A DNA stretch of 42,374 nt from positions 1 to 42,374 of IMG/VR virus record IMGVR_UViG_3300025425_000045; one strand, 5' to 3'. This DNA comes from a virus. Below the pieces are notes generated by a model. It was not told the DNA's origin and did no database searches. It saw nothing but the letters and a program-made list of their open reading frames with translations. Positions within the stretch are counted from its first letter, which is position 1. Each line of letters begins with the position of its first letter. Below, piece by piece: positions 1-42,374 of the stretch. The translations under genes were made by a program, and so were the position numbers.

Positions 1-1
1 T

Positions 2-238
2 ATTGTGAAAACTATTATTCTACATAACTCCGCTGGTTCAGGAACCGTTAATGTAAAATTAACACATAATGATGGCGCGGTAGATGTAGAGATAAATAAT
101 ATAGATGTAGCTCACGGAACTACTCAACAACTTAATGGCCCTTATGTTTATGCTGCTGGAGACGCTTTAAAACTTCAAGCCGATGCAACAACTCTTAGTT
201 CAGATGTTTCTATATTGGAGATTAAGCAACAACTATAA
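2..238 (+). CDS. Partial small beta-rich virion-type protein (5' end outside window)
   Basis: The frame is open to the window edge. A GTG at 5 could serve as a start, but the reading before it (Ile-Val-Lys-Thr-Ile-Ile) looks like the middle of a protein, so the true start is probably upstream. The visible part is beta-rich: it begins with VKTIILHNSAGSG, continues with alternating hydrophobic strands, then GPYVYAAGDAL and a final SILEI. This resembles small phage structural proteins of the type 'TxIVKSI-x-NxxGSxxVxV ... GPxxLxAGDxI', common in marine phages. The exact virion role is unknown. Its stop overlaps the ATG of the first oxygenase (TAATG), so the enzyme cassette is probably co-translated with late virion genes. 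Confidence 0.6.
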   Translation: MVKTIILHNSAGSGTVNVKLTHNDGAVDVEINNIDVAHGTTQQLNGPYVYAAGDALKLQADATTLSSDVSILEIKQQL

Positions 239-732
239 TGAGATTAATACAAGATGGGATGTTGAATAAAGAAGCCTGTGACGCATTAATTAATCTCTAT
301 CAAAACAACAGGCCACTAACTAAATTGTGGCACAGCACAAATACACTAAATTTAGCGCAAGTAGAAAATCAATACGATCAATTAGCAAAAAAAATAATAT
401 TTGGTATGACAACTTTTTTAAGCACAAAAGGAGCTGTAGTTTATCCTGAACTTTGTCAGGTAGTTCACAGATCTGAAGGTACTTCACACGGTTTACACGT
501 AGATGATGCAAGAACTTCAACTGTAATGACCTCTATAACATACCTTAATGAGGACTATAAAGGTGGAGAAACATTTTTTGAAGACGATTTTGCAGTTCCA
601 CCTAAGTTAGGTAGATCCTTGTTCTTTGATGGAAGAGCTTTTAGGCACGGTGTAAATGAAATCAAAGGCAACAGATTCACATTAGCCATATGGTACGCAT
701 CAAACGTGAACGATTTTTATGGAATTAGTTAA
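238..732 (+). CDS. 2-oxoglutarate/Fe(II) dioxygenase, prolyl-4-hydroxylase type
   Basis: This 164-residue protein is a single double-stranded beta-helix domain. The iron-binding facial triad is visible as His87-x-Asp89 (in GLHVDD) and distal His137 (FRHGV), with Arg146 (NRFTLAIW) as the likely 2-oxoglutarate ligand. The segment SITYLNEDYKGGETFFEDD is typical of the P4Hc/2OG-FeII_Oxy_3 group. Such enzymes hydroxylate or otherwise oxidise a substrate using O2 and 2-oxoglutarate; the substrate here is unknown. It is the first of eight overlapping genes and starts at the stop codon of the upstream virion-type gene. Fold and cofactor use are confident; the biological target is not known. Confidence 0.9.
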   Translation: MRLIQDGMLNKEACDALINLYQNNRPLTKLWHSTNTLNLAQVENQYDQLAKKIIFGMTTFLSTKGAVVYPELCQVVHRSEGTSHGLHVDDARTSTVMTSITYLNEDYKGGETFFEDDFAVPPKLGRSLFFDGRAFRHGVNEIKGNRFTLAIWYASNVNDFYGIS

Positions 733-1384
733 ACCTCCGCTCCCTAAAGAAATAGAAAGAAGAATTGCGGAGAAACAGATTCTTAGTTATGAGTTTGTTA
801 CCTATCTACAAGATCTTATGAAGAGCATTATTAAGAATGAGGATATTGTTATATATCAATTTTCCAAACTTGCAAAATACAGAGTTTTAAAAATAAAAGA
901 AACAGACATATTAGAAAAAGTAGCAGATAGATATAGATGGCCTAGAGAGTATGAGAAAAAACAACCTTCAATTGAAGTCGTAACATTGGGTGGCAAAGTA
1001 GTAGAAAGTGATTTTAAAGAAGACAACTTTGCTGATGCTTTTGAAAATATTTGCAGGTATCTCGCAGGAGAAGAACTGATATTGCATCGATGTCAAACTT
1101 TAACAAAAAATTTAACATATACTTGTAGTCTTTTTTCATCAATACTAGGTAGAAATTTAAATTTTAGCGGACATATGAGATTGGGCAGTAAACCAATAAA
1201 ATCAATAAGTTTTTCTTATGATTACCATATTATAATAAAAAATGCTTATGGGCTTTTAAAATGTAGTTTAAATGGTAAGATAAAAATACTCAAAAAAGAA
1301 GGAGCTATTTTTGTTCGCAAAGGTACAAAAATTAAAATACAAGAAATTAAAGAACCAACGTTTTACATAATTTATCATTTATGA
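719..1384 (+). CDS. Degenerate JmjC/cupin-like protein (probable pseudoenzyme)
   Basis: This 221-residue protein has no obvious catalytic motif, but its second half lines up by eye with the JmjC/cupin-type protein at 4937-5545. ICRYLAGEELILHRCQTL matches that protein's IYNYARNNVCFIQDCSRI, and the final beta-strands (KILKKEGAIFVRKGTKIKI) match its EIVLEPGDCVFVPLGVYHQ. The metal-binding His-x-Asp of the relative appears here as Ser166-Tyr-Asp168, and the distal His falls in TKIKI. Iron binding therefore looks lost. It overlaps the previous gene by 14 bases and the next by 4. I infer a duplicated, non-catalytic partner, perhaps substrate-binding or structural. A divergent active enzyme with other ligands cannot be excluded. 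Confidence 0.55.
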   Translation: MELVKPPLPKEIERRIAEKQILSYEFVTYLQDLMKSIIKNEDIVIYQFSKLAKYRVLKIKETDILEKVADRYRWPREYEKKQPSIEVVTLGGKVVESDFKEDNFADAFENICRYLAGEELILHRCQTLTKNLTYTCSLFSSILGRNLNFSGHMRLGSKPIKSISFSYDYHIIIKNAYGLLKCSLNGKIKILKKEGAIFVRKGTKIKIQEIKEPTFYIIYHL

Positions 1385-1899
1385 ATATTTTTAGAGCACA
1401 AATAAAAAAAGACATTATAGATCTTTCTTTGAGCACAATACAAGATATGAAAAAGTCTATGAACGAAGTAAGTTGGAACTGCGATATACGAACATCATTC
1501 AACCTTACCGACAACATATTAAATATTAAAGAATTATGGCCATTAAAATTTTCTATTCTTGAAAGCATACATGCGTACATGTTGAACAATAATAAGTTTT
1601 TTGAAGGATATATAAAAAAGTCTTGGGTCAATATATATGAAAAAGGTTTTTATCAAGAGTTTCATAATCATAAAGATGAAATTGTAAAATATATTTGTGG
1701 TGTGGTTTATTTTACACCTATGTCAAGTTCAATAGAGTTTGGCATTGAAGAGAGGATTGAGCACAAACCTGAAGTTGGTGACATTTTAATTTTTAATGAC
1801 GATCAATTACATAGAGTTTTACCTCACAAAGATAGTGATTTAAGAATAAGTTTAGCTTTTAATTATCAAAAAATAGACACATGGAAAGGACTTAAATGA
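1381..1899 (+). CDS. 2-oxoglutarate/Fe(II) oxygenase, TIGR02466-like
   Basis: This 172-residue protein carries the pattern SWVNIYEKGFYQEFHNHKD followed by GVVYF, as in the TIGR02466/2OG-FeII_Oxy_5 group common in marine phages. His95 and His97 lie in FHNHKD, the distal His144 in DQLHRVLPH, and Arg155 in LRISLAFN, which should contact 2-oxoglutarate. It starts with ATG overlapping the preceding stop (ATGA) and overlaps the halogenase by 4 bases, so expression should be coupled. It is paralogous in layout to the gene at 4363-4965. The substrate is unknown; in marine phages such enzymes are usually annotated without a target. Confidence 0.85.
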   Translation: MNIFRAQIKKDIIDLSLSTIQDMKKSMNEVSWNCDIRTSFNLTDNILNIKELWPLKFSILESIHAYMLNNNKFFEGYIKKSWVNIYEKGFYQEFHNHKDEIVKYICGVVYFTPMSSSIEFGIEERIEHKPEVGDILIFNDDQLHRVLPHKDSDLRISLAFNYQKIDTWKGLK

Positions 1900-3380
1900 A
1901 GATTTGTATACTAGGGGGAGGTACAGCAGGTTTTATGACTGCAGCGACATTAGTTAAATTATTTCCACAACATGAGATAAAACTTATAGAGTCTCCTCAA
2001 GAAAAAACTGTTGGTGTCGGTGAGAGTACAATATTAGGTTTTAGGTCATGGCTTAAACTTTTAGATATCAAAGATGAAGACTTTATGAGAGATTGTAATG
2101 CTATTTACAAACTAAGCATAAAGTTCACTGATTTTTATAAAAAAGGTGAGAGCTTTCATTATCCATTCGGAGAAATTAAATATCCTTTAGATGATTGGTG
2201 GTTATGTAAAACAGCAGACTCTGATTTACCTATTGATACCTATGCTTCTTATAATTATGAGGCCATGACTCAAATAGAGTCAGGACTAATGCACGAGCAC
2301 GCTGATTTTAAAAAAGAAACTGCTTATCATTTCGATGCAAAGCTTTTTGCCGATTGGCTTAAAAAAAAATATTGCATACCTAAAGGGTTAAAATATATCT
2401 CGGAGCATATCAAAGATATTGAACAAGATGATAATGGAATAAAATCACTGAATGGAAAACATGAAGCCGATCTTTACATAGACTGTACAGGTTTTAAATC
2501 TATATTACTTGGAGAAACTCTTAAAGAACCTTTTGAATCTTATGAAGATTTATTGCCAAATAATTCAGCTTGGGCAACTAAAATACCTTACAAAGATAAA
2601 GATAAAGAATTAGTGCCGTACACAAATTGCACTGCTCATAATAATGGATGGATATGGAATATACCTTTGTGGAATAGAATTGGTACAGGTTATGTTTATT
2701 CAGATAAATTTACTAGTGATGAAGATGCATTGTCAGATTTTAAAAATTATCTAGGAAAAAAAGATTTGGAGTTTAATAAAATAAAAATGAGAGTGGGAAT
2801 ACATAGAAGACTGTTTGTAAAAAATGTATGCGCTGTTGGTTTATCTGCTGGTTTTATCGAACCTTTAGAAAGTAACGGTTTATACACTGTTCATCAGTTT
2901 TTAATTACTTTAGTTAGACAGATGCAAAGAGAAAAGATAAGTCAATGGGATAAAGACAACTATACATTTGGTTGTAAAAAAATATTTAAACCATTTGCAG
3001 ACTTTGTAGCTCTTCATTACGCTTTATCACATAGAACTGACACACCTTATTGGAAAGCAAATTTTAATAAAACTTGGGATGAAAAATTGTATACATTACA
3101 GCCTACGTCAGTTTACACCTTATTAAATCACGCATTTTTAAGAGATGAAAATTTTTCTTTTGACACACAAGGAGGAGCACATTGTATAGCGACAGGTATG
3201 AATTGGAAACCTAATGATGAAAATATGATAAAATTACAGGACATTACAATGAAAGATATAAAAGAAAGGGCTGAAGAAATAATGAAACAATTAAAGGAAA
3301 GAAAGGAAAAATGGAAAAAAGAATGTAATGAAGAAGGTGTTTCATTTCATGATTTTCATAAACATAATGTTTATTACTAA
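1896..3380 (+). CDS. Flavin-dependent tryptophan-type halogenase
   Basis: This 494-residue protein has full family length. The N-terminal FAD-binding GGGTAG lies at residues 7-12, VGVGEST at 39-45, and the halogenase hallmark WxWxIP is present as WIWNIP at 252-257. Lys76 in YKLSIKF aligns with the catalytic lysine region of PrnA (Lys79), and GFIEPLESNGLY matches the segment carrying the PrnA catalytic glutamate. The family uses FADH2, O2 and halide to make hypohalous acid that halogenates an aromatic substrate. A cyanophage enzyme of this family (VirX1 of Syn10) has been shown to iodinate varied substrates. No flavin reductase gene is visible, so host FADH2 is probably used. It sits in the middle of the oxygenase cassette. 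Substrate unknown. Confidence 0.93.
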   Translation: MKICILGGGTAGFMTAATLVKLFPQHEIKLIESPQEKTVGVGESTILGFRSWLKLLDIKDEDFMRDCNAIYKLSIKFTDFYKKGESFHYPFGEIKYPLDDWWLCKTADSDLPIDTYASYNYEAMTQIESGLMHEHADFKKETAYHFDAKLFADWLKKKYCIPKGLKYISEHIKDIEQDDNGIKSLNGKHEADLYIDCTGFKSILLGETLKEPFESYEDLLPNNSAWATKIPYKDKDKELVPYTNCTAHNNGWIWNIPLWNRIGTGYVYSDKFTSDEDALSDFKNYLGKKDLEFNKIKMRVGIHRRLFVKNVCAVGLSAGFIEPLESNGLYTVHQFLITLVRQMQREKISQWDKDNYTFGCKKIFKPFADFVALHYALSHRTDTPYWKANFNKTWDEKLYTLQPTSVYTLLNHAFLRDENFSFDTQGGAHCIATGMNWKPNDENMIKLQDITMKDIKERAEEIMKQLKERKEKWKKECNEEGVSFHDFHKHNVYY

Positions 3381-3900
3381 CGAAAATTTTTTATCAAAAG
3401 ACAGTATTAATTTTATTGAAAAAACTGTGTTGAGTAGTTCTTTTCCTTACTTTTATAATGCACATACAATACATGATCCACCAGACAACAACGCTTATAT
3501 GGGTCATGATGTACTTAGAAGACCAGAAGAAAGAGCACCAGGGGAAAGCTTTAATTCTACTTATGGCTCACAGTTTCTTAAAATGTTAAAAGATTTTTCG
3601 GATACAACAGACATAAAAATAAACGATGTATTTAGAATATCAGTTAATATTACTTTTGCGGGTCTGACCGATAATTGTCCCATTCACACTGATCATTCAT
3701 ATCCACATCATCAACTTCTAATATATTTAAATGACTGTGATTTAAACTCTAACACAATTGTTTTGTCAGAAGATAGAGCTGAGATAGTGCATTCAATAAA
3801 ACCAAAAAAATATAAAGGAGTTTGCTTTAGTTCTGCCCCTCACTATATGGTCTTTCCAAAAAAAGGGTCTAGAATAGTAGCAGTTTTTACATTTGCATGA
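3349..3900 (+). CDS. 2-oxoglutarate/Fe(II) oxygenase
   Basis: The frame is open from 3328, but AAGGTG at 3334-3339 is well placed for the ATG at 3349, giving 183 residues; ATG 3367 is an alternative. The triad is His113-x-Asp115 (IHTDHSYPHH) and His165 (APHYMVF), with Arg175 (SRIVAVF) for 2-oxoglutarate. A strand LLIYLND follows the HxD, as expected in a beta-helix oxygenase. It overlaps the halogenase end by 32 bases and the next gene by 4. The segment HDVLRRPEERAPGESF before the core may form the substrate pocket. The overlap with the halogenase suggests coupled translation and a shared pathway. Substrate unknown. Confidence 0.8.
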   Translation: MIFINIMFITNENFLSKDSINFIEKTVLSSSFPYFYNAHTIHDPPDNNAYMGHDVLRRPEERAPGESFNSTYGSQFLKMLKDFSDTTDIKINDVFRISVNITFAGLTDNCPIHTDHSYPHHQLLIYLNDCDLNSNTIVLSEDRAEIVHSIKPKKYKGVCFSSAPHYMVFPKKGSRIVAVFTFA

Positions 3901-4370
3901 ATAAATTTGTAGACAATGTTTGGTATCAAGATAATTTCTATGATCGTGATCAATTAATAGAAATAAATAAACAAATTAAAGAAGGTAATTGGCAGTATAA
4001 AGGAAGCTCTGGCACGGTTGGTGAAGACAATAAATTTTGGTATCAACCTCTAACCGAAAAACAAACAGATTTTTTTAAAGTAATTACTAATAATAAAATA
4101 ATAAGGTCTTATGCAAATGGTCAAACTATGACACAACACAGTGGTTTTCATGCGGATGATGGTGATATGACTTATCTTATATATACAGATGAGTGGGACT
4201 TGGATGATGGCGGAGGCACTGAGTTTCTTCTTGATAATAATACCACTTGTAGTATTTATCCTAAATTTAATAGAGTCGTAAAGTTCAAAGCTAACATATC
4301 ACACAGAGCTTTACCTAATATTAAACAAAACTCATTTAGAATGTCAGTAGCATTAAAAACTCATGAGTGA
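3897..4370 (+). CDS. 2-oxoglutarate/Fe(II) oxygenase, prolyl-4-hydroxylase-like
   Basis: A compact 157-residue oxygenase. His85-x-Asp87 occurs in GFHADDGD, distal His136 in ISHRALPN, and Arg148 in FRMSVALK. The middle carries DLDDGGGTEFLLD, the usual 'GGxTxF' strand of the 2OG-FeII_Oxy_3 group. The layout closely resembles the gene at 238-732, suggesting duplication within the cassette followed by strong divergence. It overlaps both neighbours by 4 and 8 bases. Fold and cofactor are clear; the reaction and substrate are unknown. Confidence 0.87.
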   Translation: MNKFVDNVWYQDNFYDRDQLIEINKQIKEGNWQYKGSSGTVGEDNKFWYQPLTEKQTDFFKVITNNKIIRSYANGQTMTQHSGFHADDGDMTYLIYTDEWDLDDGGGTEFLLDNNTTCSIYPKFNRVVKFKANISHRALPNIKQNSFRMSVALKTHE

Positions 4371-4965
4371 AGTTATTAGTATATTTCCTACAGCTATTAG
4401 CGTACATGATATTGATGTTAATTTTTCTGATGAAGATAAAAAATTTATAAATTTATGTTTAAATGATCAATACGAAAACACAGGCAACACTACTTCATAT
4501 GATACTTATGTCTTAGAAAAGCTACCAATCTTAAAAGAAAAATTAACGAATAAAATTAATTTTCATTTTTATGAAACTTTAAAACATGTCAAAGAAAGTG
4601 AAATATATATTACACAATCTTGGTTAAATCTTACAAAGAAGGATCAATTTCATCATACACATAAACATCCAAACTCTATACTAGCAGGTGTTTTTTATCT
4701 ACAAACTGTTGAAGATGATTGCATATCTTTTGACAATTCTTTAAGAGTGGATCAGGTAAGACCATCAATAGAGTCATTTAATTCTTATAACTCTAGTTTG
4801 TATAATTTACCTGTACGTAAAAATATGCTAGTAATATTTCCCTCAAGTTTAATGCATAATGTTCCCACAGTAAAAACTGATCAAGTTAGGATAAGTTTAG
4901 CATTTAATACCTTTGTGAAAGGAGTACTAGGTAAAGATGATCAACTTTCAAGAGTCAATTTGTAA
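4363..4965 (+). CDS. 2-oxoglutarate/Fe(II) oxygenase, TIGR02466-like
   Basis: This 200-residue protein shows the TIGR02466 pattern SWLNLTKKDQFHHTHKHPNS followed by LAGVFYLQ. Candidate iron ligands are His98 and His100 with distal His165 (SSLMHNVPTV), and Arg176 (VRISLAFN) for 2-oxoglutarate. It shares the 'W-N ... H-x-H ... GVxY ... MHxVP ... RISLAFN' arrangement with the gene at 1381-1899, so the two are probably paralogues. It overlaps the previous gene by 8 bases and the JmjC-type gene by 29. The start ATG at 4363 lies within the previous gene's end. The substrate is unknown. Confidence 0.87.
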   Translation: MSEVISIFPTAISVHDIDVNFSDEDKKFINLCLNDQYENTGNTTSYDTYVLEKLPILKEKLTNKINFHFYETLKHVKESEIYITQSWLNLTKKDQFHHTHKHPNSILAGVFYLQTVEDDCISFDNSLRVDQVRPSIESFNSYNSSLYNLPVRKNMLVIFPSSLMHNVPTVKTDQVRISLAFNTFVKGVLGKDDQLSRVNL

Positions 4966-5545
4966 ACAGGCAGCTGAATTAAAACCTTTTGCCTATAAAA
5001 ATAAGATTAACGATATTTTTTCATGGCAAGAATTGGCAGCCTTATTAAATACACCTTTAAACACAGATAGGTTTCATGCTACAGGTGTTGAGTGTAGACC
5101 AGTAAATATTGCTAATGAATGGCAGTCAGTTCCTAACGTTATTGCTCCAAAAGACATATATAATTATGCAAGAAATAATGTTTGTTTTATTCAAGACTGT
5201 AGTAGAATCAATAAAAGAATAAATAAAATTTCTCATGATTTAGAGTGGGCTACGGGTTATTCATGTGATGCACATATCTTTTTTTCTGTTTTAGACAATG
5301 AGAAGGACACTGATGGCTTTGGTATGCATAAGGACGTATGTCACAACTTAATCATACAAGTTGAGGGTAAAACTAATTTTACCGTGAAAGATGAGTTTGA
5401 AATAGTATTGGAACCAGGAGATTGTGTTTTTGTTCCACTTGGAGTGTATCATCAAGCTAAATCTATAGAAAAAAGACTCTCAGTCAGTTTTCCAATGAAT
5501 CCTGCTCACAAGACAAAACAAGACAGATTTTGGATTGATTTCTAG
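4937..5545 (+). CDS. JmjC/cupin-type 2OG-Fe(II) oxygenase
   Basis: This 202-residue protein has a JmjC/cupin_4 core. His131-Lys-Asp133 lies in GFGMHKDVCHNLIIQVEG, the strand turn PGDCVFVPLGVYHQA supplies distal His172, and EKRLSVSF follows. Proteins of this type hydroxylate amino-acid side chains in ribosomal or other proteins, so a protein substrate is plausible; this is family knowledge and was not shown here. The first half (WQELAALLNT, then IYNYARNNVCFIQDC) matches the usual upstream region of such enzymes. It ends the cassette; the next gene starts after 24 bases. The protein at 719-1384 looks like its degenerate relative. Confidence 0.8.
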   Translation: MINFQESICKQAAELKPFAYKNKINDIFSWQELAALLNTPLNTDRFHATGVECRPVNIANEWQSVPNVIAPKDIYNYARNNVCFIQDCSRINKRINKISHDLEWATGYSCDAHIFFSVLDNEKDTDGFGMHKDVCHNLIIQVEGKTNFTVKDEFEIVLEPGDCVFVPLGVYHQAKSIEKRLSVSFPMNPAHKTKQDRFWIDF

Positions 5546-5569
5546 TGTTTTCCTCTATAAAACATAAGT

Positions 5570-5827
5570 ATGGCAAAGATTGTAGATGAATCTAAGGTTT
5601 TGCGTTATGACGTACTTCCTAATGGCGTGGAAATTCCTGTTTATAGTGCAAAAGTAGAGACTACTGTCACTAATATTAAAACGGGTCAAGAGTATAATAC
5701 ACACGAGGAATGTCAGGCAGATATTGATAATCCAAGTACAGAAACAACAGAAGCAGATATTAGAAGAGATGTTCATGTAACAGCTCCTAATGTATTCGCT
5801 GGGGCTTATGTGCCTCCCGAGGAATAA
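5570..5827 (+). CDS. Small conserved marine-phage protein of unknown function
   Basis: An 85-residue acidic protein, MAKIVDESKVLRYDVLPNGV followed by a beta-like segment and a Thr/Asp-rich middle, ending in YVPPEE. I recognise no domain. It is separated from the oxygenase cassette by 24 bases and from the large virion-type genes by 3, so it belongs by position to the second block. The stop precedes the next ATG with an A-rich spacer. It may be a minor virion or chaperone-like protein, but nothing in the sequence proves this. Confidence 0.65.
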   Translation: MAKIVDESKVLRYDVLPNGVEIPVYSAKVETTVTNIKTGQEYNTHEECQADIDNPSTETTEADIRRDVHVTAPNVFAGAYVPPEE

Positions 5828-5830
5828 AAA

Positions 5831-6853
5831 ATGCAACAACAAAAAGAGTATCCACAAATTTACGAATTAGGTCTCGGGTCACTGATTGGAGATTTTTTTG
5901 AAAACGTCAGAGATGTGGTGGGAGATGTTGCAAAAAAAGTTGCTCCCATAGCTCCTTACCTTTTACCTTTTATCCCTGGTATTGGACCAATGGCTCAACT
6001 CGGTATTGGCGCTGGAATTAATTTAGCTGCAGGTCAAAAACCAGTTGATGTTGCAAAAAATTTAGCAATACAAACTGCTCTTACAGGAATTACTGGAGGA
6101 TTTAATAAACAAGGTCCTAAGGTAACCACTGCTCAAGGCGGTGGAGAAAATACGCCTTTTCTTAGTCAAGATTTAGGTGCAGAAGGTATTGGAGGAGTTG
6201 TACCTGAAAAAAGTTTTTTTGGTAATTTTAAAGATTCAACAGCTGACTTTTTTACTGATGGTATGGGTGCAAGATTAAATCCAGGTAGTGATGCATCAAA
6301 ATTTAACCCTAAATATCAAGCTTTCAAAGAGGCAGGAGCAACAGATCTTGATCTATTGAAGATGGGAATAAATAAGGAAAGAAGTTTCTTAGGAAAATAT
6401 GGTCCTTTAATGACCGCGGCTGGTGTTGCTAGCTTACCTTTTTTAACTAAAACTCCTGACGCGCCTGAAGAAGAAGAATACAATTATGTTCCTAACGAAT
6501 TTTATTATGGTAATGAATTAGCTTACCAACTACCTGACATTGTAGGTCCTCAAGGATATATTCCTGACGTAGCAATGGCCGCGAACGGCGGAGAAATAAA
6601 TGGATTTGCTGCTGGGAGTGGTGTTAAAATAGAACATCCTAATGGTAGAGTAAGAGAACATCCTAGACGAATTGGTGAAATATCAGGAGCTGGAACTGGA
6701 ACTTCAGACGATATTCCAGCAATGTTAAGTGATGGTGAATTTGTAATGACTGCTCAAGCTGTTCGAAACGCGGGCGGCGGATCGCGAAAAGAAGGAGCAA
6801 AAAGAATGTATCAAATGATGAAAAATTTAGAAAAAGGTGGTAGTGTAGTATAA
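5831..6853 (+). CDS. Probable virion protein with C-terminal DGEFVMTA motif
   Basis: A 340-residue protein with an Ala/Gly/Pro-rich hydrophobic stretch near residues 38-75 (VAPIAPYLLPFIPGIGP and GIGAGINLAAG), followed by a Gly-rich middle and a conserved C-terminal segment DDIPAMLSDGEFVMTAQAVR, GGGSRKEGA and MYQMMKNLEKGG. This C-terminal signature is widespread among marine phages, in large virion-associated proteins next to tail or internal-protein genes. The hydrophobic N-terminal part could contact or insert into membranes during DNA entry, which is an inference. It is followed without gap by the next gene (stop and start share a base at 6853). Confidence 0.6.
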   Translation: MQQQKEYPQIYELGLGSLIGDFFENVRDVVGDVAKKVAPIAPYLLPFIPGIGPMAQLGIGAGINLAAGQKPVDVAKNLAIQTALTGITGGFNKQGPKVTTAQGGGENTPFLSQDLGAEGIGGVVPEKSFFGNFKDSTADFFTDGMGARLNPGSDASKFNPKYQAFKEAGATDLDLLKMGINKERSFLGKYGPLMTAAGVASLPFLTKTPDAPEEEEYNYVPNEFYYGNELAYQLPDIVGPQGYIPDVAMAANGGEINGFAAGSGVKIEHPNGRVREHPRRIGEISGAGTGTSDDIPAMLSDGEFVMTAQAVRNAGGGSRKEGAKRMYQMMKNLEKGGSVV

Positions 6854-7890
6854 TGGTAGATTATGTAGAACAAATTTCTAGAGAAGCACCTGATATCGAG
6901 GCAAGAAGACTTGGTCTTTTAGATTCCGCTTTAGGTTTAAGTCGTCAACCTGTGGGAGGATTTCAGTATGATTCAGCTGGCGCTCCTGTTATGGAAAATG
7001 TTATTGACCCTGCTACGGGTCTTCCTCAACTAGATGCAGACGGGAAACCTATACAAAAACCTGTTAGAGCAGGATTACCAGGGCAAGATATAGTTGGATT
7101 ATCTCCTCAACAACAGCAAGCTATTCAATTAGGTGGAGCAGGAATTGGTTCTTTTGAGCCTTACCTAGCTAACGCTCAAACACAACAAACAGCAGGATTA
7201 TCTACTTTAGGTCAAGCGGCCCAACAATTTACAGCTCCAACAGATGCAAATATTTCTCAGTTTATGAATCCTTATCAAGATTCTATTCGAGATGAAATTA
7301 ATCGTTCTTATAATATTGCAGAACAGGGAGCAGCAGCTCAGGCAATACAGTCAGGAGCTTTTGGCGGATCAAGAGAAGGAGTTCAAAGAGCAGAATTAGA
7401 TAGAAATCGTGCCACAGCTTTAGCAAGAGCTCAGGCCGATAGTTATTTAAATGCTCAACAAAGACAATTACAAGGAGCCGCAGGATTAGCAGGTCTTGCT
7501 CCTCAGTACGGAGCTTTTGCTGGACAGCAAGCTCAATTAGGTGCCACAGGACAACAACTAGCTGGTCAAGATATAAATACTTTATTAGGTCTTGGACAAC
7601 TAGGACAACAGTTCGGAGTCACAGATCCTACTAGTGGAGCCTTTACTCCAGGTCAAGCTCAAGTAGAAGCGCAAAGACAAAACACCTTACAGAATTTATA
7701 TGAGCCTTATCAGCGTGTAGGATTTTTATCTGATATATACGCAGGGGCGCCTTCTTCTACTCAAACCATCACTTCAAGCACGGGTCCCGCAGCCCCTCCT
7801 CCTATCTCCCCGCTAAGACAAATTGCTGGCTATGCAGGACTTGGTTTGGGAGCTCTTAGCGGACTTAGTGGTGTACAAGGATTATTTTAA
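6853..7890 (+). CDS. Probable virion or internal protein, Gln/Ala-rich
   Basis: This 345-residue protein is rich in Gln, Ala and Gly. Its central helix-like segment, QAIQSGAFGGSREGVQRAEL followed by ATALARAQADSYLNAQQRQL, recurs in many marine phage genomes in the same position, between the DGEF-type protein and a long internal protein. A hydrophobic Gly/Leu-rich tail (ISPLRQIAGYAGLGLGALSG) ends the protein and could be a membrane-active helix. It is translationally linked to both neighbours by one-base stop/start overlaps. No enzymatic motif is visible. The assignment as virion protein rests on gene order and composition. Confidence 0.55.
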   Translation: MVDYVEQISREAPDIEARRLGLLDSALGLSRQPVGGFQYDSAGAPVMENVIDPATGLPQLDADGKPIQKPVRAGLPGQDIVGLSPQQQQAIQLGGAGIGSFEPYLANAQTQQTAGLSTLGQAAQQFTAPTDANISQFMNPYQDSIRDEINRSYNIAEQGAAAQAIQSGAFGGSREGVQRAELDRNRATALARAQADSYLNAQQRQLQGAAGLAGLAPQYGAFAGQQAQLGATGQQLAGQDINTLLGLGQLGQQFGVTDPTSGAFTPGQAQVEAQRQNTLQNLYEPYQRVGFLSDIYAGAPSSTQTITSSTGPAAPPPISPLRQIAGYAGLGLGALSGLSGVQGLF

Positions 7891-10238
7891 TGGGCCCAGT
7901 ATTATCTAGACCAATGTTTCAACCTAGCGTTGTTAGAAGAGAAACAGGAAGTTCACCTATGGGAGAAACAAGTAGAGTAGAGACACCAACAGGTAGTATG
8001 TTTCCCCCTGGTTTTAATAAAGATAAATTTACAGTTTTAAAAGACTTAGGTGCTATTAGTTTTAACACTATGAACCAAAATCCGCCTAAAGAAGATTTTC
8101 AAATTAACTTCGATGACTTCATTAGAATGGGTCAACAAGAAAATGGAACAGAAAAATTAAATGCAATTTTTGACATGATCACTAGACCTTATGGTTTTAA
8201 TTTAGAAGAATATGAGAGTTTGCCTATGAGCTCTCAAGAAGAATATTTAAAAAGAGTACAAGGAAAATTATTATTTAATAAGCCAGTTAACAAAGCTGAA
8301 GGAGGAGAAATGACCTCTGATGCTGTCGGTATTGCTGATGGATTAGATAGAGAAGAAGCTCCTGTAGCTGTAAGTGAAGGAGAAGGAATTGCTAAAGTTT
8401 CACCTCAACAATATGTCGAACTTATGAATCAAGTTCGTGGAGATGAAGTTCCTCTTGAGGGAAGAGTGCAAGAATTAGCTATGACTGTAGGAGAAAAAGA
8501 CGCTCAAGAAACACCTTTATCTGTTCTAACTTTAGTTCAACCTGTTTTTGAATTAAAAGAGCAAGAGCAAACTGGAGTTGGTTCTGTTCCTGAAGCTCAA
8601 CAAATGATGCAACAACAAGCTCCTATGATGGCACAACAACAAGCTCAACAAATGATGCAACAACAAGCTCCTATGCAAATGAGAAATGGAGGTATTGCTT
8701 ATAGAAATCAAGGAACAACCCAAGCTGGTGAACAGTCAAACTTGTTTTCAACATTAGGAGGTATTTACGATCCTGCTCAAATAGCCGCTGTTAAACAATT
8801 AGGAACAGATTTTTTTGGCCTTAATGCTGCTCCAGTAGATACAGCAGCAAAAAGAAAAGAGTATGAAGCAATGCTTTTAAATAAAGAGGATTTTAGAAAT
8901 CAAGCTAAGTTATCTGCGGCCCCGTACTTACTACAATTAGGTTCTATGGCTCTAGATCCTAATGTATCAACTCCTGAATTAATAGCGGGTGGTGCCCAAG
9001 GTTTATCTGCATTTGGAACTAATATTGGAAAAACAACCTCACAGGTAAAAGATGCTGCATTAAAAATGGCTTTAGCAGATAAACAAACCCAAGAAAATAA
9101 AGAGATGTCTTTTATAACTGCTTTGGCTCCAAAGATTTTTGAAAATGCATTACAAGACCCTAATCAAACAACAATGGATCTTTTAGATATAAGTTTCAAG
9201 ACTCTTGCTAATGCTAGAGCAAAAATTGAAAATAATGTTTTAGGTGAGCAGCTGTTAACAGAGCTAGATATTAATAAGGCTACTTTAGAAAAAAGTTTAC
9301 TTGAAAACGAGAACTTACCTGAAGAACTTAGATTAAAGATTCAAAAAGAAATAGCAGGTATTACTTCAGTACAGTTAGGAAATAAAAATCAACTTTTACA
9401 AAATGACTTTCAAGCAATTACAAATTCTTACGCTGACGATAAACAAAATGCAGAACTTCAAACTCAATTATTAGGTAATATTAATCAACGCTTAATAAAC
9501 TCTCAAGAAAATATAAATCTTGGATTTTTAACTAAAGAGAAAACATTAGGATTAGATAAATTAAATGCAGACATCGCGTCATTACTAGGTCAGAACGCTG
9601 GTCAAATTATTGAAAATGATATGAAACAAATAGAATTAGAAAATTTTGATGCAATGCAAACCTTAGAATTACTCGAAAAACAAGAATCAATTAATAAACT
9701 AATGGCAGAAGCAAAGGAGATGGACTTTCAAAAAATTGCCGCAGAGACTACTGCTAGAAAAGAATTTGTATCATTAAAAGTCTATAAAAACACTGATCAA
9801 AGATACACATCATTAACTAATCTCATAGCTTCCGCTAAAGAAGATTCCGCAGCAGGTGATGTTGCTTTCATTTTTGATTTTATGAGAATGGTCGATCCTA
9901 ACTCTGTTGTTAAAGAAGGTGAATTTCAGTTAGCTGAAGATGCAGCTCCTATAATGCTTAAATTGAATAAGATGTTAAATAAAGCAAGAACAGGTGAAAG
10001 ATTATCGGTTACTCAGAGAAACGAATTCTTATCTACTGCTAGAAGTATTTTTAATCAGTCATTAGAAACATATCGAGCCACTGAAAGTACTTATAAGGAA
10101 ATAGCTGGTAACACATTTGGAAAAGATAACGTAGAAGACATTATTCCTGGAATACAGTTTGATGAAAAAATACTTCAATCACTTGGTAATGAAGACGCTT
10201 TTAGTGCTTATCTAAATACCTTAAACGGAGAGGGTTAA
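7890..10238 (+). CDS. Large probable internal virion protein with Gln/Met repeat
   Basis: A 782-residue protein in three parts: an N-terminal region with a SEGEGIAKVSPQQYVELM segment similar in style to the DGEF motif of the first gene in this block; a low-complexity Gln/Met stretch (residues about 235-265, encoded by a tandem duplication); then a long, mostly helical, Asn/Leu/Glu-rich C-terminal half with several coiled-coil-like heptads (for example ELENFDAMQTLELLEKQE). Such long helical proteins between small Ala-rich proteins are typical of ejected internal or tape-like proteins in podoviruses. No lysozyme or transglycosylase motif was found. The function is inferred from context only. 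Confidence 0.55.
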   Translation: MGPVLSRPMFQPSVVRRETGSSPMGETSRVETPTGSMFPPGFNKDKFTVLKDLGAISFNTMNQNPPKEDFQINFDDFIRMGQQENGTEKLNAIFDMITRPYGFNLEEYESLPMSSQEEYLKRVQGKLLFNKPVNKAEGGEMTSDAVGIADGLDREEAPVAVSEGEGIAKVSPQQYVELMNQVRGDEVPLEGRVQELAMTVGEKDAQETPLSVLTLVQPVFELKEQEQTGVGSVPEAQQMMQQQAPMMAQQQAQQMMQQQAPMQMRNGGIAYRNQGTTQAGEQSNLFSTLGGIYDPAQIAAVKQLGTDFFGLNAAPVDTAAKRKEYEAMLLNKEDFRNQAKLSAAPYLLQLGSMALDPNVSTPELIAGGAQGLSAFGTNIGKTTSQVKDAALKMALADKQTQENKEMSFITALAPKIFENALQDPNQTTMDLLDISFKTLANARAKIENNVLGEQLLTELDINKATLEKSLLENENLPEELRLKIQKEIAGITSVQLGNKNQLLQNDFQAITNSYADDKQNAELQTQLLGNINQRLINSQENINLGFLTKEKTLGLDKLNADIASLLGQNAGQIIENDMKQIELENFDAMQTLELLEKQESINKLMAEAKEMDFQKIAAETTARKEFVSLKVYKNTDQRYTSLTNLIASAKEDSAAGDVAFIFDFMRMVDPNSVVKEGEFQLAEDAAPIMLKLNKMLNKARTGERLSVTQRNEFLSTARSIFNQSLETYRATESTYKEIAGNTFGKDNVEDIIPGIQFDEKILQSLGNEDAFSAYLNTLNGEG
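8595..8675 (+). repeat. In-frame tandem duplication (33-base unit, 48-base period)
   Basis: A 33-base unit beginning GCTCAACAAATGATGCAACA occurs at 8595-8627 and again, identical, at 8643-8675, with a similar Gln-rich spacer. It encodes the repeated peptide AQQMMQQQAPM within the internal-protein gene. The perfect identity suggests a recent slippage or unequal recombination event. Confidence 0.85.
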
Positions 10239-10239
10239 C

Positions 10240-12750
10240 ATGGAGTTTATTACATTTGATCAAATGATAGAAAGTGGTAAGGCTTCCAAACAACAAAAAC
10301 AATTGTTAAATCTTGAGAGATTCGGTTTATTACCTGAGAACATAGCATCGGCTGTAAATACAGAGAGAGAGAATGGTAATTTTCCTAATCCTCTTGTCCC
10401 TGTTCCACAAGAAGAATTTGATGAGTTCAAAAATATAATGGGTATGTTTTTAGGAGATAAAGCAGCTTCCACTGATGAGGACTTTGCTAAAATATATTAT
10501 TCTATAGATAGAACAAAAGAATTTATAACTGATAAAGATGTTTTACAAGAGGTAGGCGCAATTGGTGGTGGAATTATTGCACCAACTGTTCTCGGAGGTC
10601 CTGTGGGAGTGGCTAGTCTCCCTGCAAGAGTAGGAGCTTTTGTTTCTAAGTATCCAAGATATGCAAAAACTTTAGCGGCTTTTTTTGGAGGAGCAAGTGG
10701 GTCTGCGCCCTTCAGTGATAGTTATTTAGAAGCACTGGGCTACGGAGCGCGCGAAGCGGCAGGTGAAGGAGCTTTTCAATTAATGCATAAATATTTTCCA
10801 TTTCTAAGAAAATTACTTAAAGGAAAAGACGGCAAAGCTTTGGAAGAAGGAGCTAAATCTTCTCAAAAGATTTTAACTGAAGGTGGAGCAACTTTGACTC
10901 CAGCTAGATTATCTAAATCCCCTACCGTTGACATGATAGAACAATTAGCTGAAATTTCTTTTTTAGGAGGTGGAGCACTTAGAGAAGCAGGAGAAAAAGC
11001 TGTCAATGTTTCTCAGGAACAATTAGGGAAATATTTGAATGACCTTTATTATCCTGGAACAGCAGAAAGAAATTTTGTAAAGAATTTTACAAACAAAGCT
11101 TCTCTTGAAAATGTAGATGATTTGATGAAAAATTTTTTATTAAAAGGAAGAGATTTTTATGACACAGCAGTGAATGCTGCTTATAAAAATGTTAATCAAA
11201 CTGCAAAAAAATATTTAAGAAACACTAAAATTATAGATACAAATAAACTGTTATCATCCTTTGATAGACAAATTAAAATTCAGGGTGGTGATATGAGTGA
11301 TCCTGCCGTTCAGTCTTTAAGAAAGTACATTGCAAATTTTGCTGACACAGGAAAAGGTGGTGTTGACTTTTTAACTGGTAAAAACATAAGATCTAATTTG
11401 TTATCAAAAACAGGTTACTATACTACATCAGGAACAACTCCTCCAAAATACTTAAATAAAATAGCAGGTGATATGGCTTCTTACATGTCTAAGTTAATGG
11501 ACGACTCCCTTAAAAAAGCTGTAAAAGAAGGTAAACTTGGAAAAAAAGAAGCCGAAGAAATATTATCTTCATATAAGTCAGCCAATCAAGTTTATAAACA
11601 AGGTAAAGAAACTTTTAATACTAAATTTGTATCTCAATTATTATTAGACGAAACAGCAGGACAAACCTCTAAAACATCTCTAGATGCTATTGACAATGTT
11701 TATAAAACAATTGTAGGCGCGGGAGACAAACCTGGAAGAGCAAGAGAATTTTTTAAATTAATAGACAATGGTGTAAAAAATAAAATTATTACACAAGAAG
11801 GAGCCGATGTTATTAGACAAAAAATGCAGGGTCAGTTTTTTAGTAATGTTTTAAAAGATGCTACTGAAAAAGGAATAATTGACGCTGGTAAAGTGCTTGA
11901 CTTTACTAGTGGAAGAAAAGGACCTGGTGCAAGAGTTTTAAAAGAAATATTTTATGGAAATCAAAGTTCACTTAAAAATATGGAAAAATATTTAAATTCC
12001 ATGGTTTTAGCTCAATCTAGGGGTATAGAAAAACAAAAAGGAGCTCTTGCATTTATTTCATCACAATTTGCTGCCGCTGGAACTGTGTTAACTCTTGGAG
12101 GAGGAAGTCCGACAGCGGTTGGAGCTGGTCTAGCTATACTTGGAGGACCTGCAGTAATTGCGAAACTTTTTTCTAGTCCAAAATTTGTAGATAATTTATT
12201 AAATTTAGAATTAACAAAATCAGGCACAGGTGCATATGCTCGTTCTATGGTACAAGTGCTGAACAATTTAGTAGGTAATCAGTTTGTCGACCCTATTTTA
12301 GCTAAAAGATTTGTTGATGAAGCTATTGTAGAAGATATTTTTCCTGATCCAGATAAATCTTTAAAAGAAATGAAATGGTATAAAGAAGTAGAAGATTCAG
12401 ATCTTACATCTGAGGAAAACGATAATCCAGGTCTATTAGACTTGCAGGCAAAATTTAATCAATCTCCTCCAGGTCTTCTAGAAAAATTAGGTATGCAGAC
12501 CTTAGATTCAGAACCAAATACACAAGTTAATTCTAATAATGTATTTGCAACAACTGATAAGGGTTCAGCTCCACCATCAATGTCAGCTTTAAATCTTTCT
12601 CCCTTAGGAGAAAGCTCTGCTTCCCCTTCTCAGTCTATAAATCCAAGCACATTAGCTAGTCTAGATGCTGTTGGCATGCCTTTATTTCAGGCCAAAGATG
12701 GAGGCCTAGCTTCCCTTAAAAATTTTAAAAAACCACAGGTAGTATCATAA
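10240..12750 (+). CDS. Large probable internal or tail-associated virion protein
   Basis: An 836-residue protein. The N-terminal 80 residues are acidic and helical, then a Gly/Ala/Val-rich segment (VGAIGGGIIAPTVLGGPVG, residues about 105-125) and a second small hydrophobic segment near residue 620 (AAAGTVLTLGGGSPTAVGAG) bracket a long helical, Lys-rich middle. The C-terminal 100 residues are Ser/Pro/Asn-rich and finish with KDGGLASLKNFKKPQVVS, a short C-terminal tag style also seen in other virion proteins of marine phages. The two hydrophobic segments suggest membrane interaction on ejection. It directly precedes another virion-type gene, sharing a base with it. Confidence 0.55.
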   Translation: MEFITFDQMIESGKASKQQKQLLNLERFGLLPENIASAVNTERENGNFPNPLVPVPQEEFDEFKNIMGMFLGDKAASTDEDFAKIYYSIDRTKEFITDKDVLQEVGAIGGGIIAPTVLGGPVGVASLPARVGAFVSKYPRYAKTLAAFFGGASGSAPFSDSYLEALGYGAREAAGEGAFQLMHKYFPFLRKLLKGKDGKALEEGAKSSQKILTEGGATLTPARLSKSPTVDMIEQLAEISFLGGGALREAGEKAVNVSQEQLGKYLNDLYYPGTAERNFVKNFTNKASLENVDDLMKNFLLKGRDFYDTAVNAAYKNVNQTAKKYLRNTKIIDTNKLLSSFDRQIKIQGGDMSDPAVQSLRKYIANFADTGKGGVDFLTGKNIRSNLLSKTGYYTTSGTTPPKYLNKIAGDMASYMSKLMDDSLKKAVKEGKLGKKEAEEILSSYKSANQVYKQGKETFNTKFVSQLLLDETAGQTSKTSLDAIDNVYKTIVGAGDKPGRAREFFKLIDNGVKNKIITQEGADVIRQKMQGQFFSNVLKDATEKGIIDAGKVLDFTSGRKGPGARVLKEIFYGNQSSLKNMEKYLNSMVLAQSRGIEKQKGALAFISSQFAAAGTVLTLGGGSPTAVGAGLAILGGPAVIAKLFSSPKFVDNLLNLELTKSGTGAYARSMVQVLNNLVGNQFVDPILAKRFVDEAIVEDIFPDPDKSLKEMKWYKEVEDSDLTSEENDNPGLLDLQAKFNQSPPGLLEKLGMQTLDSEPNTQVNSNNVFATTDKGSAPPSMSALNLSPLGESSASPSQSINPSTLASLDAVGMPLFQAKDGGLASLKNFKKPQVVS

Positions 12751-14264
12751 TGGCTAGAGGAAGAAAAGGAGCTACTGGAAATTTTTCAAAATCAAAAGCT
12801 GCTAAATCACAGCCTAAAGCTAATGAAAATAAAAATAAAAATAAAAAAGAACAAAACTTTTTTGAAAAAATACTTTTTGGAGACAAGCAAAAAGAAATGT
12901 CTTTAGCTGAGGCTAAAAGTAAAGCACTTCAAAACCAAGGTCGCACAAAAGATTTATTTGGCAATGAACTAAATTATGTGAATGTTTTAAATAAAGCAGG
13001 AATTGATTACAATGATATAAAAGAAATTAGAAAATCTGGTAATAATGGACAACTAGCAGCAAGAAATTTCTATGAAAATATTTTAAATAAAGGAATAGCC
13101 TCTAACCCTTTAGATCAAAATTTAGTAAAAAGAATGCTAGATTATGAAGTACCTTTAGATGAACAAGGTAACCCTATGTTTGATTCATATAGCACAGTAG
13201 GCAAAGGAGACAGAGAATTATTTGGAAACCCTTTAGAAAATGTACCTTTTATAAGGGGTATTGGAGAAGCAATTCCCAATACTCGTAACAAGATAGCTGG
13301 TTATGCTGCGGATACTGTTGTGGGATTTCCTGGTTTTACTTCAATGGCTAGAGGCCTCATGAATAAAATAGCAGGAGGAAGTGGTGACTATACTTCGGCT
13401 CAAAGATATTTTAAAAATTATTATCCCGATGATCAAGCAAAAGTTAATCAGTTAGCTTTAGCTTCTTTAGACCCTAAATTTCAACGAGATGTTTTCGAAG
13501 ACCCTGTATATGCAGCTAGTCAAAACTATGATGGAGCTAGATCAGGGACAGGAGGTGGAATACCTAGTTTAGCTTCCAATATACCTTCTAGTAGCGCACA
13601 GTCATACAGTGTAGGAGATCAGAGTTCCGCGCTTAGTGAAGGAGGAATTGATAGTATCTTAGCTCGAATAGCTATGGAAAATCAAAATAATTATTCAGAG
13701 CCTATTTCTTTTCAAGATTCATTAAAAAATGCTACAGCTGATTTAAATACATCAGCAGTTCCTAATCTTGATCCTAGAGTGAATTTTAATACGCGTCTAG
13801 GTACATTTGGTGTTAGTCCTCGAGGATTCAACTATAACAATCAAGGAGCCATACTTAATGACAAAGTTAATATCGGAGGAAATATTAATCCTTATGATCA
13901 AAGTTATGGGGTAGGATTTAATTCTTATTTACCAAAAAATATAGGAATATCAGGAGGTTACTCAAGCGGTGGAGACGGAGGAATAATGGCAAGTAAGTTT
14001 TTTGACTCTGATTTAGAAGGATTTAATGGTTTTGGTTTTAGTGGTGGAGCTAATATGTCAAGTAATGGACAAATTGATCCTAGTTTTGGTATTTCAACAC
14101 AACTAGATCCTTTACAAATGTTAGGGCTTGGAAGTGGTCCAATGAATTTTCCTGTCACTGTAGATGCAAGAGGCACTGCAAGAAATGGACGAATTGATCC
14201 TAGTATTAATTTTTCCGTTCCATTTAGTAATGACTATAGTGGACTAGGTTATTTGTTTAAATAA
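12750..14264 (+). CDS. Probable virion protein, basic N-terminus and Gly/Asn-rich C-terminus
   Basis: A 504-residue protein whose first 40 residues are strongly basic (many Lys, with NENKNKNKKEQ), which could bind packaged DNA or reach into the capsid. The C-terminal third is rich in Gly, Asn, Ser and Phe, with repeated 'NG-x-IDPS-x-x-(F/I)' turns (GQIDPSFG, GRIDPSIN) and beta-strand spacing, reminiscent of an outer-membrane-barrel-like or fibre-like beta structure. No known enzymatic motif is visible. It is the last large gene before the lysis genes and is probably co-transcribed with them. Confidence 0.5.
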   Translation: MARGRKGATGNFSKSKAAKSQPKANENKNKNKKEQNFFEKILFGDKQKEMSLAEAKSKALQNQGRTKDLFGNELNYVNVLNKAGIDYNDIKEIRKSGNNGQLAARNFYENILNKGIASNPLDQNLVKRMLDYEVPLDEQGNPMFDSYSTVGKGDRELFGNPLENVPFIRGIGEAIPNTRNKIAGYAADTVVGFPGFTSMARGLMNKIAGGSGDYTSAQRYFKNYYPDDQAKVNQLALASLDPKFQRDVFEDPVYAASQNYDGARSGTGGGIPSLASNIPSSSAQSYSVGDQSSALSEGGIDSILARIAMENQNNYSEPISFQDSLKNATADLNTSAVPNLDPRVNFNTRLGTFGVSPRGFNYNNQGAILNDKVNIGGNINPYDQSYGVGFNSYLPKNIGISGGYSSGGDGGIMASKFFDSDLEGFNGFGFSGGANMSSNGQIDPSFGISTQLDPLQMLGLGSGPMNFPVTVDARGTARNGRIDPSINFSVPFSNDYSGLGYLFK

Positions 14265-14351
14265 ATGATTAGAAGAATAAAGCTTTTTATTATAAGATTT
14301 TTTAAGAAAAAAGAAGAAAGGGACGAACATGAAATATTTCCAGGAATCTGA
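14265..14351 (+). CDS. Possible 28-residue basic amphipathic peptide
   Basis: A short reading frame starts one base after the preceding stop: MIRRIKLFIIRFFKKKEERD and eight more residues. It overlaps the endolysin start by 23 bases in another frame. The pattern of a hydrophobic, Arg/Lys-flanked helix followed by a charged tail would suit a small membrane-active lysis peptide. It may equally be a leader for coupling translation into the endolysin, or a chance frame. Confidence 0.3.
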   Translation: MIRRIKLFIIRFFKKKEERDEHEIFPGI

Positions 14352-14718
14352 ATTAGCCTGCCCTACAACAGGAGTAGTTCAATTAGAAGAAGGTTTTGCT
14401 AACGATTTAGATGAGCTAAGAGAAGCTTACGGTCATCCAATTGTAGTGACCTCAGCATGTAGAACAGAAGAACACAATGAGTGGTTGCAAGCAAGAGGGT
14501 ATCCAGCCTCTAATAACTCATTACATTTAATTGATAATGAAAAATATGGCACAGATACTTGCGCTATAGATATGAAAAGACCTGATGGAGTATTATTAGT
14601 TAAATTATTTCAAACAGCCTTAAGTCTTGGTTGGACTATTGGGTTAGCTAAAAATTTTGTTCACTTAGATAAAAGAGAAAAATACACAGATCTTGCTCAG
14701 ATAATTTATAGTTACTGA
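14329..14718 (+). CDS. Endolysin: zinc D-Ala-type peptidase, M15 family
   Basis: A 129-residue single-domain peptidase matching the Peptidase_M15 fold used by many phage endolysins. Zinc ligands fit His66 (SLHLID), Asp81 (CAIDMK) and His112 (FVHLDKR); VTSACRTEEHN supplies the conserved Arg that contacts substrate. It should cleave peptide cross-links or stem peptides in the host cell wall at the end of infection. There is no signal peptide, so it needs a holin; a 3TM holin is encoded far away at 38195-38617. An AAGGGACGAAC sequence lies just before the ATG and can act as ribosome binding site. Confidence 0.9.
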   Translation: MKYFQESELACPTTGVVQLEEGFANDLDELREAYGHPIVVTSACRTEEHNEWLQARGYPASNNSLHLIDNEKYGTDTCAIDMKRPDGVLLVKLFQTALSLGWTIGLAKNFVHLDKREKYTDLAQIIYSY

Positions 14719-14734
14719 ATGAGAGTAGCTTTAA

Positions 14735-14950
14735 ATGATCATTAAATTCTTTTTAGTAGGATTTTTTTGTGTAGCTACAAACGATTGTATTAGAGTATCA
14801 GGAGTATCAGGATTCGATAGCTACGAAGAGTGCGTACGATATGCCAATGCCGTAGAACAAAATTTGCTAAACTATACAAAAGGTAAAGCTGTAGAAATAG
14901 ATTTGAGTTGTATTGATGCGTTTGAGCTACCTAGAATAAACTTTATATAG
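14735..14950 (+). CDS. Small secreted or membrane-anchored Cys protein, possibly spanin-like
   Basis: A 71-residue protein starting MIIKFFLVGFFCVATNDC, a short hydrophobic N-terminus that could be a signal peptide or lipoprotein-like anchor, followed by a soluble domain with FDSYEECVRYANAVEQ and a second Cys pair. The position directly after the endolysin suggests a role in lysis, but no spanin signature is present. Similar small proteins with 'F-x-SYEEC' occur in many marine phages without a known function. Its 3' end overlaps the converging minus-strand gene by 8 bases. Confidence 0.6.
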   Translation: MIIKFFLVGFFCVATNDCIRVSGVSGFDSYEECVRYANAVEQNLLNYTKGKAVEIDLSCIDAFELPRINFI

Positions 14951-15131
14951 ATCTTCTTTTAAATGATTTAGGAAATTCATTGTAGTTTAGATATTCAATA
15001 TAAGCCCATTGCCAATCATTACCATATTCAGCTTTACAGTAATTTTTTAAATCATTATCGGGGTTGTTTTTAAAAAACCCGTTAAAGAAGTTTAGGAAGT
15101 GGTTCTTAGCACTGTCTGTTAGATTCATCAT
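14943..15131 (-). CDS. Small hypothetical protein
   Basis: A 62-residue protein (61 if the second Met is used) with an aromatic-rich sequence: FLNFFNGFFKNN, then YGNDWQWAYIEYLNYNEF. It is the last gene of the minus-strand replication operon and converges with the plus-strand late operon. The two coding regions overlap at 14943-14950 and no strong terminator hairpin is seen there. No known family recognised. Confidence 0.5.
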   Translation of the reverse strand: MMNLTDSAKNHFLNFFNGFFKNNPDNDLKNYCKAEYGNDWQWAYIEYLNYNEFPKSFKRRSI

Positions 15132-15181
15132 GCTCAGAATATAGGCTAAAAATTATTTTTTACTTGTGTTTTTTTGAGACA

Positions 15182-15355
15182 TCAGTCGTCCATTTCCTTT
15201 AATCTCTCTTGAACAATTCTAGATATATCTTCATGTAAGACCTTTAAGCTACCTATATCTATTTCACAAGGTTTGCCCAAATTATCCTGAAGATCTTCTA
15301 TCTCGTCTTTTGTATGACTAATATACAATTTACCGTTTTGATAAAGTACCCTCAT
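15182..15355 (-). CDS. Small hypothetical protein, 57 residues
   Basis: The frame runs from ATG at 15355 to TGA at 15182-15184 and overlaps the stop of the upstream gene (ATGA). The product begins MRVLYQNGKLYISHTKDEIE and is acidic with two helical stretches. Coupled translation with the preceding gene and normal codon use for this phage support it as real. Function unknown. Confidence 0.6.
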   Translation of the reverse strand: MRVLYQNGKLYISHTKDEIEDLQDNLGKPCEIDIGSLKVLHEDISRIVQERLKEMDD

Positions 15356-15591
15356 TTATCTATACATAAACCGTTATCTAAAACAATTTTTTCATCTATC
15401 TCAATCCATACTTTAGCTCCACAAGATAAAGGTTTATCAGGACTATAAATAATCTTGGAAGGACCTTCTATTTTTACTTCATGAGCATAATTATTTGATT
15501 TCGATGTTTTAACCGTAATCACAGGTTCTCTAACATTATTTTTCATGTTGGATCTAATTTTATGTTGGTTGATGTGTATTCTTTTTTTCAT
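15352..15591 (-). CDS. Conserved small phage protein (KKRIHINQHKI type)
   Basis: The frame is open further upstream, but AAAAGGAAACAA directly before the ATG at 15591 supports this start, giving 79 residues: MKKRIHINQHKIRSNMKNN, then PVITVKTSKSNNYAHEV and SPDKPLSCGAKVWIEI. This arrangement ('H-NQH-x-I-x-x-N ... PVITVKTSK-x-N-x-YAHEV ... KPLSCGA') is found in many unrelated phages, generally near DNA polymerase, and is of unknown function. The conserved basic start and single Cys hint at nucleic-acid binding. It overlaps the zinc-ribbon gene at its 5' end. Confidence 0.7.
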   Translation of the reverse strand: MKKRIHINQHKIRSNMKNNVREPVITVKTSKSNNYAHEVKIEGPSKIIYSPDKPLSCGAKVWIEIDEKIVLDNGLCIDK

Positions 15592-15700
15592 TTGTTTCCT
15601 TTTCGTTATAACATTTAATACATAAATATCTTTTAGCATACTCATTAACTTGTAGCATCATTTGTTTAGTATATTCCCTATTACAATGCCAACATTTCAC
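15560..15700 (-). CDS. Small zinc-ribbon protein
   Basis: A 46-residue protein starting with GTG at 15700 that overlaps the stop codon of DNA polymerase (GTGA). It begins MKCWHCNREYTKQ and continues with YLCIKCYNEKE, so two CxxC knuckles about 20 residues apart can hold one zinc. Small ribbons of this form often sit beside phage DNA polymerase genes and probably bind DNA or a replication protein. Its end overlaps the next gene by 32 bases. An internal ATG start would remove the first CxxC, so the GTG is preferred. Confidence 0.7.
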   Translation of the reverse strand: MKCWHCNREYTKQMMLQVNEYAKRYLCIKCYNEKETNEKKNTHQPT

Positions 15701-17577
15701 TTTGCTTCGCCCCAATTTTTTCCTATAGCTAAGTCTACCTTAGAAGGTATTTCCATTTCTAAACAGTTTTCCATAACCTCTATTATCTTTTCTTGTTGTT
15801 CTTTAGAGCCATCAATACTTATAGCTAATTCATCATGAATTTGAATCATTGGTATAATCCCTTCTTTGTGTAGTTCCACCATTGCTAGTTTAATTTGATC
15901 AGCGGCTGACCCTTGTATTAACCTATTTAATGACTTATAAGTTCCCGCTCTTTTTAACCCTATGTTACTTCCATATTCTTCTACAGCTTTTTCATATGGA
16001 TAAGCTTTATGTGCTCCAAAACTTTTAGGTTCCCATAAATCAAAACGACATTGTCTTCCTAACATAGTTCTCACCCTACCTTTTCTTTGAGCATGATCAG
16101 AAACTTTATCAGCAAGCTGTCTCACAAAGGGAACTCTTTCATTATATTGCCTAATTAATGCTTTTGCTTCCTCAGGAGCAATTCCGAGCTGATCTGCAAG
16201 TTTTCCAACACCCATTCCATAGAAAAGTCCCAAATTAATGGTTTTAGCGCTCTTACGAGGTATATTTGCAATCTCGGCCATGATCGTATGAAAGTCAGTG
16301 TTTTTGTCGCTTTGATAAGCTCCTAGGAGTTTTTTTGCTCCGTCAAGTCCCACTTTATTAGCGTAATGTACCACAAGTCGAGGTTCTTGCTGAGAATAAT
16401 CAAAAGAGCCCCAATGCTCTCCCTCCTCAGGTAAAAACAGACCTCTTATCAAACTTCCTATCTTTACTTCTGCATCAGCACCATCTCTAGAAGGTATTTG
16501 TTGTAAGTTTGGGTTGTTATAACTAAACCTACCTGTCACCGTTCCACCACTATCACTTCTTAATTGATTTATATTCGCGTGAATACGACCATTATGATTA
16601 AACTTGTTTATCATGTTGGTGAACGTGGTCCGCGCTTTGTTGTAACTTCTAGCTTCAACAATTGCTTGAGGTAATTTATGAGGATGATTTTCTAAAAAAC
16701 TTTTTGTAAAACTAGGATTACCTTTATCGGTTTGTGGATAATCTATTTTAATTAGTTTAAATATTTCAGCAATAGATCTAGCGGCCCAAATATCACATTT
16801 CATTCCAGTTTCATCAGTAATGTATTTTAATAATTTATTTTCTCTTTTTATTAAATCTTTCTCAGCTATAGCAACTGCCTCTAAATCAACTCTAACGCCC
16901 TTCATTCTCATTTTAATAAGAACAGGTAATAGCTCTAGTTCTAAGTCCAATACTGTTTGTAAATCACTTTTAGTAATTTCCTCTTGTAATCTGTCCCATA
17001 ATCTTAAACAAAGTGCAGCATCTTGCTCTGCATACTCTCCTACAAAAGCTGCGGGCATTTTATACATTTCGGATTTTGCATCTACTCCCCATTGAGCCGC
17101 GGCTTCGTATAGTTGCCACTCAGATTTTCCCTCCATTAAATATTCTTTTGATAAAGCATTTAAAGAATAACTAAACCTATTTTCATTTACTAAAGGAGCG
17201 GCTATCATTGTATCTATAATTTTTCCGTTCCATTGTACTCCCTCAGCTTCTAACCAACCAAAATCATAAGAAGCATTGTGAGCTATCTTATCACAATCAG
17301 TAGAAAGCATTTCTCTTAACCAATCGAAAGTAACATCAGGATCAAAATTAAAACTATTCTCATGTCTAATAGGGTAATAACCTTGCCAACCATCAACAGC
17401 TACAGCTACACCTATAATGTGGCCTTCTTTTGTGGCCCAACCAGGTCCCTTAGTTGTAATGCCAGGATCTTTTGTTTCTAAATCAATAGCAATTCTTTTT
17501 GCATCTTTTATGTCTTTAAATTCTTGCGGTGGTAACCACTCAGTTTTAGGTTTAAATAGACCTATTTGTTTACTCAT
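15697..17577 (-). CDS. polA: Family A DNA polymerase with 3'-5' exonuclease
   Basis: A 626-residue replicative polymerase without the 5' nuclease domain. The proofreading exonuclease shows Asp32/Glu34 (AIDLETKD), Asn101 and Asp105 (HNASYDFGWLE), and Tyr182/Asp186 (YAEQDA). The polymerase domain has motif A around Asp393 (SFDYSQQEPR), motif B RKSAKTINLGLFYG (residues 441-454) and motif C His579-Asp580-Glu581 (IQIHDELAI). The residue equivalent to E. coli Phe762 is Leu449. Marine viral surveys have linked Leu here with accurate, slower polymerases and less purely lytic phages. The ATG overlaps the stop of the 42-residue gene upstream (ATGA). Confidence 0.97.
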   Translation of the reverse strand: MSKQIGLFKPKTEWLPPQEFKDIKDAKRIAIDLETKDPGITTKGPGWATKEGHIIGVAVAVDGWQGYYPIRHENSFNFDPDVTFDWLREMLSTDCDKIAHNASYDFGWLEAEGVQWNGKIIDTMIAAPLVNENRFSYSLNALSKEYLMEGKSEWQLYEAAAQWGVDAKSEMYKMPAAFVGEYAEQDAALCLRLWDRLQEEITKSDLQTVLDLELELLPVLIKMRMKGVRVDLEAVAIAEKDLIKRENKLLKYITDETGMKCDIWAARSIAEIFKLIKIDYPQTDKGNPSFTKSFLENHPHKLPQAIVEARSYNKARTTFTNMINKFNHNGRIHANINQLRSDSGGTVTGRFSYNNPNLQQIPSRDGADAEVKIGSLIRGLFLPEEGEHWGSFDYSQQEPRLVVHYANKVGLDGAKKLLGAYQSDKNTDFHTIMAEIANIPRKSAKTINLGLFYGMGVGKLADQLGIAPEEAKALIRQYNERVPFVRQLADKVSDHAQRKGRVRTMLGRQCRFDLWEPKSFGAHKAYPYEKAVEEYGSNIGLKRAGTYKSLNRLIQGSAADQIKLAMVELHKEGIIPMIQIHDELAISIDGSKEQQEKIIEVMENCLEMEIPSKVDLAIGKNWGEAK

Positions 17578-17702
17578 ATTAAGTCCTCCAACATTATAGG
17601 GGTTCTTTCTCCTACATAAGCTCCTGTTATATTAAAATCTATATACTCAATAGCATCTTCTATAGGCATACTATCTCTGTCTATTAATTTCTGTAAATTC
17701 AT
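17574..17702 (-). CDS. Tiny conserved protein between helicase and polymerase
   Basis: A 42-residue protein starting at ATG 17702, with ATGA overlaps at both ends (helicase stop upstream, polymerase start downstream). It contains AIEYIDFNITGAYVGERTPI, a pattern 'DAIEYxxFNxxGAxVGExTPI' that I recognise from small proteins in many phage replication operons. Tight double coupling suggests a partner of polymerase or helicase made in fixed ratio. No biochemical function is known to me. Confidence 0.65.
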   Translation of the reverse strand: MNLQKLIDRDSMPIEDAIEYIDFNITGAYVGERTPIMLEDLI

Positions 17703-19285
17703 ACTCTGTACGCCTCTCTACTGTTAGGGGTTATTATATAAAGATTTTCTCTAGCTCTTGAAAAGGCTACATAAAAAAGTCTATGTTCATTAACAGGATT
17801 TCTCTTATAATCTTCATAAGCCATTTTACCTATATCTAATGAGACAATAACATTGTCTGCTTCCCCTCCCTTTTGCTGATGAATAGTAGATAAAGTTATC
17901 CTTGGTTCTTTACCTATATCTTCTCCTTTTGCTTCTAAGTTCTCTAAATAAGCTCGAGTCTCTGTGTTTAATGTAGTCATAACATCTGCCCAATACTGAC
18001 TAGGCTCTGCGACAAGTCCATAATCAGATCTTAGTTCATTAAAAGAAACTTTTTTATCAGGCAAAGCTTTTTTTTGTTCTGATACAATTTTTTTATACCC
18101 TCTAGTCACAAAATCTTTTCCTAAAACTTTGTACAAATTTTCTACCATTTTCAATGAAACAGGATTTTCATAAATAGTTAAATCTTTCCATGTTAAAATA
18201 GCATTTCTTTCTTGAGACTTTACTGAGTACCTATACTTACTATCTTTCATTTTTACTTTAAAAAATACATTTTTTTTAACCAATACTTCTTCTAAACCTT
18301 CTCTAATAGTTCTTGTTCTAGCCATAATTAACCATGACCCTTTGCTCATGTTTATGTTATAAATTCCTTTGACAAATTCTACGTTACCCTCTCTTTCAGC
18401 GGGCATCCAAACAATATCCCCTGAATTAACAATTTGTTTTTCTACACGTTTAACAACTTCCCAAACTTTTTTAGGAACTCTTTTTGACTGGTCTAAAATA
18501 ATAACTTCCTCTGCTTCTTCTTTTATTTGTAAAGCCTTAGAAACATCTGCATCCGCCCAAGTATAAATAGCTTGATTAGGGTCCATCGCAACATAAGAGG
18601 TATCAGATTTTTTCCATATCTTTTCTGCCATTTTCCATTGAATGGTAGACATGTCTTGCGCTTCGTCAAAGAAGGCTACCTTAAAAGATTTTTGTTTATC
18701 GCTTTTGACATAATCTATTATTAAATCTGTAAAATCTTTTTTAGGACCTACATCTTTAACCATGTATCCAGTTACTCCATCTGTAAATTTCTCATAACCG
18801 TGTTCTTTATAGTATCTTAATCCTTTATCTATATATTCTAATTTATGTTTAATAATGTCAGTCGCAAACATCGACCAAGCGCTATTTAAACTTATGCCTC
18901 TTCTCTTAGATTTCTCTATAAGCTGAATGTACTTTTCATCATAACTAGTAAAAAAACTATCGTCATCATTAGTAACATTGATATTAATCCGTAATACATT
19001 TGAAATATTCCTCCAATCATTGTTTGATAAAATAAATTCTCTAGTCAAACCCATTTGACGCATTGCAAATGAATGTAGAGTAGAAAAACTTTCTAATTGA
19101 TTCACAGGGATTTTAAAGCGTTTCGCGGCCCGTTGCTTGGCTTCGTCAACTGCTTTATTAGAAAAAGAAAAAAATGCAATATCATCTATTTTCAATCCTT
19201 CATTTATATGTTCTTCAATCTTGTTCAAAATAAAAGTTGTTTTACCTGTTCCTGGTGGACCAATCACTACTTTTGGAGAACTCAA
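17699..19285 (-). CDS. UvrD/Rep-like superfamily 1 DNA helicase
   Basis: A 528-residue 3'-5' type helicase. Motif I is GPPGTGKT at residues 9-16, motif Ia FSFSNKAVDEA, motif II FFDEAQD, motif III AMDPNQAIY (the Q-x-IY element), motif V TIHQQKGGEADNV and motif VI FYVAFSRARENL. It probably unwinds DNA ahead of the family A polymerase or processes recombination intermediates; no DnaB-type replicative helicase was found in this window, so it or the SNF2-type protein may fill that role. It overlaps the primase gene by 4 bases (ATGA). Confidence 0.93.
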   Translation of the reverse strand: MSSPKVVIGPPGTGKTTFILNKIEEHINEGLKIDDIAFFSFSNKAVDEAKQRAAKRFKIPVNQLESFSTLHSFAMRQMGLTREFILSNNDWRNISNVLRININVTNDDDSFFTSYDEKYIQLIEKSKRRGISLNSAWSMFATDIIKHKLEYIDKGLRYYKEHGYEKFTDGVTGYMVKDVGPKKDFTDLIIDYVKSDKQKSFKVAFFDEAQDMSTIQWKMAEKIWKKSDTSYVAMDPNQAIYTWADADVSKALQIKEEAEEVIILDQSKRVPKKVWEVVKRVEKQIVNSGDIVWMPAEREGNVEFVKGIYNINMSKGSWLIMARTRTIREGLEEVLVKKNVFFKVKMKDSKYRYSVKSQERNAILTWKDLTIYENPVSLKMVENLYKVLGKDFVTRGYKKIVSEQKKALPDKKVSFNELRSDYGLVAEPSQYWADVMTTLNTETRAYLENLEAKGEDIGKEPRITLSTIHQQKGGEADNVIVSLDIGKMAYEDYKRNPVNEHRLFYVAFSRARENLYIITPNSREAYRV

Positions 19286-20838
19286 AACGGAACCTCTTCT
19301 TCATCATCAGTTCTTTTCATGTCAGGAACATCTAAGTCTATATCATCAGATAAAATTTCTTCTATTTTCCATAATCTGACTTTTACTTTTTTAATTCTTT
19401 TAGTTAAATCTTCTGCATTGTATTCTTCTCTAAGTCTAACTGTTACCCATGATCTTGATTCTTTAAAATCATTTCTTTTTAAATGATCCATTAAATCTTT
19501 TAATGCAAAATAAGTAAATCCATCTTCGGTAAAAGATTTTCCTAAAAATACATCTTCAATAGTTATGGCTTCTCCTTGGTGTAAAATAAATTCTTCTAAC
19601 AATTCTCTAAACTCACCTTTTTTTGTGACTTCTTCAGGAGGATAATCAATAGAGATATTTTCTAACAATTCTGTATAAGATTGATTCCATTCATTCATGG
19701 CCATGTTAGGTATCCCTTTATTTAACTGTTCTATGCAAGCTTGAATAACTTTTTTATGGGTCATTAAATCTTCTGTAGAAGCTATTTCAATTCTACGGTC
19801 ATCTACATTGAGAAAGTAACGAGGCGGATCAGATTTATAAACCTTGAGATCAGAATACACTGGATTCTCACGATCATTTTCTCCACCCACCCCGTACTTT
19901 CTCTTCTTACAGAGCCTCTTGTTACAGAGGGATTCAATAGGAGGCTGAGTACATCTGTAAGAATATCTAGGTGCCCCATCAGAGTCACTTTGGGACACTT
20001 GCTTAATGACAACTAAAACCTCGTCAGATTTCAAAGGAGGCTGAATGTACTGACGATTATAGTCCTCAATAAGATTTTTATAATTGTCGGGATCAAATTT
20101 TCTGTAATAAACCCCGATATTAAATAACGCATTGTTTCTTCCACCTTCTCCTACTCCATCATCAGTTAGGATCTGTAAACACGGTGGACCATCTTTTATA
20201 ATTTCATTTGTAAAATCAGTTTTAATTTTTTTAAGATCAGAGACAACAAGTTTTTCATAAAGCTCAAAAAATTGCTCTAAAGATAAGGCTCTTCCATCAT
20301 CTTTTAAGGCATATCTATTTCGGCCATGATAAGGCATGTTAATCCAACTACCTGTATCTCTTTTCTCTTCACCTTCTTTAGTAAATAATTCTATTTGTTT
20401 TGGAAAAACTTCTGCGCTTGGATAACCCAAGGCCGTAGACATTTCACTAAGCTTTAATTGTATTTCTTTTGCTGAAACTTTTTGTTGTGTAAATAAATAT
20501 AAGTGAGCACCTCCACTTTTTGAAAGACACGTAATTAAAGGAAACTTTTTATTAGCAATTTTTTTTAATAATGCCTTATGATCTAAAGGATAAACATCAA
20601 TATCTATTGCACCAAAAACACATTCATTATCATCGTTAATTGGAACGATGCCCATTGCGGGATATTCTCCCTTTAAATGTAGTTCAAATTTATCTAAGGT
20701 TGGTGGCTCGTGGACCGTCTTCATCCTAGCCTCTACTTTTTTACCTTGTTGAGGTTCGTTTGATTTCTCAAAAACCCCATGAGCTCTTTCTAAACCCGTA
20801 AAGATATTTTTAAACTTTTTTACTAATTCTAAATCCAT
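19282..20838 (-). CDS. Archaeo-eukaryotic-type primase, TOTE/PrimPol-like
   Basis: A 518-residue protein. The AEP core shows Asp79-x-Asp81 (FGAIDIDVYP), the Ser-x-His-type motif as SKSGGAHLYLF (His112), and a following basic strand, matching the primase of TOTE conflict elements and related phage primases. A probable zinc site lies near residue 300 (RCTQPPIESLCNKRLC). The C-terminal half probably holds the primase-associated helical domain. The last residues, RTDDEEEVPF, form an acidic tail like the end of SSB. It should make primers or extend DNA for the adjacent polymerase. An AGGAGG lies just before the ATG, after a strong hairpin. Confidence 0.85.
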   Translation of the reverse strand: MDLELVKKFKNIFTGLERAHGVFEKSNEPQQGKKVEARMKTVHEPPTLDKFELHLKGEYPAMGIVPINDDNECVFGAIDIDVYPLDHKALLKKIANKKFPLITCLSKSGGAHLYLFTQQKVSAKEIQLKLSEMSTALGYPSAEVFPKQIELFTKEGEEKRDTGSWINMPYHGRNRYALKDDGRALSLEQFFELYEKLVVSDLKKIKTDFTNEIIKDGPPCLQILTDDGVGEGGRNNALFNIGVYYRKFDPDNYKNLIEDYNRQYIQPPLKSDEVLVVIKQVSQSDSDGAPRYSYRCTQPPIESLCNKRLCKKRKYGVGGENDRENPVYSDLKVYKSDPPRYFLNVDDRRIEIASTEDLMTHKKVIQACIEQLNKGIPNMAMNEWNQSYTELLENISIDYPPEEVTKKGEFRELLEEFILHQGEAITIEDVFLGKSFTEDGFTYFALKDLMDHLKRNDFKESRSWVTVRLREEYNAEDLTKRIKKVKVRLWKIEEILSDDIDLDVPDMKRTDDEEEVPF

Positions 20839-20851
20839 ATAGCCTCCTAGG

Positions 20852-20884
20852 AAAAGACTAGCCGAGATTATCGGCTAGTCTTTC
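20852..20884 (-). terminator. Strong hairpin between SSB-like and primase genes
   Basis: A 13-bp stem (AAAGACTAGCCGA with its complement) and a 5-base loop lie between two genes of the same operon. On the minus strand it is followed by TTTT and then CCTAGGAGGCTATATG, the primase ribosome binding site. The short T run makes it a leaky terminator, an attenuator, or a stabilising mRNA end that lowers primase relative to the SSB-like protein. Confidence 0.7.
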
Positions 20885-20890
20885 ATAAAT

Positions 20891-21745
20891 TTAGAATGGT
20901 AAATCAGAGTCTGATTTATTGTCACCTTCAGATGAAGATTGATTATCTTTCTGAGGTTTAGCGTCTACTTCACCACTATGGATTTGTTTTTCAAACAACA
21001 TACAGTCCTCATATATTTTTGAAATATTAGAGTTATCCATATCAGTGATCCATTGACCATCGGATACAACCCAACCAAACCATTTTCCTTTTTCATTTTT
21101 TTCTCTGACTGATCTAAGAACATATGATTTAGCAAAATCTTTAGGTTGATACACTTCATCACCATCAACAAGTCTTTGATTGGACATAACTGAATTCCAT
21201 TGTCTAGACTTTTTTAATTGTGTTGATTTCATTTTAATAATTGCTTTGGTCCACATACCATCAGGTTCCAATACAACTACATAATGTTCCGCAGTGTTTT
21301 CTATATACGTATCGCCACCAACAATTCTCTCTTTATTATCCTCACCTCGAACAACTTTGCCTTCTCTTTTCATTTGTTCAAATTCTGATGGAGTATAAAT
21401 ATTGACTGGTGCTCCTGGGCCTTCACCTTTTTCAGCCCACTCTACATATCTTCTTCTATAATAAACTGGAAGAACAGTAACTTCTTTATATGCTTTATCT
21501 GTTACTGTATTAAATATCATTCCCGCTTCTGCGTTAGGAATATATTCTGAGTCTTCCTTATCAATTTGCGGAGATGTGTCCGAAATTATATTTAAATAAG
21601 GAATAGCAAAATCTTCAGTTGTCCTCTCTTGTAAAGATGGACCCCCTTTTTTTAAAAGATTACCTAGTGCTACCGCGTTTCCAGTTGTTTTATTCGTTAC
21701 CGATTGTTCTTTTTTCGTTTCTTCTTTTTTCAATGTATTATTCAT
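20891..21745 (-). CDS. Probable single-stranded-DNA-binding protein (acidic DLPF tail)
   Basis: A 284-residue protein made in the replication operon. The core has a beta-rich region (AGMIFNTVTDKAYKEVTVLP, then YYRRRYVEWAEKGEGPGAP), a pattern found in a widespread family of uncharacterised marine-phage replication proteins. The C-terminus is Ser/Asp-rich and ends SEGDNKSDSDLPF, closely like the acidic 'DDxIPF' tip by which bacterial SSB recruits partners. From this and its location I infer a ssDNA-binding protein functionally equivalent to T7 gp2.5. No OB-fold motif can be proved by eye. It shares one base with the gene upstream. Confidence 0.6.
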   Translation of the reverse strand: MNNTLKKEETKKEQSVTNKTTGNAVALGNLLKKGGPSLQERTTEDFAIPYLNIISDTSPQIDKEDSEYIPNAEAGMIFNTVTDKAYKEVTVLPVYYRRRYVEWAEKGEGPGAPVNIYTPSEFEQMKREGKVVRGEDNKERIVGGDTYIENTAEHYVVVLEPDGMWTKAIIKMKSTQLKKSRQWNSVMSNQRLVDGDEVYQPKDFAKSYVLRSVREKNEKGKWFGWVVSDGQWITDMDNSNISKIYEDCMLFEKQIHSGEVDAKPQKDNQSSSEGDNKSDSDLPF

Positions 21746-22311
21746 TATTTACCTTTCTTGATTATTATTTTATGACCTACATAGACTCCAAAAGTCTCCA
21801 TAGGAAGTTCTTTTCCACCCTCAACTAATTCACGTATGAATCCTTTAAGAGTCATAGGCTCAACCTTAACATTTCTGTCAGTGTCTAAACCTTTACTAGC
21901 CAATTCAGAGAAAATTTGATCAGCTTTATCGTCTTCTGCTCTACCAAATTTTACAATGATTTGATTTTTTATAATGTCGTCATAACCATTTTCTCTAAGC
22001 CATTGGAATGCTTCCTCTTGCTTATCTTTAGTTATGCTTCCAGTATAAAAAGGTTTTATGTCAACAGACTGGCCATCTCTCATTTTAATAGAGCGGACAC
22101 CACGTTCTTCCATAAGCTGAACAATCAGCTCATTTTGTTGACGTAAATTTTCTTTTCTTTGTTTGATTAATAATTCAAGATCATTTAATTCAGTTTCTGA
22201 TTTTAAATAATCCTGACACGCTTTTGAAATAGGATCGATCTCACTTACTGCAAAATCTGCTTTATTTCTTTTTAAGTCTAATGCCATTTTCGGCTTACTT
22301 TCTATAGTCAT
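21745..22311 (-). CDS. Conserved marine-phage replication-operon protein
   Basis: A 188-residue protein: an N-terminal coiled-coil-like stretch (ETELNDLELLIKQRKENLRQ) followed by a compact alpha/beta domain with AFQWLRENGYDDIIKNQIIV, FGRAEDDKADQ and a C-terminal ETFGVYVGHKIIIKK strand. The 'WLRENG ... IKN ... FGRGEDDKA ... FGVYVGxxxxIK' pattern recurs beside the SSB-like gene in many marine phages. Its role is unknown; the constant pairing suggests a replication accessory or a partner of the SSB-like protein. Confidence 0.65.
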   Translation of the reverse strand: MTIESKPKMALDLKRNKADFAVSEIDPISKACQDYLKSETELNDLELLIKQRKENLRQQNELIVQLMEERGVRSIKMRDGQSVDIKPFYTGSITKDKQEEAFQWLRENGYDDIIKNQIIVKFGRAEDDKADQIFSELASKGLDTDRNVKVEPMTLKGFIRELVEGGKELPMETFGVYVGHKIIIKKGK

Positions 22312-22324
22312 CTTTTACCTTTCT

Positions 22325-22675
22325 TTAGTTATTTATGTCGACTCTGATAGGAAAGTAATCTCTTTCTAATCTATCATATTTCAACATATTATATCTACCA
22401 TTGAGAATATAGGAAACAACACTTGTCGTCAAGCCTATTAATGCAGGATCTCCTACAAGTAAAATATAATCCGTGTCTTTCACATCTTTTAGCATAGTTT
22501 TTAATTTTCTTATTGTAGGTTGTGGAGACATAACAATCTGCTTTTGACCTTCAAATAGAAATATTATTTCACCAAATCTTTCTGCTTGTGAGTAGTTTAA
22601 TGATTTGATTGTACCATCAATATGTTTTCTCATGACATTCTGTACAATAAAAACTTTACTTTTTGTATCATTCAT
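22325..22675 (-). CDS. Conserved phage protein of unknown function
   Basis: The frame is open from 22738, but that would overlap the divergent helicase start; the ATG at 22675 has an AAGAAAG ribosome binding site and gives 116 residues. Conserved features are FGEIIFLFEG, PQPTIRKLKTMLKDVKDTDY and ILLVGDPALIG followed by NGRYNMLKYDRLERDYFPI, an arrangement found at the head of many marine-phage replication operons. GDPALIG looks like a small nucleotide- or phosphate-binding turn, but this is only suggestive. It is the first gene of the minus-strand replication operon. Confidence 0.65.
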   Translation of the reverse strand: MNDTKSKVFIVQNVMRKHIDGTIKSLNYSQAERFGEIIFLFEGQKQIVMSPQPTIRKLKTMLKDVKDTDYILLVGDPALIGLTTSVVSYILNGRYNMLKYDRLERDYFPIRVDINN

Positions 22676-22697
22676 AATAATTTCTTTCTTAGAATAA

Positions 22698-22726
22698 TTT
22701 ATAACTATGTTATTAAAAAAATACAA
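22698..22726 (-). promoter_or_regulatory. Candidate promoter of the replication operon
   Basis: On the minus strand a TATAAA (22703-22698) lies 17 bases from TTGTAT (22726-22721), in front of the ATG at 22675. The -10 is good, the -35 weak. It lies inside the first codons of the divergent helicase gene, because only 31 bases separate the two starts. Confidence 0.35.
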
Positions 22727-24167
22727 GTTTAAAACCAATCCTATGGAGCACCAAATAATTGGTTTAGGTGCTATGATGACTCAATTTGAAAATCGTAGCC
22801 CTGAGTATGCTTTATTTATGGAAATGGGTTGTGGTAAAACCAAAGTTTTAATTGATGGTGTTTCCATTTTATATGACAACGGAAAAGTAGATCAGCTTTT
22901 AGTTATTTGTCCAAACGGAATAAAATATAATTGGAAAGATGAATTAGAAAAACATTTAGCGGATCATATAGAGTTTGATGTACATGTATGGGAAGGAGCT
23001 AAAACAAAAAAAGAACAAAACGAAATTAAAGAAAAATTATTTCCTGTTAACAATAAATTAAAAATTTTAATTATGAACGTAGAAAGTATCATCACAAAAC
23101 TTGGCTCTCAAATTGCCGATAAATTTGTTTACTCAGGAAAAAGTTTAATGTGTATTGATGAGTCGACTATTATAAAAAATATGTCTACAAAAAGAACAAA
23201 ACAATGTATTAAAATTGGTCAGCTAGCAAAGTATAGAGTTATTTTAACAGGTTCTCCTATTACAAAATCTCCTGAAGACCTTTATGGTCAATGTGCTTTT
23301 TTAAATGAAGATTTACTAGGGTTTAGTTCAATCTATTCTTTTAGAGCTAGGTATTGTGATCAAGTAAAGTTATCATTTGGGGGCCGTAGTTTTAATAAAG
23401 TTACAGGTTATAAAAGATTAGACGAACTTACAGAAAAGCTACGGCAGTTTTCTTACAGAATAACTAAAGACGAAGCATTAGATCTCCCTGGAAAAATTTA
23501 TATGAAGAGAAGAGTTATGATGACTGAAAAACAGCTCAAAGCTTATGTTCAAATGAAAAATTTAGCTTTAGTTCAGTTAGAAGAGGGAGAACTAACAACG
23601 GCCACATTAATTGCTCAGTTAAAAAGACTCCACCAAATTTCATGTGGGTATATGACAACAGATGAAGGAGGCATTGTAGATTTTTCTGAAAATAGATTGA
23701 AAGAATTATTAGATACCATTGAAGAAGTAGATGGAAAAGTAATTATTTGGTGTTCGTATAGACATAACATTAGAAAAGTTATTGAAACTTTAGAGAAGAA
23801 GTTTGGAGCGGGGTCCGCGGAAGGTTTTTATGGAGAGACTCCAAGTAAAGAACGTCCTAAAATATTAAAAAATTTTATGGACCCTGAACATCACATGAGG
23901 TTCTTAGTTGGTCACCCAAGAACGGGTGGGTATGGACTAACTTTAACAATTGCTAAGACTATGATTTTTTATTCTAATGAGTATGACTTAGAAATAAGAG
24001 AACAGGCTGAAGCAAGAAATCACCGTATTGGAACTGAAAGTAAAGTAACGTATGTTGATTTGGTTTGCGAAGGGACCGTAGATGAAAACATTTTAAAAAG
24101 TCTTCGAAAGAAAATAAACATAGCTACCCAAATAATGGGAGAGGAGTTTAAGAAATGGCTGATTTAA
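22707..24167 (+). CDS. SNF2-type superfamily 2 helicase
   Basis: A 486-residue, two-lobe SF2 ATPase. Motif I is EMGCGKT (Lys44, Thr45), motif II CIDEST (Asp151-Glu152, the DEST variant usual in phage members), motif III LTGSPITKSPEDLYGQ; the second lobe has VIIWCSYRHNIRKVI, motif V TGGYGLTLT and motif VI QAEARNHRIG. Such phage proteins translocate on or anneal DNA and are linked to replication start or recombination (compare T4 UvsW). It starts the plus-strand early block, divergent from the replication operon. The final codons overlap a 56-residue gene by 13 bases. Confidence 0.93.
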   Translation: MLLKKYKFKTNPMEHQIIGLGAMMTQFENRSPEYALFMEMGCGKTKVLIDGVSILYDNGKVDQLLVICPNGIKYNWKDELEKHLADHIEFDVHVWEGAKTKKEQNEIKEKLFPVNNKLKILIMNVESIITKLGSQIADKFVYSGKSLMCIDESTIIKNMSTKRTKQCIKIGQLAKYRVILTGSPITKSPEDLYGQCAFLNEDLLGFSSIYSFRARYCDQVKLSFGGRSFNKVTGYKRLDELTEKLRQFSYRITKDEALDLPGKIYMKRRVMMTEKQLKAYVQMKNLALVQLEEGELTTATLIAQLKRLHQISCGYMTTDEGGIVDFSENRLKELLDTIEEVDGKVIIWCSYRHNIRKVIETLEKKFGAGSAEGFYGETPSKERPKILKNFMDPEHHMRFLVGHPRTGGYGLTLTIAKTMIFYSNEYDLEIREQAEARNHRIGTESKVTYVDLVCEGTVDENILKSLRKKINIATQIMGEEFKKWLI

Positions 24168-24325
24168 GTGATGTATATAAGTTCGTTAAAGAAGATGAAT
24201 TTAAAAATGCTTTAAAAGATTTAATTAATTATTGCAAACATGATACTTGCATTAATTTAGGACAATCTGTGAAAATAGTAGAAGAATATCTACAAGGAAA
24301 AGAAATAGAAAAGGAGAAATTATGA
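24155..24325 (+). CDS. Small hypothetical protein, 56 residues
   Basis: The frame starts at ATG 24155 inside the helicase 3' end (GGAGAGGAG just upstream serves as ribosome binding site) and stops at 24323-24325, overlapping the methyltransferase ATG as ATGA. The product begins MADLSDVYKFVKEDEFKNAL and is a charged helical protein with two Cys in the middle. Double coupling supports it as a real gene. Function unknown. Confidence 0.65.
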   Translation: MADLSDVYKFVKEDEFKNALKDLINYCKHDTCINLGQSVKIVEEYLQGKEIEKEKL

Positions 24326-24954
24326 AACATAGTTATTATAATATTCCAGGGTGGTTTAATATGCATGAAGCATATGATCAGTTATTGGAAAACTGTAAAG
24401 ATGGAGATGAAATTTTAGAGATCGGATGTTTTTTAGGAAGGTCTAGTAGTTACTTAGCAACAAATATAATTAATTCAGGAAAAAGAGTTCATTTACATAT
24501 TGTTGATACTTTTCAAGGAAGTTCAGAGCACGCTAATTTAAAAATGGAAAAAGATTTTTTTGATCAATTTAAAGAAAATTGTAAAGCATTTTTAGATGGT
24601 GGAATAATGACGGCTCATCAGGGAAGAAGTGATAATGAAGAGATACTGAAAAAATGGGAAGACGGTCATTTCGGAGGAATTATTGTAGATGGGGCCCATG
24701 AGTATGATGCCGTGAAAGATGATATATTGAATTGGTGGCCTAAGCTCTCGGACGGTGGATCGATGATCGGGGATGACATGTCTTTAGCTTCAGTTCAACA
24801 AGCAGTTAAGGATAGTTTTGGTAAGAAATTATGTGATAAAAGTAGTGAAATTTACTTTTATCAGGGCCATGAGCAATGGTTTTCAGCATCAAAAGGCACA
24901 GAAATCCCTAAATGTGCAAAATTAATCCCTGGCCAAAATACTTTAAATAAGTAA
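24322..24954 (+). CDS. Class I SAM-dependent methyltransferase (Methyltransf_24 type)
   Basis: A 210-residue Rossmann-fold methyltransferase. Motif I is ILEIGCFLGRSSSYLA (residues 31-46), the acidic residue after strand 2 is Asp62 (HIVDTF), and FGGIIVDGAHEYDAV followed by DDILNWWPKLSDGGSMIGDD gives the 'VDGAH' core of O-methyltransferase-like families used on sugars and small molecules. It probably modifies a small molecule or nucleotide-linked group; DNA methylation motifs (DPPY, PC) are absent. It is coupled to the preceding small gene. Substrate unknown. Confidence 0.85.
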   Translation: MKHSYYNIPGWFNMHEAYDQLLENCKDGDEILEIGCFLGRSSSYLATNIINSGKRVHLHIVDTFQGSSEHANLKMEKDFFDQFKENCKAFLDGGIMTAHQGRSDNEEILKKWEDGHFGGIIVDGAHEYDAVKDDILNWWPKLSDGGSMIGDDMSLASVQQAVKDSFGKKLCDKSSEIYFYQGHEQWFSASKGTEIPKCAKLIPGQNTLNK

Positions 24955-24976
24955 ATTTTTCCATATACTGATTGAT

Positions 24977-25261
24977 ATGAAAGAAATGGATTATCAATTG
25001 GAGTATGTTGTTTGGAGAGACACAGTTGAAGAGCACGCGGGATGGCATACTTATAGTGATATGAAAAAGCTGAAAACAGCAGTATGCGATGAGATAGGTT
25101 GGATTTTAGAGGAAAATAAAGACGAAATAAAATTAATGGCCTCTATGATTAGGAAAGATAAAGAAGGCGGAAGAACAATTGTTATATATAAAAGTTCTAT
25201 AATCCACCGTATAACAATTCCCTTGGACCTTTATTCTGATGACATTAAAGAAGTCAACTAA
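24977..25261 (+). CDS. Small hypothetical phage protein
   Basis: A 94-residue protein. The middle YVVWRDTVEEHAGWHTYSDM and end RTIVIYKSSIIHRITIPLDL resemble a family of small phage proteins with 'W-x-D-x-x-x-x-GW' near the N-terminus and a final beta-strand, of unknown function. ATG 24986 is an alternative start. The 3' end overlaps the nuclease gene by 23 bases. Confidence 0.55.
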   Translation: MKEMDYQLEYVVWRDTVEEHAGWHTYSDMKKLKTAVCDEIGWILEENKDEIKLMASMIRKDKEGGRTIVIYKSSIIHRITIPLDLYSDDIKEVN

Positions 25262-25598
25262 CCCTTCCCTTTTAAATGAGAAACACGTAAAAGGTGTTAT
25301 CTCAGAAATAAAAGCAACAGAAATTCTTATTAAAAATGGTTTTTTAGTCTATAAAAATGTCTCCGCTCATGGAATGGTAGACATTGTAGCGATAGATGAT
25401 CTAGGAAAAATTTATTTAATTGATGTAAAAACAATTTCTTTTAGAAAAACATATTTTAGTCCCGCTGATAAGATAATTAGACGAATTCCTAGTGATGATC
25501 AAAAAAAATTAGGGGTGGTTTTAATGATTATTGATGGAGAAAGCTTCGCTTTTTCTCCTGTTGACTGCGCTTTAAGTAAAAAAATAAAAAGTCAATAA
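25239..25598 (+). CDS. PD-(D/E)XK nuclease, intron-endonuclease/resolvase-like
   Basis: A 119-residue nuclease fold. Glu23 lies in helix 1 (GVISEIKATEILIKNGF), Asp48 in GMVDIVAID, and the catalytic Asp62-x-Lys64 in YLIDVKTISF, followed by a strand and helix as in the compact PD-(D/E)XK enzymes related to I-Ssp6803I and to archaeal Holliday-junction resolvases. It might resolve branched DNA during replication or nick host DNA. No intron is visible nearby, so it is unlikely to be a homing enzyme in place. It overlaps the previous gene. Confidence 0.78.
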   Translation: MTLKKSTNPSLLNEKHVKGVISEIKATEILIKNGFLVYKNVSAHGMVDIVAIDDLGKIYLIDVKTISFRKTYFSPADKIIRRIPSDDQKKLGVVLMIIDGESFAFSPVDCALSKKIKSQ

Positions 25599-25613
25599 AT
25601 TTATTTAATGTTT

Positions 25614-25684
25614 TTGAAAATATTTAACTAGAAATGTATATCAAGAATTTGATATAGTGGAGGTTCGCGCGCGTATGTACATAC
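25614..25684 (+). promoter_or_regulatory. Candidate promoter with two operator-like palindromes
   Basis: A sigma70-like promoter fits TTGAAA (25614-25619), 17 bases, TATATC (25637-25642). The -10 lies inside a perfect inverted repeat, TATATCAA-GAAT-TTGATATA (25637-25656). A second perfect palindrome, GTATGTACATAC, follows at 25673-25684. This suits control by a dimeric DNA-binding protein; a ribbon-helix-helix candidate is encoded close by at 25921-26070. Confidence 0.5.
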
Positions 25685-25728
25685 ATATAAGCAATTTAAA
25701 TATAGGTATTAATAAGGGGAAAATGACC

Positions 25729-25911
25729 ATGCAAACAGTTGTCAATGAAATAAACGTAAAAGAGAGATTAAATAGATTGACTCAAACAGATTTAGATAGA
25801 ATGTCGGAAGATGAACTACAAAAAAAATATATAGAATACCTTCAAAAAAGATTATTAAAAATGGATGATAAAATGAATGAAAAGAAGTGTTCTTGTGGTG
25901 AAAAAAAGTAG
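25729..25911 (+). CDS. Small helical protein with C-terminal CxC
   Basis: The ATG at 25729 is preferred because AGGGG lies 9 bases upstream; ATG 25723 is possible, and the longer open frame from 25657 would run through the promoter palindromes. The product is about 60 residues, helical and charged (LTQTDLDRMSEDELQKKYIE), ending KKCSCGEKK. The CSC end might bind a metal with another chain. It stands alone behind its own promoter and before a strong hairpin, which suggests a separately controlled early gene. Function unknown. Confidence 0.6.
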   Translation: MQTVVNEINVKERLNRLTQTDLDRMSEDELQKKYIEYLQKRLLKMDDKMNEKKCSCGEKK

Positions 25912-25930
25912 GGCAATGCCCTACTTTCTC
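25901..25930. terminator. Bidirectional intrinsic terminator
   Basis: A GC-rich stem (AGTAGGG and CCCTACT, loop CAATG, 25907-25925) has an A run on its left and a T-rich stretch on its right, so it can end transcription from the plus strand, and with the A run, from the minus strand as well. It separates the convergent genes ending at 25911 and 25921. Confidence 0.75.
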
Positions 25931-26070
25931 GTTTTCTCAAGATAATCTTCTACTAAGATTTCAATTTCTGTTGGAACAGATCGTCTTGTTTTTTTTACAA
26001 TTTCTTCAAGCATCTTCCTTGTCTTTGCGGATATCATTTGAGAGACCCATTTAGTTTTGTCTCTACTCAT
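25921..26070 (-). CDS. Probable ribbon-helix-helix DNA-binding protein
   Basis: A 49-residue protein from ATG 26070, overlapping the previous gene (ATGA). The sequence MSRDKTKWVSQMISAKTRK leads into LEEIVKKTRRSVPTEIEILV, which fits a beta-strand, helix, turn (Arg-Ser-Val-Pro), helix layout of Arc/MetJ-type repressors. Dimers of such proteins bind inverted repeats, and two perfect palindromes lie 240-280 bases away at 25637-25684, before the convergent gene. Local repression is an inference. The size is at the lower end for the family. Confidence 0.55.
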   Translation of the reverse strand: MSRDKTKWVSQMISAKTRKMLEEIVKKTRRSVPTEIEILVEDYLEKTRK

Positions 26071-26258
26071 ATTGCCTCCAGTACTTGATTAATACTATAA
26101 AGTTCTCTATTAAGTTTTTTAATTTCTATTTCAAATCTTTGATTTAATGTCTCCATTTTAGATTTTTTAATAGCCTTAAAATATTTAGTCAGTAATAACA
26201 AAATATTTGCTTTTCTTTTGGAATGTTTTTGTATCCAATATTGTTCTGTCTCGTTCAT
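26067..26258 (-). CDS. Small helical hypothetical protein
   Basis: A 63-residue, Lys/Glu-rich protein with a coiled-coil-like end (NQRFEIEIKKLNRELYSI). It precedes and overlaps the ribbon-helix-helix gene by 4 bases and has an AAAGGAAT ribosome binding site. A TATAAT-like hexamer lies upstream on the minus strand (near 26291-26296), so these two genes may have their own promoter below the operon terminator. Function unknown. Confidence 0.55.
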   Translation of the reverse strand: MNETEQYWIQKHSKRKANILLLLTKYFKAIKKSKMETLNQRFEIEIKKLNRELYSINQVLEAI

Positions 26259-26306
26259 TCTAAAATTCCTTTCTATGAAATTATGGTTAATTATAACAAA
26301 TTATTT

Positions 26307-26357
26307 GCTATAGACACAGTAAAAAATAAGGCCCCTATATGTACGCGAGGGGCCCCT
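26307..26357 (-). terminator. Terminator of the small-gene operon followed by a truncated cleavage-site motif
   Basis: On the minus strand GGCCCCT pairs with AGGGGCC (7 bp, 11-base loop), followed by TTATTTTTTA: a good intrinsic terminator. Directly after it comes GTGTCTATAGC (26317-26307), the same motif found before the ribosome binding sites of the operon, here without AGGAGG. Its TATAGC is a perfect complement of the GCTATA arm of the hammerhead ribozyme at 29266-29271. Confidence 0.7.
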
Positions 26358-26368
26358 ATTGTAATTTT

Positions 26369-26491
26369 TCAATCTTTATTCCTTTTTATCTGATCTTTTA
26401 CTTCATCAGCATATCGTTCAAGTTCTTCTTTTACGTCCATCTTACTCAAACCTAGTTTTATTAACTTTGCTTTGTATTCTTCTAAGTTCAT
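26369..26491 (-). CDS. Tiny helical protein, 40 residues
   Basis: Starts at ATG 26491 overlapping the stop of the upstream gene (TAATG) with AGAGGTGGG before it. The product, MNLEEYKAKLIKLGLSKMDV then KEELERYADEVKDQIKRNKD, is an amphipathic helical protein. It is the last gene before the operon terminator. Function unknown. Confidence 0.55.
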   Translation of the reverse strand: MNLEEYKAKLIKLGLSKMDVKEELERYADEVKDQIKRNKD

Positions 26492-26727
26492 TAGTCCCAC
26501 CTCTTTTCTCTGATTGGATCGATTTTATTCTCTAGTTCTGTCACTAAGTCCTGGAGATCCTCTATATCTTTGTGAGATGTCCAAGAGTCATCTAACATGG
26601 TGGTAACTGAAATGCTAATTTCATTGACTAGCTTTCTTAGTTTTAAGTCTACTTTAACGTACATAGGTTTCCTTTCTTTATTCATTCTGTCTTTTTCTTC
26701 TTGTTCTGTTATTTGATAATTACTCAT
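26491..26727 (-). CDS. Small hypothetical protein, 78 residues
   Basis: A 78-residue charged protein with PMYVKVDLKLRKLVNEISIS and a C-terminal helix (LQDLVTELENKIDPIREKRW). Its start is fixed by an RBS-hairpin module ending just before ATG 26727. No family recognised. Coupled translation into the 40-residue gene suggests the two act together. Confidence 0.65.
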   Translation of the reverse strand: MSNYQITEQEEKDRMNKERKPMYVKVDLKLRKLVNEISISVTTMLDDSWTSHKDIEDLQDLVTELENKIDPIREKRWD

Positions 26728-26780
26728 TTTAAATGGCCTCCTTTTGCCATAGACACTTAGGGGCCCGCGTAAGGACCCCT
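26728..26780 (-). promoter_or_regulatory. RBS-hairpin module, copy 1
   Basis: Minus-strand order: an 8-bp hairpin AGGGGTCC/GGGCCCCT with one U-G pair (26780-26759), then GTGTC (26756-26752), then TATGGC, AAAAGGAG, GCCAT and the start codon. ATGGC and GCCAT pair and place the Shine-Dalgarno in the loop. The U-G pair would be a C-A mismatch in the opposite strand, so the minus-strand RNA is the functional one. Confidence 0.8.
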
Positions 26781-26791
26781 ATGCAATTATT

Positions 26792-26896
26792 TTATAACCA
26801 ATAAAAAATTGGATAAGTTACCGCGGTCATAACAATGCCTATGACAATAACCGCTATTAATGATTCACTATCCATTATCTTTTTTTCTTTCTTCAT
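26792..26896 (-). CDS. Small single-pass membrane protein, 34 residues
   Basis: Starts at ATG 26896 inside the 3' end of the upstream gene with GAGAGAGG as ribosome binding site. The product, MKKEKKIMDSESL followed by IAVIVIGIVMTAVTYPIFYW and Leu, has a basic start and one clear transmembrane helix. Such micro-proteins in early phage operons often act on host membrane proteins; this is an inference. It overlaps the 59-residue gene by 29 bases. Confidence 0.55.
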   Translation of the reverse strand: MKKEKKIMDSESLIAVIVIGIVMTAVTYPIFYWL

Positions 26897-27047
26897 AAAT
26901 AGCCTCTCTCAATTGATAAAAAAGGTCATCAATAATGTCTATCCCTAAATCATGTTTATCTATTAAGTTACTGAAATCATTAACTGTCATATCAGCTAAT
27001 TCATTAGATAATTCCTCTAGTCCTGTTTCTTTTTTTTCGTTATTCAT
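26868..27047 (-). CDS. Small acidic protein, 59 residues
   Basis: Starts at ATG 27047, fixed by RBS-hairpin module copy 2. The product begins MNNEKKETGLEELSNELADM and is acidic and helical, with a middle DKHDLGIDIIDDLFYQLREA. No family recognised. It overlaps the small membrane protein gene downstream. Confidence 0.65.
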   Translation of the reverse strand: MNNEKKETGLEELSNELADMTVNDFSNLIDKHDLGIDIIDDLFYQLREAIYEERKKDNG

Positions 27048-27099
27048 TCTGAATGGCCTCCTGTTGCCATAAACACTAGGGGTCCGCGTAAGGACCCCT
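27048..27099 (-). promoter_or_regulatory. RBS-hairpin module, copy 2
   Basis: Minus-strand order: perfect 8-bp hairpin AGGGGTCC/GGACCCCT with loop TTACGC (27099-27078), then GTGTT (27076-27072), then TATGGC, AACAGGAG, GCCAT and ATG 27047. This copy has GTGTT instead of GTGTC; GUU is still an allowed, weaker hammerhead cleavage triplet. Confidence 0.8.
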
Positions 27100-27105
27100 A
27101 TGCAA

Positions 27106-27321
27106 TTATTTTATTTGCTTATAAGAAATGATTTGATAAATACCATCTGCATTTTTTAAGACTTCAGTATCAAATTTTTCTTTGATCTTTTGTAAAATCT
27201 TTTTGTTCTTTGTCTTTTTATATTTACTCAGATCAATTTTTGACTCATGCTGAATAGAAATAATTTTAACTTCTTCCGCAATTGGAAAAAAGTTTTTTAA
27301 TTTTAAATTATAACTAAACAT
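27106..27321 (-). CDS. Small basic hypothetical protein
   Basis: A 71-residue Lys-rich protein, MFSYNLKLKNFFPIAEEVKI then a basic middle (YKKTKNKKILQKIKEKF) and a C-terminal strand GIYQIISYKQIK. It overlaps the preceding gene by 8 bases and has no RBS module of its own, so it depends on coupling. Function unknown. Confidence 0.55.
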   Translation of the reverse strand: MFSYNLKLKNFFPIAEEVKIISIQHESKIDLSKYKKTKNKKILQKIKEKFDTEVLKNADGIYQIISYKQIK

Positions 27322-27673
27322 TGACTAACCTATGAACAGTCTCTTCCACTGCCCACCAAGTTAATAAGTTTTTTAATTGAGTCATGGACCCAACATCTTT
27401 CCCGCCGTTAAGTAAAGAAAGATAGGTCAAGATAGAGTCGTCCTCGTATTTCCATCCTTTAGCTTCGTAGAGCATATCCCATATCTCATTCTCATACTTG
27501 TCATGAAAATCCACAGTGTCCCTATAATAACTTAATTCAGAAACTATTCCTGTCACCATTCCATGATCTAGGATTTGTTGCCATTGATCTTCAGGAATAT
27601 TGTTTAATACCCAACCCTCAATTGACTTAGTCCCAATATTATTCTTCTCAACGATTTGTTTTAGTTCTCTCAT
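27314..27673 (-). CDS. Conserved phage protein, DUF7222-like
   Basis: A 119-residue helical protein: WVLNNIPEDQWQQILDHGMV then GIVSELSYYRDTVDFHDKYE, NEIWDMLYEAKGW and a C-terminal LLTWWAVEETVHRL. The pattern 'HG-x-x-SG-x-V-x-x-L-x-YYxDT-x-x-F ... I-x-x-L ... WF/A-x-EE-x-x' is one I recall from a small phage family listed as DUF7222; I am not certain of the number. It is common in early regions of marine phages and has no known function. Its start is set by RBS-hairpin module copy 3. The 101-residue gene upstream resembles a divergent relative. Confidence 0.65.
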   Translation of the reverse strand: MRELKQIVEKNNIGTKSIEGWVLNNIPEDQWQQILDHGMVTGIVSELSYYRDTVDFHDKYENEIWDMLYEAKGWKYEDDSILTYLSLLNGGKDVGSMTQLKNLLTWWAVEETVHRLVNV

Positions 27674-27728
27674 TTTAAGTAGCCTCCTGTTGCTACAAAC
27701 ACATACAGGGCCCCTAAGGGCCCTGTAT
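27674..27728 (-). promoter_or_regulatory. RBS-hairpin module, copy 3
   Basis: Minus-strand order: perfect 11-bp hairpin ATACAGGGCCC/GGGCCCTGTAT (27728-27703), GTGTT (27702-27698), then TGTAGC, AACAGGAG, GCTAC and ATG 27673. The RBS stem is GTAGC/GCTAC here rather than ATGGC/GCCAT, a two-position compensatory change. Confidence 0.8.
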
Positions 27729-27732
27729 TTTA

Positions 27733-28038
27733 TTAGTCTTTAAGCTGATACGAATAATCTATATTCGGTATAGCTACTGTATTTTCATTTTTAACGGCTT
27801 TTACAATAAGTTTAAAAACATTTGTTCTATTGGTTTGATTAACCCAATCTTTAATAATTCCATGATCTATTAAATCTTGAATTTGATCTTCACCTACAAA
27901 CAAACTATCTAAATTTTTAAAATACCCTAAGTCAATACAATCTTTAAGACATTGATATTGATCTGTACTTTTATTCCACATTTCAGAAAGAATATTATTT
28001 AATAGCCAATCATTTTTCATTTTTTTAGTCCATCTCAT
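27733..28038 (-). CDS. Small hypothetical protein, possibly related to its downstream neighbour
   Basis: A 101-residue protein. WLLNNILSEMWN, DLIDHGIIKDWVNQTNR and the following helix are arranged like WVLNNIPEDQWQ, LDHGMVTGIVSE in the adjacent gene, so a shared origin is plausible, though similarity is weak. It starts at ATG 28038 behind RBS-hairpin module copy 4. No function known. Confidence 0.6.
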   Translation of the reverse strand: MRWTKKMKNDWLLNNILSEMWNKSTDQYQCLKDCIDLGYFKNLDSLFVGEDQIQDLIDHGIIKDWVNQTNRTNVFKLIVKAVKNENTVAIPNIDYSYQLKD

Positions 28039-28086
28039 TTTAAATGGCCTCCTGTTGCCATAGACACAGGGCCCCTAAGGGCCCTT
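28039..28086 (-). promoter_or_regulatory. RBS-hairpin module, copy 4
   Basis: Minus-strand order: 7-bp hairpin AGGGCCC/GGGCCCT with loop TTAG (28085-28068), GTGTC (28067-28063), TATGGC, AACAGGAG, GCCAT, then ATG 28038. Identical to the consensus throughout the RBS part. Confidence 0.82.
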
Positions 28087-28099
28087 GTATTGTATTAGC

Positions 28100-28330
28100 C
28101 TAGTATTGATAGTGAATACTGGATCTAATTCGTCTTTTCTTGTCCTCTTGTCTTTGAATTTCCTCTCTTTGTCTTGCCTCTGAGTTTTCTTTTTCTTTTG
28201 TTTCAATTTCTTTTCTTATTCTTTGTAAAAGTAAGTTTTGGTCTTTTTCTTCTATGTAGTGAAAACACTCACGACCTTTGTCTACTAAGTGTCTAAGAAA
28301 GTTTAGTTCGCTTATAGTTAGATTTAACAT
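28100..28330 (-). CDS. Small charged helical protein
   Basis: A 76-residue protein with an N-terminal helix (LTISELNFLRHLVDKGRECF) and a highly charged, coiled-coil-like C-terminal half rich in Glu, Arg, Gln and Lys (REEIQRQEDKKRRI). Its start is set by RBS-hairpin module copy 5. Function unknown. Confidence 0.6.
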   Translation of the reverse strand: MLNLTISELNFLRHLVDKGRECFHYIEEKDQNLLLQRIRKEIETKEKENSEARQREEIQRQEDKKRRIRSSIHYQY

Positions 28331-28375
28331 ATTAGGTAGCCTCCTGTTGCTACAGACACAGGCCCCGAAGGGCCT
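28331..28375 (-). promoter_or_regulatory. RBS-hairpin module, copy 5 (UUCG tetraloop)
   Basis: Minus-strand order: AGGCCC-TTCG-GGGCCT (28375-28360), which as RNA gives a very stable cUUCGg tetraloop, then GTGTC (28359-28355), TGTAGC, AACAGGAG, GCTAC and ATG 28330. The UUCG loop exists only in the minus-strand RNA (the other strand reads CGAA). Confidence 0.82.
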
Positions 28376-28386
28376 TGTATTTTATA

Positions 28387-28566
28387 TTAATCAATATATT
28401 CGTGAGAAATATAGCCGTCTTCATCTATTATTTCTTTATAACGTGGTCTTCCGAAACCCTCTTCAAAATCATTTGTTTCTTGTAAATCGCTAATTTCTTC
28501 AAGTGTTAAGTTTTCATCTTTTTTTGCATAAATTATATTTTTTTCTTTTTTATTAAGTAGTGGCAT
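28387..28566 (-). CDS. Small acidic protein, 59 residues
   Basis: Starts at ATG 28566 behind RBS-hairpin module copy 6. The product begins MPLLNKKEKNIIYAKKDENL, has an acidic middle (EEISDLQETNDFEEGFG) and ends DGYISHEYID. No family recognised. Supported by the RBS module and by ending just before the next module. Confidence 0.62.
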   Translation of the reverse strand: MPLLNKKEKNIIYAKKDENLTLEEISDLQETNDFEEGFGRPRYKEIIDEDGYISHEYID

Positions 28567-28632
28567 TTTTGATGGCCTCCTGTTGCCATAGACACTTATT
28601 AAGTTTGAGACGCGGTGGGAGAACCGCGCCTC
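28567..28632 (-). promoter_or_regulatory. RBS-hairpin module, copy 6, with double hairpin
   Basis: Minus-strand order: 9-bp hairpin GAGGCGCGG/CCGCGTCTC with one G-U pair (28632-28607), a short ACTT/AAGT hairpin, GTGTC (28595-28591), TATGGC, AACAGGAG, GCCAT, then ATG 28566. The hairpin sequence differs from the other copies while the RBS part is unchanged. Confidence 0.78.
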
Positions 28633-28645
28633 GTGGAAGGAATTT

Positions 28646-29179
28646 TTAAGCTCTTTTTTGAAGTCTTACTTCATGCTCATAGTAAAGGTCACCGTTGATA
28701 TGTCTTACAAGCTGATATAAGTCATCTTGTTTAGCATACGCCTCGATCTCCCAAGGTCTCTCTCTATAGTCGATTGCATCAACCAACCCTATCTCTTGGC
28801 CGTCCCATCTAGCATGGAGTTGTTTATCACTCTTCCATACTCTCCACTGAACTTTTCCAGTCACTCTTTGGTGGACGTGGATAAGTTCGTGGGCCAAAGT
28901 TGTAAGGAGTTGTCTTGATCCTCTGTCCCAGTCTAGAACAATCTTATGTTCCTTTTGTTTTTTACAACCGTTTAGAATACAAACAAAAGCACCTACAGTA
29001 GTTCCCTTAAGAACTGTTTTTCTTAAGTGAATTTTTAAGTTCAAAGTGTTTTGAAGTTTTCTGCTCATAAGAGCGTCAAGGAGGATCCTTGTTGCTCTAT
29101 TGATAAGTTCAACTTTGTGGTCGTCTCTTTCATTTCTTGGTAAAGAAATTTGAAGTTTTAATTTTTCGTTGATTTTCAT
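28646..29179 (-). CDS. SprT-like zinc metalloprotein
   Basis: A 177-residue protein with the zinc protease signature His97-Glu98-Leu-Ile-His101 (LAHELIHVHQ) and a downstream acidic motif RPWEIEAYAKQ (Glu144/Glu146) that may give the third ligand. Between them is WRVWKSD and ARWDGQ, as in SprT-like and related phage proteins. The family cleaves DNA-bound or cross-linked proteins, or host regulators; either is possible here. It is the first gene of the minus-strand operon, and its ribosome binding site lies directly after a hammerhead ribozyme cleavage site. Confidence 0.82.
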   Translation of the reverse strand: MKINEKLKLQISLPRNERDDHKVELINRATRILLDALMSRKLQNTLNLKIHLRKTVLKGTTVGAFVCILNGCKKQKEHKIVLDWDRGSRQLLTTLAHELIHVHQRVTGKVQWRVWKSDKQLHARWDGQEIGLVDAIDYRERPWEIEAYAKQDDLYQLVRHINGDLYYEHEVRLQKRA

Positions 29180-29188
29180 ATTGAATAG

Positions 29189-29279
29189 CCTCCCGTGCTA
29201 CAGACACAGGGCCCTTATATAAGGACCCTATCATATACGTGTTTCGGCCATTAAGGCCTCATCAGTATAGCTTTGGAGG
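29189..29279 (-). ncRNA. Hammerhead ribozyme (type I) overlapping the SprT-like gene's ribosome binding site
   Basis: On the minus strand all core elements are present in order: GCTATA (stem I, 29271-29266), CTGATGA (29265-29259), stem II GGCC-TTAAT-GGCC (29258-29246), GAAA (29245-29242), stem III CAC with GTG closed by a 9-bp AGGGTCCTT/AAGGGCCCT hairpin, then TC with cleavage after C29203, and TGTAGC (29202-29197) completing stem I (6 bp, one G-U). A15.1-U16.1 and C15.2-G16.2 pairs are intact. Stem I extends after an internal loop (AAA/ACG) by CCTCC (29279-29275) pairing with GGAGG (29193-29189), the Shine-Dalgarno of ATG 29179. After cleavage TAGC/GCTA can instead form the RBS hairpin seen in the other modules. 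Confidence 0.9.
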
Positions 29280-30141
29280 TTTGAAACTTTTACCACCTGG
29301 TGGTGGTGTGGCATCCTCTGTCGATACCCTCTCGGAATGGTGTCTCTGTTATCCATCAAGTTCGCCCTTTAGACTTGCCCCTGTTTTGTTCGCCTCAGGG
29401 CCTCTTGGTCTATCATCATTTGATGATAAGTTAATGTACCATATGGGTCGGTACGGTCAAGTATAATCGACATAATAAATTAAACTTGTAGACCATTATG
29501 GTCTACCTAATTAGGTTGGTGACCCAAATTCAAGGTTAACGGACCGCGGAGCCAGGAACGATTTTAAGAAGGCTAGAGTTGTCAAGTTTTTTTTTGAGAG
29601 ATAATTTTCATGTCAGAGTTTAAAAGGCCTCTGTAGGTCTCTTATATGGTAAATTATGGTACGGTTTGAGAAGACTCTAAAATTGACTGAAAAATAAAAA
29701 CGGTTTAAATCAACGGAGAGGGGCTTGTTAAGGGTTCTCATGTATGTTTTTATATCATATCGTACTATACGCTCTACGGCTCTTAAACCAGGGAAATTCA
29801 GCGTTTCATATTATGGAACAAATTCGGATCGTGGATCGTGAACCGTGGTGAGTGGAACGGTGGAACAGTACTAGAGGTTTTTTGAAAAAATAAAAAATAA
29901 AAAAATATTTTCTTAGAAAAGAAGTGTGGCACTGTTCCATTCGTCTAGAATAGTTGAGAAATATGGTAAAACCTGTCCACAGTACTAATTTAGGAAGTGT
30001 GGCAAGTGTTCCATTCTCTCTAGGCAATTAGACTGTTTTTAGTATAAATTTATTATACTAATAATAATCTCGAAAAAAACTCTAGTAACGATTTGCTGGC
30101 TTGATTTGTTTCACATTATGAAATAATGTAACGGTGTATTT
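29280..30141. other. Long non-coding control region between divergent operons
   Basis: About 860 bases with no convincing gene. The part at 29280-29530 is unusually rich in G and C and foldable on the minus strand, where it would be the leader of the ribozyme-led operon: ACCACC/GGTGGT, GGTATC/GATGCC, CCCTG/CAGGG and GTAGACCA/TGGTCTAC hairpins. A TTGACA (29585-29580, minus) and a TTGACC-16-TACATT pair are weak promoter candidates. The part at 29800-30110 has an AT-rich tract (29880-29920), repeated TGGAAC/GTTCCA motifs and two long direct repeats. It is a candidate early promoter and replication origin region. Confidence 0.5.
29814..30019. repeat. Clustered TGGAAC/GTTCCA motifs and direct repeat
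   Basis: TGGAAC occurs at 29814, 29853 and 29861 and its complement GTTCCA at 29934 and 30008. The last two lie inside a longer direct repeat: GAAGTGTGGCA at 29921-29931 and again at 29994-30004, each followed within three bases by TGTTCCATTC and then by TCTAG. The AT-rich tract lies between the two orientations. The arrangement suits iterons or a multi-site operator. Confidence 0.55.
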
Positions 30142-30594
30142 ATGGCTGGCCCCGAAAAGAATTTATATAAAATGGTTAAGGAAAAATTATCCGACTTCAA
30201 TCCTATTCGTATTGAAACTACTACGATAAATGGCTTCCCTGACTTAATTTTGTTCAACAAGGTTAAGGAAGTCTTATTTGTGGAGTGTAAGGTCTGTGAA
30301 AGTGATAAACTGATACAAAGTCTGAGACCCCATCAAAAATCATTTCATCACAAATATTCTAGTATTTTGGATGGCCTATTTATCTTGCAGAGGGTGCCCT
30401 CTTCAAGAGAGGTTTTCCTGTACAGGTCAAAGGAAATCGATTTCTTGGACCCAAAATGGGTCGCGAACCCTTGCGCGCGGGCGGTTGACCGCGGAAGTTG
30501 GCATGCGCTCAGCGCACAGCTAGACGCGGACCCACTAGATGTGGTAGGTGCATCGGCCCAATCCATGGAAATTACCAATAATGGCGGAAAATAA
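30142..30594 (+). CDS. VRR-NUC/PD-(D/E)XK endonuclease
   Basis: A 150-residue protein whose first 110 residues match a small phage nuclease: NLYKMVKEKL helix, GFPDLILF (Pro33-Asp34), LFVECKV (Glu48-x-Lys50) and SLRPHQKSFHHK (Gln65), the VRR-NUC arrangement. It may act as a resolvase or a nicking enzyme in replication or packaging. The C-terminal 45 residues are encoded by an unusually GC-rich stretch (30465-30560) with Ala/Arg/Asp-rich sequence unlike the rest of the phage; this may be an added or non-functional extension, or a DNA site lying inside the gene. Confidence 0.8.
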   Translation: MAGPEKNLYKMVKEKLSDFNPIRIETTTINGFPDLILFNKVKEVLFVECKVCESDKLIQSLRPHQKSFHHKYSSILDGLFILQRVPSSREVFLYRSKEIDFLDPKWVANPCARAVDRGSWHALSAQLDADPLDVVGASAQSMEITNNGGK

Positions 30595-30646
30595 GGCTTT
30601 TTACACCCCTAAAAACGCCTATAATGCAGATTATGCGACAAATTTT

Positions 30647-30663
30647 GTTCCACAATGTGGAAC
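30647..30663. promoter_or_regulatory. Perfect inverted repeat before terminase, operator candidate
   Basis: GTTCCACAATGTGGAAC is a perfect palindrome with one central base. It is built from the same GTTCCA/TGGAAC half-sites scattered at 29814-30013, and lies 130 bases before the terminase start. A dimeric repressor or activator is a natural reader. Confidence 0.55.
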
Positions 30664-30794
30664 GTTAGGTACTTAGAGTAAAATGAACAGAATATGAACA
30701 AATTATACCCCCCACCAACCCAAAACGGCCCGCGCGCTGTGAGGCGAGGGGCTTGGGAACTAGCATTTTCACAGTCATAGGAAGGAATCTGTAT

Positions 30795-32264
30795 ATGGAA
30801 TATAAAAAACTTGATAATCAACAATTAAAGGCGATGGTAGTGCTTCGACAAAAAATAGAACAAGAAGGTGCTCGCGTAAATTTCATGAAATTTGTCAAAT
30901 CCGTATGGCCGGAGTTCGTAGAAGGGCCCCATCACTTAAGAACTTCAGAAAAATTTCAAAAATTTTCAAAAAATAAGGCATGCAGGTTAATAATTAATAT
31001 GCCGCCTAGACACACTAAGTCAGAATTTGCAAGTTACTTGTTTCCGGCTTGGATGATGGGACTTAACCCTAGATTAAAAATTATTCAGGCTACCCATACA
31101 GGTGAACTCGCAGTTAGGTTTGGTAGAAAAATTAGAAATCTTATGAACTCTAGAGAATATAAACGTATATTTCCTGGAGTATCTTTAAGAACGGATAACC
31201 AAGCAGCAGGAAGATGGGAAACTAATCATGGTGGAGAATATTTTGCAGCTGGTGTAGGTGGTGCGATCACTGGTCGTGGTGCCGATCTATTAATTATCGA
31301 CGATCCGCATTCCGAGCAAGATGCTTTATCTGAAACTGCCATGGACAGTGCTTATGAGTGGTATACCTCAGGACCTAGACAAAGACTTCAACCTGGAGGA
31401 TCCATTGCTGTTGTTATGACCCGGTGGTCTCAAAAAGATTTAACAGGCCAGCTCGTAAAAAAAATGGCAGAACCTAAAGCAGACAAATGGGATGTTATAG
31501 AATTCCCTGCTATTTTAGATGATGATGATGAAGATAAGAGAAGACCTATTTGGCCTCAGTATTGGAAGTTAAATGAACTAGATGCAGTCAAAGCTTCTAT
31601 TGTTCCATCTAAGTGGAACGCACAGTGGCAACAAAATCCCACGTACGACGGAGCGAGTATCATTAAACGTGAATGGTGGAACGTGTGGGATAAACCTTCT
31701 CCGCCTAAATGTAAATTTATTATTCAAAGTTATGATACAGCCTTTTCCAAAAAGGAGTCTGCTGACTACTCAGCTATAACTACCTGGGGTATTTTCTACC
31801 CTGATGAAGGGACTGAGACTCATATTTGTTTATTAGATGTGGAAAAAGGAAGATGGGATTTTCCCGAATTAAAAAGAGTGGCTATGGAAAACATTAAGTA
31901 TTGGGACCCTGAACTAGTATTGATTGAAGCAAAAGCATCGGGCACACCCTTGATACAAGAGCTTAGACGTTTCGGAGTTTATGCGACTGCTTTCTCCCCG
32001 AACCGCGGGCAGGACAAACATGTCCGTGTTAATACAGTCGCCCCCATATTTGAGTCGGGCCAAGTTTGGCGAACAGATAACGATTTTGCTATTGAACTAA
32101 TGGAGGAATGCGCTGCTTTTCCTTACGGAGAACACGATGATTTAGTTGACGCAACAACCTTAGCCTTGCTAAGATACCGCCAAGGAAATTTGGTTCAATT
32201 AAAAGATGATGAAGATGACTCAATAAACATATCAAGGAGCCAAAAAAAATATGAATATTATTAA
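30795..32264 (+). CDS. terL: Terminase large subunit
   Basis: The frame is open from 30753, but AGGAAGGA sits well before ATG 30795, giving 489 residues. The ATPase has a Walker A-like MPPRHTKSEFAS (residues 69-80) and Walker B LLIIDDP (165-171). The RNase H-like nuclease has Asp314 (SYDTAFSKK), Glu388 (LVLIEAK) and Asp448/449/452 (YGEHDDLVDA). It cuts and pumps DNA into proheads, docking on the portal encoded at 35296. It belongs by these motifs to the TIGR01630-type terminases found in many podo- and siphoviruses. TerS follows it, with a 14-base overlap. Confidence 0.96.
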   Translation: MEYKKLDNQQLKAMVVLRQKIEQEGARVNFMKFVKSVWPEFVEGPHHLRTSEKFQKFSKNKACRLIINMPPRHTKSEFASYLFPAWMMGLNPRLKIIQATHTGELAVRFGRKIRNLMNSREYKRIFPGVSLRTDNQAAGRWETNHGGEYFAAGVGGAITGRGADLLIIDDPHSEQDALSETAMDSAYEWYTSGPRQRLQPGGSIAVVMTRWSQKDLTGQLVKKMAEPKADKWDVIEFPAILDDDDEDKRRPIWPQYWKLNELDAVKASIVPSKWNAQWQQNPTYDGASIIKREWWNVWDKPSPPKCKFIIQSYDTAFSKKESADYSAITTWGIFYPDEGTETHICLLDVEKGRWDFPELKRVAMENIKYWDPELVLIEAKASGTPLIQELRRFGVYATAFSPNRGQDKHVRVNTVAPIFESGQVWRTDNDFAIELMEECAAFPYGEHDDLVDATTLALLRYRQGNLVQLKDDEDDSINISRSQKKYEYY

Positions 32265-32796
32265 AAAAATTAATCCTGAAGATCGAAGACTCAAACAAAA
32301 GCTAACGCCCAAGCAAATGTTGTTTGTTACAAATTATGTACAAAGTACTTTAACCGGGAAAATGTCAGCGAGCGAGGCGGCCCGCAAGGCGGGGTACTCT
32401 CAAACAAGGGCCCGTCAAACAGCACATGAATTATTAAATCCTAAAATTAATCCCTATATTGTGGAAGCTATTAATGAGATGAAACAAGATCTCTATGAGA
32501 CATCCGGAGTTTCGATGGCCTCTCACTTAACGGCTCTTAAGGAAATGAGAGACGAAGCGCGAGACAATAATCACTACTCAGCAGCCATCAACGCGGAAGT
32601 CGCAAGGGGCAGAGTAGCAGGATTTTATGAATTAAAAAATAAAGCCGAAGACTCTATGGAACAAATGAGTAAAGATGAATTAATTCAAATCTTGGAAAAG
32701 TATGATCAACAAGGTATAACTCATGAAAGAGGTTTGATCGTAGATGATGACAAGATAGAGTTCTCTAACGATACGCGAACCGCGAAGGGAGATTAA
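32251..32796 (+). CDS. terS: Terminase small subunit
   Basis: A 181-residue protein with the Terminase_2-type N-terminal helix-turn-helix: LTPKQMLFVTNYV, then SASEAARKAGYSQTRARQTA, then a helix NPYIVEAINEMKQ and a helical oligomerisation part. It recognises the packaging site and activates TerL. The gene lies after terL, the reverse of the usual order, and overlaps it. The C-terminal part is acidic. Its start codon lies in the last codons of terL, preceded by AAGGAG. Confidence 0.87.
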   Translation: MNIIKKINPEDRRLKQKLTPKQMLFVTNYVQSTLTGKMSASEAARKAGYSQTRARQTAHELLNPKINPYIVEAINEMKQDLYETSGVSMASHLTALKEMRDEARDNNHYSAAINAEVARGRVAGFYELKNKAEDSMEQMSKDELIQILEKYDQQGITHERGLIVDDDKIEFSNDTRTAKGD

Positions 32797-35306
32797 TGTA
32801 TCCATTTTTAGGACAAGAACTTTTAAAAAGAGTAGCCACTAATCCTAAGATTGTAGGACCTTTGCTAATAAGTGCGGTTGGAGCACAAAAGGCAGAAGAG
32901 ATCCAAGGATTATTTTCTTCAGGAAAAATTCCTATTAACGATATCTATAGTATTTTAACAGGAGGTAATGTGACCTCTATTCTGAATAAAATTACTAGTA
33001 CACCAAGTGGATCTTTCTCTTCACCTGATCAAGATGATATTGATAGACAAGCAGAATTTAATAGAGGATTAGGGAAACAAACTACCTTTGCTGATGACAT
33101 TAAATCAGAGCCTTTAATAACACCTGTCCCTGAAAAACTTCCAGGACTTTTATCTACCCCTGAAGAAAAAAACATAGACTACAGTAATGTTACACCTATG
33201 CCTGCGCCAGCTAAGGTTTCTGATTTTATACAGAAGTCAGAAGAAGATTCTTCCCCTGTAGACCCTGTAGATATTATTCAAATAAAAACAACTGCTGATC
33301 AGGCGAAAGATGATTCTTCTCCTGTAGTGGTGGACCCTAAAGAATATTCTCCTAAAATGAAAATGGCTAGACCTTTTGAATACGTAGAGACAGTTAATAC
33401 TATAAAAATTTTTGGTAATGATGATGTTAGAAAAGTTACTTACACTGATAAAAAGGCTGCTCCAATTAAATATACTTTTAGTGAGGATAAGCTGGAAGAA
33501 ATTAAAAATAATACTTTACTAGAGTTTGAACAAAGAACTGGAACTAATGTAAAAGCTTTAGTTGATAAAGTTGGTTTTAAAATGCCCGATTTAAATACTT
33601 TAAATAATTCTTTAAAGAGAGATGAAGCTGCTCGATATTGGTATGAAAGAAGTTCAGAATACTTTGATACTTTATTAGAGCCACTTTCTAAAGAAGATAA
33701 ATCTAAATTTTTAAATATTTTATCTATTACTTCAGGTGGTGTTACACCAAAAGAAAATTTTAAAATAGCTTTAGGAGTCTATTCAGACTATAAGGCTGGC
33801 CGTCCTATTCGTATGGGTTTCAGACAAACGGCGTCTTTAGATAAACTTTTAAAAGATCCTGGTTCTCAAATTAATTCTTCTAAGTTTAGAAACTTTACAG
33901 ATAGTTTTGGTTATTTTATGGGTACAACTGACAGACCACCTAACACGGTTAACGATTTACAAATGGCTGATATATTTGGAATTGATCAGTCAGCTTTAGC
34001 AAGTAATCCTGATTTGTATTCTTTAATGACAATGTCTCTTACTAACTTGGCAAACGAAGTAAATGAAATTACTCCCGAAGGTCAGGAGCTATTACAACCT
34101 TATCAACTGCAATCTATTTTGTGGACCGAGAATCGTGGAGGGCAGTCAACAAATTATGCTGAAGTAGGCCCTGAGGTTATTGATAACATGAGGAAACTTG
34201 GTTATGAGTTTAAAGACGATAAATTAAATTTAGAAGAAATTACTTCTGCTAATTTTGTACGAAGTATTCAAAAAACAGTTAAACCTTATGAAGATTCAGT
34301 AAAGATGACTATTGAGTCAGGAAGTTTCTTAACTCCATCTGGAATGAAAATAAAACAATTGGTTGATAACTTTTCTGATGACACAGTTTTAATGGATCAG
34401 ATAAGTAAAATTAATAAATCTGCTAATAGTCAATTAATAACTAGAAAAAATAAACAACCTTCTATTGTAGAAAAATTATTTTCTGTTGCAGTAGGATCAA
34501 ATGTTTCTGTAAGTAGAATGCAAAAAGGATTCGGAACATTTGAAGGTCAAATAGGTGATAATATAATTATTCCATCTGTTTATAAGAATAAAAAAGGAGA
34601 AATTATTCCATTAACTCCTGACCAAAGAATAAATGTTATGGCTTTTTTAGGAAAATATTTAAATCAAGAAGCTGCGGCTTCTAGTAATTTTACCTCGATT
34701 GAACCAGGTGAAGGACTTTCATCAGAAGAAATAGAAGAAGGAAAAAAACTTACAAATACTTTTTATGTTCCTGAAACAGGTTACTCCACTAATCAGTTTA
34801 AAAAAGTACTTGATCAATCAGGGTATGAATTTAATATATTCCCAGTTCCAGGTGGATTTTTATTAGATACACTTTCTTTTGACGGAAAACCTGATACAGA
34901 AAAAGTTGGAAATGCTATTTTAGATGTTTTTGGAAAAGACAAGGTAGTTGAAATTGTTGACTCGAAGTGGTATGGAGAGTATATTGGAAAAGAATTATAC
35001 GAGGAGAGAGAAAATGCCTTTAAAAAGAGTATCGCCGAAAGAATGGGAGAAGAGGGGGATTCCCTTGAATCGTTCAACGATCTACTTCCCTCCGTCGAAG
35101 AAGTCTCAGAAGTCGACAAAAACAGAGACCAAGGATACGATGAAATCCTCGGCTCAACAAAAGTCATAAATCTTTTAAAGGGAGCTAATATTCAATTGAA
35201 GAGAAGAGGAGGATACGTAATGCCTTTACCTGAAATCCCTTCCCTTGTAAAAGGCGGATTAGTTGATATAAATTACTTAACGAGATCTTTAAACAATGGT
35301 AGATAA
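32796..35306 (+). CDS. Large unknown protein between terminase and portal
   Basis: An 836-residue protein with no motif that I recognise. The first 100 residues contain a hydrophobic start (VGPLLISAVGAQKAEEI), then an acidic Pro/Asp-rich linker (residues about 90-190), and a long helical body with many charged residues. The end, GGYVMPLPEIPSLVKGGLVD, resembles the short Gly-rich C-terminal tags of the virion proteins at 5831-12750. It starts at the last base of terS and overlaps the portal gene by 11 bases, so a virion or packaging role is likely. At 35014-35165 a second frame is open with its own ribosome binding site. Confidence 0.55.
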   Translation: MYPFLGQELLKRVATNPKIVGPLLISAVGAQKAEEIQGLFSSGKIPINDIYSILTGGNVTSILNKITSTPSGSFSSPDQDDIDRQAEFNRGLGKQTTFADDIKSEPLITPVPEKLPGLLSTPEEKNIDYSNVTPMPAPAKVSDFIQKSEEDSSPVDPVDIIQIKTTADQAKDDSSPVVVDPKEYSPKMKMARPFEYVETVNTIKIFGNDDVRKVTYTDKKAAPIKYTFSEDKLEEIKNNTLLEFEQRTGTNVKALVDKVGFKMPDLNTLNNSLKRDEAARYWYERSSEYFDTLLEPLSKEDKSKFLNILSITSGGVTPKENFKIALGVYSDYKAGRPIRMGFRQTASLDKLLKDPGSQINSSKFRNFTDSFGYFMGTTDRPPNTVNDLQMADIFGIDQSALASNPDLYSLMTMSLTNLANEVNEITPEGQELLQPYQLQSILWTENRGGQSTNYAEVGPEVIDNMRKLGYEFKDDKLNLEEITSANFVRSIQKTVKPYEDSVKMTIESGSFLTPSGMKIKQLVDNFSDDTVLMDQISKINKSANSQLITRKNKQPSIVEKLFSVAVGSNVSVSRMQKGFGTFEGQIGDNIIIPSVYKNKKGEIIPLTPDQRINVMAFLGKYLNQEAAASSNFTSIEPGEGLSSEEIEEGKKLTNTFYVPETGYSTNQFKKVLDQSGYEFNIFPVPGGFLLDTLSFDGKPDTEKVGNAILDVFGKDKVVEIVDSKWYGEYIGKELYEERENAFKKSIAERMGEEGDSLESFNDLLPSVEEVSEVDKNRDQGYDEILGSTKVINLLKGANIQLKRRGGYVMPLPEIPSLVKGGLVDINYLTRSLNNGR

Positions 35307-37701
35307 CATAGACAAAGGATTATATCAATCAGGACAACCTGAGTTCGAAGTACTAAAGTCTGATACAGAAGTAATAGTAGATGGCGCACAAGTACCTGTT
35401 CCTGAGGGATTAGAAATTGAAATGGATGAAGATGGCGGAGCTACGCTTGATTTTGATCCAAGAGAAGTTCTTCCTGAAATTGAATTTTATTCTAACTTAG
35501 CAGAAGTTATTGATGATAGAGATTTAGAAGCAGTCTCTGATGAATTAATGGCGGATTTTGAAAGTGACAAAACCTCTCGTAAAGATTGGGAGGACGCTTA
35601 CATTAATGGTTTAAGTTTATTAGGTTTTAAGTATGAGAATAGAACCAATCCTTTTAGAGGAGCAAGTGGGGCGACACATCCTTTACTTGCAGAAAGCGCT
35701 ACTCAGTTTCAAGCAACAGCTTTTAAAGAATTATTACCTCCAGGTGGACCGGTAAGAACTATTATCATGGGAGACGAAACTCCTGAGAAATATGCTAGGG
35801 CAAAACGTGTTCAAGAATTTATGAATTTTCAATTGATGAACAAGATGGAAGACTTTACTCCTGAGTACGATCAAATGTTATTTTATTTACCGCTAGCAGG
35901 ATCTACATTTAAAAAAGTTTATTATGATGAATTAATGGAAAGACCTGTATCAAAGTTTATTCCCCCTGAAGACCTTGTTGTAAACTATATGGCAACTGAT
36001 TTAGATAACTGTGAAAGAGTCTGTCATGTTATCAACATGAGTTATAATGATTTTAGAAAAAAACAAGTTGCAGGTTTTTACAAAGACATAGATATCATGC
36101 CATCTGAATATCAACCAGGTGAGATTCAAAAAAAATATGATGAGATGGAAGGTACTAAACCTAACTATGCGGATCAAGTTGTAAAGCTTTATGAGTTCCA
36201 TACTTCACTTGATTTAATAGACTTTGAGGATAAAGATGATTCAGAAGAGATGACAGGAATAAAAATTCCTTACATTGTAACCATAGAAGAAGGATCTACA
36301 AAAGTAGTAGGTATTAGAAGAAATTATGAAAAGGATGACCCTAAAAAAATAAAGAAACAATATTTTGTTCATTATAAATTTTTACCAGGTCTTGGTTTTT
36401 ATGGTTTTGGTTTAATTCATATGATTGGTGGTTTATCAAGAACTGCTACAGATATTCTTAGACAGCTAATTGATGCAGGAACATTAGCTAATCTACCTGC
36501 TGGATTTAAAGCTCGTGGAATTAAAATTAGAGATGATGCAGAGCCTTTACAACCAGGTGAATTTAGAGATATAGATGCTCCTAATGGTGATTTAAGAAAT
36601 GCTTTAATACCTCTTCCTTATAAAGAACCTTCTCAAACTCTTTATAGCTTACTAGGATTTATAGTCCAGGCTGGCCAAAGATTTGCTTCTATTGCAGATA
36701 TGCAAGTGGGAGAGGGAAATCAAAATGCTGCAGTAGGAACTACAATTGCTTTACTAGAACGTGGATCTAAAATTATGTCAGCTATTCACAAGCGTTCTTA
36801 TTATTCACAGAAAAAAGAATTTAAATTACTTTATAGAGTCTTTGGAGACTACTTACCTGAATCATATCCTTACGCTGTTCAAGGTGCTGATCGTACAATT
36901 AAAGCAGAAGATTTTGATGACTCATTAGATGTCTTACCTGTTTCTGATCCAAATATTTTTTCTACAGCTCAAAGAGTTACCTTAGCTCAGACTGAATTAC
37001 AGTTAGCCCAAAGTGCTCCTGACTTACATAATATGAAAGAAGCTTATCGTAGAATGTATGAATCTTTAGGCATTAAAGATGTCGATGAAATTTTACGAAA
37101 AGATAGTCCTGTAGGACCTAAAGACCCGGCAACTGAAAGTGCAGATTTACTTGATGGTAATTTAATGCAGGTCTATGAAGGACAAGATCATGATGCACAT
37201 ATTCAAAGTCATTTATTGTTTGGAACCAATCAAATGATTTTAGGTAATCCTCCTATGGCTATGAAATTACAAAAACATATTTTAGAACATGTTTCTTTAA
37301 AATCAAAAGAGCAAGTAGACTTTTTAATTTCTCAAGGACAACTTCCTGAGGAAGAAATGAATGCTGCTATTGCCAAATTACAGGCACAGTCCATGACTGA
37401 GTTAAAAAAAATGTCAAGCGAACTATCAGGAGGAGGTCAACCTGATCCAGCAATAGAATTGAAACAACAAGAATTACAGCAAGACGCACAAAAAGATCAA
37501 AGTGATGTTCAAAGAGATCAAGCAAGAATACAGTTAGATGCTGAAAGACTTAAACAAAGAACTGCTATTGATCAAGCAAGACTACAAAAAGATTATGACA
37601 TTGCAGATAAAAGAGCTGAAGTTCAGTACGATAAAATGACTACTCAAAATGTTAATAAAAAAAATGACATGATGAATAAGAATTCTCAGAATCAAAAATA
37701 A
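35296..37701 (+). CDS. Portal protein
   Basis: An 801-residue protein of the P22-like portal group. Recognisable parts are RKDWEDAYINGLSLLGFKYE, FRGASGATHPLLAESATQFQ, KELLPPGGPVRT, then LPLAGSTFKKVYYD, FIPPEDLVVNYMA and the crown/clip segment GGLSRTATDILRQLIDAGT. A long Gln/Asp-rich coiled coil closes the protein (KQQELQQDAQKDQSDVQRDQ), as in portals with an extended barrel. Twelve copies form the DNA channel at one capsid vertex and bind terminase. The start overlaps the upstream gene by 11 bases. Confidence 0.92.
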   Translation: MVDNIDKGLYQSGQPEFEVLKSDTEVIVDGAQVPVPEGLEIEMDEDGGATLDFDPREVLPEIEFYSNLAEVIDDRDLEAVSDELMADFESDKTSRKDWEDAYINGLSLLGFKYENRTNPFRGASGATHPLLAESATQFQATAFKELLPPGGPVRTIIMGDETPEKYARAKRVQEFMNFQLMNKMEDFTPEYDQMLFYLPLAGSTFKKVYYDELMERPVSKFIPPEDLVVNYMATDLDNCERVCHVINMSYNDFRKKQVAGFYKDIDIMPSEYQPGEIQKKYDEMEGTKPNYADQVVKLYEFHTSLDLIDFEDKDDSEEMTGIKIPYIVTIEEGSTKVVGIRRNYEKDDPKKIKKQYFVHYKFLPGLGFYGFGLIHMIGGLSRTATDILRQLIDAGTLANLPAGFKARGIKIRDDAEPLQPGEFRDIDAPNGDLRNALIPLPYKEPSQTLYSLLGFIVQAGQRFASIADMQVGEGNQNAAVGTTIALLERGSKIMSAIHKRSYYSQKKEFKLLYRVFGDYLPESYPYAVQGADRTIKAEDFDDSLDVLPVSDPNIFSTAQRVTLAQTELQLAQSAPDLHNMKEAYRRMYESLGIKDVDEILRKDSPVGPKDPATESADLLDGNLMQVYEGQDHDAHIQSHLLFGTNQMILGNPPMAMKLQKHILEHVSLKSKEQVDFLISQGQLPEEEMNAAIAKLQAQSMTELKKMSSELSGGGQPDPAIELKQQELQQDAQKDQSDVQRDQARIQLDAERLKQRTAIDQARLQKDYDIADKRAEVQYDKMTTQNVNKKNDMMNKNSQNQK

Positions 37702-37703
37702 GT

Positions 37704-37931
37704 ATGGATAAAAAAACTGAAAAAAGAATTAAAAAAATGATAAGTGAAACTAGGTATTACATGCAAGAACAGGCTGAAATAGGTACAGATATACTAGAAT
37801 TAGCTCAAGTCATGTTGACTATAAGTAGAGAAGCAATGGTAGATGCTTATGGGGAATATTTTGCAGACAGCTATATTAAGAATGAAATTAGTAGGTTGAA
37901 AAGAAATCAAAATAGTATAACTTTACACTAA
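37704..37931 (+). CDS. Small helical hypothetical protein
   Basis: A 75-residue all-helical protein beginning MDKKTEKRIKKMISETRYYM with a hydrophobic core (ELAQVMLTISREAMVDAYGE). It follows the portal with a two-base gap and overlaps the next gene as TAATG. No family recognised; the location suggests a head-assembly or lysis accessory role. Confidence 0.6.
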   Translation: MDKKTEKRIKKMISETRYYMQEQAEIGTDILELAQVMLTISREAMVDAYGEYFADSYIKNEISRLKRNQNSITLH

Positions 37932-38101
37932 TGACTAAACGATTAACAAAAACAATACCCCCAAAAAGGGGCCCTGTTTCACAGGGTGAATCTATTCCAC
38001 CAGGCAAGATCATGAAAGTCGGTCCAGTGCCTGAGGATAAAAAGCATAAACGCGGTTATGGGATAGCATCTAAAGGTCTTAAATTCGAAGGAGTATTTTA
38101 A
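37931..38101 (+). CDS. Small basic protein, 56 residues
   Basis: Starts at ATG 37931 on the preceding stop (TAATG) and ends at 38101, again overlapping the next ATG. The product begins MTKRLTKTIPPKRGPVSQGE and contains PGKIMKVGPVPEDKKHKRGY, Pro/Gly/Lys-rich and probably unstructured. The double coupling supports it. Function unknown; such small basic proteins between portal and holin genes recur in marine phages. Confidence 0.65.
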   Translation: MTKRLTKTIPPKRGPVSQGESIPPGKIMKVGPVPEDKKHKRGYGIASKGLKFEGVF

Positions 38102-38208
38102 TGAGAATACTATCAAAAGTTAAAAACTTTACTTCTAATATAAAGAAAAGAGATGTTGCAATAGCTATCACTTTCTTTGTGTTAGGGGTATTAATTGCTT
38201 CTCAGTAA
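38101..38208 (+). CDS. Tiny single-pass membrane protein, 35 residues
   Basis: Starts at ATG 38101 on the preceding stop. The product, MRILSKVKNFTSNIKKRDVA then IAITFFVLGVLIASQ, has a basic N-terminal part and one C-terminal transmembrane helix. It overlaps the holin gene by 14 bases. It may be a holin partner, antiholin or pinholin-like protein. Confidence 0.55.
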   Translation: MRILSKVKNFTSNIKKRDVAIAITFFVLGVLIASQ

Positions 38209-38617
38209 GTTATTAGGCGGATCACTAGTAGAGACAGTCGGTAAAGTAATTGACTCAGTCCATACTTCAGAAGAAGAAAAATTAGCGGCCAAAATAAAAC
38301 TCAAAGAAATTGAAGCAAGTCTTAATCAAGCACAAACTCAAATTAATTTAGCTGACTCTAAATCCACTGCTATAGGTATTGGCGGTATAATGCAACGAAG
38401 TTGGCGCCCCCTCATCGGGATGAGTTGCGCCCTAGCGATAATGTGGGAGTACGTATTAAAACAATTTATTATGTTTATACTTGCAGCTTTCAGTGTAGAA
38501 CATGCACCCTTACCTGCTCTTGACATGGCGGTTTTAATGCCTCTCGTACTTTCTTTATTAGGCATGGCCGGAATAAGATCCTTTGATAAATTAAAGAAAA
38601 CAAATTCTGACAAGTAA
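38195..38617 (+). CDS. Holin, GTA/3TM type
   Basis: A 140-residue protein resembling the GTA_holin_3TM group: a soluble helical N-terminal half (EEEKLAAKIKLKEIEASLNQ), then QRSWRPLIGMSCALAIMWEY and two further hydrophobic segments (FIMFILAAFSV, AVLMPLVLSLLGMAG). The WRPL motif before the first membrane helix is typical. It uses a TTG start at 38195 with AGGGG eight bases upstream. It should form the membrane lesion that releases the M15 endolysin, which is encoded 24 kb away at 14329. Confidence 0.8.
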   Translation: MLLSKLLGGSLVETVGKVIDSVHTSEEEKLAAKIKLKEIEASLNQAQTQINLADSKSTAIGIGGIMQRSWRPLIGMSCALAIMWEYVLKQFIMFILAAFSVEHAPLPALDMAVLMPLVLSLLGMAGIRSFDKLKKTNSDK

Positions 38618-38805
38618 TGGAGCTTTTCGATTACAAAGTAAAACAACTTATTCAAAAAAAGATTGAAGAACAAAGAGAAGCTCTTGTGACTCAGAATATA
38701 CAATCTTTTGATGAATATAAGTATCAACTTGGTCAACTGCATGCGCTAGAAAGGTTCATGTTAGATTATCAAGATTTATACAAGAAAGCAGTAAATGATG
38801 AGTAA
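38617..38805 (+). CDS. Small coiled-coil protein of unknown function
   Basis: A 62-residue helical protein: MELFDYKVKQLIQKKIEEQR, then SFDEYKYQLGQLHALERFML. The pattern 'YK-x-x-x-G-x-x-x-AL' with flanking charged helices is found in many phages between holin and head genes. It overlaps the holin stop by one base and the co-chaperonin start by 11. Role unknown. Confidence 0.65.
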   Translation: MELFDYKVKQLIQKKIEEQREALVTQNIQSFDEYKYQLGQLHALERFMLDYQDLYKKAVNDE

Positions 38806-39199
38806 ATTAATTTTACCAAAAGGAATAAAGTTAAAACAGAAAGAAGAGAATAAAACCCCTGCTTTAGAGAAAGTTCCTCAAGCAACAGGATGGAGAATGG
38901 TAATTCTACCTTATAGAGGTAGTGAAAAAACTAAAGGCGGCATAGTCTTAACAGGTAAAGCTGTAGAGGAACAACAACTAACAACTAATGTTGGTTTAAT
39001 TTTAAACATGGGACCAGACGCTTACGGAGATAAAGATAAATTTCCAAATGGACCATGGTGTGCAAAAGGAGATTGGATAGTTTTTGCTAAATACGCTGGA
39101 TCAAGAGTTAAGATTGAAGGCGGAGAAATCCGTATTCTTAATGATGATGAAGTGTTGGCTAAATTAAAAGATCCTGAAGACGTATTAACCCTTTATTAA
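38795..39199 (+). CDS. Phage GroES-like co-chaperonin (Cpn10)
   Basis: A 134-residue Cpn10-fold protein. After a short basic start come ATGWRMVILPYRGSEKTKGG, then IVLTGKAVEEQQLTTNVGLI (the mobile-loop region that contacts GroEL), then GDWIVFAKYAGSRVKIEGGE and IRILNDDEVLA, the closing beta-strands. It should pair with host GroEL to fold a phage protein, most likely the major capsid protein encoded 2 kb downstream, as gp31 does in T4. ATG 38795 or 38798 may be the start. Confidence 0.87.
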   Translation: MMSKLILPKGIKLKQKEENKTPALEKVPQATGWRMVILPYRGSEKTKGGIVLTGKAVEEQQLTTNVGLILNMGPDAYGDKDKFPNGPWCAKGDWIVFAKYAGSRVKIEGGEIRILNDDEVLAKLKDPEDVLTLY

Positions 39200-39209
39200 G
39201 GAGAAAAGA

Positions 39210-40127
39210 ATGGTCGAAGAAAAAATGGTAGACATTGACACTACTGGAGAAGGTCAAGAAGTTGAACTTAAAGATAAACAAGAAGATTCTGCTGGAGATT
39301 CTGCTGAAGAAACAAAAGTAGAATTAGAATTATCTTCTGATGAAAGTCCTTCAGAAGACGATAATAAAGAAGACGATAATAAAGAAGACGGTTTAGATAA
39401 ATACTCAAAAAATGTCCAAAGAAGAATTAAAAGACTTTTGGATAGAGTGGAAAAAACTGAACAAAGAGAAACAGAAGCACTGAGATTTGCTGAGATAGCC
39501 AAACATAAAGCTGAAGAACTAGAGAATAAAATGAAGACTCTTGATCAAAACTATATCTCAGAGTACGAAAATAGAGTTAAGTCTCAAATAGAGCAAAGTA
39601 AAAAAGCATTAACTGATGCAAGATATTCTAATGATGTAAATGCTGAGGTAGATGCTCAAAGAGCTTTGACAAGACTTGCTATAGAAGAAGAAAGAGCTTT
39701 AGCTTCTAGACAACAAAGAGAAGTAATGGAAAAGCAACAAGAAAGTTTGAGAGGACAACAAGCGCAACCTCAACAAACTGTTCAAAGACAAGCTGATCCT
39801 AGAGCACAAGAATGGGCCGAAGAAAATAAATGGTTTGGAAAAGACGAAGCCATGACTTTTACTGCTTTAGCTCATCACAAAAAGCTTTTGAAAGAAGGCT
39901 TAGACCCAAAAAGCGACGAATATTATGAAGAAATAAATGTCTATATGAAAGATCAATTTCCTCATAAATATAGCCCGGAAGCTAAAGAAAAAGCCCCTCA
40001 AGTAGTGGCTTCAGCTTCTAGATCACAAAGAACAAGCGGTTCTAAAAAAGTAAGGTTAACCCCTAGTCAAGTATCAATTGCAAAAAAATTAGGTGTACCA
40101 CTTGAAGAATACGCAAAATATGTATAG
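39210..40127 (+). CDS. Capsid scaffolding protein
   Basis: A 305-residue acidic, helical protein: a Glu/Asp/Ser-rich N-terminal 65 residues with a short DNA-level tandem repeat (GAAGACGATAATAAA twice, 39355-39384), a long coiled coil (residues 75-190), a Gln-rich linker and a basic C-terminus (SRSQRTSGSKKVRLTPSQVS) that would bind capsid protein. Order portal, scaffold, capsid and composition are typical of podovirus scaffolds. It guides prohead assembly and leaves before packaging. An AAGGAG precedes the ATG. Confidence 0.82.
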   Translation: MVEEKMVDIDTTGEGQEVELKDKQEDSAGDSAEETKVELELSSDESPSEDDNKEDDNKEDGLDKYSKNVQRRIKRLLDRVEKTEQRETEALRFAEIAKHKAEELENKMKTLDQNYISEYENRVKSQIEQSKKALTDARYSNDVNAEVDAQRALTRLAIEEERALASRQQREVMEKQQESLRGQQAQPQQTVQRQADPRAQEWAEENKWFGKDEAMTFTALAHHKKLLKEGLDPKSDEYYEEINVYMKDQFPHKYSPEAKEKAPQVVASASRSQRTSGSKKVRLTPSQVSIAKKLGVPLEEYAKYV

Positions 40128-40139
40128 ATTGGAGAACAT

Positions 40140-40595
40140 ATGGTAGATAAAACGCTAAGAACTAATGAGACAAGAGAAAAGGACGCTCGTAAAAAAAGCT
40201 GGACTAGACCTTCTTCATTAGACGCACCCCCAGCTCCGGATGGTTACAAGCATCGATGGATTAGGGACTCAGTCAGAGGATTTGATGATTATAAAAACAT
40301 CTCAGGTAAATTACGAGAAGGTTGGGAATTAGTCCGAGCCGACGAGTATCCTGATTGGGAACTTCCGACTATCGAAGACGGTAAACATGCTGGTGTGATA
40401 GGGGTAGGTGGGTTACTGTTAGCTCGAATGCCAATAGAGTTGATTGAACAACGTAACGCTTATTATAAAGGTTTATCCGATAGCCAAAAAGAGGCTATGG
40501 ATACTGACCTATTGAAAATCGAGGATCCTCGGATGCCGATCAGTAAACCCCAAAGGCGAACCAATATAACATTTGGTAAAGGAAACAAGTCGTAA
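40140..40595 (+). CDS. Conserved head-region protein of unknown function
   Basis: A 151-residue protein with RPSSLDAPPAPDGYKHRWIR then GKLREGWELVRADEYPDW and KHAGVIGVGGLLLARMPIEL. This arrangement ('W-x-PP-x-x-L-x-x-P-x-PDG-x-x-HRWIR ... REGWE-x-VRA-x-E-x-P ... GVIGVGGL-x-LA-x-xP') recurs between scaffold and capsid genes of many cyanophages and pelagiphages. It is probably a small virion or assembly factor. The codon use is somewhat richer in G and C than in its neighbours. An AGGAGAAC-like signal (TGGAGAACAT) precedes the ATG. Confidence 0.7.
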   Translation: MVDKTLRTNETREKDARKKSWTRPSSLDAPPAPDGYKHRWIRDSVRGFDDYKNISGKLREGWELVRADEYPDWELPTIEDGKHAGVIGVGGLLLARMPIELIEQRNAYYKGLSDSQKEAMDTDLLKIEDPRMPISKPQRRTNITFGKGNKS

Positions 40596-40652
40596 GTCGG
40601 CAGATTTGTGGACAACCAATACTAACAACACGTATTACAAAGGAGTAATAAC

Positions 40653-41222
40653 ATGTCAAATATAGACGCACCTTTCGGGTTTAGACCCGTTCAAAAAGTA
40701 GGTGGCGGCGTATCTAACCAAGGGCAAACTGAATATACAATTGCCTCTGGAGAAGCTTCCGCTATCTTTCAAGGGGATCCTGTATTAATGGTTGCAAACG
40801 GCAACATCGACATTGCCTCTTCCGCTGGTGATACTATTCTTGGTATTTTTAATGGTTGTTTCTATACAGATCCAACTACACAAAAACCAAGTTTTAGTAA
40901 TCATTATCCAGGTGGAATTGCCGCAAGCGATATCGTTGCAAACATTATAGACGATCCAAACCAATTGTTTTTAGTACAAGCAAGTGGAACAGTAACTTCT
41001 GCAAATGTTGGTGAAAACGCTGAAACAGACTACACCGCAGGCAGTACAAAATCAGGTATATCTAAGGCTGAAGTGGATACTTTTGCAGCAGATGCCGCAG
41101 CTACATGGATTATTGTAGGTCTTTCAAAAGACCCTGATAACAATGATACATCCGCAGCTAACGGTAATTTGGTCGTAAAACCAAACCTTCACTATTATAC
41201 TGGTGGAAAGGCCGGGGTATAA
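40653..41222 (+). CDS. Head structural or decoration-type protein
   Basis: A 189-residue protein starting MSNIDAPFGFRPVQKVGGGV, followed by a beta-rich domain with EYTIASGEASAIFQGDPVLM and a C-terminal KDPDNNDTSAANGNLVVKPN. The 'APFGFRPV ... Y-x-IASG-x-A-x-x-I-x-xGDPV' pattern is common for proteins beside the capsid gene in marine phages, probably forming the head surface or vertex. AAAGGAG before ATG 40653 is a strong ribosome binding site, as expected for a high-copy virion protein. Confidence 0.7.
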   Translation: MSNIDAPFGFRPVQKVGGGVSNQGQTEYTIASGEASAIFQGDPVLMVANGNIDIASSAGDTILGIFNGCFYTDPTTQKPSFSNHYPGGIAASDIVANIIDDPNQLFLVQASGTVTSANVGENAETDYTAGSTKSGISKAEVDTFAADAAATWIIVGLSKDPDNNDTSAANGNLVVKPNLHYYTGGKAGV

Positions 41223-41225
41223 ACT

Positions 41226-42149
41226 ATGGCTATATCAAGAAGTCAACTCGTTAAAGAGTTAGAACCAGGTCTAAACGCGCTGTTTGGACTAGAGTACAAA
41301 AGGTATGAGCAAGAGCATAAGGAAATCTTCGATCAAGAGTCATCTGACAGAGCGTTCGAAGAAGAAGTAATGCTATCAGGTTTTGGATCCGCTCCAGTTA
41401 AATCTGAAGGCGCAGGTATCTCATATGATACAGCGGCTGAAGCTTATACTTCTCGTTACACACACGAAACAGTTGCATTAGGTTTTGCAATAACAGAGGA
41501 AGCAATCGAAGATAATCTTTATGATCAGCTTTCTTCTCGTTACACAAAAGCTCTTGCAAGATCAATGGCAAACACAAAGCAAGTAAAAGCTGCTGATGTT
41601 TTAAACACATCTTTCGCTGCTGGTGGTGCTGCTGGTACTAATCCAGGTGGTGACGGTGTTTCACTTATAAACACAGCTCACCCACTTGCAGTTGGTGGTA
41701 CTTTTTCAAATAGATTATCAACTGATGCTGATCTTAATGAAACATCACTTGAGCAATCATTAATTGATATCGCTGCATATGTGGATGAACGTGGGTTAAA
41801 GATAGCTACTCAAGGTAGAAAATTGATAATTCCAAAAGAATTACAATTCACTGCTGACAGATTAATGGCGTCTACTCTTAGAACTGGAACTGCTGATAAT
41901 GACATTAATGCAATCAGAAATATGGGAATGCTTCCTGAAGGTTATGTGGTAAATCACTTCTTAACTGACATAAATTCATTTTACATTAAAACTGATGCAC
42001 CTAATGGCCTTAAGCATTTTGTTAGATCACCTATGTCTACAAACATGGAAGGTGATTTTGACACTGGTAACGCAAGATACAAAGCTAGAGAGAGATACTC
42101 ATTTGGTTTCTCAGATCCTAGAGGTATTTTCGGTACTTCCGGTGCATAA
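41226..42149 (+). CDS. Major capsid protein
   Basis: A 307-residue protein. The first part contains a helical, charged arm (LFGLEYKRYEQEHKEIFDQE), followed by FEEEVMLSGFGSAPVKSEGA and ETVALGFAITEEAIEDNLYD, then TAHPLAVGGTFSNRL and a C-terminal domain with FDTGNARYKARERYSFGFSD. This is a well-known marine-phage capsid type with an HK97-like fold by inference. It sits after scaffold and decoration-type genes and just before a strong terminator, so it should be the most abundant late product. Confidence 0.85.
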   Translation: MAISRSQLVKELEPGLNALFGLEYKRYEQEHKEIFDQESSDRAFEEEVMLSGFGSAPVKSEGAGISYDTAAEAYTSRYTHETVALGFAITEEAIEDNLYDQLSSRYTKALARSMANTKQVKAADVLNTSFAAGGAAGTNPGGDGVSLINTAHPLAVGGTFSNRLSTDADLNETSLEQSLIDIAAYVDERGLKIATQGRKLIIPKELQFTADRLMASTLRTGTADNDINAIRNMGMLPEGYVVNHFLTDINSFYIKTDAPNGLKHFVRSPMSTNMEGDFDTGNARYKARERYSFGFSDPRGIFGTSGA

Positions 42150-42171
42150 GCGTAATCATAAATAATCTTTT

Positions 42172-42199
42172 AAAGGGCGCTTTACTGCGCCCTTTTTTT
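42172..42199 (+). terminator. Intrinsic terminator after the capsid gene
   Basis: AAAGGGCGC and GCGCCCTTT form a 9-bp stem with loop TTTACT, followed by TTTT, giving a run of seven T. A TTTACT-17-TATAAT promoter candidate (42181-42209) overlaps and follows it, so the downstream genes may be transcribed separately. Confidence 0.9.
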
Positions 42200-42237
42200 A
42201 TTCTATAATTTAAACCACAAGCATTAATTAACACTTA

Positions 42238-42312
42238 GATACATACGACTGAGCTTGTCAGACGGTATAGAGACTATGTATCGAAAGGTCTATACAACCA
42301 AGGAGGTTTAAT
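42238..42312 (+). ncRNA. Candidate pseudoknotted RNA element in a 5' leader
   Basis: Three helices can form: A, GATACATA (42238-42245) with TATGTATC (42275-42282), 8 bp; C, CTGA/TCAG (42249-42261) extended by CG/CG around an A-A mismatch, inside A; and B, GTATAGA (42265-42271) with TCTATAC (42289-42295), 7 bp, which crosses A and makes a pseudoknot. GAAAGG links A and B. Next comes AACC-AAGGA-GGTT, putting the Shine-Dalgarno in a small hairpin before ATG 42313. The element lies between terminator/promoter and start codon, so control of translation is likely. Confidence 0.5.
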
Positions 42313-42374
42313 ATGGCAAATACTACATTCTCAGGACCAGTCCGATCGGAAAATGGTTTTGAATCAATAACAAC
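42313..42374 (+). CDS. Partial virion-type protein (3' end outside window)
   Basis: Only 20 codons are visible: MANTTFSGPVRSENGFESIT. The start 'MANTTFSGPVRSENGF' is a familiar N-terminus of a small structural protein encoded after the capsid gene in many marine phages. AAGGAGG directly precedes the ATG and lies inside the hairpin of the leader element. Function unknown, probably head or neck. Confidence 0.65.
   Translation, partial: MANTTFSGPVRSENGFESIT

Follow-up and report, generated by a model that had tools for sequence, protein, structure and literature searches.

A putative natural multi-target hammerhead ribozyme in polycistronic phage operons

A hammerhead ribozyme (HHR) encoded at the head of a minus-strand operon in the viral contig IMGVR_UViG_3300025425_000045 (hereafter the window, i.e., the whole stretch of 42,374 nucleotides that was analyzed) is followed by seven copies of its substrate half that lack a catalytic half, and the same type of arrangement, with different guide sequences, recurs in three unrelated phage families. 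These observations suggest that the element is a natural multi-target hammerhead, which probably cuts the polycistronic phage mRNA gene by gene. To our knowledge, natural hammerheads have so far been known only as self-cutting RNAs, and a multi-target trans form has been regarded as a product of engineering. A search of open-access papers, which takes in few subscription journals or preprints, turned up no report of a single catalytic strand that faces many orphan substrates. If correct, this interpretation would imply a new, protein-free form of polycistronic mRNA processing in which a single catalytic strand addresses up to 11 substrates, would provide a concrete job for the numerous phage hammerheads, and would outline a route from a cis ribozyme to a multi-substrate enzyme, via rows of cis HHRs and then one ribozyme with half-sites.

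A type I hammerhead with a distinct architecture

The ribozyme occupies positions 29279-29189 on the minus strand, where the succession of CCTCC, AAA, GCTATA, CTGATGA, GGCC, TTAAT, GGCC, GAAA and CAC is followed by a hairpin, GTGTC↓TGTAGC (the arrow marks the cleavage site, here and below), ACG and GGAGG. A search with a covariance model made from 18 HHRs, all from unrelated phages, identifies (with the filters off) a single HHR in the window, at 29272-29196, with a score of 58.1 bits and an E-value of 1.6e-13; the runner-up match scores 13 bits. The hammerhead is real, and the core and the model match bear out the claim of a complete type I HHR that had been made in a sequence-only reading of this DNA.

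The core CUGANGA...GAAA is present, with H17 at the cleavage site, and there are three helices, with stem I open. The distal stem I strand CCTCC (29275..29279) is the complement of the leaders' Shine-Dalgarno sequence, as indicated by the fold and by pair counts (helix 7); the guide arm GCTATA, the 5' strand of stem I (29266..29271), pairs with all three target variants described below; and the catalytic strand (29239..29265) comprises CTGATGA, stem II GGCC/GGCC with the loop TTAAT, GAAA, and the stem III arm ACAC. This catalytic half (CTGATGA...GAAAC) occurs only once in the window. It is followed by the hairpin GGGTCCTT-ATAT-AAGGGCCC (29209..29228), which competes with stem III in the predicted fold, and by the first substrate half, GTGTC↓TGTAGCA (29196..29207), delineated by the sequence and the covariance model; judging from the letters, cleavage would indeed occur after C29203, as originally proposed. 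The distance of 23 nt between this predicted cut and the ATG at 29179 is also right, and the ribozyme does lie on the ribosome binding site: stem I consists of 6 bp and a distal helix, formed between CCUCC on the ribozyme strand and GGAGG, that covers the Shine-Dalgarno sequence. The same reading described a long stem III closed by a 9-bp hairpin; a hairpin (of 8 bp) is there, but stem III itself is weak (ACAC/GUGU, with a spacer of 10 nt before the hairpin), a property that proves to be central to the interpretation given below.

Compensatory changes are seen in stem II across ten relatives, in which 97% of the cells of the whole predicted structure are paired. In stem I, a U-A pair is replaced by U-G, and the stem III pairs are invariant and hence uninformative with respect to compensatory change. 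Records that encode a closely related version of the downstream protein (83-98% identity) retain the HHR at the same position. By its core and fold, the element is a hammerhead; by its architecture, it is a new variant.

A search of the window element with Rfam yields a score of 17 bits, below the curated cut-off, for a part of the element only. Formally, the element thus fails the score-threshold check suggested in the sequence-only reading, but this outcome says little either way, given that Rfam likewise returns no hit in eight other phage loci with textbook HHRs (L022, L014 and L029 among them), so that its silence does not count against an HHR. Type I hammerheads are abundant in IMG/VR phage contigs (at least 120 stretches), and none of those tested is reported by the Rfam models at the gathering score. 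For guide variants of the form GCYRYA, the other eight matches are not HHRs. A tRNA/tmRNA search detects no such genes, and a DNA similarity search against phages and plasmids reveals nothing near.

The first gene of the operon (28646..29179, minus strand) encodes a protein of 177 aa and would be an early gene. It was called SprT-like on account of its HELIH motif; the motif is present, but the SprT name is unconfirmed, given that no Pfam family is matched above the cut-off and no function is known for the matching PHROGs. Upstream of the ribozyme, there is a structured, multi-helix 5' RNA domain (29280..29425, minus strand) that covaries according to the alignment and pair counts and has no match in Rfam. 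It is preceded by a promoter-like element, TTGACC-16-TACATT with TG before the -10 (29433..29460, minus strand), which is a consensus match only and is conserved in several relatives. In the window clade and in most of family A (see below), a structured RNA with covarying pairs begins near the promoter-like site and has the ribozyme as its 3' end; in L008, L036 and L124, a different 5' sequence replaces this domain. A regulatory or stabilising function of the 5' domain is plausible.

Orphan substrate halves in the operon and its relatives

Downstream of the ribozyme and on the same strand, the window contains seven further substrate halves of the form GTGTH↓TRTRGCA, all without a catalytic half. 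Six of the seven are located 24 nt before a start codon, namely GTGTC↓TATGGCA at 28584..28595, 28056..28067 and 26745..26756 (before ORFs of 59, 101 and 78 aa, respectively), GTGTC↓TGTAGCA at 28348..28359 (76 aa) and, with U17, GTGTT↓TGTAGCA at 27691..27702 (119 aa, DUF7222) and GTGTT↓TATGGCA at 27065..27076 (59 aa). The operon-terminal half-site, GTGTC↓TATAGCA at 26306..26317, has neither a Shine-Dalgarno hairpin nor a start codon. Altogether, the minus strand of the window carries 8 half-sites and its plus strand none, and the 24-mer leader pattern appears by chance zero times in 100 shuffles. The view that one cis ribozyme serves one gene finds no support in that form, given the seven recurrences of the substrate half without a catalytic half and the predicted opening of the ribozyme's own stem III; the leader of the SprT-like gene appears to be merely the first of about eight targets.

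The operon-last half-sites (in the window and at L138 4514, L141 4411 and L217 2682) are located directly after a hairpin and are followed by a TTGTTATAAT-like promoter element. In L138, L141 and L217, the hairpin before the last half-site is accompanied by a T-run.

Family A (guide TCCAAAGCTATA) has one HHR at the operon head and, farther downstream on that strand, up to 11 orphan half-sites. The covariance model finds only one HHR per operon searched, with the half-sites running downstream of it, and the reversed half-site pattern is represented by 0 matches in all 13 records searched. A search for the half-site leader that does not require a ribozyme returns the known members along with new contigs. 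L213 and L218, which were found via their half-sites, carry an intact variant ribozyme with CTGAGGA and a new, compensated stem II; position 7 of the hammerhead is variable. The L005 contig ends downstream of the expected ribozyme position, and the L214 fragment has just one site, close to its start. In G034 (L220, G034:3600-4000), a run of 10 N, an assembly gap, is located exactly at the expected ribozyme site, which might reflect difficulty in assembling the structured region.

The only opposite-strand matches, perfect half-sites at G003 30729 (L136) and G008 35242 (L137) that were considered as targets belonging to other operons, lie inside coding sequence (RSVSMAP) in both related phages and, in view of this location, are probably chance matches; if real, they would represent a target in another transcript. 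There are two matches with G17 (L008 and L036), both away from the operon.

Two other families combine different guides with different targets. Family B has the guide GGTTAA; its half-sites, GGTGTCTTAACC, stand roughly 16-24 nt upstream of the ATG and lack the Shine-Dalgarno hairpin seen in family A. Family C (L165, an ArdC operon) has the guide GTAATA and three half-sites, GTGTCTATTAC. No protein similarity is detected between families A, B and C at an E-value of 1e-4. Of the sites matched by the A guide, 79 are in A and none in B; for the B guide, 41 are in B and 1 in A. Each guide thus fits mainly its own family, and guides and targets have changed in concert across unrelated lineages.

The last observation is pertinent to the possibility that the 12-mers are promoters, either for a phage RNA polymerase or early ones, placed beside stem-loops in the manner of T4-type mobile promoter/stem-loop cassettes. 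Such cassettes, as well as the RNase III sites of T7, resemble the window system in having stem-loops between early genes and in the segmentation of phage mRNA, but they are protein-driven or promoter elements without a ribozyme core. The repetition of the motif before genes and after terminator-like hairpins is what would be expected of promoters; however, the motif varies between the families exactly as the ribozyme guide does, and the site sits within the leader, at a nearly constant distance ahead of the Shine-Dalgarno sequence. Moreover, no RNA polymerase is found among the 20 window proteins searched, and a scan of the region for promoters of the sigma-70-like type shows no excess (14 matches vs 14.3 in shuffles), so that an early promoter for each cassette, as in the T4-type case, is not seen above chance. 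A promoter function of the 12-mers thus appears highly improbable.

The phages L126, L129 and L053, which are related to family B by guide, possess a complete HHR for every gene, suggesting that the trans form derives from rows of cis HHRs. The existence of phages with the same guide and one HHR per gene also agrees with another scenario, namely that full HHRs were once present at every gene and the orphan half-sites are decayed, functionless relics left after the loss of the catalytic halves. Damage to catalytic halves can indeed be observed in L057 (2763, 5030), where there is one HHR per gene and two catalytic halves look damaged (a CCGATGA core and an unrelated stem II) next to intact substrate halves; this phage is possibly an intermediate towards the trans design. 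Relics are expected to decay, yet among the nonredundant sites exact matches and matches with one mismatch number 74 vs 6 in family A and 19 vs 0 in family B, and the loss of catalytic halves combined with the retention of substrates is a prediction of trans rescue. There is, accordingly, very little chance that the half-sites are relics.

Open stem III and pairing with the half-sites

Each HHR collected was folded in cis as an RNA running from 10 nt upstream of the core up to the cleavage site. The mean pairing of stem III is 0.17 in families A, B and C (n=18) vs 0.94 in other phage HHRs (n=125), with a Mann-Whitney p of about 1e-16 that serves as a guide only, related sequences not being independent. 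In the window clade, the probability of a cis stem III is near 0, and the minimum-energy fold assigns the 3' strand of ACAC/GUGU to the hairpin; folding predicts capture of this strand by the neighboring hairpin in all three families. The stable, loop-closed cis stem III that is usual in phage type I HHRs, although not strictly defining because trans hammerheads lack one, is predicted to be missing here. One of the control HHRs, L009 (contig G031), is likewise predicted to have an open arm but lies close to the end of its contig; half-sites GTGTCTATTAC would be expected farther downstream. L124 has TTGTC at the site of the ribozyme itself and GTGTC at all ten orphan sites, so that the C15.4 pair, the fourth of stem III, is possible only in trans.

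The half-sites follow the NUH rule: position 17 in the nonredundant family A sites is C in 68 cases, U in 3, A in 3 and G in 0. The base after stem I, a position outside the search pattern, is A in 74/74 sites of family A and 19/19 sites of family B; the same unpaired A is found in 93 of 97 ordinary cis HHRs with a 6-bp stem I, and its conservation would fit a tertiary contact with loop II. The family A guide GCTATA is invariant, its own site is TGTAGC, TATGGC or TATAGC, and all three variants pair with it; the best reordering of the guide covers 29 sites vs 79 for GCTATA. The two variable purines that face a guide U are AG in 33 sites, GA in 30 and AA in 20, with GG in 0/83 (Fisher p 1e-9), an absence for which hairpin stability could be an alternative cause.

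A stable hairpin is located directly upstream of the half-sites (mean z of -5.0 in A and -2.7 in B). Unconstrained co-folding produces pairing in full register at many sites. Certain features weaken the multi-target interpretation: in the window, both arms are fully formed at 1/7 sites only, the binding energies are only modestly better than those of shuffled sequences, and the trans stem III of family A is limited to 4 bp. Folding further predicts that, in the window clade, the spacer captures the free guide arm (UAUAC/GUAUA). Another competitor, for the target of the guide, is the leader hairpin RURGC/GCYAY.

These data can be weighed against an explanation without trans action, under which the hammerhead works in cis only and the hairpin, the 12-mer and the Shine-Dalgarno hairpin make up a repeated leader cassette that serves translation or mRNA ends, its likeness to a substrate half going back to the origin of the HHR on the first copy. 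In this case, too, copies made from a single leader would have sequence in common with the first one, and it fits such a cassette that the leader hairpin of family A (RTRGC/GCYAY) covaries in its own right and that the copies resemble shuffled cassettes. However, the 12-mer is kept at sites without a Shine-Dalgarno sequence or a start codon, and in family B it is present without such a hairpin; several half-sites are not followed by a gene start, and their conservation therefore requires more than translation. The opened stem III, the NUH rule, the invariant A and the trans-only pair of L124 are left unexplained, as is the absence of GG, with the reservation regarding hairpin stability. Overall, a cis-only hammerhead with a repeated cassette seems rather unlikely.

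Proposed mechanism

If the element is a multi-target hammerhead, the minus-strand RNA 29434-29203 would be a structured leader with an open-armed hammerhead at its 3' end. The first cut would be made in the adjacent half-site, after C29203, freeing the mRNA of the SprT-like gene and leaving a hairpin-closed 5' RNA that bears the ribozyme. The catalytic strand may then pair with the orphan GUGUH↓URURGCA sites via the guide GCUAUA and the arm ACAC and cut them, on the same polycistronic transcript or on others. The upstream pieces would terminate in GUGUH with a 2',3'-cyclic phosphate, preceded by a stable hairpin, and the downstream mRNAs would begin with a 5'-OH and one U, to which family A adds a short hairpin with the Shine-Dalgarno sequence in its loop. 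The transcript would thereby be divided into mRNAs of one or two genes with protected ends, with likely consequences for mRNA stability and translation.

A more far-reaching version of this scheme can be put forward only tentatively. The freed leader of ~230 nt, composed of the covarying 5' domain, the ribozyme and the 3' hairpin, might be a stable multiple-turnover enzyme that cuts many phage mRNAs intermolecularly, perhaps under the control of the 5' domain. This would be an RNA-only, guide-addressed form of mRNA processing that could have evolved from rows of self-cleaving hammerheads on three or more occasions.

Relationship to known ribozymes

A hammerhead with catalytic and substrate strands separated in sequence, as in the window, is said to have been described by Martick et al. 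in 2008, namely the discontinuous hammerhead of mammalian Clec2 mRNAs; unlike the window system, it reportedly combines a single strand with a single site, both within the same 3' UTR. RNase P RNA differs in its unrelated fold, its hydrolytic chemistry and its protein partner. It is, nevertheless, a natural trans-acting ribozyme and, similarly to the element described here, has many substrates (PMC5839562). Engineered trans-cleaving hammerheads (e.g., PMC6412130) also have open arms and recognize the substrate by two short helices but are artificial; most natural HHRs self-cleave (PMC6412130).

The closest known counterparts are the type I hammerheads of phages and prophages, which include clusters that flank genes (Perreault et al. 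2011, PMC3088659); the role proposed there for clusters of complete cis HHRs is to cut long phage transcripts into gene-length mRNAs. These HHRs share with the window element the core, stem II, the cleavage-site rule, the location in phage operons and the proposed role. There, however, a full cis ribozyme is provided for each cut, whereas here one catalytic strand with its own stem III opened faces many substrate halves. HHphage of the haloviruses HF1 and HF2 (PMC3088659) is similar in that the HHR heads an early polycistronic transcript, with 13 nt between it and the first ORF, and the 5' end has been mapped within 3 nt of the cut. It differs in its atypical core, and the passages considered describe no orphan half-sites.

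As for the wider distribution, HHRs are present in bacterial genomes, and the orphan-site array was not found there. Among cultured phages, no HHR is detected in the family B relative C75C1 or in the first 50 kb of each of the pelagiphages HTVC023P, HTVC027P, 023Pt_psg01 and DSL-LC04, which are related to the window by terminase. The cultured Pelagibacter phage Jormungand EXVC012P (L131 8003-8065) carries a complete type I hammerhead upstream of a MarR-like regulator gene (49 bits with model R1). The virus of the window infects marine bacteria, and on its plus strand (1896-3380) it encodes a tryptophan halogenase-like protein (phrog_2928, E 4e-145).
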